Of a stretch of DNA of 64,000 nucleotides, positions 1-64,000 are shown one piece after another. The position numbers and the translations under genes are program-made. A model generated the notes under the pieces. It was not told where the DNA came from. It saw only the letters and a program-made list of their open reading frames with translations, and ran no database searches. The stretch comes from Gammaproteobacteria bacterium. Lineage in GTDB: Bacteria; Pseudomonadota; Gammaproteobacteria; Xanthomonadales; SZUA-5. Location of the stretch: contig JAUIFV010000004.1 of assembly GCA_030430155.1 (NCBI GenBank), forward strand, positions 1 to 64,000, written 5' to 3'. The stretch's first letter is position 1, and each line of letters starts with the position of its first letter.

Positions 1-125
1 CTGGGAAGCCGCGGTGACACCGGCATAGCCGACCGATCACCGCCGGACCCAACCGCCGGATGCGGACCCGCATGTCCGGTGGTGTGGAAGGGCCGTGGGG
101 CGAAATCCCCACGGCCCCATCCGAT
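1..125 (+). mobile_element. 3' end of a group II (class C-like) intron: domains V and VI
   Basis: The sequence folds as a catalytic domain V. A proximal 8-bp stem pairs 53-60 with 75-82 and contains the triad C54-G55-C56 facing G79-T80-G81, with a central G-T wobble. A 2-nt bulge (73-74) follows, then a distal stem 61-64/69-72 closed by a tetraloop (65-68). Domain VI is a 10-bp stem, 91-100 with 107-116, with unpaired A88-A89 at its base. The intron would end in AT at about 124-125. A CGC triad (rather than AGC) is typical of group IIC introns. The reverse transcriptase/maturase would lie upstream, off the window. Confidence 0.82.
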
Positions 126-237
126 CAAAGCGTGAGCCCGCCGAAACGGCTCGTCACCGCTACTCCGGTTCGTAATCGCTTTGGCGGTTCGTGCCGTCCC
201 TGTGCCATGCGAGCCTGAGGCTCGCCCTTCAGCTTGA

Positions 238-323
238 GTAGGATGTGGTGAGCGGAGCGAACCGCATCGATCGCGATACGGATACCACCATTGATGCGGT
301 TCGCTCCGCTCACCACATCCTAC
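238..323. repeat. perfect 30-bp inverted repeat (hairpin)
   Basis: Positions 238-267 and 294-323 are exact reverse complements (30 bp) around a 26-nt loop. The arm begins GTAGGATGTGGTGAGCGGAG. It lies downstream of the minus-strand GNAT gene and between it and the intron end, so it may also act as a transcription terminator. A single related arm occurs at 60395-60423. The gap 126-341 holds no gene that I can support. Confidence 0.9.
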
Positions 324-341
324 GGGGATCGGCTGTCTTGG

Positions 342-911
342 CTAGGGCGCGCCCTTCAACCACCCAAGCAGCACCGAATCCTGGATCTCCCCGGCGACCC
401 GGTAGCGTGCCCTGAGCAATCCTTCGCGCACGAAACCCAGCTTCTCCAGCAGGCGCAGCGAAGGCGCATTGCGCGGATCCACATCGGCCTCCAGTCGCGC
501 CAGGTTCAGGTCGTCGACGGCGTGCGCAATCAGCCTCCGCACCGCCTCGCCGGCATAGCCTTGACCCTGCCAGGCGCTGCCCAGGGCGAATCCGATCTCG
601 GCGCGGCGATGCTGCGCTTCCAGTCTATACAGCGTGCAGGTGCCGATGATTTGATCGCTGTGCTCCAGCGCGATCCCCCACTGATACAGCTGGCGGTCGG
701 CGTAGAGCTGCCAGATCTGCTCCAGCAGGGCCTGTGCGGCGTCCATCGAGGTCAGCGCCGGCGAACTCCAGTAGCGCATCACCGCCGGGTCGGAGAACAC
801 CGTATACAGGGCATCCCGGTCGGACTGGCGCAGCCAGCGCAGGCACAGCCGCTGCGCTTGCAGGGTCGGCAGCTGCGCCGACCCCGGGTAGGGATCGGCG
901 GTTGTACTCAT
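342..911 (-). CDS. GNAT family N-acetyltransferase, RimJ/RimL type
   Basis: This 189-aa protein has the RimJ/RimL-type GNAT fold expected to transfer acetyl from acetyl-CoA to a protein N-terminus or small amine. The N-terminal segment (about 18-30, QAQRLCLRWLRQSD) matches the usual start of the family. The acetyl-CoA pyrophosphate loop is QGQGYAGE near residues 114-121, and the C-terminal signature NAPSLRLLEKLGF follows. Its ATG overlaps the stop of the upstream ABC permease by 4 nt (ATGA), so it is the last gene of that operon. The substrate cannot be read from the sequence; a link to the exporter is only positional. Confidence 0.85.
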   Translation of the reverse strand: MSTTADPYPGSAQLPTLQAQRLCLRWLRQSDRDALYTVFSDPAVMRYWSSPALTSMDAAQALLEQIWQLYADRQLYQWGIALEHSDQIIGTCTLYRLEAQHRRAEIGFALGSAWQGQGYAGEAVRRLIAHAVDDLNLARLEADVDPRNAPSLRLLEKLGFVREGLLRARYRVAGEIQDSVLLGWLKGAP

Positions 912-2071
912 GCGCCGCGCAGGGCTACGGTCACCGGCAGGCGAGCGGCGCGGATGGCCGGCAGCAATCCGCCCAAAAAGCCGAGGATGAGGGCCATGAT
1001 CAAACCCAGCAGCATCAAATCCGGGGTGACCTGGAATTCGAAGGCGACCTGGGTGAAGCCCTGGCCCAGGGTCGAGGCGGTGTAGCCGTTGAACAGCAGC
1101 CAGCTGACCGCGGCACCAATCACCCCGCCGAGCAGGGCCAGGGCGACCGCCTCGGCGACTACCGATACCACCACCGCCATGCTGCCAAAGCCGATCGCGC
1201 GCAGGGTGGCAATCTCGGTGGTGCGGGTAGAGACCGCCGCGTACATGGTGTTCAGCGCAGCAAACAGCGCGCCCAGTCCCATGATCACCCCGACCACGCC
1301 AGCGAGGATGCCAATCAATCGTTTGAACTGGCCGCTCTGGCCGCTGTAGTAGTCACGTTCACGCTTGACGTCGACGTTGACCCGCGGGTCTTCCTTCAGC
1401 GCCGAAGCGAAGGCGTCGAAACCGTCCGCCGATTCCAGCTGCACCAGCACCGAAGAAGTGCCGGTGCGGCCGAAGGCGGTTTGCGCGGTGGCCAGATCAG
1501 CCCACAGCTCGCTGTCGTGCGAATCGCCAGTCTCAAACACCCCTACGACCTCCCAGTCACCGCCTCTAAAGCGCATGTTGGAGCCGATGGAGACACCCTC
1601 GAAGGAGGCCAGCGCATCCTTGCCGACGATCACCTCCTGCAGCCCAGGTTCGAACTTGCGGCCGTCGACGATGCGGAATTCCGGGCGGATATCGAAGCCC
1701 GTTTGCTCGACGGCGCGCAGGGTCACGTTGAAGGAACCGCCGCGCGCTTTGGAGGCAAACTCGGTGATCACGATCATTTCCGCCGAACTGGTCAGCGTGC
1801 CGCTTTCGCCGCGAGTGTCCTTGATCGCCTGCACATTGTCCGAAGAGAGCCCGGAGTTGAGCTCGGCGCTGGAGCCGCCGCGCAATACGATGGCGCGGTC
1901 GTCGCGGCCGGTGTTGCCCAGGGTGGACTCAAAGCCCTTGGACATAGCCAGCAGCGCGGTGAGCACGCCGACCACCCCGGCGATGCCGATGACGATGACC
2001 AGACTGGACCCCAAGCGCCCGCCCAGACTGCGCAGATTCAGCGCGGTGACCGCAAAAATTTGATTGAGCAT
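908..2071 (-). CDS. ABC transporter permease, FtsX/MacB type (second copy)
   Basis: This 387-aa inner-membrane permease has one N-terminal membrane segment (about 18-40), a periplasmic MacB-like core (about 50-240) and three C-terminal membrane segments (about 255-285, 300-330, 345-380). This is the classic FtsX/MacB topology, and the SNTMYAAV-like stretch and TTEIATLRAIGF coupling motif are typical. It lies 13 bp after the other permease, so ATPase and both permeases probably form one heterodimeric exporter of the MacB/LolCDE superfamily (lipoprotein, peptide or drug export). The substrate is not identifiable. The stop overlaps the GNAT start. Confidence 0.9.
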   Translation of the reverse strand: MLNQIFAVTALNLRSLGGRLGSSLVIVIGIAGVVGVLTALLAMSKGFESTLGNTGRDDRAIVLRGGSSAELNSGLSSDNVQAIKDTRGESGTLTSSAEMIVITEFASKARGGSFNVTLRAVEQTGFDIRPEFRIVDGRKFEPGLQEVIVGKDALASFEGVSIGSNMRFRGGDWEVVGVFETGDSHDSELWADLATAQTAFGRTGTSSVLVQLESADGFDAFASALKEDPRVNVDVKRERDYYSGQSGQFKRLIGILAGVVGVIMGLGALFAALNTMYAAVSTRTTEIATLRAIGFGSMAVVVSVVAEAVALALLGGVIGAAVSWLLFNGYTASTLGQGFTQVAFEFQVTPDLMLLGLIMALILGFLGGLLPAIRAARLPVTVALRGA

Positions 2072-2084
2072 CGCTTATCGCTCC

Positions 2085-3236
2085 TTATCGTCCGGCCAAG
2101 GCATCAACGATCTTCAGCCGCCGTGCCCGCCACGCCGGCGGCAGACCGACCAGCAGCGACAGAACGATCACGCTGACCAGCGCGTAGGCCCAGACCTGAA
2201 GATTGACTACGCTGCCCGAGCCGCCGAGAAAACCCACCATTCCCATGCCCAGCACGGTGGCGACGGCCATACCCAGCAGCGCGCCGATACCGATCAGCAC
2301 AAATGATTCGGCCAGCACCAGCATCTGCACCGTGCCGTCGGTAAAGCCCAGGGTCTTCAGCACCGCCAACTGCGGGATGCGTTCACGCACCGACTGCGCC
2401 ATCGTGTTGCCGGTGAGCAGCAGAATGGTGAAGAACACCGCGCCGAGGATGGAGCTGACGATCAGATTGATGTCGCCCAGCTGGCGCACGAAATTCAGAT
2501 TGAACTCCTGCTCGGACTGCGATTTGGTCTCGTCGGTGGAGTTCTGGAACATCTGATCGATTTCCTTGGATACCCGCTCGGCGTCCTTGGGATCGCCCAA
2601 TCGGCTGACATAGATACCGGCGCCGCCCTTGCCGAACTGACGCTCCTCATCGAAGTAGTCGAAGTTCAGATAGGCCAGCTGCGGCTGGGTGGCCGGATCG
2701 GAACTGTCAAAGATGCCGACCACGTCCAGCGCCCAGCTCATATTGCCGTCGGACTGCGGCCAGATATTCGACGACAGCGGCACCTTGTCACCGACCTTCC
2801 AGTCGTACTGGTCAGCCAGCGTCTTGCCGACGATCATTCCGGTGCGGGTGTTGGCAAAGGCGTCCCACTGCTCGCTGGGCAACTCCCATTCGGTGATCAC
2901 CTGGCGCAATCGCCGCGGATCCACGGCGAAAGCCACCATCTGCCGGTTTGGCTCCTGGTAGTACGCCCCGAACCACTGCTGATACATCACCGCTTCGATG
3001 CCGTCGACCGCTTCGATCTGTGGCAGTAGACGCAACGGCAGTGCCGAAGTGAAGGACACCCGGGCCTGGGTGACGATGCGTGAGGCGCCCTCGATGGAGG
3101 TGCCGCGATTGAAGGCCACATTCACTGCCTGCAGCAGTCCGAACAGCAAAAAGGCCATCAGCAGCGAGAGCATGGTCAGGATGGTGCGGGTCTTCTTCGC
3201 AAACAGCTGCGAGAGGACCAGACGGAAGTATTTCAT
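2085..3236 (-). CDS. ABC transporter permease, FtsX/MacB type (first copy)
   Basis: This 383-aa protein has the same topology as its neighbour: N-terminal membrane segment at about 15-40, a periplasmic domain of about 220 residues, then three membrane segments in the last 130 residues. The motif RIPQLAVLKTLGF before the penultimate segment is the conserved FtsX coupling region. A strong ribosome binding site (GGAGGTG) sits 5 nt before the ATG and directly abuts a CAGGGCN heptamer array. The two permeases are divergent in sequence and so are a pair rather than a recent duplication. Expected to work with the ATPase at 3319-4008. Confidence 0.9.
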   Translation of the reverse strand: MKYFRLVLSQLFAKKTRTILTMLSLLMAFLLFGLLQAVNVAFNRGTSIEGASRIVTQARVSFTSALPLRLLPQIEAVDGIEAVMYQQWFGAYYQEPNRQMVAFAVDPRRLRQVITEWELPSEQWDAFANTRTGMIVGKTLADQYDWKVGDKVPLSSNIWPQSDGNMSWALDVVGIFDSSDPATQPQLAYLNFDYFDEERQFGKGGAGIYVSRLGDPKDAERVSKEIDQMFQNSTDETKSQSEQEFNLNFVRQLGDINLIVSSILGAVFFTILLLTGNTMAQSVRERIPQLAVLKTLGFTDGTVQMLVLAESFVLIGIGALLGMAVATVLGMGMVGFLGGSGSVVNLQVWAYALVSVIVLSLLVGLPPAWRARRLKIVDALAGR

Positions 3237-3245
3237 TGTGCACCT

Positions 3246-3286
3246 CCAGGGCTCAGGGCCCAGGGCTCAGGGCACAGGGCCCAGAA
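3246..3286. repeat. CAGGGCN heptamer array
   Basis: Five to six tandem 7-nt units of the form CAGGGC followed by C, T or A lie between the ABC ATPase and permease genes and end next to the permease ribosome binding site. The same unit recurs at 4128-4266, 4846-4876, 11336-11407 and 44103-44226. Confidence 0.85.
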
Positions 3287-3318
3287 AAGCGGGTTCATGC
3301 GGGCGGAGGCAGGCATGC

Positions 3319-4008
3319 TCAGGCTCCCGGTTCGTCGACCAGCTGGCCCTTGTCCAGATGCAGGGTGCGCTTGGCGTACTCGGCGGCCTTGGGATCATGG
3401 GTGACCATGACGATGGTTTTGCCCAGCTCGGTGTTCAGCGTCTGCAGCAGGGAGAGGATCTCGTCGGCGGTCTTGCGGTCCAGATCGCCGGTGGGCTCGT
3501 CGCAGACCAGCAGGGTGGGATCGGCGACGATGGCGCGGGCGATGGCCACGCGCTGCTCCTGACCGCCGGACAGCTCGTTGGGCTTGTGGCCGGCGCGATC
3601 GGCCAGACCGACCAGCTTCAGCGCCACTTCCACTCGGCGTTTGCGATCGCCGGCCGACAGCGCGGTCAGCAGCAGCGGCAGTTCCACATTGCGCGCTGCG
3701 GTCAATACCGGCATCAGGTTGTAGAACTGGAACACGAAGCCCACGTGCTCGGCGCGCCAGGCGGCCAAGGCCTTGCTGGAGAGCTGGTCGATGCGCTTGT
3801 CGCCGATCCGAATCTCGCCGCTGCTGGGGTTGTCCAGCCCGCCGATCAGATTGAGCAGGGTGGTCTTGCCCGAACCCGAGGGGCCCATCAGGGCGACGAA
3901 ATCACCTTTGGGGATGTCCAGGTCCAGCTGCTGCAGCACCTCGATCTTTTCCGGTCCGCGGGTGTAGGTCTTGGAAAGCGCGCGGCACTGAATCAACGTC
4001 TCGCTCAT
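3319..4008 (-). CDS. ABC transporter ATP-binding protein, MacB/LolD type
   Basis: This 229-aa ATPase powers the exporter with the two downstream FtsX-type permeases. Walker A is GPSGSGKTTLL (about residues 42-52), the signature is LSGGQEQRVAIARA (about 146), and Walker B LLVCDEPTGDLD (about 170) is followed by the H-loop MVTHDP. The length and the EPTGDLD form are those of the LolD/MacB-N/FtsE group. It is the first gene of a four-gene minus-strand operon (ATPase, permease, permease, GNAT). No periplasmic adaptor is adjacent, so a simple LolCDE-like or peptide exporter is as likely as a tripartite MacAB pump. Confidence 0.93.
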   Translation of the reverse strand: MSETLIQCRALSKTYTRGPEKIEVLQQLDLDIPKGDFVALMGPSGSGKTTLLNLIGGLDNPSSGEIRIGDKRIDQLSSKALAAWRAEHVGFVFQFYNLMPVLTAARNVELPLLLTALSAGDRKRRVEVALKLVGLADRAGHKPNELSGGQEQRVAIARAIVADPTLLVCDEPTGDLDRKTADEILSLLQTLNTELGKTIVMVTHDPKAAEYAKRTLHLDKGQLVDEPGA

Positions 4009-4127
4009 GGCGGCCCTTCGTTTGCTGATGGCTACAGGTTGCCAATGATACGCAGGGCAGGTGACGGCTTTGAGGTGCCAACTGTCACCTAGCGGGCCTG
4101 ACGGGTCGGGAAGGGCCTCGTTGGAGA

Positions 4128-4266
4128 AGGGCCCAGGGCCCAGGGCCCAGGAGATCGAGCGCGGCGGGGGATCCGGCTTTTGGTCGGCTCACGGGAATCG
4201 CGGCCTGCGAAAGCGCAGCATGCCCGACGCTCTTCTGGGCCCTGAGCCCTAAACCCTGGGCCCTCG
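4128..4266. repeat. inverted pair of CAGGGCN heptamer arrays
   Basis: The left array (4128-4151) reads GGGCCCAGGGCCCAGG and the right array (4234-4266) is in the opposite orientation (CCTGGGCCCTGAGCCC), so the pair can fold into a long GC-rich hairpin. It fills most of the gap between the MobA-like gene and the ABC ATPase gene, where a terminator and a promoter would be expected. No gene was seen in 4009-4273. Confidence 0.8.
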
Positions 4267-4273
4267 ACCTTCG

Positions 4274-4912
4274 CTATCCAAGGTGGTGTAGATCCTCCGA
4301 ACTGTCGATATCCACCGCCAGCATGTCATTGCGCACGCAAACCAGATCGGGCTCGGCGCGCAGCCATTCGCGTGCGCCCTGATCGCCGTCCAATGTGCGC
4401 AGACGATCTCGCCAGCTGCATGGCAGCAGCGCTGGAATACCGACCGCCCCAGCGTAGGCCGAGGCTACCGGCCGTTCCGGCTGCTGGCGCCAAAGGCTGA
4501 CCAGCGCCTGCAGATGCGCCGCATCCAGGTAGGGCAGGTCCACGCTCAATACCAGATAGCCCTTGAGATGGTCAGCCACGGCCCGCGCCGCAGCGCGCAG
4601 TGAAACCCCCATGCCGCCCGGCGGGGCCTGCACCAGCTGGGGTTCGAGCTTCAGGCCGGTGGGAAGCGGCCGCTGGTCGCCCCTGGCGCGCACCAGCAGC
4701 AGCTGTTCGGGTCCGGTCTCGGCGGCCAGCCGCAGCGCCCGCCGCTCCAAATCCTCGCCGTCCAGCAGCAGCGCCTGCTTGGGCTGCCCCAGCCGAGCAG
4801 AAAGACCCGCGGCAAGCACAATCGCCGCATGTGGCGATGAATTCCCCTGGGCCCTGGGCCCTGAGCCCTGTGCCCTCTTTCGATCAATCCCCATCTCGCC
4901 AACCCGACCCAT
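4274..4912 (-). CDS. MobA/MocA-like molybdenum cofactor nucleotidyltransferase
   Basis: This NTP-transferase-like protein (212 aa from the chosen start) has the nucleotide-binding motif AAIVLAAGLSARLGQPKQ and the metal-binding LVLSVDLPYLDA. It belongs to the MobA/MocA family that attaches CMP or GMP to molybdopterin. The neighbouring XdhC-like gene supports a role in maturing xanthine-dehydrogenase-family enzymes. I chose the ATG at 4912 because it overlaps the XdhC stop (TGATG). A TTG at 4927 and an ATG at 4894 are alternatives. All three starts lie upstream of a CAGGGCN heptamer array, which is therefore translated (RAQGSGPRAQG) just before the Rossmann motif, an unusual N-terminal extension. 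Confidence 0.82.
   Translation of the reverse strand: MGRVGEMGIDRKRAQGSGPRAQGNSSPHAAIVLAAGLSARLGQPKQALLLDGEDLERRALRLAAETGPEQLLLVRARGDQRPLPTGLKLEPQLVQAPPGGMGVSLRAAARAVADHLKGYLVLSVDLPYLDAAHLQALVSLWRQQPERPVASAYAGAVGIPALLPCSWRDRLRTLDGDQGAREWLRAEPDLVCVRNDMLAVDIDSSEDLHHLG
4846..4876. repeat. CAGGGCN heptamer array inside the MobA-like coding region
   Basis: Four tandem CCCTGNG/CCCTGGG-type units lie within the 5' part of the MobA-like gene, after every plausible start codon and before the conserved nucleotide-binding motif. They keep the reading frame open and encode Arg/Ala/Gln/Gly-rich residues. Confidence 0.8.
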
Positions 4913-5919
4913 CAACTGCGCCAACAAAACGCCTGATGCAACCCCGCGCTGATCGACATCGCCAGCGCCTCGGGTCCGTCGCCGCCCAGATTCAGGCCCA
5001 CCGGGGCGTGCAATCGATCATGCAGCGCATCGGCCAGTGGCCCGAGGTCACCGAGCAGCGCTTCGCGGCGCAGTTTCGGACCGAGCAGGCCGATCCAAGG
5101 CACCGGGCTGACCGCGAGCAGGCGCAGCGCGGCGAGATCTTCGGCGTATAGATGACTCATGCAGATCACCGCGTCGAACTCGCTCAGCTGGACCTGGGGC
5201 GGACCCTGGCCGGGGCGCGCCTCGATGACCTGGTCGGCCTGATCCAGACGGGAGCCGAGGAAGCGCCCGCGGTGCTCGACGACGACGCTGTGCCAGCCCA
5301 AGGTGGCGGCGATGCGCAGCAGCGGCGGTACTTCCGGTCCGCCGCCCAGCAGCAGCACTCGCGGTGACGGCGGCAGGCGCAGCCGTACCGTCTTGCCGCC
5401 GGGATCGAAGTCGCCGTCGGCGCTGCCGGTCCAACGCTGGGACTGGCCGCTATAGCGTGCCGTCCCCGCGCCCAATCCGGGTTCATTGAGCTGCAGCTGC
5501 AGTTCGATGGTCGCGTGCAGCGCATCGGCCTGGCACAGCGCCTCGAGCAGCGGATGCGGGTGCGCCGAACGACTCGGCCAGAGCAGGATCTCAATCTGGC
5601 CGCGGCATCCGGACTGCGAGCCAAACAGCAGATCGTCATCATCGGTGGTGTCCAGCAGCAGTCGGCGTGGCCGGCGCTGGGACAGGCAGCCGCGCGCCTG
5701 TTCAGCGATCTCGGCGTCCAGACAGCCGCCGCTGAGGCTGCCCGAGAGGCCGCCTTGGGCGTCAAACAGCGCCATTGCGCCGGGCTTGCGATAGGACGAA
5801 CCCAGACTGTCCACCGCCATCGCCAGCACGCAGTCGTCGCCGCATTGCGTCCAGGCGGCGAGCAGTGCGCGGCGATGGGACTGGCTGGGCGCGGTTCGGA
5901 TCAAGGCGGCGGGTTCCAC
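4912..5919 (-). CDS. XdhC/CoxI family molybdoenzyme maturation factor
   Basis: This 335-aa protein matches XdhC, which binds molybdenum cofactor and helps insert its sulfurated form into xanthine dehydrogenase-type enzymes. The N-terminal XdhC/CoxI domain has GSSYRKPGAMALF (about 42-54) and SGSLSGGCLDAEI. The C-terminal Rossmann part has RVLLLGGGPEVPPL and ends GDGPEALAMSISA. The chosen start is a GTG. It is followed directly by the MobA-like gene. No molybdenum hydroxylase genes occur in this window, so the client enzyme must be encoded elsewhere. Confidence 0.9.
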   Translation of the reverse strand: MEPAALIRTAPSQSHRRALLAAWTQCGDDCVLAMAVDSLGSSYRKPGAMALFDAQGGLSGSLSGGCLDAEIAEQARGCLSQRRPRRLLLDTTDDDDLLFGSQSGCRGQIEILLWPSRSAHPHPLLEALCQADALHATIELQLQLNEPGLGAGTARYSGQSQRWTGSADGDFDPGGKTVRLRLPPSPRVLLLGGGPEVPPLLRIAATLGWHSVVVEHRGRFLGSRLDQADQVIEARPGQGPPQVQLSEFDAVICMSHLYAEDLAALRLLAVSPVPWIGLLGPKLRREALLGDLGPLADALHDRLHAPVGLNLGGDGPEALAMSISAGLHQAFCWRS

Positions 5920-6067
5920 TGACGATCACACATTGTCGCCGTGCCGGGGCTGCGATCTCATGGGCCAAACGGCCCAGGCTATGCTGATTCGGGGAAACTG
6001 CCTCGCGCATGCTGAGCTTCGTGCAAGCGTTGAGCATCGAAGGAATCCCGCCGATGGCCGTGCATCC

Positions 6068-6164
6068 GTAGGGTGGGCAAAGCGAAGCGTGCCCGCCATC
6101 GATACCTTGGCGAAGGCGAATTCAGCCCAAGAGCGTCGTGCACGCTGCGCTTTGCACGACCTAC
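6068..6164. repeat. GGGCAAAGCG palindromic repeats in the 5920-6229 gap
   Basis: Two related palindromic units lie at 6068-6097 (GTAGGGTGGGCAAAGCGAAG, continuing to GCCCGCC) and, inverted, at 6135-6164 (core CACGCTGCGCTTTGCACG, ending CCTAC). The same family recurs at 43961-44046. The rest of this 310-bp gap, between the start of the XdhC-like gene and the end of radC, shows no supportable gene. Confidence 0.8.
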
Positions 6165-6229
6165 GAAGGCGTCAAACCCATGGCGCGCGGCGCGCTTTGC
6201 TTTTTCCCTCTTGCCCAGCCAGCCGCGCA

Positions 6230-6949
6230 TCAACTGCTCGGCGCCGCGTAGAGGCCGCGTTCGGCCAGCGACACCGGTTCGCCGTCGCCAACCACGAAGT
6301 GATCCAGCAGGCGCACATCGATCAGCGCCAGCGCCTGACCCAGTCGCCGGGTCAGGGCCACATCCTGGCGGCTGGGTTCGGCAACGCCGGACGGATGGTT
6401 GTGGGCGACGATCAGCGCCGCAGCGTGCAGCTGCAGGGCGCGCCTGGCGACCTCGCGCGGGTGCACCGTGGCCCCGTCGATGGTGCCGCGGAAGAGCTCT
6501 TCGCAGGCGATCACCCGATGCCGGGTGTCCAGAAACAGTGCGACGAAGACCTCGTGGCCGAGGCCGCGCAGGCGCCGCTGCAGGCAGCGCGCGGCGCTGG
6601 CCGGATCGGTGAGCTCGGCGCCGCGTTCCAGGACGCTGGCGTCAATCCGTCGACCCAGCTCGACCGCGGCGAGCAACAGCGCACTCTTGGCCGGGCCGAT
6701 GCCGCGCTCGGCGCAGATCTGATTGGGGTCGGCGCTGGCCAGGGCACGCAGGCTGCCGAGCCGCTCTAGCAGCGCACGGGCCACGCTCAGCGCGTCACGG
6801 CCGCGTTCGCCGCTGCCCAGGAACAGGGCGATCAGCTCGGCGTCGCCCAGCACGCCCGGGCCCTGCCGCAGCAATCGTTCGCGCGGGCGGTCGGCGACCG
6901 CCCACTGATGAATGGGGCGGTGCGCAGCCAACGGCGTCGTGTCGGACAT
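6230..6949 (-). CDS. radC: RadC family JAB-domain protein (UPF0758)
   Basis: This 239-aa protein has the RadC architecture: an N-terminal helix-hairpin-helix region (ERGIGPAKSALLLAAVELGRR-like, about 85-105) and a C-terminal MPN/JAB metalloprotease-like domain with the JAMM motif AHNHPSGVAEPSRQD (H-x-H with the distal Asp) and an upstream catalytic Glu in FRGTIDG context. Its cellular role is uncertain despite the historic DNA-repair name. It is divergent from coaBC across a 120-bp gap, the order usual in Xanthomonadales. Confidence 0.95.
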   Translation of the reverse strand: MSDTTPLAAHRPIHQWAVADRPRERLLRQGPGVLGDAELIALFLGSGERGRDALSVARALLERLGSLRALASADPNQICAERGIGPAKSALLLAAVELGRRIDASVLERGAELTDPASAARCLQRRLRGLGHEVFVALFLDTRHRVIACEELFRGTIDGATVHPREVARRALQLHAAALIVAHNHPSGVAEPSRQDVALTRRLGQALALIDVRLLDHFVVGDGEPVSLAERGLYAAPSS

Positions 6950-7069
6950 GGCGGTGGCGGTTCCTGAATGGGGTAGGTCAAAGCTACCGCGCCAGCCGGC
7001 GTCGCGCTGTCAGCAAAATGCGCGCTGTCTTGTAAGATTCTTGCTCGCATTGGTGTAGGAATTTTCCTC

Positions 7070-8293
7070 TTGACCGAGCTCAGTCCTTCCCTGAGCGGCA
7101 TGCGCCTGCTGCTTGGGGTCAGCGGCGGCATTGCCGCCTACAAGAGCGCCGAGTTGGTGCGTCGCGCGCGTCAGGCCGGCGCCGAGGTGCGCGTCGTCAT
7201 GACTGCTGCCGCCGAGCACTTTGTCGGCAGTGCCACTTTCCAGGCGCTTTCCGGCAATCCGGTGCGCAGCGCGCTGTGGGATCCGGCTGCCGAAGCGGCG
7301 ATGGGTCACATCGAACTGGCGCGCTGGGCGACCCAGGTGCTGGTGGCGCCGGCCAGCGCCGATTTTCTGGCTCGCTACGCCGCCGGCATGGCCGACGATC
7401 TGCTGACCACCGTGCTGCTGGCCAGCGCCGCGCCGGTGGCAGTGGCGCCGGCGATGAATCAGCAGATGTGGGCCCATCCGGCCACTGCCGGCAATCTGCA
7501 GCGGCTGCGCCAGCGTGGGGTCAGCGTGCTCGGCCCGGCTGCCGGGGAGCAAGCCTGCGGCGATGTCGGGTTGGGGCGGATGCTGGAGCCCGAGGAACTG
7601 GTCGATGCGCTGATCGCGCAGCAGGCGGGCGATCGGTTGCGCGGCCTGCGCATCGTGGTCAGCGCCGGCCCCACCTTCGAAGACCTCGATCCAGTGCGCT
7701 TTATCGGCAATCGCAGTTCGGGGCGGATGGGCTTTGCGATTGCCGAGCAGGCGGCGCTGATGGGGGCGCAGACAGTGCTGGTTGCCGGGCCGACGGCGCT
7801 GCCCACGCCGCCTGGTGTGCAGCGCCTCAACGTGCGTTCGGCCGAAGAGATGCTGCGCGCGGTGCTCGATCAGATTGACGCAGCCGATGTCTACGTCGGT
7901 GCCGCTGCGGTGGCCGACTATCGGCCGGTTGCGCCCCGATCGAACAAGATCAAGAAGGCCGCCGAGGCCATCGAGCTGAAGCTGATCCGCAATCCCGACA
8001 TCCTGGCCACCATTGCCGAGCGCGAACAGCGCCCCTTTCTGGTCGGTTTCGCCGCCGAAACCGAAGACGTGCTGCGCTACGCGCGGGGCAAGCTGGAGGC
8101 CAAGAAGCTGGATCTGATTGCCGCCAATCAGGTCGGCCTACCGGGCAGCGGCTTTGACAGCAGTGACAACGAAATCACTCTGATCTGGGCCGACGGCGAA
8201 ATGGCCCTGCCGCGGGCCAGCAAGCGCGAGCTGGCCAGAGCGCTGCTGGAGCAGGTTGCCGAGCGCATGCCGACGAGGGACAACAATGACTGA
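7070..8293 (+). CDS. coaBC: bifunctional phosphopantothenoylcysteine decarboxylase / phosphopantothenate-cysteine ligase
   Basis: This 407-aa CoaBC (Dfp) carries out two steps of coenzyme A synthesis. The N-terminal flavoprotein domain (CoaC, about 1-185) has [14 protein letters not shown], the substrate-clamp PAMNQQMW and the active-site Cys in [13 protein letters not shown]. The C-terminal ligase domain (CoaB, about 190-400) has [20 protein letters not shown] and the conserved AAVADYRP with Lys-rich KIKK. The start is a TTG with TAGGA about 10 nt upstream; an ATG at 7100 is possible but would trim only a non-conserved N-terminus. The stop overlaps dut by 8 nt. Confidence 0.96.
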
Positions 8294-8750
8294 GCGTACG
8301 CCGGTACAGGTGAAAATACTCGACCCGCGATTGGGCTCGCAGTTCGCGCTGCCCGACTATGCCACCGAAGGCTCGGCCGGACTGGATCTGCGCGCCTGCA
8401 TCGACCAACCGCTGCAGCTGCAGCCCGGCCAGACCGAGCTGATTTCCACCGGGATGGCGATCCATCTGCAGCGCAGCGATCTGGCCGCAATGATCCTGCC
8501 GCGCTCAGGGCTCGGCAGCAAACACGGTGTGGTGCTGGGCAACCTGGTCGGCCTTATCGATTCGGATTATCAGGGCCCGCTGATGGTGGCCTGCTGGAAC
8601 CGCTCGGCAAAGCCCTACACTATCGAGGTCGGAGAACGCATCGCTCAGCTGGTCATTGTGCCGGTACTGCAGGCGCAGTGGCAGGTCGTCGACGAGTTTG
8701 TCGCCAGCGAGCGCGGCTCCGGCGGCTTCGGCCACAGTGGCCAAGCTTAG
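8286..8750 (+). CDS. dut: deoxyuridine 5'-triphosphate nucleotidohydrolase (dUTPase)
   Basis: This 154-aa trimeric dUTPase hydrolyses dUTP to dUMP and pyrophosphate, keeping uracil out of DNA. All five motifs are present in order: GSAGLDLRA (motif 1), [31 protein letters not shown] and the C-terminal nucleotide-covering [11 protein letters not shown] chose the ATG at 8286 (protein MTERTPVQ) rather than the in-frame start at 8256, because it gives the family N-terminus and overlaps the coaBC stop (ATGACTGA), as expected for translational coupling. Confidence 0.96.
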
Positions 8751-8910
8751 CCCTGCCACATCATGCTTGGGAAACCCTTGCGACGAACCAGCATGAGCAA
8801 CGCGGGCTGGCACGGCTGGGCCCTGAACCGCAGCGCAGGTTACACTGCGCGTGCCTTGGGCGCTGAGTCGGGTCCTGGGGCTGAAGCAACTTAAAGCGCA
8901 CGAGCAAGCT

Positions 8911-11334
8911 ATGGCCCCAAACTCCGCCAAAGATAAAGCGGCCTCCAAACTAGTCACCATCCGGTTGCCGGATAGTCGCGCCTTGCTCAGCACCATTCTT
9001 GGCGCGCTGCTGATATTGGTGGGCTCGATCTTTTTGCGTCAAGGGTGGGATGCGTGGCGCGCCGATGGCCTGCGCCAAGGCCTGGCGAGCCAGGCACAGT
9101 CGGTCTCCAGCGCCCTGAGCGAGATCATTTCCAGTCATCAGGCCAGCCTGAATCGGGTGGTCTCCGAGCGCGACTTTCTGCAGACCTTTGCCAGTGAGTC
9201 CGATGGCGCGCACGCCGGGTCCCGCCAGCGGCTACAGGCACTGCTGCCGCAGGCCCTGGACGTACGTGTGCTGGATGCCCCGGTGCTGGACAGCGTCGGC
9301 GCTGATCTGGGTCAGTTCGGCTACGCCCGGGTTGAGATGTTGCTGCAATCCGAACGCACTCAAAATGCCGCCGAGGCGCAGGTCCACCGCGCGGTGGGTA
9401 GCGATGAGCTGCGTGTCGTGCTGGTTTCGCCGATTCTGGACAGCGGCCAGGTGGCTGGTCACGCCCTGATCGAGTTGCCGTACGCGCCGTTGAGCGAGGC
9501 GATTGCCGGACAGCGTGGCGCCAGCGGCGGATTGGATTTGGTCCAGGGTACGGTAGTGACGGAGGCGCTGTTGATTGAACGCCTGGGCAGCGAAAGCGTT
9601 GGCTTTGGTGGCAGCGTAGTCAACGTGCCGCGCACCCGGCTCAGCGTGGCCTATGACGTTCGCCCGCCGTTTGTGCTTTTCGGACCGCAATCGACGACGC
9701 TCGCCTTCATCCTTGGGCTGACCGCGCTGTTGGTGGGCCTCTGTCTGGTGGCCTTTCGCGCCAAGCTCAAAGACGTCATTGAGCGAGCGCGGGAAGGCAA
9801 AGTCGAGACCGGCCCGACCCTGGCAGAGAGCCTGGATGGTGAGCCACCCGCAGCGCTTCCGGGCGCTGCTGCGGCGTCAGAGCCGCCCGCGTCGGAGCAG
9901 CCTCCACCGCCGCCTCAACCGGAGCAGAAGGCGGCGCCGGCGGCCAAGAGCAAGGCGATCAGCATCGACCGAGCGATGTTCCGTGCCTACGATATTCGCG
10001 GTGTGGTGAAGAAGTCGCTCACCGAGGACGCTGCGGAGTTGATCGGTCGCGCCATCGGATCGGAGGTGCGTGATCGCGGCATGGGCGAGGTCGTGGTGGC
10101 GCGCGATGGCCGGCTTTCCGGTCCGGCCCTGGTCAGCGCGCTGATCGACGGACTGCGCGCGACCGGCTGCGACGTTATCGATATAGGCGCGGTGCCCACA
10201 CCCGTGCTCTATTTCGCCACCCACGAACTCAACACCGGCTGCGGCGTGATGGTTACCGGCAGCCACAACCCGCCCGACTACAACGGCTTCAAAATCATGA
10301 TCGGCGGTGAGACGGTCGCCGAGGAGCGCATCCAGGCCCTCTATGCGCGTATCGCCGAGAGCCGTTTTGTGGAGGACGTTGCCGGCGGCGTGCAGCAGAT
10401 CGACGTGGTCGATCGCTACATCGAGCGTATCGCCGGCGATCTGCAGGTGGAATTGCCGCTGAAGATCGTCATCGATGCCGGCAACGGCATTGCCGGGGCC
10501 ATCGCCCCACGTCTGTTTGAAGAAATCGGCTGCGAGGTCACCCCGCTGTACTGCGAGGTGGACGGCAATTTCCCCAATCACCACCCCGACCCCTCAGATC
10601 CGGCAAATCTGCGCGATCTGGGCATGAGTGTGAAGCAGCTGCAGGCTGATCTGGGTATCGCCTTTGATGGCGACGGTGACCGCCTTGGGGTGATCACGCC
10701 GGAGGGCGAAATCGTCTTCGCCGACCGGCTGCTGATGCTGTTTGCCAGCGATGTGCTGACCCGCAATCCCGGCGCGACCATCATCTACGACGTCAAATGT
10801 ACCGGTCGGCTGGCGCCGGTGATCCTCACCCACGGCGGCAGTCCGGTGATGTGGAAGACCGGCCATTCGCTGATCAAGGCGCGCATGCGCGAGTTGGATG
10901 CTGCGCTGGCCGGTGAGATGAGTGGCCATTTCTTCTTCAAGGAGCGCTGGTACGGCTTCGATGACGGCCTTTATGCCGGCTGCCGGCTGTTGGAGATCCT
11001 GGCCAGCAGCGGTCAGGAGGCCGACGAGTTGTTCGCCACTCTGCCCAAGGGTGTGAGTACGCCTGAACTGAAGGTCGTGACCGAAGAGGGCGAACACTAT
11101 CGCTTCATCACCCGATTTGTGGAAAAGGCGCGGCTGGACGGCGCCCGCATCACCACCATCGACGGCCTGCGCGCCGACTGGGAAGACGGCTGGGGCCTGG
11201 TCCGCGCCTCCAACACCACGCCGTCACTAGTGCTGCGTTTCGATGCCGACAACGAGCACGCCCTGACGCGCATCCAAGACGCCTTTCGAGAGCAGATACT
11301 GGCCTTGGAGCCGGAGATGAAGCTGCCATTCTAA
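8911..11334 (+). CDS. algC: phosphomannomutase/phosphoglucomutase with membrane-anchored periplasmic extension
   Basis: The C-terminal ~450 residues form an alpha-D-phosphohexomutase that interconverts hexose 6- and 1-phosphates for exopolysaccharide and LPS precursors. Visible motifs are the phosphoserine loop VTGSHNPPDYNGFK, the metal loop DGDGDRLGVI, the sugar loop EMSGHFFF and the phosphate site RASNTTPSLVLRF. The first ~340 residues hold a membrane segment (about 25-43), a ~210-residue predicted periplasmic domain, a second membrane segment (about 260-280) and a Pro/Glu-rich linker. Long AlgC forms with such N-termini are known in pseudomonads and xanthomonads. An in-frame GTG at 8851 is an alternative start. 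It follows dut in the usual order. Confidence 0.9.
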   Translation: MAPNSAKDKAASKLVTIRLPDSRALLSTILGALLILVGSIFLRQGWDAWRADGLRQGLASQAQSVSSALSEIISSHQASLNRVVSERDFLQTFASESDGAHAGSRQRLQALLPQALDVRVLDAPVLDSVGADLGQFGYARVEMLLQSERTQNAAEAQVHRAVGSDELRVVLVSPILDSGQVAGHALIELPYAPLSEAIAGQRGASGGLDLVQGTVVTEALLIERLGSESVGFGGSVVNVPRTRLSVAYDVRPPFVLFGPQSTTLAFILGLTALLVGLCLVAFRAKLKDVIERAREGKVETGPTLAESLDGEPPAALPGAAAASEPPASEQPPPPPQPEQKAAPAAKSKAISIDRAMFRAYDIRGVVKKSLTEDAAELIGRAIGSEVRDRGMGEVVVARDGRLSGPALVSALIDGLRATGCDVIDIGAVPTPVLYFATHELNTGCGVMVTGSHNPPDYNGFKIMIGGETVAEERIQALYARIAESRFVEDVAGGVQQIDVVDRYIERIAGDLQVELPLKIVIDAGNGIAGAIAPRLFEEIGCEVTPLYCEVDGNFPNHHPDPSDPANLRDLGMSVKQLQADLGIAFDGDGDRLGVITPEGEIVFADRLLMLFASDVLTRNPGATIIYDVKCTGRLAPVILTHGGSPVMWKTGHSLIKARMRELDAALAGEMSGHFFFKERWYGFDDGLYAGCRLLEILASSGQEADELFATLPKGVSTPELKVVTEEGEHYRFITRFVEKARLDGARITTIDGLRADWEDGWGLVRASNTTPSLVLRFDADNEHALTRIQDAFREQILALEPEMKLPF

Positions 11335-11335
11335 A

Positions 11336-11407
11336 AGGGCACAGGGAACAGGGCACAGGGCCCAGGTGCCGCGAGCTGGGCCCTGTGCCCTAGGCCCTGG
11401 GCCCTTT
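11336..11407. repeat. inverted CAGGGCN heptamer arrays between algC and exonuclease III
   Basis: Forward units (GGGCACAGGGAACAGGGCAC, 11336-11367) face inverted units (GGGCCCTGTGCCCTAGGCCC, 11379-11407) across a short spacer, giving a strong GC-rich hairpin right after the algC stop. It could act as a terminator or attenuator before the next same-strand gene. It lacks a downstream T-run. Confidence 0.82.
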
Positions 11408-11420
11408 CTGTGGAGCACTC

Positions 11421-12239
11421 ATGAGAATAATCACCCTCAACTGCAACGGCCTGCGCTCCTCTGCCAGCAAAGGTGTCTTCGATTGGCTACAGGCGCAGGA
11501 TGCGGATGTGGTTTGTCTGCAGGAAACCCGTGCGCATGCCGACCAGCGCGCCAAACACGGCGGCTTTTGCCTGCCCGGGATGGATGCCTATTTCGAAGAC
11601 GCGCAGCGGCCGGGCTATAGCGGTGTGGCGCTGTATGCGCGGCGCCGCCCCGACGAGTTGGTGCGCGGTATCGGGATCGATGCCTTTGATCAGGAAGGGC
11701 GGTGGCTGGAAGCGCGCTGGGGCGAGCTATCGGTGGTCTCGCTGTATCTGCCTTCGGGCTCGTCGGGCGAGGAGCGGCAGCAGTTCAAGTTCACCACCCT
11801 GGACTGGCTGGAGGCGCACCTGACGCAGCTGATCGCCAGCGGCCGGCAGGTTGTGGTCTGCGGCGACATCAACATCGCCCATCGCGAGATCGACCTGAAG
11901 AATTGGCGCTCCAATCGCAAGAATTCGGGCTTCCTGCCGGAAGAGCGGGCGTGGATGGATCAGCTGCTGGACGAGCACTGGCGCGACAGCTTCCGGCTGC
12001 TGCATCCCGATCGCGCCGAGTACACCTGGTGGAGCAATCGAGGTCGGGCCTGGGACAACAACGTTGGTTGGCGCATCGACTATCAGCTGGTCAGCGACAA
12101 TCTGGCCGACAAGGTGGCTAGCGCCAGCATCTATCGGCAGCAACGCTTCTCCGACCACGCCCCTTACACCGTTGATTTCAGCCTGCCACGGCTGCGCCGG
12201 CGTCAGGCCGGGGTGGCCGGCGAACGAGCGTCGGAGTAG
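11421..12239 (+). CDS. xthA: exodeoxyribonuclease III (AP endonuclease family)
   Basis: This 272-aa member of the Xth/APE1 family cleaves abasic sites and degrades DNA 3' to 5' in base-excision repair. Signatures in order are NCNGLRSSASKG, CLQETRAH (metal-binding Glu), VSLYLPSG, CGDINIAHREIDLKN (catalytic Asp and Asn), RIDYQLVS and FSDHAPY (catalytic Asp-His pair). The ATG at 11421 follows the heptamer hairpin by 13 bp. Length and motifs match the family over the whole protein. Confidence 0.95.
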   Translation: MRIITLNCNGLRSSASKGVFDWLQAQDADVVCLQETRAHADQRAKHGGFCLPGMDAYFEDAQRPGYSGVALYARRRPDELVRGIGIDAFDQEGRWLEARWGELSVVSLYLPSGSSGEERQQFKFTTLDWLEAHLTQLIASGRQVVVCGDINIAHREIDLKNWRSNRKNSGFLPEERAWMDQLLDEHWRDSFRLLHPDRAEYTWWSNRGRAWDNNVGWRIDYQLVSDNLADKVASASIYRQQRFSDHAPYTVDFSLPRLRRRQAGVAGERASE

Positions 12240-12249
12240 CCGTCGACCA

Positions 12250-13611
12250 TCACCCGTTGGCTTTTTCCTGTGCTTGCTCGGTGGCTTCGGTTTTGCGCGC
12301 CGGATCGGCATAGCCGGCCTTGACCATGTAGGCGAACAGCCCCAGGCCGGGCAGGGCGACGAGGGTGGTGAGCAGATAGAAGTTCACGTAACCCAGGCCT
12401 TCGATCAGCGCCCCGGTGGTGGTGCCGGACAGAAAGCGTCCGAGCACGCTGGCGCCAGCGGAGATCAGCGCGTACTGGCTGGCAGTAAAGCGCAGGTCGC
12501 ATAGCGCCGAGAAGTAGGCCACCACGGTGACCCCGCCGATACCGCTGGCAAAGTTCTCAAAGCAGATGGCGCTGGCCATCAGCGCGTTGGAATCTTCGCC
12601 AACCGCGGCCAGACCGGCAAAGCTCAGATTCGACACCGCCATCAGGAACAGGCTGAGCAGCACCGAGCGCTGCATGCCCATCTTGGTGTACAGCGCGCCG
12701 CCGGCGAAGATCCCGATCAGGAAGGCCCAGAAGCCAAAGCCGACGTCGTACAGGGCGATGTCATCGTTGCTGTAGCCCAGATCGTTGAACAGCAGGCGCA
12801 AGCTGAGGTTGGCCAGGGTGTCGCCGATCTTGTGAACCAGGATGAAGATCAGGATCAGCCAGGCGCCGCGGCGTCTAAAGAACTCGCTCAACGGTTCGAT
12901 CACTCCGGCCACACGTTCGGCCATGTTCTTCGCGGCGGCCACAATCTGGTGGCGCTCCGGTTCGCCCATCAGCAGCGCGGTGAGCATTGCCGGCAGGGCA
13001 AAGGCGGCGCAAATCAGATAGCCGACCGTCCAGCCATGGCGGCCGGCGACCACCAGCGCCAGTGCCCCGGCGGCGGCCGAGCCGATGCGCCAGCCGTACT
13101 GCGACATACCCGATCCCACACCGAGCTGCTCGGGTTTGAGCAGTTCGATGCGGTAGGCGTCAATGACGATGTCGAAGGTAGCGCCGGCAACGCCCACGCA
13201 GATCGCCGCCAGCGCGGTCAGCAACAGCGCCTCGCTGGGGTCGACGCTGGCCAAAAAAGCCACCGCGGCAATCACCAGCGCGCCGCTGAACAGCATCCAC
13301 GAGACCCGCTGCCCTAGCCGCCCGAGCAGCGGCAGACGTACCCCATCCACCACCCAGGCCCACAGGAATTTCAGGTTGTAGACCAGGAAGGCGAGGGAAA
13401 ACTGGGTGACCGCGCGCTTGTCGATGCCGTCCTGGGCCAGTCTGGTGGTCAGGGTGGCGCCGATCATGGCGTAGGGAAAGCCTGAGGAAATACCCAGGAA
13501 CAGCGCCGCCAGCGGTGCCGACTCCAAATAGGGTCGCAGCACCGCAGGGCAGCGCGCGCGCATGCCTGCGAGCATGGATGCGCCCGCTGGGCGCGCCGAC
13601 TCAGTGCTCAT
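12250..13611 (-). CDS. ampG: AmpG family muropeptide MFS transporter
   Basis: This 453-aa polytopic membrane protein has about 12 hydrophobic segments and matches the AmpG family of inner-membrane permeases that import anhydro-muropeptides from peptidoglycan turnover. LFLGISSGFPYAMIGATLTTRLA near residues 37-58 and WAWVVDGVRLPLLGRLGQR (the family's W-x-P-x-D-like loop) are characteristic. It is convergent with exonuclease III, with only 10 bp between the stops, and has no obvious operon partner. No beta-lactamase regulator lies next to it. Confidence 0.9.
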   Translation of the reverse strand: MSTESARPAGASMLAGMRARCPAVLRPYLESAPLAALFLGISSGFPYAMIGATLTTRLAQDGIDKRAVTQFSLAFLVYNLKFLWAWVVDGVRLPLLGRLGQRVSWMLFSGALVIAAVAFLASVDPSEALLLTALAAICVGVAGATFDIVIDAYRIELLKPEQLGVGSGMSQYGWRIGSAAAGALALVVAGRHGWTVGYLICAAFALPAMLTALLMGEPERHQIVAAAKNMAERVAGVIEPLSEFFRRRGAWLILIFILVHKIGDTLANLSLRLLFNDLGYSNDDIALYDVGFGFWAFLIGIFAGGALYTKMGMQRSVLLSLFLMAVSNLSFAGLAAVGEDSNALMASAICFENFASGIGGVTVVAYFSALCDLRFTASQYALISAGASVLGRFLSGTTTGALIEGLGYVNFYLLTTLVALPGLGLFAYMVKAGYADPARKTEATEQAQEKANG

Positions 13612-13619
13612 CTGGAGCC

Positions 13620-13763
13620 GAATCCCACAGCTGGCTTGTACGCAGTACTGATGGACTTTTCCCGAGGCAAGGCGCGATGCGGAGTCATGCTGGTCCCAAG
13701 GCGACGACCGGCATCACCGGATCAGAGCAAAGACGCGATGTGAATCGCTGACCTGTGGGACTC
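13620..13763. repeat. inverted-repeat-bounded intergenic element
   Basis: GAATCCCACAGC (13620-13631) is an imperfect inverse of CCTGTGGGACTC (13752-13763), 10 of 12 positions, bounding about 120 bp without a supportable gene, between ampG and the anti-sigma gene. It could be a degenerate miniature element, or chance. Confidence 0.4.
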
Positions 13764-13803
13764 ACGGACCGTGCAAGTCTGGCACAGCCGGGGTGCTTTG
13801 GCG

Positions 13804-14541
13804 CTACCAGATTGAGGCAATCTGCTGACCGCTGCCGGCCGCCGCCTCGCGCCACAGCGTCTCCACCGCGGCGATGCTCTGTTGATCCTCGGCAATCATC
13901 ACCAGCATGCCCGGACCCAGAGCGATGGTCTTACCAAAGGTCTTTCCCCGGCTGAATTCGCCCACCGCCTGCAGATTGGCCTCGGGGAAATAGATCAGTG
14001 ATACCGGTCCGCCAGGTTGTTGGATGACCATGTGCACAGTCTTCTGCCCGTCCACCGGGCAGCGGCTGGCGTAGTTCACCGGCACCGGCCGCTGCAAGCG
14101 CAGCCCCGCATCGGCAAGCATGCTGTCAATGGTCTCAGCGGCAACCTCGCTGGTGCGCAGCAAGGCGAAGGGCTCATGACTGAGATGCGCCATGGAAATC
14201 GTCCCCAGTCGCTTGGTCGCTGGCGACGGCTCCTGCTGCAGAGTCAGCGAGGCTACACCGACCAGCAGCAGCAGCGATGCAGCCACGGCCAGCCAAGGTC
14301 CACGGGTGAACCAGGGGCGCCCTTTGCTCTGCTGCGCTGCCGGGATTGCCGCCAGACGCTGCTGCAGCTGATCCGGGAGCGGCACCGCCAGCGCGGCACT
14401 CAAGGCCTGCTCGAAGGCCTGCGCCTGACGCAGCTGATCCTGAGCTCCGCCGCCCAGCGCCATGGCTTCGCGTTTGAGTGCCGGATCGCCAGGGTCGGCG
14501 CCGAGGCGTAGACGGAAGCTGCGCGCGTCGATGTCGCTCAT
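13804..14541 (-). CDS. DUF3379-type anti-sigma factor candidate
   Basis: This 245-aa single-pass membrane protein has a soluble N-terminus (about 1-90), one membrane segment (about 93-112, GPWLAVAASLLLLVGVASL) and a C-terminal domain containing SRCPVDGQKTVHMVI and VSLIYFPEA. This matches the DUF3379 family found next to ECF sigma factors. By position (its ATG overlaps the sigma stop by 4 nt) and topology it should be the cognate anti-sigma factor, holding the sigma factor at the membrane. No experimental role for the family is evident here. Confidence 0.8.
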   Translation of the reverse strand: MSDIDARSFRLRLGADPGDPALKREAMALGGGAQDQLRQAQAFEQALSAALAVPLPDQLQQRLAAIPAAQQSKGRPWFTRGPWLAVAASLLLLVGVASLTLQQEPSPATKRLGTISMAHLSHEPFALLRTSEVAAETIDSMLADAGLRLQRPVPVNYASRCPVDGQKTVHMVIQQPGGPVSLIYFPEANLQAVGEFSRGKTFGKTIALGPGMLVMIAEDQQSIAAVETLWREAAAGSGQQIASIW

Positions 14542-15047
14542 CGCTGGCCCTCCGCTATCGTCTCGCTGGGTTCCAACAGTTCGCGCAGCTTCTGTCGGGC
14601 TCGGAACAACTGGGTCATCACGGCGCTCTCACTGATCTCCAGGGACTGCGCAATCTCCTTGCAGCTCATCCCCATCACCACCTGCATGACCAGGGGCTCA
14701 CGGTATTTTTCGGGTAACTCGGCCATCGCCGCGCGGACCAGATGCACGTCCATCTGCGCATCGGCACTCAGATTCAACTCGTCTTCCACCGGCACTTCGT
14801 CGATATCTTCGGTGGGCAGGCGCTTGCGCTCGAATAGCCGCGCATGTTCGCGGCGCACGATGGTAATCAGCCAGGCCTTAACCGCGGCCACCTCGCGCAG
14901 CTGGGCGATCGAGCGCCAGGCGCGCAGGAAGGTTTCCTGAACCAGATCGCTGGCGACCGCTTCATCGCGGCATAACCAGTATGCGTAGCGGTAGATTTCG
15001 GTGGAGTAGGTCTTCACGAGCTCCTCGAAGCTCTCTTGTGGGTCCAC
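14538..15047 (-). CDS. RNA polymerase ECF-type sigma factor
   Basis: This 169-aa ECF sigma factor has region 2 (SFEELVKTYSTEIYRYAYWL to AWLITIVRREHARLF) and region 4 (LPEKYREPLVMQVVMGMSCK, with helix-turn-helix IAQSLEISESAVMTQLFRAR). A GTG start at 15047 is preferred because an excellent ribosome binding site (GGGGAGG) lies 8 nt upstream and the resulting N-terminus MDPQESFEELVK fits the family. The longer frame to 15131 adds 28 residues without homology. The downstream overlapping gene encodes its probable anti-sigma factor. Confidence 0.9.
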   Translation of the reverse strand: MDPQESFEELVKTYSTEIYRYAYWLCRDEAVASDLVQETFLRAWRSIAQLREVAAVKAWLITIVRREHARLFERKRLPTEDIDEVPVEDELNLSADAQMDVHLVRAAMAELPEKYREPLVMQVVMGMSCKEIAQSLEISESAVMTQLFRARQKLRELLEPSETIAEGQR

Positions 15048-15210
15048 TGTTAAGACCTCCCCAGTGCGGGTTTGCTTTCGCTCCCAACCACGCGTGTACT
15101 CGACGACCATAGCAGTCGCCAAGTTTCGCACGGCTATCGCCGCCGTCGACAGCGCCCTGCGTCAAAGCGGGCGGCATTGACGATCAACACGGCCGGAGTC
15201 CCAAGCGCTG

Positions 15211-15238
15211 GGAACTTTGAACGATTCCTTCACTCCAA
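15211..15238 (+). promoter_or_regulatory. possible ECF (sigma-E-like) promoter upstream of the glycosylation operon
   Basis: GGAACTT (15211-15217) is followed after 15 nt by CTCCAA (15233-15238). The -35 element matches the sigma-E class well and the -10 only partly. It points to the operon at 15323 and lies in the divergent gap with the ECF sigma gene. The minus strand also carries GAAACTT near 15122-15128, a weaker candidate for sigma autoregulation. Confidence 0.35.
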
Positions 15239-15322
15239 GTGAACAATTGCCAAACAGACGCTTGGGTGAGTACCCGTCTGGCGTCTGCACTCGGTCTGTA
15301 TCGTTCATCGGAGCCTTTTTCG

Positions 15323-17455
15323 ATGGTGAGCCTGCGTTCGCCACGGGTGCCCGTGCGCCCGATTTTCAGCCTCGCCGGCCTTGCTGCAGGGGCCGTCGCC
15401 CTGGCCGTGGCCTTGCCGGCCAGCTCCGTGCTGGGAGAGGTCCGCTGGGAGCGCGTCTGGGAGCTGGGCGGATGGCTGGTAGCGCTGCTCGGTTTCGGGT
15501 TGCTGTGTGCTCGCCTGCTGCGAGCCGATCCGGCGCGGGCGCTGTTGTGCCTGATTCTGCCACTGGCCCTGCTGCTGTACGGGCCGCGGGCCTGCTTGGC
15601 CGTCGCCCTGATCGCGCTGCTGGCGGCCAGCCTGGGCGGTCGGTTGGGCGTCGAGGTCAGGACTCGGCCGGGATTGGCCAGCATTGTCGGCTTGGCCGTG
15701 ATCAGCGCGGTCGCGGGCTGGCTGCAGGGGGCCAAGGGCATCGATCCGGGGCCGCTGCTGCTGATCCTGCTGGTTGCGCAATGGCTGCTCCGCGGGCAGC
15801 TCGGCGAGGTGTACGCCGGCTACCTCAACGCCGCGCGATCGGTACGCGTCGGCGGCCGGATCGGACTCCTGCCCCTGGCGCTGCTGATCGCCGCGCTGCT
15901 GGTCAGCGGCCATCCCACCCTGCACTTCGACGATCTGGCCTATCACGCCGCGCTGCCCACCCAGCTGCTCGAGCTGGGCTACAACCGGCTGGATGCACGG
16001 AGCCAGATCTGGGCCTTGGCGCCCTGGTCCGGCGATGTGCTGCAGGCTCTGGCGGCGGTGCTCGCCGGTGCCGATGCGCGAGGTGCGCTGAACGGACTAT
16101 GGTGGCTGCTGCTGGCGCTGGCTGTAGTGGAGGTGCTGCCGCGCATGTCCGATAGCGCCGCGCAGGCCGAGCATGACGCTGGCCGTGGCGTCCAGATCGC
16201 GCTGCTGCTCATCGCCAGCCTGCCGATGAGCTGGATGCTGCTGGCCGGGATGCAAACCGAATTGCCTACTGCGGCGGTATTGCTCGCCCTGCTTGGCCTG
16301 CTGCAGTCGCCTGCCGGAGATGCCGCTCAGAGCAGACGCCAGGCCGTCTTGTTGGGCGTGCTGGTCGGATTGCTGTTGGGTCTGAAGGTCAGCAATGTGG
16401 TCTTTGTAGCGGCGTTGGCGGTCGCAGCCCTGATTAGCGCGCCGCGGCGAACGCTGCTGGCGCTGCCGATTGCGGTGCCGGTCGCGGCGCTGATCGGCGG
16501 CTCCAGCTACGTCTACGCCTGGTGGATCAGCGGCAATCCGCTACTGCCGCTGTTCAACAGCTGGTTTGGCTCGACGCTGGTGGGGCCGGAGGATCTGGTC
16601 GATCTGCGCTATCGCGCTGGTCTGGACTTCAGCGACTTCCACGGTGCGCTGTTTGACAGCTCGCGATATCTGGAGAGCTGGGACGGCGTGGCCGGGTTTC
16701 AGTGGTTGCTCCTGGCCACCTTCCTGCCGTTGGGATTGACCAAGCATAAGCGCTCTGAGCCAGGCGCGCAGAGGCAGTGGCTGGCGCTGCCGTGGTGCTG
16801 CGTCGCGGTGCTTGCCGGCGCGCTGCTGCTGTTCGCGCAGATGCAGTATCTGCGCTATCTGTATCCGGCCATGGTGGTCGGCAGCATCGCCATCGCCATT
16901 GGCCTGCAGCGCTGCCTTGCCACGGCTGCAGCGCGTTGGCAGCTTCGCGCAGCGCTGCACACAGCGCTGGCGTCGTGCATTGCGCTGAATCTTTGCGCGA
17001 TAGGCAGCGTGCACTGGCAGCTGCGCGAGGGACTGACGCCGCGCGGGCTGTGGAGTGAGCGCGCCGAGCAGGACTGGATCAACAACGTCGCGCCTGAGCT
17101 GGCTCTGGTGCGGAACGCGCGGGAATTGGACGGGCAGGCCAATCTGCTGCTGGCCGATCCCGATCATCCCTACATCGCCAGCGGCGCCGGCCGCAGCTAC
17201 ACCACTGCCTGGTATGACCCGCAGCTGCAGGCCCTGGCCGCGCGCTGCAACGCCCAAGTCAGCGGTGCGTGCTGGCGCAGTGAACTGGTTGCTCACGGCT
17301 TCGGGTGGGTGATCACCCGTCAGCAAGGCGCAACCCCGCTCACCGCGGCACTCGATGGCTGGGCGCAGCTCGCTGGCGAGCAGGGGTCGGCGCGTCTGTT
17401 CCGCCTGCCCGAGATGGCTGGCGGGCGTGATTTGTACAGCGAGCGCGGCCGATGA
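15323..17455 (+). CDS. polytopic GT-C-like membrane glycosyltransferase (hypothetical)
   Basis: This ~710-aa membrane protein has about 12 or more hydrophobic segments and a C-terminal soluble part (about 590-710). The first large loop carries an acidic pair in HFDDLAYHAALPTQL (about 200), which resembles the catalytic loop of GT-C enzymes (ArnT/PMT-like) using polyprenyl-phosphate sugars. The ATG at 15323 is preferred over 15239 since it directly precedes the first membrane segments. It overlaps gtrA by ATGA. In the context of GtrA and a dolichol-phosphate-type GT2 it probably transfers a lipid-linked sugar on the periplasmic side. The acceptor is unknown. Confidence 0.72.
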   Translation: MVSLRSPRVPVRPIFSLAGLAAGAVALAVALPASSVLGEVRWERVWELGGWLVALLGFGLLCARLLRADPARALLCLILPLALLLYGPRACLAVALIALLAASLGGRLGVEVRTRPGLASIVGLAVISAVAGWLQGAKGIDPGPLLLILLVAQWLLRGQLGEVYAGYLNAARSVRVGGRIGLLPLALLIAALLVSGHPTLHFDDLAYHAALPTQLLELGYNRLDARSQIWALAPWSGDVLQALAAVLAGADARGALNGLWWLLLALAVVEVLPRMSDSAAQAEHDAGRGVQIALLLIASLPMSWMLLAGMQTELPTAAVLLALLGLLQSPAGDAAQSRRQAVLLGVLVGLLLGLKVSNVVFVAALAVAALISAPRRTLLALPIAVPVAALIGGSSYVYAWWISGNPLLPLFNSWFGSTLVGPEDLVDLRYRAGLDFSDFHGALFDSSRYLESWDGVAGFQWLLLATFLPLGLTKHKRSEPGAQRQWLALPWCCVAVLAGALLLFAQMQYLRYLYPAMVVGSIAIAIGLQRCLATAAARWQLRAALHTALASCIALNLCAIGSVHWQLREGLTPRGLWSERAEQDWINNVAPELALVRNARELDGQANLLLADPDHPYIASGAGRSYTTAWYDPQLQALAARCNAQVSGACWRSELVAHGFGWVITRQQGATPLTAALDGWAQLAGEQGSARLFRLPEMAGGRDLYSERGR

Positions 17456-17838
17456 GCGCGGTGTTGGCCCAGGGCGGACGCTTTGTGATGGTCGGCGTGG
17501 CGCTGCTGATCATCGACGCCGGCATCTACGCCGTCGCCATCGTCGCCGGGATGGACAACGCGGTGGCCAATCCGCTCAGCCGAGCACTGGCTGCTGCCCT
17601 CGGTTACGCCGCCCATGGGCGTTTCACTTTCGGCGCAGACGGCACCGCGCCCGAGGCGCCGTCGCTGCTGCGCTACGTGCTGGCCTGGATCGCTCTGACC
17701 GCGCTTTCCACGCTGGCGCTGGGCTCGATCAGCGCCGCCCTGTCGCCGGCCGCCGCGGTGCTGGCCAAACCGCTGCTCGAAGCCGCTCTGGCGCTGATCA
17801 GCTTCCTCCTACTCAAAGCCTGGGTCTACCAACGATGA
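17452..17838 (+). CDS. gtrA: GtrA family membrane protein
   Basis: This 128-aa protein has four hydrophobic segments and matches the GtrA family, proposed flippases for undecaprenyl-phosphate-linked sugars. Typical features are an N-terminal FVMVGVALLIIDAGIYA, a central Asn/Pro-rich loop NAVANPLSRALAAALGYAAH and the C-terminal LLKAWVYQR. It overlaps both neighbours by 4 nt, so the three genes are translationally coupled. Role: moving the lipid-linked sugar made by the downstream GT2 to the periplasm. Confidence 0.88.
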   Translation: MSAVLAQGGRFVMVGVALLIIDAGIYAVAIVAGMDNAVANPLSRALAAALGYAAHGRFTFGADGTAPEAPSLLRYVLAWIALTALSTLALGSISAALSPAAAVLAKPLLEAALALISFLLLKAWVYQR

Positions 17839-18887
17839 ATGTGAACGCCCACAGTGAAGAACACGCCGTGGCGGCGACGCCCGGTGCCGAGGCGCAGATC
17901 GCCGTGGTCATACCGTGCTATCGCGCCGGCGAACTGGTACTGCCGGTGATTGCGAGGATCGGCCCGGAGGTGGGCTGGATCGTGGTTGTGGACGACGCCT
18001 GTCCGCTGCATACAGCCGATCTGGTCGAACAGCGGGTCCGCGACCCCAGGGTGCGCATCGTTCGTCACGCTCAGAACCAGGGGGTAGGCGGGGCGGTGGT
18101 CAGCGGCTACAAGGCGGCGCTGCGCACCCCGGCGCAGGTGGTGGTCAAACTCGATAGCGACGGTCAGATGGATCCGGCGCTGATCCCGCGACTGGCTCGG
18201 TCGGTGCTGGCCGGGCAGGCCGATTACAGCAAAGGCAACCGCTTCTTCCAGGTCGCCGACGTGCGCAACATGCCCAGCCTGCGTTTGCTCGGAAACGCCG
18301 CGCTTTCTCTGCTGAGCAAGCTCTCCAGCGGCTATTGGCAGCTGTTTGACCCCACCAACGGTTTTACCGCGTTACACCGCCGCACCCTGGCCGCGCTGCC
18401 GCTGGATCATCTGGCGCCACGCTATTTCTTCGAGTCGGATCTGCTGTTTCGCCTCGGTCAGCTGCGCGCGGTGGTGCGCGAGCTGCCGATGCGCGCGGTC
18501 TACGCCGGCGAGCCTTCCAGCCTCAGTCCGCTGCGACAGATTCGGCCCTTCCTGCGCGGTCACGCGCTGAACTTCTGCAAGCGCCTGACCTACGACTACC
18601 TGCTGCGCGGCTTCTCGGTCGCCTCCATCCAGCTGCTGCTCGGTCTGGCCTTGGTCGGCGGCGGCGGAATGTTCGGTCTGCTGCAGTGGCTGGAACATGC
18701 CCGCCAGGGCGTCACCGCCAGCGCCGGTACGGTGATGCTGGCGGCGCTGCCGGTGCTGGTCGGCGTGCAGTGCCTGCTGGCCTGGCTGGCCCACGACATG
18801 GCCAATGACCCGCGTACGCCCTACTGCCAGAATGCGGCGGAGACGGAGGCCTCGGCGTCGCTGGTTGATGTGTCTGAAGGGGCCTGA
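17835..18887 (+). CDS. GT2 family glycosyltransferase (polyprenyl-phosphate sugar synthase, GtrB-like)
   Basis: This 350-aa protein has a cytoplasmic GT-A domain with VVIPCYRAGELV, the nucleotide-binding VVVDDAC and the metal-binding KLDSDGQMDP. It ends in two membrane segments (about 260-285 and 297-320), the layout of GtrB/DPM1-type enzymes that make polyprenyl-phosphate hexose. The ATG at 17835 overlaps the gtrA stop (ATGA). A longer in-frame ORF from 17355 is only a shadow over gtrA. The donor sugar cannot be deduced. Confidence 0.88.
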   Translation: MNVNAHSEEHAVAATPGAEAQIAVVIPCYRAGELVLPVIARIGPEVGWIVVVDDACPLHTADLVEQRVRDPRVRIVRHAQNQGVGGAVVSGYKAALRTPAQVVVKLDSDGQMDPALIPRLARSVLAGQADYSKGNRFFQVADVRNMPSLRLLGNAALSLLSKLSSGYWQLFDPTNGFTALHRRTLAALPLDHLAPRYFFESDLLFRLGQLRAVVRELPMRAVYAGEPSSLSPLRQIRPFLRGHALNFCKRLTYDYLLRGFSVASIQLLLGLALVGGGGMFGLLQWLEHARQGVTASAGTVMLAALPVLVGVQCLLAWLAHDMANDPRTPYCQNAAETEASASLVDVSEGA

Positions 18888-18889
18888 TC

Positions 18890-18950
18890 CTAGGAGTCTG
18901 CGCGGTAGAAGGGTTGCAGCCCCGACCGCTTCTGCCGCGCAGACTCCTAG
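18890..18950. terminator. long hairpin after the glycosylation operon
   Basis: The 22-nt arms 18890-18911 (CTAGGAGTCTGCGCGGTAGA, plus 2) and 18929-18950 are inverse except for one position, with a 17-nt loop. It starts 2 nt after the GT2 stop, so it is a plausible transcription terminator or REP-like stabiliser. No T-run follows. Confidence 0.6.
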
Positions 18951-18971
18951 CCCGCACTATTGATCAACCTT

Positions 18972-19097
18972 CTACTGCGGCTGCCGCAGGCGTGTTGTGG
19001 CGCGGTTTGCTCCCTCCGATCGACTCGATGTACTACCCAGTACGCTTCGCCGATCTCCAGTGAAGCGAACCGCACCACAACACACCTGCGAAGCTAC
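18972..19097. repeat. dispersed long palindromic element (CTACTGCGG family), copy 1
   Basis: The copy begins CTACTGCGGCTGCCGCAGG and ends near GAAGCTACG. Arms 18986-19011 and 19064-19089 are inverse with few mismatches (GTGTTGTGGCGCGGTTTGCT versus AGCGAACCGCACCACAACAC). Related copies lie at 21740-21830, 35720-35819 (degenerate) and 63331-63471. With the preceding hairpin it fills 18888-19186; no gene was seen there. Confidence 0.75.
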
Positions 19098-19186
19098 GAA
19101 CGTTCATGATTAATGCGGGCTCGCTATCGGCAATCGGCGCGGGCAGCCAGGGCGTAGATCGCCCGCGACGCTCTCCGGCGCATTGA

Positions 19187-20539
19187 TCACGCATTGATGA
19201 TGTTCAACTTGCTCGGCGCCAAACGCCCCGCCAGATCATGCGCGTCGCTGGCTTCGATGAGCACCGGCACCTTCTGTCCGGGCTTGAGCTGGTGGCCATC
19301 GTTGACCCGGACCACGCCGTCGATCTCCGGTGCGTCGCTGCGCGAGCGGCCCAGCGCGCCGTCTTCATCGATCTCGTCGATAAGCACGGTTTCCACCTGG
19401 CCGACGCGGGCGCGCAGCCGCTCGCTGCTGATCCTGGCCTGCACTGCCATGAAGCGCTCGAAGCGCTCCTGAGCCAGCGCTTCGGGTACCGGGTTGGGCA
19501 GGTGATTGGCTTCGGCGCCGTCCACCGGTGAGTAGGTAAAGCAGCCGACCCGGTCCAGCTGGGTCTGCTCGAGGAAGTCCAGCAGCATCTGGAAGTCTTC
19601 CTCGGTTTCACCTGGGAAACCGACGATAAAGGTGCTGCGGATGGTCAGCTGTGGGCACTGACGCCGCCACTGCTGAACTCTATCGATGACTTTCTCCGCG
19701 TGTGCCGGACGCTTCATCGCCTTGAGGATGCGCGGGCTGGCGTGCTGGAAGGGAATGTCCAGATAGGGCAGCACCTTGCCTTCGGCCATCAGCGGAATGA
19801 CCTGATCGACGTGCGGGTAGGGGTAGACATAATGCAGCCGCACCCAGGCGCCGAGCTGGCCCAGTTCGGCGACCAGACTGGTCATCCGCGTTTCCACCTC
19901 GCGCCCCTGCCAGGGGTAGGCGGCGTAGCGTTGATCGACGCCGTAGGCGCTGGTGTCCTGGGACACCACCAGCAGCTCCTGCACCCCGGCGCGGACCAGC
20001 CGCTGGGCCTCGGCCAGGACCTGATTGACCGGCCGGCTGCGCAGATTGCCGCGCATCGAGGGGATGATGCAGAAGCTGCAGCGATGATTGCAGCCTTCGG
20101 AGATCTTCAAATAGGCGTAGTGCTTGGGGGTCAGCTTGATGCCCTGCGCCGGCAGCAGATCGAAAAAAGGCTCGTGCTTGGGCGGAACCTGGGCATGGAT
20201 GGCGCGCATCACGCTGTCGTAATCCTGCGGGCCGGAGATCGACAGCACCTCGGGGAAGCGCTCGCTGATCAATCCGGCGCGCTTGCCCAGACAGCCGGTG
20301 ACCACCACCTTGCCGTTCTCGGCCATCGCCTCGCCAATCGCCTCCAGCGATTCTTCCACCGCGCTGTCGATGAAGCCGCAGGTGTTGACCACCACCACAT
20401 CGGCGTCGTCATATTCGGGCACCACCTGATAGCCTTCGGCGCGCAGCTGGGTCAGGATGCGCTCCGAATCCACCAGCGCCTTGGGGCAACCTAGGGAAAC
20501 GAAGCCGACCTTGGGATCGGCGGAGGGGCTGGCGGACAT
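19187..20539 (-). CDS. rimO: ribosomal protein uS12 methylthiotransferase RimO
   Basis: This 450-aa radical-SAM methylthiotransferase modifies a conserved Asp of ribosomal protein S12. The N-terminal MTTase domain supplies three cluster-binding Cys ([33 protein letters not shown]). The radical-SAM motif is [11 protein letters not shown] near residues 147-157, and a C-terminal TRAM region (about 380-445) follows. The FIDSA and PKALVD forms separate RimO from MiaB. I chose the ATG at 20539 ([13 protein letters not shown]); the reading frame stays open up to 21100 but that part overlaps the hydrolase gene on the other strand and shows no homology. Confidence 0.96.
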
Positions 20540-20614
20540 GGCGGTGCTGACAAAAAATCGGGGGGCGGAGTATAGCGCCGAGTGGGCATCTGAACTCTGG
20601 CATGGAGCAAGTCG

Positions 20615-21313
20615 ATGGCAGCAACACCCCAGGGTGAATGGATCGAACTGGCCGAAGTTGGCGGTCGGCCGCTGCGCGGCTGGCTGGCCAAGGCCGATGA
20701 ACCGCCGCGCGGCGCGCTGGTGATCGTGCAGGAGATCTACGGCGTCAACGCGCACATCCAGTCGGTGGTCTGTGACTATGCCGCGGCCGGCTACACCGCC
20801 CTGGCGCCGAGCTTCTTTGATCAACTCGAGCCTGGGCTGGCGCTGGACTACAGCGAGGCGGACACCGAGCGCGGTCGGCAGTTGGTGGCGCAGCTGGGCA
20901 TGGACAACGCCTTGCGCACGGTGGCCCTGGCTCGCGATCGGCTGAGTGATCACGGTGCGGTCGGCGTGGTCGGCTACTGCTGGGGTGGCGCGGTGGCTTA
21001 TTTGAGTGCGACCCGGCTGGGCCTGCCGGCGGTGAGCTACTACGGCCGGCTGGTGGAGCAGTATCTGCACGAGCGACCTCAGGCGCCGCTGCAGTTCCAC
21101 TTCGGCGAACGGGACGCGCTGATTCCGCAGTCCAGCGTGGCGCGGGTCGCGTCAGCCTTTCCCGATGTGCCGCTGTACACCTACCCGGCTGGGCACGCCT
21201 TCAACCGTTTGGGCGACCCGCATGGTCATCGGCCCTCGGCCGAGCAGGCCAAGGGCAGAGCCCTGGAGTTTCTGGCCCGGCACCTGGGCCCATCCCCCCA
21301 AAGTCAGTCATGA
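20615..21313 (+). CDS. dienelactone hydrolase family protein
   Basis: This 232-aa alpha/beta-hydrolase matches the dienelactone hydrolase family. The nucleophile is Cys in VGYCWGG (about 125), with the acid in the FGERDALIP region and the catalytic His in AGHAFNR (about 206). The N-terminal [12 protein letters not shown] and the Glu in QEIYG are family hallmarks. A GGAGCAAG site lies just before the ATG. The substrate is probably an ester or lactone, but unspecified. The stop overlaps the HIT gene by 4 nt. Confidence 0.9.
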
Positions 21314-21714
21314 GCTTCGCTCTCGACCCGCGCCTGGCCGCCGAATCGGTGCTGCTGCAGCGCACCGAGCACGGCCTGATCCTGCTCCGCGACGAGGCCC
21401 GCTGGCCGTGGTGCGTGGTGGTGCCGCAAACCACCGAGGTCGAGTTCCATGCCCTGGACGTCGACTTTGCGCAGCGCCTGATGGCCGAGGTGCGCCGGGT
21501 TGCCGCAGTAATTGCCGCGCAGCCGGGGGTGAGCAAGCTCAATCTGGCCAGCTTTGGCAATGTGGTCGCGCAGCAGCACTGGCACATCATCGGTCGCTGG
21601 CCCAGTGATCCAGCCTGGCCGGGGTCGGTGATCGGGCTGCCGCGGCAGGCGATGACTGGCGTTGCTCGCGACAGCCGGGCGGCCAGCCTGCGGGCTGCCC
21701 TGCAGTCGCTCTGA
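21310..21714 (+). CDS. HIT family protein (Ap4A hydrolase-like)
   Basis: This 134-aa histidine-triad-type protein carries PWCVVVPQTTEVEFHALD near the N-terminus and the triad region VAQQHWHIIGRW near residues 92-103. The first His of the H-x-H-x-H motif is Gln, a variant also common in proteobacterial HIT proteins, while the two catalytic-site His are kept. It probably hydrolyses dinucleoside polyphosphates or nucleoside phosphoramidates. It is coupled to the dienelactone hydrolase by an ATGA overlap. Confidence 0.85.
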   Translation: MSFALDPRLAAESVLLQRTEHGLILLRDEARWPWCVVVPQTTEVEFHALDVDFAQRLMAEVRRVAAVIAAQPGVSKLNLASFGNVVAQQHWHIIGRWPSDPAWPGSVIGLPRQAMTGVARDSRAASLRAALQSL

Positions 21715-21739
21715 GCCGCAGCCAAAGCCCAAGTCACAA

Positions 21740-21830
21740 TCTACTGCGGCCGCCGCATAGCCGCGGTGGCGCCACCCTCCTGCAACCGACTCGAGTTCAT
21801 CGACCTGCAGTCCGCGGACCGCATAAGGCA
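21740..21830. repeat. dispersed palindromic element (CTACTGCGG family), copy 2
   Basis: It begins TCTACTGCGGCCGCCGCA and continues through GTGGCGCCACCCTCC, CAACCGACTCGAG and GTCCGCGGACCGCAT, the same ordered blocks seen at 18972 and (inverted) at 63331-63471. It lies downstream of the HIT gene. The remainder of 21715-21989 shows no gene. Confidence 0.6.
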
Positions 21831-21989
21831 GCTCTCCAAGCCCTCATCAGATCAGCGCGTGCAGCCTGCCGAAGGAGCAGCCGCCGAGCGCTTCGCGGCC
21901 GCTTGCGAGCGCGCAATATCTGGGTCTTGCGCGATCGTGGGTCGCCATGCACGGTCAAAGAGCCATTTGGCAAGCAACTGGAGAAGGCA

Positions 21990-22400
21990 ATGCAACGCAC
22001 GCTCATATTGATGTTCGCGGCACTGGCGATCTCGTTCGGGCCCGCCGCTCTTGCAGAGCAAACGAGCGGAAGTTCCAAGCCCATCGCGCAGACCATGACC
22101 CCGGGTCCGCAGGCGGCAGCCGACGCCGAGCCGGCGGCAGACTCGGACGTGCGCCCCGGAGACTACCCCGGCGAGCGAGCAACTACGCGGACGTTGTCCA
22201 CCGTTCTGGCCAAGGGCATTGATGGCCAGGGTCTGACCATGGAGGAGAAATGGTCCAACAACGTGATCGTTTGCAAGCGGATGAACGTGACCGGAACGCG
22301 GTTCGTACGCAAGGTTTGCCATACTCGCGGCGAGTGGCAGGCGATGCGATCGAACTCTCGTGAAGTGATGGACTACGTCAAGATCGCTGGCGCTCCCTAA
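21990..22400 (+). CDS. small secreted protein with paired cysteines, unknown function
   Basis: This 136-aa protein has a clear signal peptide (MQRTLILMFAALAISFGPAA, cleavage after ALA, about residue 22), a low-complexity Ala/Pro/Asp segment (about 30-60) and a C-terminal half with IVCKRMNVTGTRFVRKVC followed by TRGEWQAM. The C-x(3)-V-T-G-(S/T)-R-x(4)-C...EW pattern recurs in small secreted hypothetical proteins of Xanthomonadales. The two Cys may form a disulfide. The start at 21990 is supported by GGAGAAGG 3 nt upstream; the longer frame from 21903 adds no homology. The function is unknown. Confidence 0.7.
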   Translation: MQRTLILMFAALAISFGPAALAEQTSGSSKPIAQTMTPGPQAAADAEPAADSDVRPGDYPGERATTRTLSTVLAKGIDGQGLTMEEKWSNNVIVCKRMNVTGTRFVRKVCHTRGEWQAMRSNSREVMDYVKIAGAP

Positions 22401-22522
22401 TACGACTGGCGTTCTCAATCATCTCCATTAACCAGAGCCTGCACCACAATCAGGCATTGCAATGACATGCTCCGCGCCGCTGGTACTTATCTTCTATCAA
22501 TGGCCAGCGTCGCGGAGTTCTT

Positions 22523-22945
22523 TCAGCGCAGCAGATCGCCGAGGCAATCCTCCAGCTGTGCCAATCGACCGCCATCCAGCGCTGCAAACAGCTCCCCAGC
22601 GGCGGCATCAAAGGAGACCTTTGCCTCTGCATGGGTGCGCTTTCCTGCCTTTGACAGGGCAACCAAACTGACTCGGGCATCGCGGGGATTGGATTCCTTC
22701 TCCACCATACCGATCTTGGCCAAAGGGTTGAGCAGCCGGGTGATTCCGGATGGAGTCAATCCCACCCTTTCGGCCAGATCGCTTCGTGACAGCCGCTGTC
22801 GCGGCGCCAGCGACAGTTGATTGAGGACCAAATAGTCAGATAGCCCCAGTCCGTGAAACGAGAGCGGGCCCCCGAGGCGCTTTTGTATCCGGCTGTGCAG
22901 ATTGGCAATTTCGATCACCAGCTGGCCGGCGGTTTCGGCACTCAT
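22523..22945 (-). CDS. MarR family transcriptional regulator
   Basis: This 140-aa winged-helix regulator has the MarR core: LVLNQLSLAPRQRLSRSDL, the recognition region ERVGLTPSGITRLLNPLAKI and the wing KESNPRDARVSLVALSKAG. It should bind DNA as a dimer and respond to small phenolic or oxidative signals. A palindrome (22975-22998) sits just upstream of its start, suggesting autoregulation. No divergently transcribed transporter or enzyme is adjacent, so its targets are unknown. Confidence 0.9.
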   Translation of the reverse strand: MSAETAGQLVIEIANLHSRIQKRLGGPLSFHGLGLSDYLVLNQLSLAPRQRLSRSDLAERVGLTPSGITRLLNPLAKIGMVEKESNPRDARVSLVALSKAGKRTHAEAKVSFDAAAGELFAALDGGRLAQLEDCLGDLLR

Positions 22946-22974
22946 TGAACATTCCTTGATCTATACTTGATGGA

Positions 22975-22998
22975 GCAACTATTCACCAATTTAGTTGC
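22975..22998. promoter_or_regulatory. candidate MarR operator palindrome
   Basis: GCAACTA (22975-22981) and TAGTTGC (22992-22998) form a perfect 7-bp dyad in the AT-rich leader about 30 bp before the MarR start codon, the usual place for an autoregulatory MarR site. Confidence 0.45.
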
Positions 22999-23039
22999 AT
23001 AGTCAAGGTTTACTCAAGAAAATGATCTGCGTGACCTGC

Positions 23040-23528
23040 CTAGGGCGGCCACTGCTCGCTGATGGTCAACGCCAAGGCCATCACGATGGCGTCCTCGCGA
23101 CCCTGGCGAGCGGGGTAGTAGCCTGGACGGCGACCGACTTCGGAGAAGCCAAAGCTCAGATACAAATCCATCGCTCGCGGGTTGCTGGGTCGAACTTCGA
23201 GAAAGATCCGTTCGGCATGGTGCCAGCGGGCCAGGTCGATCAAGCGGGCCAGCAATCGGCGCGCGTGACCCTGACCCTGATGCGCCGTGGCGATGCATAG
23301 ATTGAGCAGATGGGCCTCGCCGCCGGCCGCCGAGAGCACGCCGTAGCCGAGCAGTTCGGCGTCGCGCTCCAGCAGCCACAGCTCGTAGCCGGCCGACAGG
23401 CAGTCGCGGAACATGCCCAGGGTCCAGGGGAACTCATAGGAGGACTGCTCGACAGCAATGACGGCCGACAGGTCGGCCTGTGAGGCGGCTCGCAAGCGAG
23501 CTAGCGGCGGCGCCGGTGCCACGCTCAT
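23040..23528 (-). CDS. rimI: ribosomal protein bS18-alanine N-acetyltransferase RimI
   Basis: This 162-aa GNAT matches RimI, which acetylates the N-terminal Ala of ribosomal protein S18. It contains VEQSSYEFPWTLGMFRDCL (the family's E-x(5)-PW signature), the acetyl-CoA loop HQGQGHARRLL and the C-terminal EVRPSNPRAMDLYLSFGF. The ATG at 23528 gives the normal length; the longer frame to 23774 runs over the upstream gene. It follows the HolD candidate by 37 bp, as in E. coli where holD precedes rimI. Confidence 0.92.
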   Translation of the reverse strand: MSVAPAPPLARLRAASQADLSAVIAVEQSSYEFPWTLGMFRDCLSAGYELWLLERDAELLGYGVLSAAGGEAHLLNLCIATAHQGQGHARRLLARLIDLARWHHAERIFLEVRPSNPRAMDLYLSFGFSEVGRRPGYYPARQGREDAIVMALALTISEQWPP

Positions 23529-23565
23529 CGACGCACTCGGTTGCGCTGCGGGATTGCCCGCACGC

Positions 23566-23919
23566 TCACTGACGACTGCGCAGCGCGGCCTTCGCAGCGC
23601 GATACAGCGCGCGCTTTTGGTCCACTTCGGGTAGCAGCGTAGACAGCGACAGCCGCGGTTGGTTGCCCAACTGCAGTTCCACCCCGTTTTCAGTCGTACG
23701 CAGGTCGATATCGATGCCGGCCGCGAAGGCGCGCAACTGCCCGAACCACCGGGTCCGGCCCACATCGATCGCATCGATAGCGACGGCCTCCGCCACGATG
23801 GGATGCTCAGCCTCAGTCTCTTCGACAGGCCCGACGCCCCGCAGGCGGTAAAGCGGCAGCTTCATCTCCGTCAGCACCGCGCGCTGCGATCCGCTCCAGT
23901 TGGCACCGAGGTCGGACAA
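23566..23919 (-). CDS. hypothetical protein, candidate DNA polymerase III psi subunit (HolD-like)
   Basis: This 117-aa soluble protein has no signature I can name with certainty. Its place just upstream of rimI (the holD-rimI order of E. coli), its size and its C-terminal helix (PEVDQKRALYRAAKAALR, comparable to the C-terminal helix of psi) suggest a divergent clamp-loader psi subunit. The N-terminal stretch MKLPLYRLRG could be the true start (internal Met 19). Against this, the middle of the protein is too diverged to align by eye. It is 3 bp from the preceding lipoprotein gene, in the same run of genes. Confidence 0.5.
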   Translation of the reverse strand: MSDLGANWSGSQRAVLTEMKLPLYRLRGVGPVEETEAEHPIVAEAVAIDAIDVGRTRWFGQLRAFAAGIDIDLRTTENGVELQLGNQPRLSLSTLLPEVDQKRALYRAAKAALRSRQ

Positions 23920-23922
23920 CGT

Positions 23923-24579
23923 CTACTCCGCCTTCTGTGCTTCCGCCACCGCGGCGACCAGATCATCGACGAAGCTGAGCAGGATCTCGTCCACCGCCAC
24001 GCTGAGCTCAGCCGTGCCGTCGGTCAGGCTCTCGCCTTGAGCCGGGCGCCGCAGGGTGTATTGCTTTTCCATCAGCGGCAGACGTGAGCCGTCGAAATCG
24101 GCGCGGATGCGCATCCCGGCGACCACTTCGCGGTTGCTGCCATCGACCCGGATCACTTCGAAGCGATTGAGCCGGATACTGACCCGGTAGGCCTCGATAC
24201 GCGGATCCAGTCGATTGGTGACCAGCGGGGCCAGGTTGCGCGCGTCGAACAGCTGCAGCGCGCGGCGCTGGATCAGCGAGGGCGGCGGATCGTTCCACAC
24301 CTGGTAGTGATATTGGGAGATGCGCAGACTGTCCGGATCGGTGGCGTAGAGTATTGGCCGTTCGCCGTGGACGCCGTCGGCCTGCACGCCGTTGACCACC
24401 AGTGGCGCCTGCAGTGGCGCCTGCTCAAAGGCCGTGGCCGTGGTCGCGGGCGACAGCCGGTAGTAGCGGAAATCCGGCAGCGGCGCGGGTCCGCTGCAGG
24501 CCACGATGAGCCCGGCCAGCAGGCCTCCGACGAGCAGTCTGGGTCGCAGCCAGCGCTGCAGGGGTAGGCGTCCTTTCAT
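23923..24579 (-). CDS. ABC-type transport auxiliary lipoprotein (PqiC/PF03886-like)
   Basis: This 218-aa lipoprotein has an N-terminal signal with lipobox LIVAC (Cys at about 28) followed by LPDFRYYRLSP, the start of the PF03886 ABC-transport auxiliary domain shared with PqiC/YmbA. Such lipoproteins are outer-membrane partners of MCE transporters. It lies 1 bp after the MlaD-like gene, so it likely receives or delivers lipid at the outer membrane in place of an MlaA/MlaC pair, which is absent here. The C-terminus (about 170-218) is alpha-helical. Confidence 0.85.
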   Translation of the reverse strand: MKGRLPLQRWLRPRLLVGGLLAGLIVACSGPAPLPDFRYYRLSPATTATAFEQAPLQAPLVVNGVQADGVHGERPILYATDPDSLRISQYHYQVWNDPPPSLIQRRALQLFDARNLAPLVTNRLDPRIEAYRVSIRLNRFEVIRVDGSNREVVAGMRIRADFDGSRLPLMEKQYTLRRPAQGESLTDGTAELSVAVDEILLSFVDDLVAAVAEAQKAE

Positions 24580-24580
24580 A

Positions 24581-25519
24581 CTAATCCCTCACATCATCGG
24601 CCTGCGGCGAGAACAGCAGCCGGTTGGGCGACTTGCGGATCTCGCGACTGAACTCGTCGACATGGCGACTGGCCGACTCCAGGTTGTAGGTGATTGCGTC
24701 GATGCGCTGGGCCACCGAAGACAGGGTCACGCGCAGGTCGGCGATGGCCTGCTCCACGTCGGGCGCAGACTTATCCACGGTGCTGCCCAAATCATCGAGG
24801 ATGCCGTCCAGCCGTTCGCGGGTGCCGGCGAGTTCGGCGGTGAGTTCGCGCAAATTGCCGGCGCTGGCCGCCGACTGTTCGAGGATGGTCTCCAGCCGGC
24901 CCTGATTGTCGGGCCCAAGGATCTGCTTGATCGATTCGGCGCCGTCGTTGAGCCTGCCGAGCAGCGCTTGCGCCTCGTCCAGCAGTTCCGGCGTGCTTTG
25001 CTCCAGCGCGCCGGAGAGGTTGTCCAAACGCTTGCCCAGCTTGTCGACCAGCGGGGTGAGCTTGTGGCGGGTCAGATCGGTGACCTCACCGGCCAACTCG
25101 CCGACGGCAGCGAAGATGTCGCCACCGTCCCGGCCTTCGATCTCGTCGCCAGGGTTGAGCATGCTGGTCGCTTCGCCCTCGCGGATGCCGATGTAGACGT
25201 CGGAAAGCAGCCCGCTGGAAAGCAGCGCGGCCACAGAGTCGGAGGGAATCTGCCAGTCCTTGGCTACCGAAAAGTCGACCTTGAAGCGGGTTCTGCCGTC
25301 GACCTGCTCAGGCTCCACCGACTCCACCTGGCCGACGCGGAAGCCCTGGTAATAGACCGCGCTGCCAAAGCCCAGTCCGGACACGTCGCTGTAGCGAACC
25401 ACGTACTCGTCGGTGGGGCCGGAACGGCCAGTGATCACATACAGCGACCCCAGCAGCAGAAACAGTGCGACCACAACCACCAGGCCGACCAGAAAATAAT
25501 TGACGTTGTCGCGTTTCAA
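24581..25519 (-). CDS. mlaD: MlaD-family MCE-domain protein
   Basis: This 312-aa periplasmic substrate-binding component of an Mla-type lipid transporter has an N-terminal anchor (about 9-30, FLVGLVVVVALFLLLGSLY), the MCE domain (about 35-120, with YQGFRVGQVESVEP and GLLSDVYIGI), then a long C-terminal helical region rich in Leu/Asp/Glu (about 130-300). It is much longer than E. coli MlaD (183 aa), the extra part being coiled-coil-like, which suggests a needle or tunnel reaching across the periplasm as in PqiB-type proteins. It is in the order mlaE-mlaF-mlaD-lipoprotein. Confidence 0.9.
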   Translation of the reverse strand: MKRDNVNYFLVGLVVVVALFLLLGSLYVITGRSGPTDEYVVRYSDVSGLGFGSAVYYQGFRVGQVESVEPEQVDGRTRFKVDFSVAKDWQIPSDSVAALLSSGLLSDVYIGIREGEATSMLNPGDEIEGRDGGDIFAAVGELAGEVTDLTRHKLTPLVDKLGKRLDNLSGALEQSTPELLDEAQALLGRLNDGAESIKQILGPDNQGRLETILEQSAASAGNLRELTAELAGTRERLDGILDDLGSTVDKSAPDVEQAIADLRVTLSSVAQRIDAITYNLESASRHVDEFSREIRKSPNRLLFSPQADDVRD

Positions 25520-25583
25520 GGCGCTTCTTCCCGCTCCCCCGGGGAGCTACGTGTTAGCTAATGGTAACCGTTGACTAGCCCGA

Positions 25584-26393
25584 CTAATCTTCCCCGGCGC
25601 CGGTCAGTCGTCGTAAGTACTCGTCTACATCCACATCCTGATCGCGTGGCCGTCGATTGAGCAGATCCTGGATCCGCTCGTTGTCGCTGGCCTTGACCTC
25701 GGCCACGCTGCCGGTCATCAGCACCTTGCCGTGGTCCAGCACGGTGATCTTGTCGGCAATCTTAAACGCGCTATCGAGCTCATGGGTGACGACCACGATG
25801 GTCATTCGCATCGCGTCGCGCAGCTTCAGGATCAGCTCATCGAGTTCGGCCGAGACCACCGGGTCCAAACCGGCCGACGGCTCATCGAAGAACAGCAGCT
25901 TGGGATCCATGACAATGGCGCGGGCCAGCGCAGCGCGCTTGATCATGCCGCCGGAAAGCTGGCTGGGCATCAAATCCTGGAAGCCGCCCAGATTGACCAC
26001 CTCCAGCTTCAGCCTGGTCATGATACGGATGGTGTTCTCGTCCAGCTGGAAGTGCTCACGCAGCGGCAGCGCGACGTTCTCGCCGACGCTCATCGAGGTG
26101 AACAGCGCACCGCCCTGGAAGGACACGCCGATCTCGCGTCTAAAGGCCATGCCCTCGCGCGGATCCATTTTGGCGATATCCCGGCCGAGCAGCTTGATGT
26201 GCCCTGAGCGCGGCTGATGCAGGCCCAGCAGATGACGCATCAGAGTGCTCTTGCCAGAGCCGGAGCCGCCCATGATGACCCGGATTTCGCCCTGGTTGAC
26301 CACGAAATCGACGTCATCGAGGATCTTCCGGGGACCGTAGTAGGTCACCAGATTGCGCACGTCAATTACCGGTTCTGGCTGGGCTTGGCTCAT
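25584..26393 (-). CDS. mlaF: MlaF-like lipid ABC transporter ATPase
   Basis: This 269-aa ATPase has Walker A GGSGSGKSTLMRHLLGL (about 40-56), signature LSGGMIKRAALARA and Walker B LLFFDEPSAGLDPV, the Mla/TTG2A form. The Ser-Ala-Gly after EP is typical of MlaF. The ATG at 26393 is preferred over 26471 since it gives the normal N-terminus (VIDVRNLVTYYG). It ends with a charged tail (DQDVDVDEYLRRL). It lies between the permease and MCE genes and energises their lipid transfer. Confidence 0.94.
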   Translation of the reverse strand: MSQAQPEPVIDVRNLVTYYGPRKILDDVDFVVNQGEIRVIMGGSGSGKSTLMRHLLGLHQPRSGHIKLLGRDIAKMDPREGMAFRREIGVSFQGGALFTSMSVGENVALPLREHFQLDENTIRIMTRLKLEVVNLGGFQDLMPSQLSGGMIKRAALARAIVMDPKLLFFDEPSAGLDPVVSAELDELILKLRDAMRMTIVVVTHELDSAFKIADKITVLDHGKVLMTGSVAEVKASDNERIQDLLNRRPRDQDVDVDEYLRRLTGAGED

Positions 26394-26421
26394 CGCTCCT
26401 GCGTCGTACTCTCGTTCTTGT

Positions 26422-27225
26422 TTATCGATTGAGGAAGAAGCTGAAGACCATGTCGGCGACCAGGATCGCACAGATCGACATCACCACCGCACGGGTGGTG
26501 GCCTTGCCCACGCCCTCGGCACCGCCGGTCACCGCAAAGCCGGTGCCCACGCCGATCAGCACGATCAGAATGCCGAACACCAATCCCTTGATCAGTCCCT
26601 GCATCACATCCCAGGGCTCCAGCGCTTCCAGCGACTGGTGGAAATAGCTGTACAGGCTGATGTCCAGCGGACCGGCGCTGAACAAGCCACCGCCCAAGAT
26701 GGCGAAGAAGTCGGAAATGATGGTCAGGCAGGGCAGCATGACGATTGCCGCAATCAGCGGCGGCGCGGCCAGATAGCGGGCCGGTTCCACGCCGATGACC
26801 CGCAGCGCATCCACTTCCTGAGAGACCACCATCGAGCCCAGCCGTGCGGCCAGCGCCGAGGCGGTGCGCCCGGCCACTACGATGCCGGTGATCAGCGGAC
26901 CGAACTCGCGAGTCACCCCCAGGGCGACTCCGATGACGATGGCGCTCTCGGCCCCGAAGGCCTTGAGCTGGGCGATGCCGTTGATGGCCAGGGAGAGGCC
27001 GATAACCATCGACAGCAGGGCGACGATGGGAATGGCGTCGGCGCCGATCTGGCGCATCTGGTGCAGCACATGGTGCCAGCGCACCGGCTGGCCGCGGCGC
27101 GGTCCGAAGACCAGAAAGAACAGGCTCTCGCCCAGCAGCGAGCCGATGTAGCCCAGCTCCTCGATACGCTCCAGGCTGCTGCGGCCGAGCTGGGAAACCG
27201 CGCGGTGCACGGAATTGATGCTCAT
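26422..27225 (-). CDS. mlaE: MlaE-like lipid ABC transporter permease
   Basis: This 267-aa inner-membrane permease of the MlaE family has an amphipathic N-terminus and about five or six membrane segments. The conserved loop GVTREFGPLITGIVVAGRT, followed by ALAARLGSMVVSQEVDALRV, is the family signature that contacts MlaF. It lies 31 bp after the STAS gene and 28 bp before mlaF in the same direction. It forms the inner-membrane channel between MlaF and the MCE ring. Confidence 0.95.
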   Translation of the reverse strand: MSINSVHRAVSQLGRSSLERIEELGYIGSLLGESLFFLVFGPRRGQPVRWHHVLHQMRQIGADAIPIVALLSMVIGLSLAINGIAQLKAFGAESAIVIGVALGVTREFGPLITGIVVAGRTASALAARLGSMVVSQEVDALRVIGVEPARYLAAPPLIAAIVMLPCLTIISDFFAILGGGLFSAGPLDISLYSYFHQSLEALEPWDVMQGLIKGLVFGILIVLIGVGTGFAVTGGAEGVGKATTRAVVMSICAILVADMVFSFFLNR

Positions 27226-27256
27226 CCGCTAGACCCTCGCCCGCCGCGCAGCTGCA

Positions 27257-27595
27257 TCAGCTCTGCGCCGCCTGCTCGAGGGAGGGGAAGATCGGAAAGA
27301 CGCGATCCAAACGAGCCAGCTCCAACACCGCGATGACTGGCTGACTGACTGCCACCAGGCTGAAGTGCTGACCCTTGCCGCGGGCGCTCTGGAAGCCTTC
27401 CACCAGCGCCGCGATGCCGGAGGAATCGATGTAGCTGACCTTGGACAGATCCACCGCCACCGGTTGACTCTTGCCCAGCGCGTCCAATATGGCCTTGCGC
27501 AGCTTCTGCGACCAGGACAGGTCGACCTCTCCTTGCACCATCACCACCTGGAACCCACTCTCCTCGGTGGTAGTACAACCGTTTTCTTGCGCCAT
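27257..27595 (-). CDS. STAS-domain protein (MlaB / anti-sigma-factor-antagonist type)
   Basis: This 112-aa single STAS domain (about 14-105) has VVMVQGEVDLSWSQKLRKAI and the phosphorylation-site loop SYIDSSGIAALVEGFQ with two Ser at the position used by SpoIIAA/RsbV-type proteins. Its place directly before mlaE fits an MlaB subunit, which in E. coli binds MlaF and stabilises the complex. Directly upstream lies a gene with both phosphatase and serine-kinase domains, so this STAS protein may be switched by phosphorylation. Whether its partner is MlaF, a sigma regulator or both cannot be told from sequence. Confidence 0.88.
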   Translation of the reverse strand: MAQENGCTTTEESGFQVVMVQGEVDLSWSQKLRKAILDALGKSQPVAVDLSKVSYIDSSGIAALVEGFQSARGKGQHFSLVAVSQPVIAVLELARLDRVFPIFPSLEQAAQS

Positions 27596-27651
27596 TCCCC
27601 ATCTCCTAGCACCGTCGCACTGCCGCGGCGGCCCATTGCGAACCCTACATT

Positions 27652-29346
27652 CTACGCCGCTACCGACGCCACCTTGGCGGCGCTGTTGAACTGCAGTCGC
27701 TTGACCATGCGCAGCACATTGCCCTGGCCCTGCTCTGGTTTTTCAAAGCCCCATTCATCCATCACCATGTCAATCAGATTGACCCCCAGGCCCCCTGGGC
27801 GGCACTGGTTCAAATCGCGCGGCTTGATCGCCTCGGCATCGACCGCCTTGGCCCAATCGCGCAGCACGAACTCCACTGCGTCGCCGCGGCGCCAGATGTC
27901 CAGACTCATGCGTCCGCCCGGATCGCCCTGATAGGCATGCCGGATCACGTTGGCGGTGGCCTCGTCGATAGCCAGTACCACCCGCTGGCGAACTTCGGTG
28001 GGCACCGTCAGCGCGGTGAGCTGGCGGTCCACGGTTTTGCGCACCAGGCGCAGGCATTCGGCGTCGCAGCAGATACTGATGCCGCCCAGATACTGTGCCT
28101 CCTCGCCATTCTCCTCCACCAGCATCAGCGTGGTGTCGTCGGCCAGCTGCATCCGCCGCAGCTGCGAGACCAGACCGCGCAGCCGAGCTCTGGGGCTCAG
28201 CTCCACCACCGCATCGATCAGTTCCTGGAAGCCCTCGATGCCGATGGTCTCGCTTTCTCCGGCGCGCACGTCGGTTGCGCCGTCGCTGAAGATGTAGGCA
28301 CTGCCATCGCCCAGGAAGGCGCGATTGCTGGGGTAGTCGATGCCCGGCAGGATGCCCAGCGGCGGGCCGTCGGCAATGATCTGCTGAAAGCTGCCGTCCG
28401 GCTTGCGCAGCAGCAGCGGCGGCAGGCCGCCATTGGACCATTCCAGTACGCCGCTGATCGGATCGTAGTAGCCGGCCAGCACGCAAACGAAGCGGCCGCC
28501 GGTGACCGTCGTGCAGATCTCGTCATTGACCCGCTTCAGCCACAGATCCGGCGGCGTGCCTTCCTTGCCGGCCCAGCGCAACAGCGAGGAGGCGCGCACC
28601 ATCAGCAGCGCTGCGTCCATGCCCTTGCCGGAGACGTCGCCGACGCAAAAGGCGACTCGTCCGTCGGGCAGGGTGAAGTGATCGTAGAAGTCGCCGGAAA
28701 TCTCCCGCGCGGGCAGATTGATACCCACCACCGGGCAGTCCTTCTCGCGCTTGGGCAGCAGGTCCTTTTGCATCTGTCTGGCGAGTTGGAACTCGCGGCG
28801 GATGCGCTCCTGCTCCATCAAATCCTCGGCCAGCCGGGCATTGGATAGGGCCAGCGTGGTAGGCACGGCAAGCAGGCGCAGGATGTCGCGGTCGTGATCG
28901 TTGAACAACTCGCCGCCGCGCTTGTTGAGCACCTGCAGAGCGCCGATCGCGCCTTCACCGCTGGTCAGCGGTGCGCACAATATCGAGCGGGTGACGAAGC
29001 CGCCGACGTCGCCGGCGTGGTCGGCATCGGTCTCCACGTTCTGCACCAGCTGCACCTTGTTCTGCTTGATCGCGCGGCCGACGATGCCGCGCCCTTTGGG
29101 CACGCGCAGGCCGGTGACATCGACCGGGCCGAAGCAGGCGCGACAGACCAACTCGCCCTTGGAGCCGTCGATCAAGAACAGCGCCGCCGCTTCGGCGTTC
29201 ATGTGCGCGGCGATCTGCTCCACGGCCTGGCGCACGGTCTGATTGACATCCAGCGTGGTGGCGAAGGCCTGGGAAAAGTCGGCCAGCACCGCGACTTCAT
29301 CAGAGCCAATGCCCTGTGCCACGGCGGCGACTTTGGCCGTACTCAC
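27652..29346 (-). CDS. GAF - PP2C (SpoIIE) phosphatase - HATPase partner-switch regulator
   Basis: This 564-aa cytoplasmic protein has three modules. The first is a GAF sensor (about 22-170, LCAPLTSGEGAIGALQVLNK). The second is a PP2C/SpoIIE-type phosphatase (about 195-395) with the metal Asp residues in EISGDFYDHF, VGDVSGKGMDAALLM, FSDGATDVRAGE and LADDTTLML. The third is a C-terminal GHKL ATPase (about 415-550) with the N-box AIDEATANVIRHAY and the G-box GLGVNLIDMVMDE. Carrying both a phosphatase and a serine-kinase-type module, it should set the phosphorylation state of the STAS protein encoded next to it. Its ATG overlaps the pssA stop by 4 nt. Confidence 0.9.
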   Translation of the reverse strand: MSTAKVAAVAQGIGSDEVAVLADFSQAFATTLDVNQTVRQAVEQIAAHMNAEAAALFLIDGSKGELVCRACFGPVDVTGLRVPKGRGIVGRAIKQNKVQLVQNVETDADHAGDVGGFVTRSILCAPLTSGEGAIGALQVLNKRGGELFNDHDRDILRLLAVPTTLALSNARLAEDLMEQERIRREFQLARQMQKDLLPKREKDCPVVGINLPAREISGDFYDHFTLPDGRVAFCVGDVSGKGMDAALLMVRASSLLRWAGKEGTPPDLWLKRVNDEICTTVTGGRFVCVLAGYYDPISGVLEWSNGGLPPLLLRKPDGSFQQIIADGPPLGILPGIDYPSNRAFLGDGSAYIFSDGATDVRAGESETIGIEGFQELIDAVVELSPRARLRGLVSQLRRMQLADDTTLMLVEENGEEAQYLGGISICCDAECLRLVRKTVDRQLTALTVPTEVRQRVVLAIDEATANVIRHAYQGDPGGRMSLDIWRRGDAVEFVLRDWAKAVDAEAIKPRDLNQCRPGGLGVNLIDMVMDEWGFEKPEQGQGNVLRMVKRLQFNSAAKVASVAA

Positions 29347-30179
29347 TGCGAGTCCTCGGCCGCTGAGCGCGGCGTCTCCTCGCCGCTGTCAGCGTCCCTG
29401 TTGGCAGCGCTGTGCTCCCAAACCTGCCGTCGCTGGCGACGGCGCAGGCGCCGCCACAGCCACCAGACCGGTCCGGAAGCGGCGTAGATCAAGGACAGCG
29501 TGAGCAGCACATTGGGCGGATGCGCGGCGAGCAGTGCCAGAGCCACCACCGCCACCAGGATCCACAAAAAGCGCACCCGCTCCGGCCACACCTTGAAGCT
29601 GTAGTAGGGCAGTCGAGTGACCATGGCCAGCGCCAGCCCGGTGGTCAGCAGCGGCGTCAGCCAGACCAGCGCGCGGCGATCTCCGCCGAAATCCTCCACC
29701 GCCCAGACCAGCGCCATCAGCGTGCCGGCTGCGGCCGGACTGGCCAGTCCCTGGAAGAAATGCTTATCCACCTTGCCCGCATTGGTGTTGAAGCGGGCCA
29801 GGCGCAGCGCCGCGCAGGCAGCGTAGACGAACGCCACCAGCCAGCCCACCTTGCCCCAGAAATCGCCGTAGGCCTTCAGTCCCGACAGCGACCAGCTGTA
29901 GATCACCAGGGCCGGCGCCAGACCGAAGCTGACCAGATCGGAAAGGCTGTCATATTGAATGCCGAACTCGCTCTGGGTGTTGGTCAGACGAGCGATGCGG
30001 CCATCCAGGCCGTCGAGCAGCCCGGCGATAAAAACCGCTACCGCGGCGGTAACGAAATGGCCGTTGAAACCGGCGATGATGGCGTAGAAGCCGGCAAACA
30101 TGGCGCCGGTGGTAAACAGATTGGGGAGCAAATAGATTGCTCCGGAGCGGCGCATCCGTTGTTCCACTGAATCACCCAT
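29343..30179 (-). CDS. pssA: CDP-diacylglycerol-serine O-phosphatidyltransferase (phosphatidylserine synthase)
   Basis: This 278-aa integral membrane enzyme makes phosphatidylserine, the precursor of phosphatidylethanolamine. The CDP-alcohol phosphotransferase motif is intact: DGRIARLTNTQSEFGIQYDS then LSD (D-G-x2-A-R-x8-G-x3-D-x3-D), near residues 55-78, with about seven membrane segments. The ATG at 30179 starts the family-like MGDSVEQRMRRSGAIYLLPN; the longer frame to 30389 has no homology. It is first in the long minus-strand run that continues into the partner-switch and Mla-type genes. Confidence 0.92.
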   Translation of the reverse strand: MGDSVEQRMRRSGAIYLLPNLFTTGAMFAGFYAIIAGFNGHFVTAAVAVFIAGLLDGLDGRIARLTNTQSEFGIQYDSLSDLVSFGLAPALVIYSWSLSGLKAYGDFWGKVGWLVAFVYAACAALRLARFNTNAGKVDKHFFQGLASPAAAGTLMALVWAVEDFGGDRRALVWLTPLLTTGLALAMVTRLPYYSFKVWPERVRFLWILVAVVALALLAAHPPNVLLTLSLIYAASGPVWWLWRRLRRRQRRQVWEHSAANRDADSGEETPRSAAEDSQ

Positions 30180-30366
30180 CGCTGACCTGTGGCTGCCTGG
30201 ATCGGAGCGGCATTGTAGCTTGGATGGACGCCAGCATCGTCGATGGGCGTGCTCTCCGAGCGCCCATGGGTTCCGCGCTCCCGGTCGCAATCGGAGCAAC
30301 CCTGCCTTGCCGATGCATTCATTGGGGCGCATCCTTAGGGAAGTCTCGGTGTACAGGAGAGTTTCG

Positions 30367-30762
30367 ATGACTATTCGTGTCCTTGCCATCGCGTTGGCGG
30401 TCTGCGCCGCCGGTCCACTTGCTGCCGAACAGATTTACAAGTGGAAGGACGCCTCCGGGGCGACCGTGTTCTCCAAGACCCCGCCACCTGAAGGCGAAGA
30501 ATCCGAACAGCTGACCCTGCGCCAGCCGCCGCCAGTGCCGGCACCGCCGGAAGAAAATGCGGCCGGGCCCGCAGCCGAGCGCGCGGCCGCTTGCGAAGCG
30601 GCGCGGCAGAATCTGGACACGCTGCGCGACAACCCGGTGGTCGAAGTGCAGCAGGCCGACGGCAGTCGCCGTACCCTGGGCACTGACGAACGCGAAGTGA
30701 TGCGTGCTGCCGAGGAAAAGCGGGTGGAGATGTTCTGCGGCGACGACGCGGCCGAGCCGTAG
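30367..30762 (+). CDS. DUF4124 domain secreted protein
   Basis: This 131-aa exported protein has a signal peptide (about 1-20, ending PLAAEQ), the DUF4124 N-terminal motif QIYKWKDASGATVFSKTPPP and a Pro/Glu-rich then helical C-terminus (ACEAARQNLDTLRDNP, EEKRVEMFC). A GGAGAG site precedes the ATG. DUF4124 proteins are periplasmic and of unknown function. A second DUF4124 gene follows 42 bp downstream. Confidence 0.85.
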   Translation: MTIRVLAIALAVCAAGPLAAEQIYKWKDASGATVFSKTPPPEGEESEQLTLRQPPPVPAPPEENAAGPAAERAAACEAARQNLDTLRDNPVVEVQQADGSRRTLGTDEREVMRAAEEKRVEMFCGDDAAEP

Positions 30763-30804
30763 GGTCTTTCATTAGCGGAATTACTGAATACGCGCCTTGG
30801 ACCG

Positions 30805-31149
30805 ATGCGTACTCTAGGCTGGTTGCTGGCAATACTGCTGATCGCTGCGCTTGGCTTGCTGGCGCTGCTGCGCTGGCAACCGCAGCTGGTCCCGGCCGCG
30901 ATCAGCGCAAGCGTCCCCCAGGCCATAGTCGACGCTGTGCACGCTGAGCCGGGCGCAGCACAGCAGAACGGCGAATCACCGGGTGAGCCCGCCGATCCAG
31001 CTCAGGGACCGAAGATCTACGCCTGGAAAGATGACCAGGGGCGCTGGAACTACACCGACACCCCGCCCACCGATCGCCCCTATGAGACCCGCCAATACCG
31101 CGAAGACGTCAACGTGGTCCCTGCCTACTCGCCAGATCCGGACGGCTGA
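30805..31149 (+). CDS. DUF4124 domain membrane-anchored protein
   Basis: This 114-aa protein has an N-terminal membrane anchor or uncleaved signal (about 3-24, LGWLLAILLIAALGLLALL), a linker rich in Ala/Pro/Glu, and a C-terminal DUF4124-type block IYAWKDDQGRWNYTDTPP. The K-D-x-x-G-x-x-x-Y-T-D-T-P-P pattern is that of the family, here at the C-terminus rather than the N-terminus. Function unknown. Confidence 0.8.
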   Translation: MRTLGWLLAILLIAALGLLALLRWQPQLVPAAISASVPQAIVDAVHAEPGAAQQNGESPGEPADPAQGPKIYAWKDDQGRWNYTDTPPTDRPYETRQYREDVNVVPAYSPDPDG

Positions 31150-31186
31150 GTAACTCCACAGACCGTCAGCCCCAATCCTTTGCACT

Positions 31187-31308
31187 ATGCAACGGCGTGC
31201 TTGCATCGGGCGTGCATCGCGCAAGATCAGCGGCTGTCAGGCGACCATTTGAGACGCGGCGAAAGCGCATGGCAATGCGGTTTGCGACCAGTTGGCACGC
31301 GACTTGGA
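31187..31308 (+). promoter_or_regulatory. sigma-54-like promoter with upstream ATGCA dyad, for the BON-protein gene
   Basis: TGGCACGCGACTTGGA (31293-31308) has the -24 GG (31294-31295) and, 10 nt later, GG in place of the canonical -12 GC. It lies about 65 bp before the ATG at 31372. About 100 bp upstream is the dyad ATGCAA...TTGCAT (31187-31206), a possible enhancer site for a sigma-54 activator. The same arrangement is seen at 35860-35985 and 42501-42617. Confidence 0.5.
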
Positions 31309-31371
31309 AGAGTTCTGGTGAGCGACGACTTCACTGTCGCCTTAGAACTCGAAGCAACCAAGGAGCGAATC

Positions 31372-32184
31372 ATGAAAAACAACAGCCTTCGCAATCTGAC
31401 TGCCGCAATCGCTATCGCCTTCGCCGGCAGCGCCGTCGCCGGGGAATCCAATCTGTCGCAGGACATCAGCGATGCCCGCTACGAGGCGCAGATCTGGACC
31501 ACCTACGGATTCAACCCGCACCTGCGCGCGCTGGATCTGAGCGTCGAGGTCAACGGCAGCACCGCCGTATTGAGCGGCACCGTGGACACCGACGTGGCCC
31601 GCGATCTGGCTGAGCAGATCGCCCTCGGCACCGACGGCGTCGACAAGGTCGACAACCGGATCAAGGTCGACAACGACTTCGTCGCCCAGGCTGCCGATAC
31701 CGACAGCAGCAAGCGCCCCTTCGGCACCTACGTCGAGGACGCGACCATCACCGCGTCGGTGAAATCCAAGCTGATGTGGAATGACCACACCGATGGCCTG
31801 GAGATCAACGTCGACACGCTCTACGGCAATGTCACCCTGAGCGGCACCGCCGACAGCGCGGCCGCAATGGAACTGGCTGAACGGCTGGCCGCCAATACTG
31901 ACGGCGTGCGCTCGGTGGACAACCGTCTGAGCATCGATGCCAACCAGCCCACGCGTGAGATTGCCGGTACCGCCAGTGACGCCTGGATCACCAGCAAGGT
32001 GAAGTCGACGCTGCTGTTCTCCAGCAACGTTGACGGCCTGGACATCGACGTCGACACCAACAACGGCGTGGTGACGCTGAGCGGTGAGGTCGACAGCGGC
32101 GCCGAGCGTGACCTGGCCATCGAGCTGGCCGGCAACATCCGCGGCGTCAAGAACGTCGACGCCAGCGCACTGCGCTCCAGCTAA
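31372..32184 (+). CDS. triple-BON-domain periplasmic protein (OsmY-like)
   Basis: This 270-aa protein has a signal peptide (about 1-23, ending SAVAGES) and three BON domains at about 33-100, 120-185 and 200-265, each with the pattern V-x-L-S-G-x-V-D/A ... V-(D/K)-N-(R/V). BON domains bind phospholipid, and OsmY-type proteins protect the envelope in osmotic stress. A strong AAGGAGCG site precedes the ATG. A sigma-54-like promoter lies upstream and a GC-rich hairpin downstream. Confidence 0.9.
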   Translation: MKNNSLRNLTAAIAIAFAGSAVAGESNLSQDISDARYEAQIWTTYGFNPHLRALDLSVEVNGSTAVLSGTVDTDVARDLAEQIALGTDGVDKVDNRIKVDNDFVAQAADTDSSKRPFGTYVEDATITASVKSKLMWNDHTDGLEINVDTLYGNVTLSGTADSAAAMELAERLAANTDGVRSVDNRLSIDANQPTREIAGTASDAWITSKVKSTLLFSSNVDGLDIDVDTNNGVVTLSGEVDSGAERDLAIELAGNIRGVKNVDASALRSS

Positions 32185-32199
32185 CGCGCAGTGCCCCCT

Positions 32200-32224
32200 C
32201 GCCCGGCGCCCTTGGTGCCGGGCG
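32200..32224 (+). terminator. GC-rich hairpin after the BON-protein gene
   Basis: The sequence CGCCCGGCGCC then CTTG then GTGCCGGGCG forms a 10-bp stem 15 bp after the stop codon. It has no T-run and could be a partial terminator or RNA stabiliser, with read-through to the next genes. Confidence 0.55.
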
Positions 32225-32275
32225 AGTGGCACCTATCGCACCTTCTGACCATTAACCGATGCAAGGAGCAAGACT

Positions 32276-32722
32276 ATGAGTGACTACAACACCACGCTTC
32301 GCGAGCTGATCCAGATCGCCAACGACGGCGCCGAGTTCTACGCCGACGCTGCCGAGCAGGTCAGCAATCCGCGCCTGGTTGAGCTGTTCCGCCGCATGGG
32401 CTCGCACAAGCGCGTGCTCAGCGCCGCGCTGGCCGCCAAGCTGCAGGCCAGCGGCGAGCAGATTCCGGAATCCGGCACCGTCGCCGGGACCCTGCGCAAG
32501 GTCTACACCGACCTGCGCGCCAGCCTGTCCAGCAATGACGAGGCGATCTACGTCTCCCAGTTGGAAGAAACCGAGGATCGATTGCTGCACCACTTCGAAG
32601 ACGCCTTGGCGCAAAGCACTGATGTGTCCCTGCGCAGCACGCTGCAGATCCACATGCCCAAGGTCCGCGCCTGTCACGACGAGATGCGCAACTGGAAGCA
32701 ATACCTCAAGGACGCCGCCTGA
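32276..32722 (+). CDS. DUF2383 / PA2169-type four-helix-bundle protein
   Basis: This 148-aa all-helical cytoplasmic protein begins YNTTLRELIQIANDGAEFYA, the DUF2383 (PA2169 family) start, and continues with NPRLVELFRRMGSHK and the acidic YVSQLEETEDRLLHHFEDA. The ferritin-like four-helix fold has Glu and His residues that may bind metal. The exact role is unknown; it is often encoded with stress proteins as here, between a BON protein and CsbD. The ribosome site is AAGGAGC. Confidence 0.88.
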   Translation: MSDYNTTLRELIQIANDGAEFYADAAEQVSNPRLVELFRRMGSHKRVLSAALAAKLQASGEQIPESGTVAGTLRKVYTDLRASLSSNDEAIYVSQLEETEDRLLHHFEDALAQSTDVSLRSTLQIHMPKVRACHDEMRNWKQYLKDAA

Positions 32723-32767
32723 ACGGCGTCTTCGCTCCCCAATTCATTCAACGCAAGGAGTATCCAC

Positions 32768-32965
32768 ATGAACAAGGACATCATTGAAGGCAAGTGGAGC
32801 CAGCTCAAGGGCCGCATGCGCGAGCAGTGGGGCAAGCTCACTGACGACGATCTGGACGTCGCCGAAGGCAATTCCGACTACCTCGCCGGCAAGCTGCAGG
32901 AGCGCTACGGCATGGCGCGAGACAAGGTGAAGGAGCAGATCCGCGCCTTCGAGAATTCGATCTGA
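32768..32965 (+). CDS. CsbD family stress protein
   Basis: This 65-aa protein is a typical Csb[21 protein letters not shown], then [15 protein letters not shown] and [16 protein letters not shown]. Members are small, acidic and abundant in stationary phase or under osmotic stress; the molecular role is unknown. AAGGAG lies 8 nt before the ATG. It is followed by a strong hairpin. Confidence 0.95.
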
Positions 32966-32989
32966 TCACAACCCGGCCCCAGCGATCAG

Positions 32990-33017
32990 GACGGCTGCGC
33001 CCGCGGGCGCGGCCGTC
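32990..33017 (+). terminator. hairpin after the CsbD gene
   Basis: GACGGCTGCGCCCG pairs with CGGGCGCGGCCGTC to form a very stable GC stem with no loop-breaking mismatch except one T/G. It begins 25 bp after the CsbD stop. It lacks a T-run. Confidence 0.6.
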
Positions 33018-33134
33018 CGCTGGTCGGGTCATCCGATGAGCCTTTTGCACGGCCGCAGCAGAACGCTGATCAGATTGCCCAATCAACGACGCACCGAGCA
33101 GCAGGCAGCGCTCGGCGCGACTCCCGGAGTCGAT

Positions 33135-34352
33135 ATGAGCGCCGAAACGCACAGTGCAAGCAAACTTCCAACCCAGACCCGGGATAGCGACGCCGCCAAT
33201 GTCCCGGCCAGTCAGACCGGCCCGGCACTGTCCTCGGCCTTGGGCCTGCTTTGGCCGCGTGCTTCGGTCGCGGTGTGGATCATGGCCAGCATTGCCGCGC
33301 TGTACTTCGCCCATTGGGCGCAGCCGCTGCTGGTTCCGCTGCTGCTCGCCGTCCTGCTCGCCCTGGTGCTGGCGCCAGCGGTGCGTTTGCTATGCGGCTG
33401 GTACATTCCGCGGACGCTGGCCGCGCTGTTGGTGGTGATCGGTACTATCGGGGCCTTCAGCAGCGGCGTTGCCTTGCTATCGGCGCCCGCCGCCGAGTGG
33501 GTGGAGCGAGCGCCGCGCGCCATCAAGCGCCTGGAGCGTGAGCTGCGCGATGTGCGCGAGCCCATCGAAGCGGCCAGCGCGGCCACCGAGAAACTGATCA
33601 ATGGCGCCAGCGCCGCGCCCACCCCTTCGCCGCTGGCGGCCGGTACTTCCAACGTACTCTCCGACCTCATTGCCGAGGCGCCAGCGACCATGACCGCCCT
33701 GGTTGCGGTGGTATTCCTGGTCTTCCTGATGCTCGCCCACGGCGAGCGCATGCTGCGCAAGTGCGTCGTGCTGATGCCCAGCTTTTCCGCCAAGAAGGAT
33801 CTGGTCGGTGTCGTCCGAGACGCCCAGTTCGAGCTGTCGCGCTACCTGCTGACCATCACTCTGATCAACCTGGGCTTGGGCGCGGCGACCGCGCTGGCGC
33901 TGCATCTGGTCGGCATCGACGACGCCATATTGTTCGGCTGCGTCGCCGCGCTGCTCAACTTTGCACCCTACGTGGGCGCCTTTGTCACCGCCGCACTGTT
34001 GCTGCTGGCCGGTTTTGCCGAGCAGTCGACGCTGGAGGGCGCGCTGGTCGCGCCGGGCGTGTTTGTCACCCTGAACCTGATCGAGGGACAGGTGATCTCG
34101 CCGCTACTGGTAGGCCGTCGATTGCAGCTTGACCCGGTGCTGATCCTGCTCAGCCTCCTCGTCCTCGGCTGGCTTTGGGGCGTTTCCGGGTTGTTGATTG
34201 CGGTGCCCTTGCTGACCGCGATGCGAGTGCTGGCTCAGCGTATCGACCGCAGTGGGCGATGGGCCATACTGTTGGGCGATGTGGCCAGCGGCGAGGCGCG
34301 CGCGCCGCTATTGATCGGTGAAGTGAACAAACAGGAGCAACGGGCCCGGTGA
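33135..34352 (+). CDS. AI-2E family (PerM/TqsA-like) membrane transporter
   Basis: This 405-aa polytopic protein matches the AI-2E/PerM family: paired N-terminal segments (about 40-85, ALYFAHWAQPLLVPLLLAVL and VLAPAVRLL), a loop region of about 100 residues, then C-terminal segments with NLIEGQVISPLLVGRRLQLD, the family signature. Members export small molecules or run ion/proton exchange. A GGAG site 5 nt before the ATG at 33135 supports this start over 33036. The stop overlaps the sigma-54 regulator start (GTGA). Confidence 0.9.
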   Translation: MSAETHSASKLPTQTRDSDAANVPASQTGPALSSALGLLWPRASVAVWIMASIAALYFAHWAQPLLVPLLLAVLLALVLAPAVRLLCGWYIPRTLAALLVVIGTIGAFSSGVALLSAPAAEWVERAPRAIKRLERELRDVREPIEAASAATEKLINGASAAPTPSPLAAGTSNVLSDLIAEAPATMTALVAVVFLVFLMLAHGERMLRKCVVLMPSFSAKKDLVGVVRDAQFELSRYLLTITLINLGLGAATALALHLVGIDDAILFGCVAALLNFAPYVGAFVTAALLLLAGFAEQSTLEGALVAPGVFVTLNLIEGQVISPLLVGRRLQLDPVLILLSLLVLGWLWGVSGLLIAVPLLTAMRVLAQRIDRSGRWAILLGDVASGEARAPLLIGEVNKQEQRAR

Positions 34353-35707
34353 GCAACAAGAAGAACGCGGTCGGTATGGTGCTGCTGGTCGACGACGACC
34401 CAGGCCTGATTGAAGGATTCCGTTTCGCGCTGGAAGACGCCGGTCACAGCGTGGTTTCGGCGATGGATGCCGCTGACGCCAAGACCCAGTGCGGGCGCTG
34501 CGATTTCGCCGTCTGCCTGCTCGATGTGATGCTCGGCGCCGACAGCGGCTTGGATCTGTTGCCGCAGCTGCGCGAAATGGCGCCGCAGATGCGCATCGTC
34601 ATGGTCAGCGCCGAAAGCGATCTGGAGACCGCCTTTGCCGCCTTCGAAGGCGGCGCGGTGGATTATCTGGTCAAGCCCTGCTCGCCGGAACAGCTGCAGA
34701 TCGCCGTTGCCCGGCAGCTGGAGCTGCGCCAGCTGACTACCCGGGTGGAGAGCCTGGAGAAGCAGGTGCGCCAGCCTGGCGACGCCGATCTGGACACCAA
34801 ATCGGCCGCCATGCATACCGCCATTGAGCTGGCCAAGCAGGTGGCCGACACCGACGCCAATGTGCTGATACTGGGCGAGAACGGTACCGGCAAGGGCGTC
34901 TTGGCGCGCGCCATACACCGTTGGAGCAAGCGCTCGGCGGCCGAGCTGGTCACCATCAACTGCCCCTCACTGTCGGCCGAGCTGCTGGAGAGCGAGCTCT
35001 TCGGTCACAACAAGGGGGCCTTCACCGGCGCCGTGCAGGCCAACGCTGGGCGCGTCGCGCAGGCCGCTGGCGGCACCCTGTTTCTGGACGAGATTGGTGA
35101 CTTCCCCTTAAGTCTGCAGCCCAAACTGCTGCGCTTCATACAGGACAAGGAGTACGAGCGAGTCGGCGATCCGGTCACCCGCAAGGCCGACGTGCGTTTG
35201 CTCGCCGCCACCAACGCGGATCTGCAGAGCATGTCCAAAGACGGCCGCTTCAGACAGGACCTCTACTACCGCCTCAACGTGATCAGCATCACCTTGCCGG
35301 CGCTGCGCGAGCGTCGCGAGGACATTCCCGATCTGGCCATGCGTTTGCTGCAGCGTTTCGCCAAGGACTATGCGCGACCGGCGCGCGGCTTTTCCGACGA
35401 GGCGATCACCCTGATGCAGCGTCACGACTGGCCCGGCAACGTGCGTGAGCTGCAGAACGCAGTGGAGCGGGCGGTCATCCTCACTCCGGAAGAGACCATC
35501 GGCAGTGCCGCATTGGGCCTGGCGGCCGCCAGCGATAGTGCCGCCGCACCGTCGTTGATTGGCAGCGACATCAGTCTGGAGGAGTTGGAAAGGCTGCATC
35601 TGACCCAAGTGCTGGAACGCTCCGAGACGCTCGACAGCGCCGCGCGCACGCTGGGGATCGACGCCTCCACGCTGTATCGCAAGCGCAAGGCCTACGGGCT
35701 GGGCTAA
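34349..35707 (+). CDS. sigma-54-dependent response regulator (NtrC family)
   Basis: This 452-aa transcriptional activator has an N-terminal receiver with acidic pocket VDDD (15-17), phospho-Asp59 in CLLDVMLG and the KP switch (YLVKPC). The AAA+ sigma-54 domain (about 150-380) has Walker A GENGTGKG and the sigma-54 contact loop NKGAFTGA. A C-terminal Fis-type helix-turn-helix (SAARTLGIDASTLYRKRKAY) follows. It starts with GTG, overlapping the AI-2E gene. It is the natural activator of the sigma-54-like promoters at 31293, 35970 and 42602; the kinases at 37039-40327 are candidate partners. Confidence 0.94.
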   Translation: MSNKKNAVGMVLLVDDDPGLIEGFRFALEDAGHSVVSAMDAADAKTQCGRCDFAVCLLDVMLGADSGLDLLPQLREMAPQMRIVMVSAESDLETAFAAFEGGAVDYLVKPCSPEQLQIAVARQLELRQLTTRVESLEKQVRQPGDADLDTKSAAMHTAIELAKQVADTDANVLILGENGTGKGVLARAIHRWSKRSAAELVTINCPSLSAELLESELFGHNKGAFTGAVQANAGRVAQAAGGTLFLDEIGDFPLSLQPKLLRFIQDKEYERVGDPVTRKADVRLLAATNADLQSMSKDGRFRQDLYYRLNVISITLPALRERREDIPDLAMRLLQRFAKDYARPARGFSDEAITLMQRHDWPGNVRELQNAVERAVILTPEETIGSAALGLAAASDSAAAPSLIGSDISLEELERLHLTQVLERSETLDSAARTLGIDASTLYRKRKAYGLG

Positions 35708-35719
35708 GTCAGGATTCGG

Positions 35720-35819
35720 CTACCGCTGCCGCCTTCGATCCGTTGTCGCGTGAACCGCTCTCCACCATCGACTCGACGTAGTGCTCACCTCTGGTCGGTC
35801 TTCGCATCCGTGGACCGCC
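35720..35819. repeat. degenerate CTACTGCGG-family element in the 35708-36035 gap
   Basis: The order CTACCGCTGCCGCC, GTCGCGTGAACCGCTCTCC, ATCGACTCGACGTAGT and GTGGACCGC mirrors the elements at 18972, 21740 and 63331 but is more diverged. The rest of the 328-bp gap contains the promoter features listed separately and no gene. Confidence 0.5.
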
Positions 35820-35859
35820 CCCTCGCAACGAACATTCATGACAGTCAGGCTTGGCCACC

Positions 35860-35985
35860 ATGCAGTCTGCATGATCACGTCCACGCTTTGTCGTGCGCTA
35901 CACCAGCAAGTGTGCGCCTGATTCCTCGGGTTGGATCATAGGTTATTGATTTTTCGTGTTTTATAGAGCTGGCACGAAATCTGGA
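35860..35985 (+). promoter_or_regulatory. sigma-54-like promoter with upstream ATGCA dyad, for the DUF1328/entericidin genes
   Basis: TGGCACGAAATCTGGA (35970-35985) has GG at 35971-35972 and GG 10 nt later, nearly identical to the site at 31293. It lies 50 bp before the ATG at 36036, in a short AT-rich stretch. The dyad ATGCAGTCTGCAT (35860-35872) is about 105 bp upstream, where an activator would bind. Confidence 0.5.
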
Positions 35986-36035
35986 ACAGCACAGGCGAGC
36001 CGATAGGCGCTCGTACTACCTCGAAGGATTCAGCC

Positions 36036-36200
36036 ATGCTGCATTACGCGATCGTGTTTCTGATCATTGCCCTAGTCGCCGCCGTTCTGGGATTCGGTGG
36101 CCTCGCCGGCGCCGCAACCTCCATAGCCAAGATCCTGTTCCTGGTCTTCCTGGTGCTGTTCGTGGCTTCGCTGATCTTCGGCCGCAGGGCACGACTTTAG
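36036..36200 (+). CDS. DUF1328 small membrane protein (YtjA-like)
   Basis: This 54-aa protein was found by reading the frame directly: [20 protein letters not shown], then [19 protein letters not shown] and ending RRARL. It has two hydrophobic segments and the G-F-G-G-(L/I)-A-G-A-A hinge that define DUF1328. It is a small stress-associated inner-membrane protein of unknown role. AAGGATT precedes the ATG, and the entericidin gene follows after 10 bp. Confidence 0.92.
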
Positions 36201-36210
36201 GAGACTGCAC

Positions 36211-36351
36211 ATGTTGATGACCGCGAAGAAACTAGCCTGTCTGCTGATCGTTGCCGTCGCCCTTTGCGGCTTGAGCGGATGCAACACGATCCAGGGCCTC
36301 GGCAAGGACATCGAACGAGCTGGCGAAGAAATTCAGGACGGGGCGGATTGA
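36211..36351 (+). CDS. entericidin A/B family small lipoprotein
   Basis: This 46-aa lipoprotein has the lipobox LSGC (Cys at about 24) after a hydrophobic signal, and the mature part NTIQGLGKDIERAGEEIQDG, the entericidin signature. TAGGAGAC lies 5-10 nt before the ATG; an ATG two codons later (36217) is possible. Entericidins are stress- or stationary-phase envelope lipoproteins, consistent with the preceding sigma-54-like promoter. A GC-rich hairpin follows. Confidence 0.92.
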   Translation: MLMTAKKLACLLIVAVALCGLSGCNTIQGLGKDIERAGEEIQDGAD

Positions 36352-36365
36352 TCCGTCCTGAGTAA

Positions 36366-36398
36366 TCCCGGGGCCGATTCAAGCCCCCGGCCCCGGGA
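36366..36398 (+). terminator. hairpin after the entericidin gene
   Basis: TCCCGGGGCC (36366-36375) and GGCCCCGGGA (36389-36398) are perfect inverse 10-mers, 15 bp after the stop codon. A strong ribosome binding site for the next gene follows directly, with no T-run. Confidence 0.6.
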
Positions 36399-36410
36399 CC
36401 TGGAGGAGTA

Positions 36411-36938
36411 ATGAATAGCGTGGTTTGGACAAGCAAGGAAGAGTCGTCGTCAGCCCCAGCGGAGCGGTCTACGCCGCTGCGCTGGGGATGGCTGTTGTTT
36501 TGGCTCGCTGCCGTGGCGATCGTGGCGGTAGGCGGTGCGCAGTTCGCGCCTGACGCCTGGTATCAGTCGTTGCGCAAGCCGTCGTTCAACCCCCCGGCTG
36601 CGATCTTCGGGCCGGTTTGGACGGTGCTGTATCTGTTGATGGCGATCGCCGCGTGGCTGGTGGCCAGACAGGTGCAGGTGGGCGCCAGGCTGCGTCGTCG
36701 AGCGCTGTGGTTGATGGGCCTGCAGCTGCTGCTCAATGGACTGTGGAGTCCGCTGTTCTTCGGTCTGCACAGCCCTGCGTTGGCTTTTGTGGACATCAGC
36801 GCGCTGTGGATCGCGCTGGTCGCCACCATTGCCAGCTTTGCTTCCGTCCGACCTTTGGCAGCCTGGCTGCTGGTGCCCTATCTGCTTTGGGTCAGCTTTG
36901 CATTGGTGCTCAACGGCTCGATCTGGCTGATGAACTGA
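36411..36938 (+). CDS. tspO: TspO/MBR family tryptophan-rich sensory protein
   Basis: This 175-aa protein has five predicted membrane helices and the family features: WYQSLRKPSFNPPAAIFGPV followed by WTVLYLLMAIAAWLV, and LLLNGLWSPLFF. TspO proteins bind porphyrins and are involved in oxidative and osmotic stress responses. An N-terminal tail of about 25 polar residues is longer than usual. The ribosome site is GGAGGAG, 5 nt before the ATG. Confidence 0.93.
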   Translation: MNSVVWTSKEESSSAPAERSTPLRWGWLLFWLAAVAIVAVGGAQFAPDAWYQSLRKPSFNPPAAIFGPVWTVLYLLMAIAAWLVARQVQVGARLRRRALWLMGLQLLLNGLWSPLFFGLHSPALAFVDISALWIALVATIASFASVRPLAAWLLVPYLLWVSFALVLNGSIWLMN

Positions 36939-37038
36939 CTGCGCATCGTCGGCGCCACACCAGTGGCTAAATTGAACCCGGCGCCGCGCCGGCTGAACTG
37001 ATCGCATAGAATCCGGCGCAGCTGGGGAGGGCGCGTTG

Positions 37039-37743
37039 ATGACTGCAGACACACCAGATCAGGGTTCTCGCCCGCAGCCCGCGTGGCTGCATCTGGGCCT
37101 GATCCTGCTAGCCGTCGTATTGGTGGCGCTCACCGCCCTGGTGTCGCTGCGCACCACGGCCGAGCTGAGCAACTCCATCGAGTGGGTCTCGCATACCCAA
37201 ACCGTGCGCCGGTTGATCAGCGAAACCGAAACCGCGCTCTCGCAGGCCCATTCCGACATGCGCGCCTACCTGCTTACCGGTCTTGCCGAATGGCGGGAAT
37301 CCCATCTGAGCACCCGGCAGCGATTGAAGGAGAGCGCGGAGACCATCGTCGGGATGGTGGTGGACAGCGAACCACAGACCGAAAGGGCGTTGTTCCTGAT
37401 GGAGCTCCTGGACGAGCGCATCGCCGTTTGGGATCAGGCCATTGCGACCTTCAACGAAGCCGGCGAGGAGCAGGCCCGAGCCAAAGCCAGAAGCATGGGC
37501 GGATTGGGCCTGCTGGAGGCGCTTCAGGTTGAACTCGCCGCGATGGATCAGACCGAAGTGATGCTGCACGAAGCGCGCTGGGAGCAGTTGCAAAGCCAGC
37601 TCGACCAGACCCGCAGCACCATCATCATTGCCAATGGTTTCGCGCTGGTCGCCGGCGGACTGGGCTTATGGCTGCTGCGCCGCTCGCGGCGCTTCTGGGA
37701 GCAGCAGCCAGCGAGGAGAAGAGCCTGTTCCTGGCCAACATGA
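37039..37743 (+). CDS. CHASE3-type sensor half of a split hybrid histidine kinase
   Basis: This frame encodes a membrane sensor: a TM segment (about 17-38, LGLILLAVVLVALTALVSL), an all-helical periplasmic CHASE3-like domain (about 40-195, with ETETALSQAHSDMRAYLLTG), a second TM (about 198-218) and then a frame change. After GLWLLRRSRRF it runs into a short tail and stops at 37743. The kinase core continues in another frame from 37668. The ATG at 37039, with GGGGAGG 8 nt before it, is preferred over the TTG at 37036. Either the gene is frameshifted (mutation or assembly error) or the two parts are made as separate, translationally coupled proteins. Confidence 0.8.
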   Translation: MTADTPDQGSRPQPAWLHLGLILLAVVLVALTALVSLRTTAELSNSIEWVSHTQTVRRLISETETALSQAHSDMRAYLLTGLAEWRESHLSTRQRLKESAETIVGMVVDSEPQTERALFLMELLDERIAVWDQAIATFNEAGEEQARAKARSMGGLGLLEALQVELAAMDQTEVMLHEARWEQLQSQLDQTRSTIIIANGFALVAGGLGLWLLRRSRRFWEQQPARRRACSWPT

Positions 37744-39155
37744 GCCACGAAATCCGCACCCCGATGAACGCGATTTTCGGCTTCACCCAACTACTCGGCG
37801 ATCTGGTCACCGGGCCACGCCAACGTCAGTACGTGCAGGCCATTGCCGCTAGCGGGGAGTCGTTGCTCAACCTGATCAACGACATTCTCGATCTGTCCAA
37901 GATCGAATCCGGCCAGTTGGAAATCGATCCCAAGCCCACTGACACCCGCGCGCTGGTCGACGGCGTGCTGACCATGTTCAGTCAGCTCGCCGCAGACCGA
38001 CAGCTTAGGCTGCGCGCCGACGTCGCCGCCGACGTGCCTTCCACCCTGGAGCTGGACGGCAATCGGGTCCGCCAGGTACTGACCAATCTGGTCAGCAACG
38101 CGATCAAGTACACCGATGAAGGCGGCGTGCTGCTGCGCGCCTGGTGCGAGCGCTCGGCAGATCAGCTGACCCTGCATCTGCTGGTTGAAGATAGCGGCAT
38201 CGGCATCGCCAAGGACCAGCTAGGCCGGCTGTTCGAGCCCTTTGTACAGGGCGACGCCGACGGCAGCGGACCGCGCGAAGGTACCGGACTGGGGTTGAGC
38301 ATCGCCCGCCGTCTGGTCGACGCCATGAACGGCAGCATCCACGTCGCCAGCGAGCCGGGGCGCGGTTCGCTGTTCACGGTCAGCCTGCCCACTCGCGTGG
38401 CCGAAGGTTCTGCGTCGTCGCCCGGTGTGGCGCACAGCGAGCGCGATGTGGGTCTGCTGCCGCCCTTGAAGATCCTGATCGTCGACGATGTAGAGCGCAA
38501 CCGCGAGCTGCTGCAGGCGATCTTCGACGACGATAAGCACCAGCTGGCGCAGGCTGAGAACGGCGCCGAGGCGCTGGTGCTGGCGCAGCAGCTGCGTCCG
38601 GATCTAGTGCTGATGGACATTCGCATGCCGGTGCTCGATGGCCACTCCGCCTTGCGCCAGATGCGGGCGCAGAAAGGCCTGGAGCAGACCCGGGTGATCG
38701 CGGTGACCGCCTCCAGTCTGCGCATGGAGGAACGTTCGCTGCGTCAGGACTTCGACGGCTATGTGCGCAAGCCCTTCACCCGCGACGATCTGGTTGGCGA
38801 GATTGCCCGGGTGCTGGAGCTGGAGCCCGCCGCAGCGCAGGCCGAGCAGGCGGCCGACGACCAGCAGCCGCAAAGCGCCGACGATGCCCAGGCGCAGGCC
38901 GCCCTGGAGCAGCTGCAGGCCTGGAGCGGTGAGCGCTGGCAGGCCCTCAGCGACACCCTGTCGATGCGCGAAATCGGCGTCTTCGCCGACCAGGTGGCGG
39001 TGGAAGCGAAGATCGCCGGTAGCCGAGCGCTGCTGCAATACGCGCAGCGACTGCGCAGCGCCGTCGAGCTGTTTGACGTGCTGCAGGTGGAGTCGCTGCT
39101 GTCCCAGTACCCCAGTCACGTCGGCAGCGCTGCCGGGACCAAGGAGGCGTTGTGA
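37668..39155 (+). CDS. histidine kinase core with receiver domain (second half of the split hybrid kinase)
   Basis: This frame (495 aa if started at the ATG at 37668) has HisKA with the phospho-acceptor His in FLANMSHEIRTPMNAIFG, HATPase_c (LVSNAIKYTDEGG, GTGLGLSIARRLVDAM), then a receiver domain (ILIVDDVERNRELL, phospho-Asp in LVLMDIRMP, VRKPF) and a helical C-terminus of about 110 residues. Without the CHASE3 part it has no input domain. The frame is offset by one relative to 37039-37743, with a 76-nt overlap. It could be tied by phosphorelay to the sigma-54 regulator at 34349. The stop overlaps the next kinase gene (GTGA). Confidence 0.88.
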   Translation: MAAAPLAALLGAAASEEKSLFLANMSHEIRTPMNAIFGFTQLLGDLVTGPRQRQYVQAIAASGESLLNLINDILDLSKIESGQLEIDPKPTDTRALVDGVLTMFSQLAADRQLRLRADVAADVPSTLELDGNRVRQVLTNLVSNAIKYTDEGGVLLRAWCERSADQLTLHLLVEDSGIGIAKDQLGRLFEPFVQGDADGSGPREGTGLGLSIARRLVDAMNGSIHVASEPGRGSLFTVSLPTRVAEGSASSPGVAHSERDVGLLPPLKILIVDDVERNRELLQAIFDDDKHQLAQAENGAEALVLAQQLRPDLVLMDIRMPVLDGHSALRQMRAQKGLEQTRVIAVTASSLRMEERSLRQDFDGYVRKPFTRDDLVGEIARVLELEPAAAQAEQAADDQQPQSADDAQAQAALEQLQAWSGERWQALSDTLSMREIGVFADQVAVEAKIAGSRALLQYAQRLRSAVELFDVLQVESLLSQYPSHVGSAAGTKEAL

Positions 39156-40327
39156 AGACTCTGCCCGAACCGCTACAGGTGCGCGCGCCGGTAATCCTGG
39201 CGGTCGATGATCAGGAACCGAATATCCGCTTGGTCGGTACAGTGCTGAGCGCCGCCGGCTACGACGTGATTCCGGCGCTGAATGGCAAACAGGCGCTGGC
39301 GCGCAGCGCCGCGCGAACGCCGGATCTGGTGCTGCTGGACATGCGCATGCCCGGCATGGACGGATTCGAGGTGGCCGAGGAGCTGCGTCGCAATCCAGCC
39401 ACCGCCAAGGTGCCGGTGATCTTCCTCACTGCGGCCAGTGAACGTGAGTCGCTGGTGCGTGCCTTCTCCAGCGGCGCGGTGGACTACATCGTCAAGCCCT
39501 TCGTGGCCGAGGAGCTGACCGCCAGGGTACGCGCGCACGTCGGCCTGAAGCTGGCCCGTGATCATCTGGAACGGGTGGCCCGCGAGCGCGAGGAAATTGT
39601 CGCGCTGGTCGCCCATGATCTGAAGAACCCGCTGTCGTCGATACGCTTCAGCACTCAGCTGCTGCGGCGGGCCAGCGCCGACTCTGAGCGTGCTGAGCGG
39701 CTGATCGGCTCCATCGCACAGTCGGCTGACCGCGGTCTGGCCCAGATTCAGCGCTACCTGAGCAAGCGCGAGGACGTCGAATTGCGCCGCAACATGTCGC
39801 TCAGTGCGGTGCGGCTGGATGACGCTCTACGCTACGCCTGCGATCGCTTCAGCGTACAGGCCGAGGCGCGCGCGATAAGCCTGGATTGCGAAAACTTTGC
39901 CGACGTCAGCGTGATGGCTGACGTCGACGCGCTGGCCCACGTGCTCGACAACCTGATTTCCAACGCCCTCAAACACTCACCCGAGCAAACCAGCGTGGCG
40001 GTGCTGATGGGCGGCGGCTCGGCGGGCAACGCGCGCATCGCGGTGCTGGATCGCGGTCCGGGCGTGTCCAAGGAGCGGCAGCAGCAGCTGTTCCGTCGCT
40101 TCGTACGATTAGGCGATGGCGAGCAGGCGCAGCCCGAATCCACCGGGCTGGGCCTGGCGCTGGCCAAGCAGGATGTTGAGCAAATGGGCGGCTCGCTTTG
40201 GTACGAGGATCGGCCCGAAGGTGGTGCCGCATTCATCCTGGAACTGCCGCTGGCCGAGCGCGTCGCCGAGCAAGGCAATGCGGCGAGCATGCCGGCGACA
40301 GACGGTGAGTGTGGCGACTGCGAATGA
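39152..40327 (+). CDS. receiver - histidine kinase hybrid (REC-HisKA-HATPase)
   Basis: This 391-aa soluble protein has an N-terminal receiver (Asp19-Asp20, phospho-Asp63 in LVLLDMRMPG, DYIVKPF), a HisKA helix with acceptor His in IVALVAHDLKNPLSS and a HATPase_c domain (VLDNLISNALKHSP, STGLGLALAKQDVEQM). The GTG start overlaps the stop of the previous kinase. It resembles kinases that take a phosphoryl group on REC and relay it. It likely forms a cascade with the hybrid kinase upstream and a response regulator such as 34349. Confidence 0.92.
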   Translation: MKTLPEPLQVRAPVILAVDDQEPNIRLVGTVLSAAGYDVIPALNGKQALARSAARTPDLVLLDMRMPGMDGFEVAEELRRNPATAKVPVIFLTAASERESLVRAFSSGAVDYIVKPFVAEELTARVRAHVGLKLARDHLERVAREREEIVALVAHDLKNPLSSIRFSTQLLRRASADSERAERLIGSIAQSADRGLAQIQRYLSKREDVELRRNMSLSAVRLDDALRYACDRFSVQAEARAISLDCENFADVSVMADVDALAHVLDNLISNALKHSPEQTSVAVLMGGGSAGNARIAVLDRGPGVSKERQQQLFRRFVRLGDGEQAQPESTGLGLALAKQDVEQMGGSLWYEDRPEGGAAFILELPLAERVAEQGNAASMPATDGECGDCE

Positions 40328-41441
40328 CGGCAGCTCGCCGCAGCTGGGCGCCGTACAGCGCGCCGCGCTGCGCCGGCTCGGGCTGACGCTGTACAGCAGC
40401 GGCGACGACTACTACACCGCGCTGGCCGCAGATTTGCGCAGCGCGCGCACCTACATCCGCCTGGAGTGCTACATCTACGCCAGCGACGAGGTGGGAACGC
40501 CGCTGCTGGAAATACTCATCGATCGTGCCCGCGCCGGCTGCAGGGTGCAGCTGCGTATCGACGGCTTTGGTTCGCATGACGTCTTCGACACGGGCTGGGA
40601 AGAGCCGCTGCGCCAGGCCGGCGTGGAGCTGGAATGGTGTCGACGCTGGTCCTGGCGGCAGCCCTTTCAGTATCACCGTCGCAACCATCGCAAGCTGGCG
40701 GTCATCGATGACCAATGCTTCTACCTCGGCGGCTTCAATATCCAACGTGAGTGCTCGCAGCGTGCGGTCGGCGCGGCGCACTGGCGGGACACCCATCTGC
40801 GCGTCACCGGCCCCCTGGTTGCTGCGGCGGCGACCGCCTTCGATCAGTATCAGGCGCGACAGCGCTGGTGGCGACGGCCGGGTCGCAACCGCGCCGATCT
40901 GGGCTACCTGGTACCCAATCTGGGGTTGCGCCGGCGTTTCCTGCTCTATCGATTGTATCGCCGGCGTATCGCGGCAGCCCGACAGCGCCTTTGGGTGACT
41001 ACGCCCTACTTCGTGCCGCCGGCCAGCCTGCAGCGGGCTCTGGTCAAGGCGGCCAAACGCGGTGTGGACGTGCGGGTGCTGGTGCCCAGGCGCATCGACA
41101 TTGCGCTGGTGCAGTGGGCCAGCCGTGCCGCCTATGCGAGGCTGCTGCGCGGCGGGGTCAAGGTCTACGAGTATCTGCCGCGCATGCTGCACGCCAAGAT
41201 CGTGCAGATCGACGATGATTGGGTGGCGGTGGGCACGGCGAACATGGACTACCGCTCGCTATTCATCAACGACGAGTTGGTGCTGGTGCTGCGTCAGGCC
41301 GAAGCGGGCGATGCGCTGGCCGATCACTACCAGCAGGACTTGGCGCTGTCGGAGCAGATCTGCGCCTCGGGCTGGTCGCGGCGACCCTGGCTGGGCTGGC
41401 TGGCCGAGCTGATCGGCTGGCTGGCGCGGCGCTGGCTGTAG
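40305..41441 (+). CDS. phospholipase D-family cardiolipin synthase (ClsB-like)
   Basis: This ~378-aa protein has two HKD motifs: NHRKLAVIDD (about 125) and LHAKIVQIDDDWVAVGTANM (about 290). These are the paired active-site halves of cardiolipin synthases and related phosphatidyltransferases. It lacks the N-terminal membrane segments of ClsA, so it resembles ClsB/ClsC-type enzymes, with a C-terminal hydrophobic end (WLAELIGWLARRWL). Start uncertain: GTG at 40305 or 40311, overlapping the kinase stop by about 20 nt. Within a stress operon it would raise cardiolipin under osmotic stress. Confidence 0.87.
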   Translation: MSVATANDGSSPQLGAVQRAALRRLGLTLYSSGDDYYTALAADLRSARTYIRLECYIYASDEVGTPLLEILIDRARAGCRVQLRIDGFGSHDVFDTGWEEPLRQAGVELEWCRRWSWRQPFQYHRRNHRKLAVIDDQCFYLGGFNIQRECSQRAVGAAHWRDTHLRVTGPLVAAAATAFDQYQARQRWWRRPGRNRADLGYLVPNLGLRRRFLLYRLYRRRIAAARQRLWVTTPYFVPPASLQRALVKAAKRGVDVRVLVPRRIDIALVQWASRAAYARLLRGGVKVYEYLPRMLHAKIVQIDDDWVAVGTANMDYRSLFINDELVLVLRQAEAGDALADHYQQDLALSEQICASGWSRRPWLGWLAELIGWLARRWL

Positions 41442-41457
41442 CAACGGGAGAGAGTCG

Positions 41458-42462
41458 ATGACCATGCGTTTGATGCAGATCCACGTGCCCAATGAGCGCT
41501 GCGATTGGCTGGCCGAGCAGTTGGACACGTTGCAAGTGGTCGGTCGCTGGCAGGACTCCGGCGACGAGCAGCGTCAGGTGGTCCATGTGCTGGCCCGCGC
41601 CGAGCAGACCGAAGCGGTAATGGATCTGCTTGAGGAGCAGCTGGACGACGAAGAGGATCTAAGGGTTCTGCTGTTTGCGGTCGAGGCGGTGTTGCCGCGA
41701 CCACAGGTCGACGACCAGCCCGAGGACGACGCCGATCCAGCAGAGAAGGTCATCGCCAGCGGTCGAGTCAGTCGCGAAGAGCTGTATGGCGATCTCTCCG
41801 ACAGTCTGGGGTTGACCCGGGTGTATCTGGCTACCACCAGCCTGTCGGCGCTGGTCGCGGCGATCGGATTGCTGCGTGATGACGTGGCGGTGATCATTGG
41901 CGCGATGGTGATCGCGCCGCTGCTGGGGCCGCTGGTGGCGCTGTCGCTGGCCAGCATACTCGGCGATTTGCAGCTGTTGCGGCGCGCACTGATCACCGGC
42001 GGCAGCGGCGTGGCGCTGGCCTTTGCCCTGGCCGCGCTGATCGGGCTGCTGGTGCCGGTGGATGCGCAGATCGAGGCAATTGCCAGGCGCAGCTCGCTGT
42101 CGATCTCCGACATCGCTCTGGCGCTGGCCGCCGGCGCCGCCGGCGCCTTTGCCTTCACTCGCGGCATCTCTGCGGCGTTGATCGGGGTGATGGTGGCGGT
42201 GGCGCTGATGCCGCCGCTGGTCGCCGCCGGGCTGCAGCTGGGCGCCGGGCTCTATACTGAGGGAGCGGGAGCGCTGGCGCTGTGCGCAGTCAATATCGCC
42301 TGCGTCAACCTGGCCGGCGTCGGCACTTTCCTCGCCCAGGGCATCCGCCCGCGGACCTGGTGGGAAGAGGAGCGGGCCAAGTCGGCGGTGCGCTGGTCCA
42401 GCGCGCTTAATCTGAGCGTACTGCTGGCCCTGATTGCGCTGCTGTACTACCTGCCGGGATAG
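41458..42462 (+). CDS. DUF389 / TIGR00341 family membrane protein
   Basis: This 334-aa protein has a cytoplasmic N-terminal domain (about 1-110), a conserved region VSREELYGDLSDSLGLTRVY and about seven membrane segments. The signature VAVIIGAMVIAPLLGPLVAL (about 143-162) is that of DUF389 proteins. The function is unknown. GGGAGAGAG precedes the ATG. It lies 16 bp after the cardiolipin synthase gene and ends the kinase operon. Confidence 0.92.
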   Translation: MTMRLMQIHVPNERCDWLAEQLDTLQVVGRWQDSGDEQRQVVHVLARAEQTEAVMDLLEEQLDDEEDLRVLLFAVEAVLPRPQVDDQPEDDADPAEKVIASGRVSREELYGDLSDSLGLTRVYLATTSLSALVAAIGLLRDDVAVIIGAMVIAPLLGPLVALSLASILGDLQLLRRALITGGSGVALAFALAALIGLLVPVDAQIEAIARRSSLSISDIALALAAGAAGAFAFTRGISAALIGVMVAVALMPPLVAAGLQLGAGLYTEGAGALALCAVNIACVNLAGVGTFLAQGIRPRTWWEEERAKSAVRWSSALNLSVLLALIALLYYLPG

Positions 42463-42500
42463 GCAGCATGCGCCGACAACCGCGGCTTCGGGCGATGGTC

Positions 42501-42617
42501 ATGCAGAGCGCACGAGTTGCCTCGACCAACCTTGCACGATGCCGCGCGATGTTTGCTCCAACTGCTCGCCGAAACGGCGTCGCGCCTAGGCTTGCCGCGA
42601 TTGGCATGGGCCTTGCT
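42501..42617 (+). promoter_or_regulatory. sigma-54 promoter with upstream ATGCA motif, for the YqjD-like operon
   Basis: TGGCATGGGCCTTGCT (42602-42617) matches the -24/-12 consensus TGGCACG-N4-TTGC(A/T) with one change: GG at 42603-42604, then exactly 10 nt, then GC at 42615-42616. It lies 70 bp before the ATG at 42687. ATGCA at 42501 begins a weak dyad region about 100 bp upstream. This is the best of the three sigma-54-like sites in the window. Confidence 0.65.
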
Positions 42618-42686
42618 CCATTCCTGGCGAGCCGACTGCCGGCACTCACGCCGCGCGGCCCTTCACTGGCAACCAAGGAGAACGAC

Positions 42687-43040
42687 ATGAACGCAGAACG
42701 GAACAACGACCAGCCCACCGCGATCGATCAGACCCGTCGTCATCTGCGCAGCGCTGCCAAGCATGCAGGCGAAGCGGTGAAGAGCGCCAGCGACGCCGCT
42801 CGCGAAGAGCTGAGCCAAGGCAGCGCCAAGGTCAAGGCCGATCTGAATCAGGCCGGTCAGGCCGGTGGCGCAGCTGCCACTCAGGCCCGGCAGAGCGCCG
42901 AAGCGCAGCTGCAGGCCGCTCTTGCCCAGGGCAAGGCGCAAACCGCCAAGGTCGAAGAGCTGATACGCAAGCACCCGCTGGCCTCCTTCGGCGTCGCCCT
43001 GGGCAGCGGCTATTTGCTGGCCCGCCTGCTGCGTCGCTAG
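42687..43040 (+). CDS. DUF883 / YqjD-ElaB-like ribosome-associated membrane protein
   Basis: This 117-aa, highly charged coiled-coil protein (about 15-90, Ala/Gln/Glu/Lys-rich heptads) has a C-terminal membrane anchor HPLASFGVALGSGYLLARLL, as in YqjD/ElaB, which tether to the inner membrane in stationary phase. AAGGAG lies 6 nt before the ATG at 42687; the longer frame from 42468 covers the promoter region. It is the first gene of a YqjD-YqjE-YqjK-like trio. Confidence 0.9.
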   Translation: MNAERNNDQPTAIDQTRRHLRSAAKHAGEAVKSASDAAREELSQGSAKVKADLNQAGQAGGAAATQARQSAEAQLQAALAQGKAQTAKVEELIRKHPLASFGVALGSGYLLARLLRR

Positions 43041-43046
43041 CCGGCG

Positions 43047-43478
43047 ATGGCGGTGAGCGGCCAGCCGCAGCTGTCGACTCCGGTCGAAGCACTCGGCGCG
43101 CATCCAGACCGGAGCGCGCCGAGCATCGGCCAGGAGGCCGGAATCGAAAGCCTCGGGCAAACCGCAGTCGCGCTGTATCGACTGCTGATTGCCGACCTGA
43201 GGCTCAGCGCCAACGGTCTGGCCCATGCGTTGTTCTACGCCGCGCTGGCGGTGATCGCCCTGGCCTTCGTGGCCTTGTTCGGGTCGGCACTGCTGGTGCT
43301 GAGCCTCAATGCCCTGGGGCTGTCCTGGGTGGGCGCGCTGGCGGTAACGACGGCGATGGCTGTGGCGACCACCGTTGGCTTCTGGCTGCTGTGCAAGCGC
43401 GCCCTGGCCTTGACCGGGCTCGCTGCCAGCCAGCGCCAGTTCAATCAGATGATCGCTGCGCTGGCAGCGGAGGAGTAG
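43047..43478 (+). CDS. YqjE-like (DUF1469, phage-holin-family) membrane protein
   Basis: This 143-aa protein has a polar N-terminus (about 1-40), a conserved YRLLIADLRLSANGLAHALF, two close membrane segments (about 55-80 and 88-112) and a polar C-terminus. This is the DUF1469/YqjE arrangement. It follows the YqjD-like gene by 6 bp and precedes the YqjK-like gene by 4 bp, the same order as yqjD-yqjE-yqjK in E. coli. The function is unknown. Confidence 0.85.
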   Translation: MAVSGQPQLSTPVEALGAHPDRSAPSIGQEAGIESLGQTAVALYRLLIADLRLSANGLAHALFYAALAVIALAFVALFGSALLVLSLNALGLSWVGALAVTTAMAVATTVGFWLLCKRALALTGLAASQRQFNQMIAALAAEE

Positions 43479-43482
43479 CGAG

Positions 43483-43926
43483 GTGGGACTGCGCAAGCTG
43501 CAGCGCGAACTCTCTGATGCCGAGCAGGCCGTGACGGAGAAACGCCAACAGGCCGGGGCCTTTGTCGACGCCAGCACACGGCGCGTCAAGGGCTGGTTCG
43601 GACCCTGGCGTATCGTCGCCGCCGGCGGTTTGGTCGGCGCTGTCGCCGGCTGGCGTGGGAGCGACGCCTCGTCCGGTGGCGACCAGGCGACAGCGCCTGC
43701 CCCCGCACCGCGGACCGAGCCCCAAGTAGAGATGGGTGACAGGTTCTCCGCCGTGATCGAGCAGGCCACCTCGGTGGTGCAGCTGATCTCGCTGGCCGCA
43801 CCGCTGGTTGCTCAATACGCGCCATTGTTCGGAGCGCATGACGCTGCCACACACGGCAGCGCTGGAGAGCCGGCCGCGGATGACCAGGGCGTCACTGCGG
43901 CGGAGACATCAGTGAGCGCTGATTAG
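43483..43926 (+). CDS. YqjK-position hypothetical protein
   Basis: This 147-aa protein starts at a GTG with GGAG before it (the upstream stop region). The N-terminal helix LRKLQRELSDAEQAVTEKRQ is followed by FVDASTRRVKGWFGPWRIVA and a short hydrophobic stretch (VAAGGLVGAVAGW, about 46-58). The rest is Ala/Pro-rich and variable, with a second weak hydrophobic segment (about 100-118). It occupies the YqjK position, but similarity to YqjK by eye is limited. No function can be assigned. Confidence 0.65.
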   Translation: MGLRKLQRELSDAEQAVTEKRQQAGAFVDASTRRVKGWFGPWRIVAAGGLVGAVAGWRGSDASSGGDQATAPAPAPRTEPQVEMGDRFSAVIEQATSVVQLISLAAPLVAQYAPLFGAHDAATHGSAGEPAADDQGVTAAETSVSAD

Positions 43927-43960
43927 GTCTTGGCCGTCAGTGTGCCGGCGCGAAGCGTCA

Positions 43961-44046
43961 GTGGCGGGCACGCTGCGCTTTGCCCACCCTACTTAGGCGG
44001 CAATCGCGAGGAATCGTAGGTTGGGCAAAGCGCAGCGTGCCCGACG
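43961..44046. repeat. GGGCAAAGCG palindrome pair
   Basis: GGCGGGCACGCTGCGCTTTG continuing to CCACCCTAC (43963-43992) faces its inverse CGTAGGTTGGGCAAAGCGCA continuing to GCGTGCCCGAC (44016-44046). It is the same family as 6068-6164. It lies just downstream of the YqjK-like gene and may terminate transcription from both sides. Confidence 0.82.
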
Positions 44047-44102
44047 CGCGGACTCAAAGTGCCGCGCCGCCTCAGAACGTACCAGCGAGGCGACGCTCTT
44101 GC

Positions 44103-44226
44103 TCCCTGGGCCCTAAGCCCTGGGCCCTGGGCCCTGGGCCCTTGGACGTGAGCCTACATACCCCCGAATCTGCAAAAGCCCTCAGCCCTCAGCCCTCAGC
44201 CCTCAGCCCTCGTTCTCGCCCTCAGC
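44103..44226. repeat. CCCTGGG / CCCTCAG heptamer arrays
   Basis: Two arrays are present: 44103-44142 with CCCTGGG/CCCTAAG-type units and 44177-44216 with CCCTCAG repeated at least four times, then imperfect units to 44226. The second overlaps the 3' end of the minus-strand GNAT-nitrilase gene and supplies its last codons and stop (GGGCTGA). Confidence 0.85.
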
Positions 44227-45747
44227 CCCGCCTTTCCAGCGCAGCTCATACAGCTCCGGCAGTCGATCCTTGAGTATGGTTACCGTGCCGTGCTCGTGCA
44301 GCTTGTGCAGCAAATCCAGATTCACTTCGGCGACCAGCAGGGCCTCGCTGTTGGCGGCGGTCTGGCTGATGATGGAGTCGCCGGGGAAGGCGAAATCCGA
44401 CGGCGTGAACACCGCCGACTGCGCGTAGTGGGTGTCGGTGGCCTGGACCTTGGGTAAGTTGCCTACCGCACCGGCGATGGCCACATAGCACTCGTTCTCG
44501 ATCGCGCGTGCCTGGGTGCACAAGCGGACCCGCTGGTAGCCGTTCTGCATCTCGGTCAAGAACGGCACGAACAGCATCTTCATGCCCTGCTCGGCAAGCA
44601 GCCGGGAGAGTTCGGGAAACTCGCTGTCGTAGCAGATCAGTATGCCGATCTTGCCGCAGTCGGTATCCAGCGCCTGCAGCTTGTCGCCACCCTTCATGCC
44701 CCACCAGCGCCGCTCACCCGGGGTGATGTGGATCTTGCGCTGCTCGGCACGGCTGCCGTCACGACGCAGCAGATAGGCCACGTTGTAGAGGCCGCCGTTC
44801 TCCAGCAGCGGCAGGCTGCCGGAAATGATGTTGACGTTGTAGTTGACCGCCAACTCGCTGAGCCGGTCGCAGATGGCCGGGGTGTATTCGGCCAGACGGC
44901 GTATCGCATCGGCGGGCGTGGCGGCGCCGAAGCCGGACATCATGCCCATGTGGAACAGCTCCGGGAAAAGCACGAAATCGGCGCGCACCTCGCCCATTGC
45001 GTCAACATAGAACTCGGTCTGCTGCAGCAACGAATCCAATGAGGAAATCGGCCGCATCAGCCACTGCACCAGGCCGATGCGCACCAGCGCGTTGTGCCGC
45101 TTGAGCAGATTCGGCGAGTCCTGATAGTAGATGTTGTTCCACTCCACCAAGGTGGCGTATTCGCCGGGCTGATCATCGAAGCGCTGGTAGTGGCTGAGCA
45201 GCTTGCGGACGTGAAAGCCGTTGCCGATCTGGAAGCTGAGCACCGGATCGTAGAGGTCCTTGCTGCTGACCTTCTCGATGTATTCCTTGGGGCTGAGGCT
45301 GTCGGCATGTTCGGTGTAGCCCGGAATCCGACCGCCGCTGATGATGGCGCGCAGCCCCAGGTTTTCGCACAGCCCTTTGCGCGCCTCATAGAGCCGACGA
45401 GCCAGGCGCATGTCGCGATACTCCGGGTCGACCATGATGTCCAGGCCGTAGAGCACGTCACCATTGCGGTCGTGATTGGAAAAGCGTCGCTGGTCGGTGA
45501 TCTCGGCAAAGCTGTGCGAGTCGCCGAACTTGCCGTAGTCGACGATCATGCTCAGCGCGAAGGCCACCGCACGATCGCCGACGGTGACGCAGAGCTGCCC
45601 TTCAGGGAACAGGTCCAGCAGCTTGCCGATCTGCTGCCTGGCCCAGGTCTTGGCGCTGGCGCGGTCGTAGGCCGCAGCGGCGACTTCACTCAGGGCGTCG
45701 TAGTCCTCGGCACGCAGATTGCGGACCTCGATGATGTCCTCGGTCAT
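44203..45747 (-). CDS. bifunctional GNAT N-acetyltransferase / carbon-nitrogen hydrolase
   Basis: This 514-aa fusion has an N-terminal GNAT domain (about 4-190, IMVDPEYRDMRLARRLYEAR, GLRAIISGGRIPGY) and a C-terminal nitrilase-superfamily domain (about 222-500). The catalytic triad is visible: Glu in DFVLFPELFH, Lys in RKIHITPGE and Cys in GILICYDSEFPEL. Such fusions are a recognised family of unknown substrate, probably an amidase coupled to acyl transfer. It is a single gene between repeats. The stop codon is provided by a heptamer repeat, so the last few residues (EGENEG) may not be ancestral. Confidence 0.93.
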   Translation of the reverse strand: MTEDIIEVRNLRAEDYDALSEVAAAAYDRASAKTWARQQIGKLLDLFPEGQLCVTVGDRAVAFALSMIVDYGKFGDSHSFAEITDQRRFSNHDRNGDVLYGLDIMVDPEYRDMRLARRLYEARKGLCENLGLRAIISGGRIPGYTEHADSLSPKEYIEKVSSKDLYDPVLSFQIGNGFHVRKLLSHYQRFDDQPGEYATLVEWNNIYYQDSPNLLKRHNALVRIGLVQWLMRPISSLDSLLQQTEFYVDAMGEVRADFVLFPELFHMGMMSGFGAATPADAIRRLAEYTPAICDRLSELAVNYNVNIISGSLPLLENGGLYNVAYLLRRDGSRAEQRKIHITPGERRWWGMKGGDKLQALDTDCGKIGILICYDSEFPELSRLLAEQGMKMLFVPFLTEMQNGYQRVRLCTQARAIENECYVAIAGAVGNLPKVQATDTHYAQSAVFTPSDFAFPGDSIISQTAANSEALLVAEVNLDLLHKLHEHGTVTILKDRLPELYELRWKGGAEGENEG

Positions 45748-45974
45748 GTTCGCTCCAGTAGGGCTGGCTGACTCTCAGTATAGAGAGGCCGTCGCCAGGC
45801 ACCGTCAATCCAGCCGTCAGCTGGCCGCGGTCGCCACATCACGGACCAGAAATTGCCTTTCCAACTGGGCTGACGGGGATTGGTCCCAGCAGCCGGGGGC
45901 TTGCTCCCGCGACCCAAATATCGCGATTTCCCGGCGCTAGGCTGTGCCCCGACTGACACCCACGGAGAGCCCTC

Positions 45975-46781
45975 ATGAGTACCTTACTGCCCCTACGCAG
46001 AGCCACAGCACTGTTCGCCCTGGTGGCCATAGGCGCAGCCGCGCCGCTGCAAGCGGAGATCATCGATATCTCGGTACGCAGCAACATCTTCATCCCAAAC
46101 GATGTGACCATCAAAGCCGGTGATTCGCTGCGCTTCCGCAACCAGGGCGGCGGTTTTCACGACGTCGTTGCGGACGACGGCAGTTGGGGCCTGGCCCAGC
46201 CCTCAACCGCAAACTGGACGCTGACTCGCCGTTTCGACAATGTCGGCGTGGAGTTCGCCCACTGTTCGGTGCACAGCCAGCCTGGACAGCCGATCAGCTT
46301 GTCGAATATGAACATCAAGATCACCATCGAACCCGATGACACCCCGCCGCCGCCCAGCTTCGCGATAAATCAGGGCCTGTCCGGCGCCTGGTTCAATCCG
46401 GCCACCAGCGGCCAGGGCATCCTGTTCGACATCGAGCCCAACACCAGCTTCTTGTTCGGCGCCATCTTCACCTACGAAACCGCGACTGCGGCGAAGCTGG
46501 GTGCGCCGGAACATCGCTGGCTGACCGTGCAGGGCAACTACAGCGGCAACGCCGCCCAGTTGCCGATCTTCGTCACCAGCGGGGGCGTCTTTGATCAGCC
46601 CATTGCCACCACGACTGCACCCATCGGTACCGCGACGATCACCTTCGACAGCTGCACCGCGGCGTCTATCGCCTACGTGATCGATGATCCACCGTTGACC
46701 GGCACCATCCCACTGCAGCGCGTGATCCCCGGAACCGAGGCCCTGTGCGCGCAGCTGGCTACCCCAACCGGCGCCGAATAG
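45975..46781 (+). CDS. cupredoxin-domain secreted protein, tandem paralogue 1
   Basis: This 268-aa secreted protein has a signal peptide (about 1-27, ending PLQAEI), a plastocyanin-like cupredoxin domain (about 28-115) with probable copper ligands His in GGFHDVVADD and Cys/His in FAHCSVHSQPG, and a C-terminal beta-rich domain (about 128-262, INQGLSGAWFNPATSGQG, TVQGNYSGNAAQLPIF). The C-terminal domain type is repeated in many secreted proteins of Xanthomonadales. The usual Met ligand spacing is not obvious. It has a near-duplicate 170 bp downstream. Confidence 0.82.
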   Translation: MSTLLPLRRATALFALVAIGAAAPLQAEIIDISVRSNIFIPNDVTIKAGDSLRFRNQGGGFHDVVADDGSWGLAQPSTANWTLTRRFDNVGVEFAHCSVHSQPGQPISLSNMNIKITIEPDDTPPPPSFAINQGLSGAWFNPATSGQGILFDIEPNTSFLFGAIFTYETATAAKLGAPEHRWLTVQGNYSGNAAQLPIFVTSGGVFDQPIATTTAPIGTATITFDSCTAASIAYVIDDPPLTGTIPLQRVIPGTEALCAQLATPTGAE

Positions 46782-46950
46782 CAAGCCTTTCGCGGCGCAG
46801 CGTCTGCAGCCTACCTCGCACTCCCCGTCGCACGCAGGTTGCAGGCGCTGACGCCGCGTTTTCATCGCCACGGGCCCCAACTGAGACCCACCCCACTGCG
46901 CCCAGGTCACCATCGCGCTAAGCTGCAGACTGATGCAGCAGCGGGGTGGG

Positions 46951-47712
46951 ATGATGACCAAGCAAGCACTGGCCCTGGGGTTGCTGGTCGGCTGGCTCTG
47001 CGCAGGACCCTTGGCTGCTGCCGAGGTGACCGTCACCCTGCGCAATTTCGCTTTCGAACCCAACGACATCACCATCAACGTCGGCGACACGGTTCGTTTC
47101 GTCAATCAAAGCGGCTTCCACGATGTGCAGGCCGATGACGGCAGTTTCGGCAACGCCGCCGCCGGCGCGCCATGGGAATTCACTCAGACCTTCGACAGCG
47201 TCGGCGAGGTCTTCGTGCATTGCTCCATCCACAGCGCCGCCGGGGCCAACATCGACACCAGCATGAATGCGCGGATCGACGTTGTAGAAGCCGGCTTTGC
47301 CATCAATCAGGGACTCTCGGGCGCCTGGTTCAACCCGCTGACCAGTGGCCAGGGCATCCTGTTTGATATCGAGCCGGGCGAGCAGTTCATCTTCGGCGCG
47401 ATCTTCACCTATGAAACGGCCACTGCGGCCAAGCTGGGCGCGCCGGAGCATCGCTGGCTGACCGTGCAGGGCAACTATCAGGGCAACACCGCCCAGCTGC
47501 CGATCTTTGTCACCAGCGGCGGCGTTTTTGATCAACCGGTCCCCACCAATACGGTGCCTATCGGCAATGCCACGGTGATCTTCGATTCCTGCACTTCGGC
47601 GACGCTGGGCTATGAGCTGGACGACCCGCCCTTGAGCGGGCTGATCCGGCTGCAGCGGGTGATACCCGGCACCGAAGCGCTGTGCCAGCAGTTGGACGGC
47701 GCCACGCGATAG
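46951..47712 (+). CDS. cupredoxin-domain secreted protein, tandem paralogue 2
   Basis: This 253-aa protein is a paralogue of the previous gene: a signal peptide (about 1-23, ending PLAAAEV), a cupredoxin domain (RNFAFEPNDITINVGDTVRF, His in SGFHDVQADD, Cys/His in VHCSIHSAAG) and a C-terminal domain almost identical to its neighbour (FTYETATAAKLGAPEHRWLT, IFVTSGGVFDQP, RVIPGTEALC). The cupredoxin halves differ much more than the C-terminal halves. The start is one of two adjacent ATGs (46951 or 46954) after GGGGTGGG. Function unknown; possibly copper or electron-transfer related. Confidence 0.82.
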   Translation: MMTKQALALGLLVGWLCAGPLAAAEVTVTLRNFAFEPNDITINVGDTVRFVNQSGFHDVQADDGSFGNAAAGAPWEFTQTFDSVGEVFVHCSIHSAAGANIDTSMNARIDVVEAGFAINQGLSGAWFNPLTSGQGILFDIEPGEQFIFGAIFTYETATAAKLGAPEHRWLTVQGNYQGNTAQLPIFVTSGGVFDQPVPTNTVPIGNATVIFDSCTSATLGYELDDPPLSGLIRLQRVIPGTEALCQQLDGATR

Positions 47713-47766
47713 CGTCTGGTAGCAGCCGGGCTGGACAAGCATGGCGCGCTGCACTGCAATCGGGCC

Positions 47767-49380
47767 ATGCAATACGTATTTGTGGATCTGAGTATTGATC
47801 TGGACGCGCGCCGGGTCACCCGCGACGGCGTCGATCTGCAGCTGCAGGGGTTGAGCTTCGATCTGCTCGCCTATCTGCTGGCCCAGGGTGAGCGGGTGGT
47901 CGGCGCCGACGAACTGATCGCCAAGGTCTGGGCGCCGGCGCTGGTCAATGAGGAAACCGTGACCCAGCGGGTCAAGCTGCTGCGCCAGGCCTTGGGGGAC
48001 GACAGTCGCCGGCCGCGCTATCTGCGCACGGTGCGTGGGCGCGGCTATCAGCTGTGCGCGGTGCCGCTAGCCCATGCTGCGGCCGACGGCGCTGATCCGA
48101 CCGATGGCGCCGAGCGCTTGCTGGGGCGGCCGTGGGCCAAGGCGGCCGCCGCGGCGCTGGTGATCGCCATATTGATGCTGGGCGCGCTGTGGTGGCCGCG
48201 TGCTGAGCAGGTCGCCGAGCGGCGTTCGCTGGCCAAGCTGCATCCCGGCGGCTCGGATACGGCGGCGGTGGGACTGCTGGAGCGAGCGCGATACTACGCC
48301 GGCATCGGCCAGCGCGATGACACCCTGCGCGCCATCGATCTGTATCGGCAAGTCTTGGCTGACGACGGTGACAGCATCGACGCCCGCCTGGGCCTGAGCT
48401 TCGCCTGTAGCGCGATGATGTGTCAGCACAATGGCGGCAGCCAGTGGGCCTTCGAGGCCGAACAGCTGGCCCAAACGCTGATCGCGCAGGACCCAGCGCA
48501 TGCCGCGGCCTACGCCGCCCGAGCCTATGCCGCCGACTGTCGCGGATTGATCGACCGGGCGATGGCCGACTACGCACACGCGGTGAAGCTGGATCCGGCT
48601 GGCCGGCTGGATTCGCTGGCCTCGCTGGCCCATCTGCAAGCGGTGCGCGGGGAACTATCCCGCGCCTTGGCGGGCAATCTACGCGCCCGCAGCGGCCGGC
48701 ACAATCTGCGCCTGGTGGATCTGCAGCTGGCCCACACCCTGGAACTGCTCGGCTATGCCGGCGCCGCCGAGCGGCTGCTGCAGCGCAGCTTTCAGCTGCA
48801 TCCCGACAGCGCCTTTATCGCCGCCGCCTGGCCAGCCTATCTGTACCGGCAGGGGCGGCTGCAGCAGGCACGTGAGGCACTCGCCCAAGCCCAGCAGCGC
48901 CCACAGCATCCCGACCTATGGCTGCTGGCCGCCGAATTGGCGCTGCTCGACGGTGACACCGCAGCCGCCGCCGATACTTACGCCAAAGCGGCCGCGCTCA
49001 AGCCGGGCAGCGGCCCGGCCGAGTCCCTGCACCGCATCCACAGCGCCACCTTGGACAGGACATGGGCGCAGGCGCGGCTGCAGCAGCTGGCGCAGGGCAT
49101 CGAAGCCGGTGATCGCTGGCCCGACAACTGGTTGGAGATCGCCCAGCTGCAGCTGGCGCTCGGCGATCCGGACTCGGCCTTGGATGCGCTGGATCAGGCG
49201 CGCCAGGCCGGCTATCGGGATCGTGCCGAGCTGACCGTGTCACCGCTGTGGCGACCGCTACGCAACCATCCGCGCTTTATCGCATTGCTCGAGAAGATCG
49301 CCACCGCCGTCGCCGCCGAACGCGAAAAAGCGCGACTGGTGCCGGGTCTGGCCGAGTTGCTTGCCGAGGGTGTCAGCTAG
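47767..49380 (+). CDS. CadC-like winged-helix transcriptional regulator with TPR sensor
   Basis: This 537-aa protein has an N-terminal OmpR/PhoB-type winged helix (about 3-98; VNEETVTQRVKLLRQALGDD, RYLRTVRGRGYQL), a single membrane segment (about 122-141) and a C-terminal periplasmic region of about 380 residues built of TPR-like helical pairs. It is a one-component, membrane-bound regulator of the CadC/ToxR class. It is encoded just after the cupredoxin pair in the same direction, so it may regulate it. The input signal is unknown. Confidence 0.9.
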   Translation: MQYVFVDLSIDLDARRVTRDGVDLQLQGLSFDLLAYLLAQGERVVGADELIAKVWAPALVNEETVTQRVKLLRQALGDDSRRPRYLRTVRGRGYQLCAVPLAHAAADGADPTDGAERLLGRPWAKAAAAALVIAILMLGALWWPRAEQVAERRSLAKLHPGGSDTAAVGLLERARYYAGIGQRDDTLRAIDLYRQVLADDGDSIDARLGLSFACSAMMCQHNGGSQWAFEAEQLAQTLIAQDPAHAAAYAARAYAADCRGLIDRAMADYAHAVKLDPAGRLDSLASLAHLQAVRGELSRALAGNLRARSGRHNLRLVDLQLAHTLELLGYAGAAERLLQRSFQLHPDSAFIAAAWPAYLYRQGRLQQAREALAQAQQRPQHPDLWLLAAELALLDGDTAAAADTYAKAAALKPGSGPAESLHRIHSATLDRTWAQARLQQLAQGIEAGDRWPDNWLEIAQLQLALGDPDSALDALDQARQAGYRDRAELTVSPLWRPLRNHPRFIALLEKIATAVAAEREKARLVPGLAELLAEGVS

Positions 49381-49437
49381 ACCCATCGCCCGCCGGCAGC
49401 CTCTTGCAGGAGCAAGCCCCGTGCGTGAAGGCTCTTT

Positions 49438-49604
49438 GTTAGGAGCCAGCCTGCTGGCGATACGCAACGTTCCGACCCATGGGCGTCGTTCACGAAGGCC
49501 GATTAATCCGATCGCCTGCAGGCAGGCTCCTACATGCGAGCGATAGCTTCCGGCCCGGGGCGTAGCGCCGATTGATCTGATCGCCTGCAAGCACGCTCTA
49601 CCGG
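49438..49604. repeat. GTAGGAGC-type REP cluster, three units
   Basis: The units are TAGGAGCCAGCCTGCTGGCG (49440-49459), the inverse GATCGCCTGCAGGCAGGCTC (49510-49529, continuing CTACA) and GATCGCCTGCAAGCACGCTC (49579-49598, continuing TACC). The last runs into the stop codon of the serine hydrolase gene. The family recurs at 60129-60366. It resembles the REP sequences known from pseudomonads. Confidence 0.82.
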
Positions 49605-50734
49605 GAACCAGGCGCCGCGCGGTCCCCAACCAGCACCGGCAACACCATCTCGGCGAACATCTTCTGCGTGTTCGGATGCGCGTAGCGCTGGTTGTAGGCG
49701 GTGCTGGTGATAACCGCGACGCTGCCGCTTTGCGGGTGGATGTAGACGTAGTTGCCGCCGTTTCCGCTCATTGCCCAGACCCGATGCTGCTGATCGTCAA
49801 CGGTGTAGTTGAAGCGCCAGATCAGGTAGCCGTAGTCGGCGTCGTCGCGGGCGTTGACCTGCACGCTCAGGGTCTGCTCCACCCACTTGGCGGAGATCAC
49901 CTGCTGCTCGCCCCAGCGTCCGCCCAGGCGCAGCAGCTCACCCAACCGGAGCAGATCCCGCGAGCGATAGCGGGTGCCGCCGCCGCCCACGCCGACGCCT
50001 AGCGGGCTTTGATTCCAACGCACGGTTTCGATACCTAACGGCCCTTCCAGGTGCTTGGCCGCGAACTCGGCCAGATTCTCACCGACGACCCGCTGCACCG
50101 CCGCACCGAGCAGGTAGACCCCGGCGGTGCAGTAGCTGAAGGAGCGACCGTAGGGACTGTCTTCGGGCTTGCTCATCCATGGCGCGAAACCCTTGATCGG
50201 CAGATCGAGCACAAAGCCGGTCCAGTCCTCGGTCACATACATGCGCTCTTCGTTGCCGCTGGAGTAGGGGTTGTCGTCGTTGCATTCCAGCAGCGAGCTC
50301 ATGGTCAGCAGGTCGGCGAAGCTGGTCTGCGCCTTACGTGGGTCGGGGTTTGCCGCGCGGTGGTCGGCAAACAGCGGCATGATGGGATCGTCCACGGCGC
50401 CGAACAGGCCCTGGTCGAAAGCGATACCGACCAGCATGCCGGTGACCGTCTTGGTCGCGCTGCGGGTGTCGCGCAGCAAAGCTACGGAGTCGCCGTCGGC
50501 ATCCGTGTCCCGATAGCGCTCGTACAGCAGGTGGCCATCCCGCGCCACCAGCACCGAGCTGATCCCCGGATACTCCTCCCCGTCCAGCGCCTGGCGCAGC
50601 GGCGCCCATTGCTCCGCAGCCACGCCGGATTGTTCCGGGGTCAGTAGCGTCCAGGCGCCGGACCGGTCCACCGGCTCGGGCAATGTCGCCGCATGGGCAC
50701 TGAATGAAAGCAGGCAAATCAACAGGCTACGCAT
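49598..50734 (-). CDS. serine hydrolase, beta-lactamase class C / penicillin-binding-protein-like
   Basis: This 378-aa secreted protein has a signal peptide (about 1-16, MRSLLICLLSFSAHA), an active-site SxxK at Ser92-Lys95 (TRSATKT), a Y-x-x motif region in FSYCTAGVYLLG and the C-terminal GNGG element in place of KTG/HTG. It is of the esterase/peptidase class C family rather than a proven beta-lactamase. The start at 50734 (GAGG 8 nt upstream) is preferred over 50773. The TAG stop comes from the adjoining REP unit. Substrate unknown. Confidence 0.85.
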   Translation of the reverse strand: MRSLLICLLSFSAHAATLPEPVDRSGAWTLLTPEQSGVAAEQWAPLRQALDGEEYPGISSVLVARDGHLLYERYRDTDADGDSVALLRDTRSATKTVTGMLVGIAFDQGLFGAVDDPIMPLFADHRAANPDPRKAQTSFADLLTMSSLLECNDDNPYSSGNEERMYVTEDWTGFVLDLPIKGFAPWMSKPEDSPYGRSFSYCTAGVYLLGAAVQRVVGENLAEFAAKHLEGPLGIETVRWNQSPLGVGVGGGGTRYRSRDLLRLGELLRLGGRWGEQQVISAKWVEQTLSVQVNARDDADYGYLIWRFNYTVDDQQHRVWAMSGNGGNYVYIHPQSGSVAVITSTAYNQRYAHPNTQKMFAEMVLPVLVGDRAAPGSR

Positions 50735-50823
50735 GAACAGATCCTCTGTGAAAGGTGCCGCCATTGCGCCCAAAGCGAAGATGAAGTGCCTGAAGTGGGA
50801 ATGAAGAAGGGTGAAAGATCAGA

Positions 50824-50982
50824 TCCAGTAGCCAGGAAGAGTCAAAGCGTCGCTTCGGGCCGAGAGTGGCGAGCGGCAAACGGAGCGCCGGCGTCTCGCC
50901 GGCATGCCCCTGATCCAGTGTCGGAGCGTGCCGGCTGTTGTCCAGACCAAGCCGCGCCGAGCGCGCTCTCCTGGCTACTGGA
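50824..50982. repeat. 159-bp element with terminal inverted repeats
   Basis: TCCAGTAGCCAGGAAGAG (50824-50841) is the inverse of CTCTCCTGGCTACTGGA (50966-50982) with one indel. The interior contains a GCGCCGGCGTCTCGCCGGC stem and no ORF. A further TAGCTACTGGAACT follows at 50993. It sits between the serine hydrolase and the response regulator gene and could be a miniature element. No gene lies in 50735-51004. Confidence 0.6.
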
Positions 50983-51004
50983 ACTGAGCTCTTAGCTACT
51001 GGAA

Positions 51005-51634
51005 CTAAATCACGCGCAGCGTGATGGCCTTCAGCACCGCCCTGGTACGATCCCGCGTCCCCAGCTTGTCGAGTATCTCGCTGACGTAGTTCTTCACCGT
51101 GCCCTCGCTCAAGTGAATGCTGCGGGCGATTTCCTTGTTCGAGTAGCCGCCGGCGAGCAGGCGCAGGATGGAGATTTCGCGCTCGTTGAAGGTGTCGGTG
51201 GGCGGGGCCTGGTCGCGGTAGGCATAGCGGGCGCGCACCGGATCGGTGGGCACCGGGGCGAGCAGGGTTTCGCCGCGGGCGACGCGGACGATGGCTTCGT
51301 AGAGATCCTCGGGCGAGGCATCCTTGAGCAGAAAGCCCTGCGCGCCGACTTCGGCCGCGCGCAGCGCGAAGTCCGCCTCGTCAAAGGTGGTGAGCAGGAT
51401 CACCGGTACCGGGTTGTCCGCGCCGCGCAGCTGCTCAACCAGGGCGATACCGTCCATGCCGGGCATGCGGATGTCGGACAGCACCAGATCCACCGGATTG
51501 GCAGCCATCTGCGCCAGCAGAGCGGCGCCGTCGTCGGCCTCCACGCTGACTTCAATATCGGCGAACTCGGCCAGCAGCGCGCGCAGGCCGGACCGAACCA
51601 GCGCCTGATCATCGGCCAGGGCTATGCGAATCAT
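51005..51634 (-). CDS. LuxR/NarL-family response regulator
   Basis: This 209-aa response regulator has a receiver with Asp8-Asp9, phospho-Asp54 (LVLSDIRMPG), Thr in LLTTFD and Lys in FLLKDASP, followed by a C-terminal LuxR-type helix-turn-helix (NEREISILRLLAGGYSNKEI, SIHLSEGTVKNYVSEILDKL). Its ATG overlaps the stop of the kinase gene by 4 nt, so the two form a pair. Similar to DesR/LiaR-like systems that sense the envelope. Targets unknown. Confidence 0.95.
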   Translation of the reverse strand: MIRIALADDQALVRSGLRALLAEFADIEVSVEADDGAALLAQMAANPVDLVLSDIRMPGMDGIALVEQLRGADNPVPVILLTTFDEADFALRAAEVGAQGFLLKDASPEDLYEAIVRVARGETLLAPVPTDPVRARYAYRDQAPPTDTFNEREISILRLLAGGYSNKEIARSIHLSEGTVKNYVSEILDKLGTRDRTRAVLKAITLRVI

Positions 51635-52794
51635 CCTTTGACTCCATCGATTGCCAGCGGAAAGCTGGCGTGTAGATTCAGCCCGCCAGCGCCGGCAGCA
51701 CTGACGCTCAGATCGCCGCCCAGCTCTTCAAAACGCTCGCGCATCCCGCTCAAGCCGCCGCCCGGTCGCACCGGGCCGCTGACTCTACCGTTGTCTTCGA
51801 TACGCAGGTCTAGGCGCTCGCCGTCGGCGCGCAAGGACACCCGCAGCTGCTGGGCATTGCCGTGGCGAGCGGCATTGGTCAGCGCCTCCTGCACCGCCCG
51901 CATCACCGCCTCGACCTGGGCAAACTGCAGCGCCGGTAGCGGCTCGACGATGTCCAGGCTCAGTTTCGGCCGCGGGAAGGGCAGCGCGATGCGCTGCAGC
52001 GCCGCGCGCAGATCCAGGCCCGGTTCGGCGCGCAGCTGCTGCACCACGCGGCGCAGATTCTGCAGCAGCTCATCGGCCAGGCCGGCGCACACTGCGATGC
52101 GCTCCGGATCGGGCTGGCGCTGATCGCGGGCCAGCACGCCCAAGTTCAGCTTCAGCGCGGTCAGGCCGTGACCGGCCACATCGTGCAGCTCGCGCGACAT
52201 CCGCAGCCGTTCCTGATCGCGCGCGCTTTCGGCCAGCAGCAGCCGGGTGGTCATCAGCTCGGCGTTGGTGGCGCGCAGGTCCTCTGCCATGCGTTCGGCC
52301 GCCTGCATGTTGCGGATCACCAGCGTGGCGAAGGCTTGAAAACTGGCGTAGGCGACCACCGCCAGCAGCGCATCGCGCAGGGTGGCGTTGGTCTGGGTCA
52401 GCATGAACACCACGACCAGGGAGTTGGAGCCGAGCAGGATCAGTACCACCGCCCACGGCGGCAGGCGCATCGCCAGCATCACCGCAAACAACACCAGCAG
52501 GATATTGGCCGTGCCGAAGGGCCATAGGTAGATCACAAACAGCGCGCTGCTGAGCATGGCCACGTACAGCGCCGTCAGGCTGATTCTGGATGTCGAAGGC
52601 GGCACGTTGGCGCCGGCGACAAAGCTCAGCAGGAACACGATCAAGGCGGCGGTAGCCTGCGGCAGCAGCGTCGGATGCAGCTGTTCCACCGCGCTCCGGG
52701 TGGTAATCCAGACCACGCCCCAGGCCGCATAGCCGGCCAGCGACAGCGGGCTGATCAGCTCGGCGAACCAGGTTGGCAGGTTGGGCTTGCGCAT
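51631..52794 (-). CDS. HisKA_3-type sensor histidine kinase
   Basis: This 387-aa membrane kinase has five or six N-terminal membrane segments (about 12-150), a coiled coil, a HisKA_3 helix with the acceptor His in MSRELHDVAGHGLTALKLN and a HATPase with AVQEALTNAARHGNA and GGGLSGMRERFEELGG. This is the DesK/NarX class. No periplasmic sensor domain is present, so the membrane region likely senses the signal. The ATG at 52794 is used; the longer frame to 52941 is not supported. Cognate regulator downstream. Confidence 0.93.
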   Translation of the reverse strand: MRKPNLPTWFAELISPLSLAGYAAWGVVWITTRSAVEQLHPTLLPQATAALIVFLLSFVAGANVPPSTSRISLTALYVAMLSSALFVIYLWPFGTANILLVLFAVMLAMRLPPWAVVLILLGSNSLVVVFMLTQTNATLRDALLAVVAYASFQAFATLVIRNMQAAERMAEDLRATNAELMTTRLLLAESARDQERLRMSRELHDVAGHGLTALKLNLGVLARDQRQPDPERIAVCAGLADELLQNLRRVVQQLRAEPGLDLRAALQRIALPFPRPKLSLDIVEPLPALQFAQVEAVMRAVQEALTNAARHGNAQQLRVSLRADGERLDLRIEDNGRVSGPVRPGGGLSGMRERFEELGGDLSVSAAGAGGLNLHASFPLAIDGVKG

Positions 52795-52939
52795 GCATTG
52801 AGCATCGCAGCCCGAATCGGCGGCGACAACCGCGCACGGCGGATTGGTGACTTCCGGCACCCTGGGTCGATGACCGCCGGCACCTGATGCGAGCCGGGTC
52901 CGCCGGCAAGCTGGTGGCGTCGGATCACAGGAGCCACCC

Positions 52940-53647
52940 ATGGACAGCTATCGCCTCGCCGTCATTGCCCATATCAGCGCCGGCAGTATCGCGCTGATTC
53001 TATTTTGGACCGCCGGACTGATGAAGAAGGGCACGCCCGTGCACCGCAAGGTGGGTCAGGTCTATCTGCTGGCCATGCTTGGCATCCTGCTCAGCGGCGT
53101 GCCGCTGGTCAGCGCCGCCTTCGCCCGCGGCCAAGTCTATGGCGGCCTGTTCCTCGGCTACCTGCTGCTGCTGGTCAGCCACTCCTGCTGGAGCGCCTGG
53201 CGATCGATCCGCGACCGCCGCGATCGCCGGCGCTACTTCGGCCCGGTGTTCTGGTTCCTGACCGCCCTGGTCGCCACTGCCGGCGTGTCCATTTCCGCTC
53301 TGGGGCTGAGCGTGGGCTCGGGCCTGCTGAGCACCTTCGGTCTGGTCGGGCTGTCGGTAGGCATCGGCGCCTGGCGCGGTTGGAAGCGCGCTAGCAACGA
53401 CCCGAAATGGTGGCTGAAGGAGCACTACGGGGCGATGATCGGCAATGGCGTGGCCACCCATATCGCTTTCTTGGGCGTCGGCCTGCGCAAGCTGCTGCCG
53501 GCGGTGGACTCGGGCAGCCTGCAGCTGTTTGCCTTCACCGCACCGCTGTTTGTGGCCATGGCAGCGGCCTGGTGGCTGAATCGCAAATACGGCGGCAAGC
53601 CGGCTCCGCGCCAGCGCGTTGACGTAACGACTGCCGTCGAAGCCTGA
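52940..53647 (+). CDS. DUF2306-like multi-pass membrane protein
   Basis: This 235-aa protein has about seven membrane segments. An N-terminal HISAGSIALILFWTAGLMKK and then GTPVHRKVGQVYLLAML, plus the later KEHYGAMIGNGVATHIAFLG, match the DUF2306 pattern (conserved His residues that may bind haem or metal). The function is unknown. It is divergent from the two-component pair across a 145-bp gap and could be a target, though nothing in the sequence proves it. Confidence 0.75.
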   Translation: MDSYRLAVIAHISAGSIALILFWTAGLMKKGTPVHRKVGQVYLLAMLGILLSGVPLVSAAFARGQVYGGLFLGYLLLLVSHSCWSAWRSIRDRRDRRRYFGPVFWFLTALVATAGVSISALGLSVGSGLLSTFGLVGLSVGIGAWRGWKRASNDPKWWLKEHYGAMIGNGVATHIAFLGVGLRKLLPAVDSGSLQLFAFTAPLFVAMAAAWWLNRKYGGKPAPRQRVDVTTAVEA

Positions 53648-53752
53648 ATCGTTGATCGCTAGACCGTGCTGCCCCGCATCGCCGGGGCAGTTTGCGCTTC
53701 GGATGCGGCTAAACTGCCCAGCTTCATTGCTGGTCGCCGGAGCCGACTACCC

Positions 53753-54199
53753 ATGCAGCTGGAGTTTCACTGGAGTCGCCTGGACCAGCTCAGCGGCGTG
53801 CAGTTCCATCAGATCATTGCCGCGCGCGAGGCGGTGTTCATCGTCGAACAGGACTGCCCCTACCAGGATGCCGATGAGCTGGACCAGCACAGTTGGCATC
53901 TGCGCGTGCTCTCCCAGAGCAAACTGGCCGGCTATCTGCGCATCGTCGATCCCGGCTACAAGTACGCCGAAGCCTCCATCGGCCGGGTCCTGACCACCGC
54001 GCCCTTTCGCGGCACCGGCGTGGGTCAGGCGATGATGGACGAAGCGCTGGCCTACACCGCTCAGCACTACGCCAATCCGGCTGTCCGTCTCAGCGGCCAG
54101 TCCTATTTGCTGCGCTTCTACCGCAGCTTCGGCTTTGAGACGGTGGGAGAGGAATACCTGGAGGACGGGATTCCGCATGTTGAGATGCTGCGCGGCTGA
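53753..54199 (+). CDS. ElaA-like GNAT acetyltransferase
   Basis: This 148-aa protein has the ElaA signature AAREAVFIVEQDCPYQDADE followed by LDQHSWHLRV, the acetyl-CoA loop TAPFRGTGVGQAMM and a C-terminal FYRSFGFETVGEEYLEDGIP. It is a stand-alone GNAT of unknown substrate, related to E. coli ElaA. The ATG at 53753 gives the family N-terminus; the frame from 53666 is not supported. It is monocistronic. Confidence 0.92.
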   Translation: MQLEFHWSRLDQLSGVQFHQIIAAREAVFIVEQDCPYQDADELDQHSWHLRVLSQSKLAGYLRIVDPGYKYAEASIGRVLTTAPFRGTGVGQAMMDEALAYTAQHYANPAVRLSGQSYLLRFYRSFGFETVGEEYLEDGIPHVEMLRG

Positions 54200-54346
54200 G
54201 GACGCCCTGAGGCAGGGTGTTTGCTTTTTCCTTTCCATAGCGACGGATATCCTGCGCTTGTTCGTTTAGCCATGGGCATCGGTTGAATGCGGTAGCGCGG
54301 ACCGGGCCAGGCACCCACTGCAACAGCGCCAGGAGCCTTTCCTTCA

Positions 54347-55756
54347 TTGATCAGAACATTCTCCACACTCGCCTTGGCGGGTTTGCTATGCGTGGGCTGC
54401 AGCGTCGCCCCGCAGCGAGCGGCGGTCGAGCCCGAGCTGCCCGCGCAGTTCGTCGGCGCCGGTAAGCAGCTGGCGCCGGCGCTGTGGTGGCAAGCCTTTG
54501 ACGATGCCGAGCTGGACCGGTTGGTTGCGCTGGCGCTGGCCGAGAACCCGTCGCTGCAGGCGGTGGCGGCACGGCTGCGCGCCGCTCAAGCCCAGGCCAG
54601 TGGCAGCGCCGCCGGCCTGTTTCCATCGCTGAGCGCGTCTCGTTCGGTCAGCGAGGGTTTCGATGATCAGCCGGACGATCGGATCCATGCGGCCGGGCTG
54701 TCTGCTGCCTATGAGGTGGATCTGTGGGGCCGGGTACGCGCCGGGCGTGACGCCAGCCGGCTGCAGGCGCAGGCCACCGCGCAGGAGCTGGCGGCGGCGC
54801 GGATTTCGCTGGCGGCCAATGTCGCCGTGCTCTGGTACCAGATCGGCAGCAGCGCCGAGCGGCTGGGTCGCATCGAGACCGAGCGTGAGGTTTACGAGCG
54901 CATCGGGCAGCTGGTGGAGACCCGCTATCGCTACGGCCAGGCACCGGCCAGCGACGTGCTGCGGCAGCGCCAGCTGATCGAGTCGACGCGGTCGTTGGAA
55001 GCGGCCACGCTGGCCGAGCTGGGCGTCCGACAGAACGCCCTGGCCGAGCTGTTGGGTCAGCCTGCGCTGGCCGCCGAGCTGGCCGGGCGCCTGCCCGCGC
55101 TGACAACGGCATTGCCGGCCACCGGCGTGCCGGCGGTCGCGGTCAACCGTCGTCCAGACGTGCGCGGGGCCTGGCTGCAGGTGCAGGCGGCCGACCGCAC
55201 AGTGGCGGCGGCAGTGGCCAATCGCTTTCCCCAGCTCAATCTGAGCGCCAGCTACAGCAGCAGCGGCGCCGCCGGCGCGGAATTCTTCGACAGCTGGCTG
55301 GGAACGCTGATGGCCTCGCTGGGCGCGCCGTTGATTGACGGCGGCGCACGTCGAGCCGAGGTGGCGCGCACTCAAGCGGTGCTCGATCAGCGTCTGGCCG
55401 ACTACCGCGGCGCGGTGCTGGGCGCCTTCCGTGAAGTTGCCGACGCCCTGCTGCAGGACCAGCAGCTGCAGATCCGCGTGGCCAGCCTGGAGCAGCAGCT
55501 GGCGCTCTCCGATCAGGTGGTGGATAGACTGGAACGGCAGCTGCGCAACGGCAGCGACAGCTATTTGGCCCTGCTCGATGCGCAGATCACCAACAGCGCG
55601 CTGCGCCGCGAGGTGATCAGCACCCGCCAGCTGTGGGCCGAACAGCGCATCGGCCTGTATCGCGCCCTGGCCGGGCCGCTGCCGGCAGATCCGAATCATG
55701 TCGCCACCGCTTCCGCCGCTGACCAGCAAACGACCATGGATGTCACCGTTCAATGA
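54347..55756 (+). CDS. RND efflux outer-membrane lipoprotein (NodT/OprM family)
   Basis: This 469-aa TolC-like outer-membrane channel has a lipobox LCVGC (Cys at about 18), then an N-terminal WWQAFDDAELDRLVALALA-type motif, two repeated helical/barrel halves (VDLWGRVRAGRDASRLQAQA) and the C-terminal LLDAQITNSALRREVISTRQ. The start is a TTG with AGGAG 11 nt upstream. It overlaps the adaptor gene by ATGA, and with the next two genes forms a complete tripartite efflux pump. Substrates are not evident. Confidence 0.92.
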   Translation: MIRTFSTLALAGLLCVGCSVAPQRAAVEPELPAQFVGAGKQLAPALWWQAFDDAELDRLVALALAENPSLQAVAARLRAAQAQASGSAAGLFPSLSASRSVSEGFDDQPDDRIHAAGLSAAYEVDLWGRVRAGRDASRLQAQATAQELAAARISLAANVAVLWYQIGSSAERLGRIETEREVYERIGQLVETRYRYGQAPASDVLRQRQLIESTRSLEAATLAELGVRQNALAELLGQPALAAELAGRLPALTTALPATGVPAVAVNRRPDVRGAWLQVQAADRTVAAAVANRFPQLNLSASYSSSGAAGAEFFDSWLGTLMASLGAPLIDGGARRAEVARTQAVLDQRLADYRGAVLGAFREVADALLQDQQLQIRVASLEQQLALSDQVVDRLERQLRNGSDSYLALLDAQITNSALRREVISTRQLWAEQRIGLYRALAGPLPADPNHVATASAADQQTTMDVTVQ

Positions 55757-56961
55757 ACGCCCTAACCAGCAACCGCCGCCGCTTCGCCCTGATCATCGTT
55801 GCCGTACTGGTGGCGGCGATCATCATCAGCCGGGTGCTGATCGCCACCGCGCCCAAGGCCCAGCGCAAACCCGGCGAGCGCCAGGCCCGGCTGGTCGAAG
55901 TGGCGACCATGCAGCCGGTCGATCAACGAGTCAGCATCAGTGCCTACGGTCAGGTCGAGGCCTCGCAGCGGATCAACCTCTCTGCGCAGGTGGCGGGCCG
56001 AGTGCTTTCGCTGTCGCCGCGTTTCGTGCCCGGGCAGCGGGTCCGCGCCGGCGAAGTGCTGCTACAGATCGATCCGGCCGACTATCAGGTCGCGCTGGAC
56101 AGCGCCAAGGCGGCGCTGGCTTCGGCGCAGGCGGCGCTGGCTCAGGAGCGTGGCAGCCAGGCGGTGGCCAAGGGCGATTTTGAGGCGCTCAAGCTGGAGG
56201 TCGACGACGCCGAACGCGCGCTGATGCTGCGCGAGCCGCAGCTGCGCGCCGCCGAGGCCAGCCTGCGCTCCGCCGAAGCCGCGGTGGCGCAGGCAGAGCT
56301 GAATCTGCAGCGCTGTACGCTACGCGCACCGATGGACGCGCTGGTGCTCAGTCGCAGTGTGGGCGTCGGCGCGCAGGTCAGCGGCGCCAACATGGCGCTG
56401 GCCGAACTGGCTGCAGCCGAGCCCTTCTGGGTCACGCTGCTGCTGCCGGTGGACGATTTGCGCTGGGTGCAACTGCCGCAGGGCGACGTCGAAGGCTCAA
56501 CGGTGGAGTTGCGCGACGTCAGCCAGCCGCAGGCGCCGGCCTGGCCGGGCCGGGTGATCCAGCTGCTCGATGCGGTGGAGGAACAGGGTCGGCGGGCGCG
56601 GGTGCTGGTTGAGGTCAATCCCGATTCGGCCGCAGGCGGCGCGCCGCTGTTGCTGGGCAGCTACGTGCAGGCGACGATCCGCGGACGAGAGCTGCAGCAG
56701 GTGTATCGACTGGATCCGGCCTGGCTGGACGGCAACCGGGTGTGGAGCGTGCGCGATGGCCGGTTGCAGGGCGTTTCCGTCGAGGTGCTGCATCGCAGTG
56801 AAGCAGCGGCGCTGGTGCGCGCCGAGTTTCAGCCCGGCGAAAAGGTGGTGAGCAGCCTGCTGACCGCGGCCGTGGACGGCATGCGGGTGCGCAGCGCCGA
56901 TGACCCGCCGCCCGAAGCCATGCAGGGCGCGCAGCGCGGCGCGCCGGAGGCAGCGCAATGA
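55753..56961 (+). CDS. RND efflux periplasmic adaptor (membrane fusion protein)
   Basis: This 402-aa adaptor has an N-terminal membrane anchor (about 10-30, IIVAVLVAAIIISRVLIAT), a lipoyl/biotinyl half-motif (QVEASQRINLSAQVAGRVL), an alpha-helical hairpin (about 115-185) and beta-barrel and proximal domains. It links the permease to the outer-membrane channel. It overlaps both neighbouring genes by 4 nt, so all three are translationally coupled. Confidence 0.94.
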   Translation: MNALTSNRRRFALIIVAVLVAAIIISRVLIATAPKAQRKPGERQARLVEVATMQPVDQRVSISAYGQVEASQRINLSAQVAGRVLSLSPRFVPGQRVRAGEVLLQIDPADYQVALDSAKAALASAQAALAQERGSQAVAKGDFEALKLEVDDAERALMLREPQLRAAEASLRSAEAAVAQAELNLQRCTLRAPMDALVLSRSVGVGAQVSGANMALAELAAAEPFWVTLLLPVDDLRWVQLPQGDVEGSTVELRDVSQPQAPAWPGRVIQLLDAVEEQGRRARVLVEVNPDSAAGGAPLLLGSYVQATIRGRELQQVYRLDPAWLDGNRVWSVRDGRLQGVSVEVLHRSEAAALVRAEFQPGEKVVSSLLTAAVDGMRVRSADDPPPEAMQGAQRGAPEAAQ

Positions 56962-59900
56962 GCGAACCACGCCGCGGCATGATCGCCTGGATGACTCGCA
57001 ACGGGGTCACCGCCAATCTGCTGATGGTGGTGCTCATGGCCGGCGGCTTCATGGCCAGCCTGCAAATCAAGAAGGAGGTCTTCCCCGAATTCGCCCTGGA
57101 CGTGGTCAGCGTCAACGTCGCCTATCCCGGGGCCAGTCCGGAGGACGTCGAGCAGGGCATCGTGCTGGTGGTGGAGGAGGCGCTGCAGGGCATCGAAGGC
57201 ATCGAGGAGATCACCTCGGCGGCCAACGAGGGCAGCGCGCGGATCACCGCCGAGCTGACCGCCGACGCCGAGCCCAACACGGTGTTCCAGGACATTCAGC
57301 AGGCGGTGTCGCGGATCAACACCTTCCCCGAGGACGCCGAGCAGCCCAACATCGCCCTGGCCAAGCGGGTGCGCAGCGTGCTCACCCTGCTGATCTACGG
57401 CCAAACCAGCGAGCTGGTGCTGCATCAGCTGGCCGAAACCGCGCGCGATCAGATGCTCTCCGCGCCCGGCATCACCCAGGTCGAGCTGCAGGGCGCGCGT
57501 GACTACCGCATTCATGTCGACATCCCCACCGCGCGGCTGCAGGCCCACGGTCTGACCCTGCGCGACGTCGCCGACCGCCTCAGCGCTTCGGCCATCGACG
57601 CCAGTGGCGGCAGTCTGGAAACCCGCGGCGGCGAGATCCTGGTGAGGGTGGCCGAGCGCCGCGACTGGGCGCGCGAATTTGCCGCCCTGCCGATCATCAG
57701 CGGCGCCGATGGCTCGGTGGTGCGGCTGGGCGAAATCGCTACGGTGCGCGAGGGCTTTGACGAAACCCAGGACATCGCCGCCAGCTACAACGGGCTTCCG
57801 GCGATTGGTCTGGAGGTGTTCCGTATCGGCGAGCAGACCCCCACCGGCGTTTCCGAGGCCGCTCGCGCCGCGCTGGAGTCGGTGCGCGAGACCCTGCCCG
57901 AAGGGGTCAACGCGGTAGTGCTCAACGACCAGTCGGAGATCTACCAGCAGCGTTTGCAGCTGTTGATGAAGAACGCCTTCATCGGCCTGGTGCTGGTATT
58001 TGCGCTGATGGCGCTGTTTCTGGAGTTCAAGCTGGCCTTCTGGGTCACCATGGGCATCCCCATCTCATTCTTGGGCGCGATGCTGTTCCTGCCCGGAATG
58101 GACGCCAGCATCAACATGGTGTCGATGTTCGCCTTCATCATTTCGCTGGGCATCGTGGTCGATGACGCGGTGGTGGTGGGCGAGAACATCTACGAGTACC
58201 GCCAGCGCGGAATGAGCTTCATGGAGGCGGCCATCGAGGGCGCCCGCGACGTCGCCGTGCCGGTGTGTTTCAGCATCATCACCAACGTGGTGGCCTTCAT
58301 GCCGCTGCTGTTCGTGCCCGGTTTCCTGGGCAAGATCTGGGGGGTGATTCCGCTGGTGGTGTGCACGGTGTTCGTAATCAGCCTGGTTGAATCGCTGTTC
58401 ATCCTGCCGGCCCATCTGGCCCACTCGCGGCCGCTGCGGCGCAGCTCGCCGATCCGGCAGTGGCAGCAGCGCTTTTCTGTCGGCTTTTCCGACTGGGTGG
58501 TGCATCGCTACCAGCCGCTGGTGGAAGTGGCGGTGGCCCATCGCTATCTGAGCGTAGCCATCGGCATTGCTGCGCTGATGATCGTGCTCTCCTATGCCGC
58601 CAGCGGACGGATGGGCTTCGAGCTGATGCCCAGCGTGGAGGCCGATCTGGCCGAGGCCACCGCGGTGCTGCCGGTGGGTACGCCCACCGATCGGGTCTGG
58701 GCTGTCGCCGACGAGCTGCGTCGTTCGGCACGCGCGGTGATTGAGGACAACGGCGGTGTAGAACTGTCCAGCGGCATCTACACCCGCATCACCGACAACC
58801 AGATCCGCCTGCAGGTCTTTCTCACCGACGCTGCCACCCGTCCGATCAGCACCTCGGCGATGACCGATCTGTGGCGTCAGCAGACGCCGCCAATCGCTGA
58901 CGCCCAGTTCGTGCGCTTTGCCGCCGACTCCGGCGGTCCGGGCGGCGGTCCGGCGCTGACCATCGAGCTCAGCCATCGCGATGTGAGCGTGCTCGATAAG
59001 GCCAGCGCGGCGCTGGCCGCGGCGCTGGAGGAGTTTCCGGAAGTCTCCGATGTGGACGATGGCTTCCAGCCCGGAAAGGCGCAGTTCAACGTGACTCTGC
59101 TCGACGCCGGTCGCAGTCTGGGGCTGTCCGCCCGCGACATTGCCAGCCAGGTGCGCAGCGCCTTCTTTGGCGCCGAGGTGTTGCGCCAGCAGCGCGGCCG
59201 CAACGAGGTGAGGGTGCTGGTCCGCCTGCCTGAAGCTGAGCGGGCGCAGAGCGGCGACGTGGACAGCCTGCTGATCCGCACCCCAGCCGGCACCTACGTG
59301 CCGCTGAGCACCGTCGCCGACGTGGAAGTGGGGCACGCCTACGACAGCATCTCCCGGCGCGACGGTCGGCGCACCGTACAGGTCAGCGGCAACGTCACCC
59401 CGCGCAGCGCCGCCAATCAGGTGCTGGCCACGGTGCAGGAGGAGAATCTGCCCCAGCTGCAGCAGGACTATGTGGGCCTCACCTATAGTCTGGAAGGCCG
59501 CCAGGCGGCGATGATCGATGCCATAAGCGCCCTGGCGCTGGGCTTCGTGCTGGCACTGGCGCTGATCTATCTGCTGCTGGCGATTCCCTTTGCCAGCTAC
59601 ATCCAGCCCGCCATCGTGATGTTCGCCATTCCCTTCGGCGTCTTCGGCGCGATCATCGGTCACCTGCTGATGGGCTATTCGATGTCGATCATCTCGATGA
59701 TGGGGGTGGTTGCGCTGTCCGGCGTGGTGGTCAACGACTCGCTGGTGATGGTGCACTACGCCAACCAGCGCCGCGCCGCCGGCGACAGCGCCTTCGACGC
59801 CATCGTCCACTCCGGCGCGCGGCGCTTCCGCCCGATCATGCTCACCACCCTGTCCACCTTCGGTGGGCTGGCGCCGATGATCTTCGAAACCTCCCGCCAG

Positions 59901-60092
59901 GCCCGCTTCATGATCCCGATGGCCATCTCGGTCGGCTACGGCATCCTCTTCGCCACCGCCATCACCCTGCTGCTGGTCCCGTGTTTGTATCTGATTATTG
60001 AGGATCTGCGGCAGAAGTTGGGTTTTGGCGAGGATGACATTGCGCCGGTCCCGGGATTGGGTCAGGACAGTGCCAGTGGCCAGTTCCAGTAG
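56958..60092 (+). CDS. RND efflux permease (HAE1/AcrB-like)
   Basis: This 1044-aa resistance-nodulation-division transporter has 12 membrane segments and two large periplasmic loops. The N-terminal RNGVTANLLMVVLMAGGFMA and FPEFALDVVSVNVAYPGASP are typical. The proton-relay Asp pair occurs in GIVVDDAVVVGENIYEY (about 397-412), and MMGVVALSGVVVNDSLVM in the second half is the matching repeat. In sequence it is nearer the divergent HAE1-type exporters than AcrB itself, so it may carry organic compounds or lipids rather than classic drugs. Confidence 0.93.
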   Translation: MSEPRRGMIAWMTRNGVTANLLMVVLMAGGFMASLQIKKEVFPEFALDVVSVNVAYPGASPEDVEQGIVLVVEEALQGIEGIEEITSAANEGSARITAELTADAEPNTVFQDIQQAVSRINTFPEDAEQPNIALAKRVRSVLTLLIYGQTSELVLHQLAETARDQMLSAPGITQVELQGARDYRIHVDIPTARLQAHGLTLRDVADRLSASAIDASGGSLETRGGEILVRVAERRDWAREFAALPIISGADGSVVRLGEIATVREGFDETQDIAASYNGLPAIGLEVFRIGEQTPTGVSEAARAALESVRETLPEGVNAVVLNDQSEIYQQRLQLLMKNAFIGLVLVFALMALFLEFKLAFWVTMGIPISFLGAMLFLPGMDASINMVSMFAFIISLGIVVDDAVVVGENIYEYRQRGMSFMEAAIEGARDVAVPVCFSIITNVVAFMPLLFVPGFLGKIWGVIPLVVCTVFVISLVESLFILPAHLAHSRPLRRSSPIRQWQQRFSVGFSDWVVHRYQPLVEVAVAHRYLSVAIGIAALMIVLSYAASGRMGFELMPSVEADLAEATAVLPVGTPTDRVWAVADELRRSARAVIEDNGGVELSSGIYTRITDNQIRLQVFLTDAATRPISTSAMTDLWRQQTPPIADAQFVRFAADSGGPGGGPALTIELSHRDVSVLDKASAALAAALEEFPEVSDVDDGFQPGKAQFNVTLLDAGRSLGLSARDIASQVRSAFFGAEVLRQQRGRNEVRVLVRLPEAERAQSGDVDSLLIRTPAGTYVPLSTVADVEVGHAYDSISRRDGRRTVQVSGNVTPRSAANQVLATVQEENLPQLQQDYVGLTYSLEGRQAAMIDAISALALGFVLALALIYLLLAIPFASYIQPAIVMFAIPFGVFGAIIGHLLMGYSMSIISMMGVVALSGVVVNDSLVMVHYANQRRAAGDSAFDAIVHSGARRFRPIMLTTLSTFGGLAPMIFETSRQARFMIPMAISVGYGILFATAITLLLVPCLYLIIEDLRQKLGFGEDDIAPVPGLGQDSASGQFQ

Positions 60093-60128
60093 CCATCAGG
60101 GCAGTCGTTTCGCGATGCTCAGCTGCTT

Positions 60129-60423
60129 GGTAGGAGGGTGCTCGCACGCGACCGTGGCACGTTGGCATACCGCTGTTTTGCCGGTAACCGCGACATCTGA
60201 TCGCTTGCAAGCAAGCTCCTACAAAAGCGCGCGGGACCGGTGATTACAGGTACGCACCGTTCATAGCGTTTGTAGGAGCCAGCCTGCTGGCGATCCGCTG
60301 CCTGGCGGCACACCGTAAGAATGGTCGGTGCCTGTAGTTCCGATCGCCTGCAGGCAGGCTCCTACACAAGGCAGGAAACGATCGGCGTGGTGCCTAGGAT
60401 GCGGTGAGCGCAGCTAACCGCAT
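60129..60423. repeat. REP cluster in the 60093-60436 gap
   Basis: The cluster has a unit at 60130-60153 (GTAGGAGGGTGCTCGCACGC), 60199-60223 (GATCGCTTGCAAGCAAGCTC), the pair 60272-60294 (GTAGGAGCCAGCCTGCTGGC) and 60342-60366 (inverse, ending GGCTCCTACAC), and a GTAGGATG-type arm at 60395-60423 related to the hairpin at 238-323. The gap follows the RND permease (converging with the minus-strand gene at 60437) and holds no gene. Confidence 0.85.
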
Positions 60424-60436
60424 CATTGACCGAAGC

Positions 60437-60829
60437 TCAACGCCCCGCTTTCGCGCTCCGCTCCAAGGCCCAAACCGTCGGCGGGAAGGTCATCCACGGG
60501 GTGAAATAGAACAGGGTCAGATACCAGTATTTCCACAGATAGCTCTCGCCGTGGCCCAGATAGACCCCGCAATACAGCGTGTCCAGAATGGCGAAGGGCA
60601 CCGTGTAGTAGAGCGAGATCCAGAACGCCCGCGAGCGCCGCGTCGCCGGCTTGGCGCGGGCCAGGATGTATACAGCGCCCAACGAGATCAGCACCGACAG
60701 CAGACTGCAGCCGATCGCCAGCAGCAGCGTCGAGTACTGCTGGTAGTAGTGCGGCAGTCCGGCCAGCCAGAAGCCAAACCAAACCAGCACCGCCTGCCAA
60801 AGCATTTTCCAGTGTCGTGCCGGGGTCAT
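60437..60829 (-). CDS. small polytopic membrane protein, unknown function
   Basis: This 130-aa protein has four hydrophobic segments, with VWFGFWLAGLPHYYQQYSTL near the N-terminus and WYLTLFYFTPWMTFPPTVWA near the C-terminus, rich in Tyr and Trp. The ATG at 60829 overlaps the stop of the preceding secreted-protein gene (ATGA). I do not recognise the family. The longer frame to 60892 is not supported. Confidence 0.7.
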   Translation of the reverse strand: MTPARHWKMLWQAVLVWFGFWLAGLPHYYQQYSTLLLAIGCSLLSVLISLGAVYILARAKPATRRSRAFWISLYYTVPFAILDTLYCGVYLGHGESYLWKYWYLTLFYFTPWMTFPPTVWALERSAKAGR

Positions 60830-61266
60830 TCCGCTACTTTGGCGTAAGTCCCGCGCAACGCCACCCCGGACATGATGTTGCCGGCGTGGCATTCATAGTT
60901 TTCGGGGTCAGAGTATTCGCGTTTCTTGTAGTAGCTGGTGATGCCGATGACCGCGTTGGCGCCGCGCGCCTTGGCCGACTGCTGCAGCGCCACCAGAGCC
61001 GAGAGCATCACCCACTGGCAAGACTCCTCGTCGCTCTTGCCGACGCCGTTGGTCTTGCGATTGCTGATGCCTTCGCCCAGCTCTTTAATCACGGTCGGCG
61101 TGGACTGGCCGGCCATGTAAAAGCGCACCGAACCGTCAAGGTGCCCGCCCGAATAGGAATCGTCCAGCACCTGCTCCACAGGCAAATGCAGCACCGTATC
61201 GCGGGCCCAGACCGGCGCGGCGCCGAGCAATACGACGACCAGGACGAATAGCAGATTGTGCTTCAT
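60826..61266 (-). CDS. small secreted YbjQ-like protein
   Basis: This 146-aa exported protein has a signal peptide (about 1-21, ending APVWARD) and a C-terminal half with SAKARGANAVIGITSYYK, which resembles the heavy-metal-binding/YbjQ pattern (A-x-x-x-G-A-N-A-V-x-G-I). Such proteins have been mis-annotated as excinuclease ATPase subunits. The ATG at 61266 is preferred (AAGGAAGC 5-6 nt upstream) over 61281. It is coupled to the next membrane protein gene. Downstream of the apeR-like gene by 86 bp; a link to that cluster is only positional. Confidence 0.72.
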   Translation of the reverse strand: MKHNLLFVLVVVLLGAAPVWARDTVLHLPVEQVLDDSYSGGHLDGSVRFYMAGQSTPTVIKELGEGISNRKTNGVGKSDEESCQWVMLSALVALQQSAKARGANAVIGITSYYKKREYSDPENYECHAGNIMSGVALRGTYAKVAE

Positions 61267-61351
61267 GGATGCTTCCTTCACCGATGTGATGGGCGCAATC
61301 TAAGCCACCGGCGCTGAACAATCCATGGTCATGAAATGCATCTGCCGGCTG

Positions 61352-62581
61352 TCAATCCACCCAACGCCGCAGCACCAGCGAGGTGTTGATGCCGCCAAAG
61401 GCGAAGTTGTTGCTCATGCAGTATTCGGTGTCGATGGCTCTGCCGTCGCCCATCAGGTAATCGAGCTCACCGCACTGCGGATCCACTGTGCGCAGGTTGA
61501 CGGTGGGCGCGAACCAGCCCTCGCGCATCATCTCGCAGGTGATCCAGGCCTCCAGCGCGCCACAGGCGCCCAGAGTATGCCCGGTGTAGCTCTTCAGCGA
61601 GCTGATCGGCATGCGATTGCCGAAGATCCGCGCGGTGGCCTGGCTTTCGGCGATGTCGCCGTGGTCGGTGGCGGTGCCGTGGGCGTTGACGTAGGCGATC
61701 GCGTCGGCCGGCAGCTGCGCATCGGCCAGGGCCAGCTGCATGGCCACCGCCATGGTGTCGACGTTGGGCTGGGTGACGTGGCGGCCATCGCTGTTGGTCC
61801 CAAATCCAACGATTTCAGCCAGGATCTTTGCGCCGCGGGCCTGGGCGTGTTCCAAGTCCTCCAGGATCAGCGTGCAGGCGCCTTCGCCAATCACCAGGCC
61901 GTCGCGATCGACGTCGAACGGGCGCGGGGTGGATTCGGGGCGGTCATTGGCCGAGCTGGTGGCAAACAGGGTGTCGAAGACTGTCGCCGCGGTGACGTGC
62001 ATCTCCTCGGCACCGCCGGCAATCATCGCCACCTGCCGACCGGCCTTGATGGTCTCGTAGGCATAGCCCAGCCCCTGGCTGCCGGAGGTGCAGGCGCTGG
62101 AGGTGGTGATCACCCGGCCGGTGACGCCGAAGAACACGCCGATGTTGACCGGCGCGGTGTGGCTCATCATCTTGATGTAGGTGGTGGCGTTGATGGACTG
62201 GGTGTCCATCTCGGTGAGCATGCGGCCGAAGTCGCTCATCGACGAGGGCGTACCAGCCGATGAACCGTAGGAGATGCCGACCTTGCCGCTGCGCAATAGC
62301 GGGTCGTCCAGCAATCCGGCATCGATCAGCGCCAGCTCGCTGGCCCGCGTCGCCATCACCGCGATCCGGCCCATCGAGCGGGTGGCTTTGCGGTTGTAGT
62401 GAGCGGGCAGCTCGAAGTCCTTGGCAGCGGCGCCCAGACGGGTGTTGAGGCCCTTGTACTGGTCCCACTCGGTGAAGTGCTGCACGGCGTTGCGGCCGCT
62501 GCGCAGATGCGCCAGCACCTCGTCCCAGCTGTGGCCCAGCGGACTGATGGCGCCGCTGCCGGTGATCACTACGCGGCGCAT
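61352..62581 (-). CDS. beta-ketoacyl-ACP synthase, FabF-like (ApeR position)
   Basis: This 409-aa condensing enzyme has the Cys-His-His triad: Cys in TSSACTSGSQG (about 166), His in NAHGTATDHGD (about 300) and His in SYTGHTLGACGALEA (about 335). Its ATG overlaps the ketoreductase stop (TGATG). In the order apeO-apeP-apeQ-apeR it occupies the ApeR place, an elongating ketosynthase of aryl-polyene (xanthomonadin-type) pigment synthesis. An ordinary FabF role is less likely given the neighbours. Confidence 0.9.
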   Translation of the reverse strand: MRRVVITGSGAISPLGHSWDEVLAHLRSGRNAVQHFTEWDQYKGLNTRLGAAAKDFELPAHYNRKATRSMGRIAVMATRASELALIDAGLLDDPLLRSGKVGISYGSSAGTPSSMSDFGRMLTEMDTQSINATTYIKMMSHTAPVNIGVFFGVTGRVITTSSACTSGSQGLGYAYETIKAGRQVAMIAGGAEEMHVTAATVFDTLFATSSANDRPESTPRPFDVDRDGLVIGEGACTLILEDLEHAQARGAKILAEIVGFGTNSDGRHVTQPNVDTMAVAMQLALADAQLPADAIAYVNAHGTATDHGDIAESQATARIFGNRMPISSLKSYTGHTLGACGALEAWITCEMMREGWFAPTVNLRTVDPQCGELDYLMGDGRAIDTEYCMSNNFAFGGINTSLVLRRWVD

Positions 62582-63318
62582 CAGGCCAGTCCTCCGTTGA
62601 CCGAGATGACTTGGCGGGTGATATAGGCGGCGTCAGCCGAGAGCAAAAAGGCCACCGTGGCGGCCACTTCCTCTGGTTTGCCGATGCGTCGCAGCGGGAT
62701 CATCTTCAGCGCCTCGGCCTGCACTTCATCGCTGACCATCTCGGTAGCTATCAGACCGGGCGCCACGCAGTTGACGGTGATCTGGCGCTTGGCCAGCTCC
62801 ACGGCCAGGGCCTTGGTGGCGCCGATGATGCCGGCTTTGGCGGCGCTGTAGTTGGTCTGACCGCGGTTGCCGATGAGTCCGGACACCGAGGCCAGCGTGA
62901 CGATACGGCCGGGCTGGCGACGGCGCACCATCGGCATCACCAGCGGCTGCAGCACGTTGTAGAAGCCGTCCAGATTGGTGTGGATGACCTGATCCCAGTC
63001 CTCGCCGCTGAGCGCCGGAAAGGCGCCGTCGCGGGCGATGCCGGCATTGCAGACCGCGCCGTAGTAGGCGCCGTGCTCGGCGATATCGGTCTCTATCGCC
63101 GCCGCTGCCGCGGCGCGATCGCCGACGTCAAAGGCCATCAAGCGGGCCTGAGCACCCATCTGGCGAATCTGCGCAGCCACCGCTTCGGCCTGTTCCCTGC
63201 CGCTGCGGTAGTGCACTACCACGCTGTAGCCGGCGGCGGCCAGGCGCAGCGCGATGGCGCGGCCGATGCCGCGACTGGCGCCGGTGACCAGCACGCTTTG
63301 AGGGTGGCTGGCCTGCAT
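62581..63318 (-). CDS. 3-ketoacyl-ACP reductase, FabG-like (ApeQ position)
   Basis: This 245-aa SDR enzyme has the NADP-binding TGASRGIGRAIALRL (about 13-27), VCNAGIARDG and the catalytic Ser...YxxxK in LASVSGLIG and YSAAKAG (about 152-158). It reduces the ketoacyl product of the polyene ketosynthases. It is separated from the ApeP-like gene by a ~140-bp palindromic element and overlaps the following ketosynthase gene by 1 nt. By order it corresponds to ApeQ. Confidence 0.92.
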   Translation of the reverse strand: MQASHPQSVLVTGASRGIGRAIALRLAAAGYSVVVHYRSGREQAEAVAAQIRQMGAQARLMAFDVGDRAAAAAAIETDIAEHGAYYGAVCNAGIARDGAFPALSGEDWDQVIHTNLDGFYNVLQPLVMPMVRRRQPGRIVTLASVSGLIGNRGQTNYSAAKAGIIGATKALAVELAKRQITVNCVAPGLIATEMVSDEVQAEALKMIPLRRIGKPEEVAATVAFLLSADAAYITRQVISVNGGLA

Positions 63319-63330
63319 TTCTTATGCCCC

Positions 63331-63471
63331 TCCGTAGCGAGGGCGCCGAGAACGCGGCGTGGTGCGGTCCGCGGACCCAAAGGGCGGCGACGGCATAGTT
63401 CCACTACGTTGAGCCGACCGACGGGAGCAGACTGCGCCACGCCGCGGAGATCGGCGTCCGCAGTAGGAGGG
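63331..63471. repeat. dispersed long palindromic element (CTACTGCGG family), copy in the aryl-polyene operon
   Basis: Read on the minus strand the element starts CTACTGCGGACGCCG and ends GCTACGGAG. Arms with GGCGTGGCGCAGTCTGCTCC and GGACCGCACCACGCCGC are imperfect inverses. It fills the 182-bp gap between the ApeP- and ApeQ-like genes, which elsewhere in the cluster overlap. Related copies lie at 18972, 21740 and (degenerate) 35720. Confidence 0.72.
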
Positions 63472-63500
63472 GTATGAGAAATGCAGGCCTTGGGTTTCAC

Positions 63501-63959
63501 TCATTGCTGGGGGTGCTCCAGAAAAGTCTTCGGGTCGGGTGGTTCATAGACCGACACATTGGCTGCGGCCCACTGTTGCTGCTGATCGTAAATGCGACAG
63601 CTGAACAAGCCCAGACCGTTGTCGCCGAACAGCTCGCAGCGCGCCTCGATGCTCAGCCGCTGGCCCAGCCAAAAGTGCTCGCAGTCGCAGCTGTAGCGCC
63701 TGGAGCCGAGCAGAAAACCGGGTTTGATCGGCTCGCCACGCTGCAGCGCCCGTACCCCGGCCCAGACCGCAATGGCCTGGGCCATCAGCTCAATGCCGGC
63801 CCAGCCGGGCAGGCCCGCGCTCTGTACCAGCGGCTGCTCCGGGTGGATCTGCGCCTGCACCGTGACTTGGTCCGCATCGGCGGCGGTCAGACTATCCAGC
63901 CAGCACATTGGCCCACGATGTGGGACCAGCGACTCGATGCTCAGCTGCAGGAAATCCAT
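63501..63959 (-). CDS. hotdog-fold 3-hydroxyacyl-ACP dehydratase (ApeP-like)
   Basis: This 152-aa protein is a FabZ/FabA-like hotdog dehydratase of the ApeP type, with PHRGPMCWLDSL at the N-terminus and the active-site helix region GWAGIELMAQAIAVWAG. It removes water from the hydroxyacyl chain during polyene synthesis. The ATG at 63959 overlaps the stop of the partial ketosynthase (TGATG). The C-terminus ends shortly after NVSVYEPPDP. Confidence 0.85.
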   Translation of the reverse strand: MDFLQLSIESLVPHRGPMCWLDSLTAADADQVTVQAQIHPEQPLVQSAGLPGWAGIELMAQAIAVWAGVRALQRGEPIKPGFLLGSRRYSCDCEHFWLGQRLSIEARCELFGDNGLGLFSCRIYDQQQQWAAANVSVYEPPDPKTFLEHPQQ

Positions 63960-64000
63960 CAAATCGTCCCGAAAACGAGTGCGGCGTTGCTGCCGCCGAA
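63959..64000 (-). CDS. C-terminal end of a beta-ketoacyl-ACP synthase (ApeO position), partial
   Basis: Reading the minus strand from the right edge gives FGGSNAALVFGTI then TGA. FGGSNAAL(V) is the C-terminal signature of ketosynthases (F-G-(G)-x-N-x-(S/A)-L). The gene continues beyond the window. Its place just before the ApeP-like gene matches apeO in aryl-polyene clusters. Confidence 0.8.
   Translation of the reverse strand, partial: FGGSNAALVFGTI

Follow-up and report, generated by a model that had tools for sequence, protein, structure and literature searches.

The window analysed here, a stretch of 64,000 nucleotides, carries on its minus strand a run of seven genes (23923–30179) that encodes, in order, PssA, a GAF-PP2C-HATPase protein, a STAS protein, MlaE, MlaF, a 312-aa MlaD and a PF03886 lipoprotein. 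All seven products exceed the Pfam gathering cut-off, with the domains CDP-OH_P_transf; GAF, SpoIIE and HATPase_c_2; STAS; MlaE; ABC_tran; MlaD; and ABC_trans_aux in the order of the run. The first gene, pssA (29343..30179; Pfam PF01066, 72.6 bits), is assigned to a CDP-diacylglycerol-serine O-phosphatidyltransferase, and its product scores 103 bits against TIGR00473, slightly below the cut-off of 107. Its stop overlaps by 4 bp with the GTG start of the second gene (27652..29346), whose 564-aa product combines a GAF sensor (about residues 32–167), a SpoIIE-type PP2C phosphatase (227–411) and a HATPase_c_2 anti-sigma-type serine kinase domain (429–549). The STAS protein of 112 aa has its own gene (27257..27595; Pfam STAS, 69.9 bits), followed by a type A MlaE permease (26422..27225; Pfam MlaE, 234 bits) and an MlaF ATPase with a C-terminal extension, VDVDEYLRRLTG (25584..26393; ABC_tran, 110 bits), the top PDB sequence matches of which are MlaF from Acinetobacter, Pseudomonas and E. 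coli. A long MCE-domain MlaD with a helical C-terminal part (24581..25519; Pfam MlaD, 54 bits, and a whole-genome search) begins at a TTG codon, and this start, MKRDNVNY, agrees with its homologues. The last gene (23923..24579; ABC_trans_aux, 38.3 bits) encodes a PqiC-like outer-membrane lipoprotein with the lipobox LIVAC. Gene content and the span of the run are those given by a first-pass annotation of the same DNA.

Neither MlaC (PF05494) nor MlaA (PF04333) was matched, be it in the run, as that annotation had already said, or anywhere in the 5.06-Mb assembly (96.6 % complete), and the two components that mark the canonical Mla pathway are thus lacking. The stress that the annotation laid on the missing MlaC was misplaced, and we rejected this absence as the oddity of the locus: among proteobacterial MCE operons, those with a PF03886 lipoprotein are the most frequent, absence of MlaC is ordinary in the single-MCE ones (PMC5561183), and in several relatives the same module is joined to an Mla set having MlaA and MlaC (canonical MlaE-MlaD-MlaA-MlaC in L139 and L162). 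Permease, ATPase and MCE-domain protein are encoded together here in a conserved order. Judged by its genes, the run specifies an MCE lipid transporter with the composition of Brucella Mpc (MlaE-MlaF-long MlaD-PqiC-like lipoprotein), predicted to carry phospholipid from one membrane to another.

The catalytic and acceptor residues of the regulatory proteins are intact. Key residues of the HATPase domain (N-box E462/N466, D497 and GGLG) and of the PP2C domain (D219, D237, D355 and D403/D404) are all present in the run, and the STAS protein carries a predicted phospho-acceptor, Ser58, within the motif YIDSSG (D57-S58-S59-G60; Ser58 codon at 27422–27424). The N, G1 and G2 boxes of a HATPase serine kinase can be recognised, with G1 reading DxA instead of DxG in nearly all members, a trait of the subfamily, as can the metal ligands of a SpoIIE-type PP2C. 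The STAS DSSG and the HATPase and PP2C residues are kept in 54–55 of 55 and 59–61 of 61 homologues, in agreement with the first-pass claim of a DSSG site beside a complete phosphatase and kinase. Across homologues the phosphatase, kinase and STAS protein are constant and the sensor domain is exchangeable (GAF or HDOD); in some relatives the HATPase is encoded as a separate gene. The STAS protein exceeds the cut-off of TIGR00377 (73.5 bits vs 53.45) and misses the curated MlaB model NF033618 (26.5 bits vs a cut-off of 90), and by these scores it is nearer to RsbV/SpoIIAA than to MlaB.

Structure prediction confidently places the HATPase domain on the STAS protein. An AlphaFold2 model of a natural HATPase-STAS read-through reached a pTM of 0.84 and a pLDDT of 90.6, its nearest solved folds being SpoIIAB/RsbW and RsbV/SpoIIAA; this prediction agrees with the kinase-STAS pairing envisaged in the first-pass annotation. 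A model of a STAS-MlaE-MlaF read-through (from L034) gave a pTM of only 0.49, with even the known MlaE-MlaF contact not reproduced. In a mean-field DCA of 102 paired operons, STAS-MlaF, STAS-HATPase, STAS-MlaE and a sham HATPase-MlaF pair all scored alike, indicating that lineage signal dominates these scores. Docking of STAS on MlaF at Ser58, and the direction of a switch there, we infer instead by analogy with the E. coli MlaFB and SpoIIAB/RsbW systems. In E. coli MlaB, T52, the equivalent of Ser58, is central in the MlaF interface; T52E weakens binding, and T52A is non-functional yet still bound (PMC7367683).

We consider it likely that the run encodes an MCE lipid transporter whose phosphorylatable STAS protein, in the position of MlaB, toggles between MlaF and a dedicated kinase/phosphatase regulator. 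Unphosphorylated STAS would sit on the MlaF helical domain, where the C-terminal clamp of the adjacent MlaF would hold it, and would maintain the transporter in an assembled, active state. The HATPase domain would bind the same face of STAS and phosphorylate Ser58, whereupon STAS would come off MlaF and transport would fall. The PP2C domain, gated by its GAF (elsewhere HDOD) sensor, would strip the phosphate and restore transport.

Alternatively, STAS could be a permanent, MlaB-like structural subunit, with the kinase and phosphatase controlling its assembly or turnover, or a second substrate, rather than acutely gating transport. Kinase-less STAS-MlaE fusions in relatives and in Brucella Mpc, where STAS is permanently built in (PMC12436622), fit such an arrangement, as does the finding that E. 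coli MlaB chiefly stabilises MlaF (PMC7367683). The phospho-site residue of the kinase-less fusions is T in 22, S in 17, I in 3 and A in 2; the use of S/T at this site as a marker of kinase linkage is weakened accordingly, and the residue alone is no proof of phosphorylation, because most kinase-less STAS domains have S or T as well. However, every kinase-linked STAS is a stand-alone protein of the anti-anti-sigma type, DSSG is invariant in all 117 distinct kinase-linked STAS proteins despite a mean identity of 48 %, and the kinase and phosphatase retain all their catalytic residues. We regard this alternative as unlikely.

The phospho-switch reading gains from the distribution of the genes. 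In a census of 369 gammaproteobacterial genomes, type A MlaE, set off from the other MlaE classes by a gap in bit score (>=240 vs <=175), adjoined STAS and HATPase genes in 42 of 45 evaluable cases, the three others being L284, L285 and L288, and PP2C was also adjacent in 39 of the 42. The order sensor-PP2C-HATPase, STAS, MlaE-F-D and lipoprotein is found in Lysobacterales, in other Gammaproteobacteria and in Rhodospirillales, including Dongia. Since it is repeated across families, orders and two classes (Gamma- and Alphaproteobacteria), the arrangement is not due to chance, and confinement of the association to this one genome, which the first-pass annotation had allowed for, is ruled out. 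Moreover, the STAS gene stays beside MlaE where the sensor-PP2C-HATPase gene has moved away (L089 and L090). Such conservation of neighbourhood supports the view that the transporter and the STAS/kinase/phosphatase unit belong together, rather than being neighbours by chance.

Within the transporter, comparison of sequences supports the MlaF ATPase as the most constant partner of this unit. A C-terminal clamp motif, Y[LM]xxL, is present in 116 of 117 type A MlaF vs 1 of 62 other MlaF, and the sole type A MlaF without it comes from a lineage that lost STAS and kinase. MlaF also keeps the clamp in loci whose module accompanies a canonical MlaE-D-A-C set. Three genomes (G082, G158 and G222) carry the cassette unlinked to the transporter genes; each has one clamp-bearing MlaF, in an Mla operon with no STAS/MlaB gene of its own. 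Clamp and co-occurrence lend indirect support to the predicted binding of MlaF by STAS. Counting against the reading, a C-terminal MlaF extension has been described in Veillonella, which is without MlaB (PMC10665443).

These unlinked cassettes might be read as a sign that the GAF-PP2C-HATPase and STAS proteins form a switch like HsbR-HsbA or CrsR-CrsA for a target encoded elsewhere (a sigma factor, FlgM or a diguanylate cyclase), sharing the operon for co-expression only; in HsbR and CrsR, too, PP2C is followed by HATPase, and their targets are RpoS, FlgM or HsbD (PMC6482189). Against this, linkage to the transporter holds in 42 of 45 cases across diverse families, STAS remains with MlaE when the regulator departs, and the three unlinked cassettes co-occur with a clamp-bearing MlaF that has no MlaB in its operon. 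No sigma or anti-sigma gene was seen in the operons read. A target outside the transporter thus appears quite improbable.

Extended beyond this locus, the proposal would be of a widespread class of partner switch that acts directly on a lipid ABC transporter, by way of its ATPase, and not on transcription. STAS would shuttle between MlaF and a bifunctional kinase/phosphatase, serving two transporter types (long MlaD with lipoprotein, and canonical MlaD-MlaC-MlaA), even in trans, and in Lysobacterales transport would also be tied to phosphatidylserine synthesis by co-expression. On this broader form our judgement is evenly balanced.

The coupling to phosphatidylserine synthesis raised in the first-pass annotation is less well supported. 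Adjacency of pssA to the kinase/phosphatase gene is real (54 of 80 named loci, in most of them within 50 bp and often overlapping), and the pair holds together even with the STAS and transporter genes elsewhere; it is confined, however, to Lysobacterales and some near relatives, and module-bearing operons of other Gammaproteobacteria or of Alphaproteobacteria contain no pssA. That the module chiefly couples phosphatidylserine synthesis to lipid export, its regulator acting on both PssA and the transporter, would suit the directly upstream position and the unbroken pair, but the same module occurs in those operons without pssA and co-transcription in one lineage is explanation enough, and we regard it as very improbable.

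Many genomes thus encode a kinase, a phosphatase, a sensor and a STAS subunit together with a lipid transporter, and we found no published description of a lipid-transporter operon with its own STAS kinase/phosphatase. If the phospho-switch operates as proposed, many Proteobacteria would control outer-membrane lipid traffic quickly, reversibly and in response to signals, and the reach of STAS-based switches would extend past gene expression. No kinase is known for E. coli MlaB; how MlaB and Mla are regulated has been termed an open question, and phosphorylation of MlaB has been suggested (PMC7367683). The cluster supplies defined proteins and residues with which the idea of a transporter phospho-switch can be tested.

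As in E. coli MlaFEDB (PMC7367683, PMC5016091), STAS is encoded here with MlaE, MlaF and MlaD, Ser58 matches MlaB Thr52, and both MlaF proteins have a C-terminal extension carrying Tyr and Leu, which in E. coli clamps MlaB. Unlike E. coli MlaB, the STAS protein is of the SpoIIAA/RsbV type and comes with a kinase and a phosphatase of its own; in place of MlaC and MlaA, the operon encodes a long MlaD together with a PF03886 lipoprotein. The Brucella abortus Mpc system (MpcE-F-D-A; PMC12436622) shares MlaE, MlaF, the long MlaD and a PqiC-like lipoprotein, the absence of MlaC and the association of STAS with MlaE; there, however, STAS is fused to the permease, rather than encoded by a gene of its own as the 112-aa protein is here, and no kinase or phosphatase has been described. 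In HsbR-HsbA (Pseudomonas), CrsR-CrsA (Shewanella) and SypE-SypA (Vibrio fischeri), sensor, PP2C and HATPase kinase likewise reside in one protein, which controls a single STAS protein through Ser phosphorylation, as is predicted here, but the sensors are receiver domains and the systems act, as far as known, on sigma/anti-sigma factors, a diguanylate cyclase or a biofilm target, with no transporter involved. RsbU-RsbW-RsbV and SpoIIE-SpoIIAB-SpoIIAA of Bacillus use the same catalytic folds and the same acceptor position, whereas their kinase, itself an anti-sigma factor, is a different protein from the phosphatase, and the switch acts on transcription.

The seven genes that the first-pass annotation had read as one run (pssA, a GAF-PP2C-HATPase protein termed GPH here, a STAS protein, MlaE, MlaF, a long MlaD and a PF03886 lipoprotein) all lie on the minus strand, from 30179 to 23923, each with a Pfam match above cut-off. 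The pssA stop codon is overlapped by the GTG start of GPH, MlaD begins with TTG, giving an N-terminus that agrees with its homologues, and the lipoprotein has the lipobox LIVAC. The mlaF-mlaD gap contains a GC-rich perfect palindrome, GCTCCCCGGGGGAGC (window 25533-25547), a possible RNA hairpin. Between the lipoprotein and rimI lies a 117-aa ORF (window 23569-23919), conserved in position and matching nothing in Pfam or NCBIfam, whose location before rimI we take to resemble that of holD in E. coli.

MlaC and MlaA, noted as missing from the run, were found nowhere in the 5.06-Mb assembly (287 contigs, 96.6 % complete), whose closest named relatives among the matches listed are Lysobacterales metagenome-assembled genomes. 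It holds two MCE genes, that of the window and one from a separate MlaE-F-D-lipoprotein operon (loci L002 and L102), which showed no gene for a kinase, a phosphatase or a free STAS protein. The MlaE of this second operon (G000:C162, L102:966-2198) has a long N-terminal extension, and in relatives of its class the extension gives a weak STAS_2 match with the phospho-site DTAG, DAAG or DIAG.

Comparison with homologues bore out the DSSG site and the intact key residues of kinase and phosphatase. D-S-S-G occurs in all 117 distinct HATPase-linked STAS proteins, at a mean pairwise identity of 48 %. Its first Ser matches the phosphorylated Ser of SpoIIAA (Ser58 in SpoIIAA numbering) and corresponds to Thr52 in the MlaB of E. 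coli. In STAS-MlaE fusions with no kinase gene nearby (n=44), the site residue is T in 22, S in 17, I in 3 and A in 2. The N-box Glu and Asn, G1 Asp and G2 GGLG of the HATPase are conserved, as are the metal-binding Asp residues of the PP2C. In GPH (gene at window 27652-29346) and its homologues, the HATPase G1 box reads DxA instead of DxG in 53 of 55 family members. The curated model TIGR00377 identifies the window STAS as an anti-sigma-antagonist, with a score over its cut-off; against the MlaB model NF033618 it reaches 26.5 bits, below the cut-off of 90.

The association is not confined to this genome. When MlaE from 369 gammaproteobacterial genomes was scored against that of the window, 46 genomes had an MlaE of at least 240 bits; the next class, at 175 bits or less, bears an N-terminal STAS-like extension. 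STAS and HATPase genes adjoin 42 of the 45 high-scoring genes with a readable neighbourhood, 39 of these also with a PP2C gene; L281-L283 retain HATPase and STAS with no PP2C gene in the operon, and neither STAS nor HATPase adjoins MlaE at L284, L285 and L288. L285 (7377-12677), holding only MlaE-F-D-lipoprotein, and L140 (3759-7842), holding only GPH-HATPase-STAS, are complementary: each is flanked by DUF1841 on one side and by FHA with a second PP2C on the opposite side, which looks like the loss of different halves from a single ancestral locus. Among at least 80 named loci drawn from 513 relatives, the order GPH-STAS-MlaE-F-D-lipoprotein occurs in Lysobacterales, other Gammaproteobacteria and Rhodospirillales, and a phylum sample contributes additional distant cases (L327, L329). 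The sensor domain varies, being GAF in the window protein and HDOD in several homologues. As to the suggested coupling to phosphatidylserine synthesis, pssA does adjoin GPH in 54 of 80 named loci among those listed, but only in one part of the tree, so such coupling would be at most a local addition.

Within the bacterial order we compared 41 genomes (own, family and order), whose GPH orthologues show 47-87 % identity, HATPase being a separate adjacent gene in some. The order pssA-GPH-STAS-MlaE-MlaF-MlaD-lipoprotein-x-rimI is seen across many families. Some loci are split, either as pssA-GPH-STAS-MlaE (L035-L038) apart from MlaD-lipoprotein-rimI (L083-L086; here MlaF goes with the latter part in genomes G003 and G008), or as pssA-GPH (L043/L044) apart from STAS-MlaE-F-D (L089/L090); throughout, GPH remains beside pssA and STAS beside MlaE. 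In Marinicella loci L209, L217, L237 and similar ones, pssA-GPH is paired with no STAS or transporter genes adjoining, and two genomes of the type with pssA-GPH alone (G016, G034) have STAS-MlaE-F-D at another site. MlaC and MlaA are present in 3 of 22 genomes with the kinase-linked system versus 16 of 19 without it (Fisher p = 7e-6, relatedness uncorrected). From this inverse distribution, the system seems to substitute for canonical Mla within this order.

The most constant partner of the switch genes is MlaF, whose C-terminal extension, a putative clamp on STAS, terminates in Y[LM]xxL, typically DEYLRRLTG. This ending is found in 116 of 117 complete MlaF proteins of the system (a count reached after inspecting by eye 13 non-matches of a stricter pattern) versus 1 of 62 from other MCE operons, and the sole exception is L285, from a lineage that lost STAS and kinase. 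At L139, L142, L153, L154 and L162, kinase and STAS stand beside a different MlaE and a short MlaD, and MlaF still bears the clamp. Two of these join PP2C-HATPase-STAS to a canonical Mla set with short MlaD and Pfam-confirmed MlaA and MlaC (L139:4938-10722, with MlaF on the opposite strand, and L162:1409-7459). Judged from such relatives, it is MlaF, rather than MlaE or MlaD, that co-travels with the putative switch. In genomes G082, G158 and G222, genes resembling MlaC and MlaA neighbour a canonical MlaF-E-D operon (L349:2445-6093, L350:2442-5905 and L351:2235-5852, respectively), alongside which no STAS (MlaB) gene was detected. Their phosphatase-kinase cassette lies unlinked elsewhere in the genome and includes STAS in G082 and G158; in G222 it meets a contig edge and STAS is not visible. 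A clamp-bearing MlaF occurs in every tested genome with cassette and STAS, and the simplest reading would be that the cassette's STAS acts as MlaB for this MlaF.

Modelling of STAS with the HATPase domain, a check proposed in the first-pass annotation, used L033, from the window's genus, where the two are in frame and read-through of the natural stop gives a 279-residue chain with a ~24-residue linker. AlphaFold2, supplied with 21 aligned read-through rows plus about 100 separate ones, returned a mean pLDDT of 90.6, low confidence in the linker only, and a pTM of 0.84; since we estimate ~0.5 for two unplaced domains of such sizes, the domains are placed mutually with confidence in this predicted complex. 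By Foldseek, SpoIIAB and RsbW match one half, and RsbV, TM1442 and SpoIIAA the other. A STAS-MlaE-MlaF chain from L034 gave a pTM of 0.49, with the known MlaE-MlaF contact likewise unplaced.

Alongside these observations of gene content, residue conservation, linkage and co-inheritance, a mechanism can be proposed by analogy with E. coli MlaFB and the Bacillus systems. STAS would dock on MlaF over Ser58, phosphorylation of Ser58 would free it, and dephosphorylated STAS would mean transport on. The sign could be reversed, as in HsbR and CrsR with their own STAS partners.

In the open-access literature we found no paper with MlaE and SpoIIE together and none combining partner switching, ABC transporter, STAS and phospholipid; an earlier description may exist among subscription papers and preprints. 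The transporter part is of an already known kind: no MCE operon is commoner in Proteobacteria than type I with a PF03886 (DUF330) lipoprotein (PMC5561183), and a characterisation of Brucella Mpc has been published (PMC12436622). Precedents also exist for bifunctional PP2C-HATPase proteins that regulate a STAS protein, namely HsbR-HsbA (PMC6482189) and SypE-SypA (PMC3610818), and regulation of MlaB by phosphorylation has been proposed with no kinase named (PMC7367683). The C-terminal extension of MlaF has a counterpart in E. coli MlaF, where it places Tyr261, Leu265 and Leu266 against MlaB (PMC7367683).
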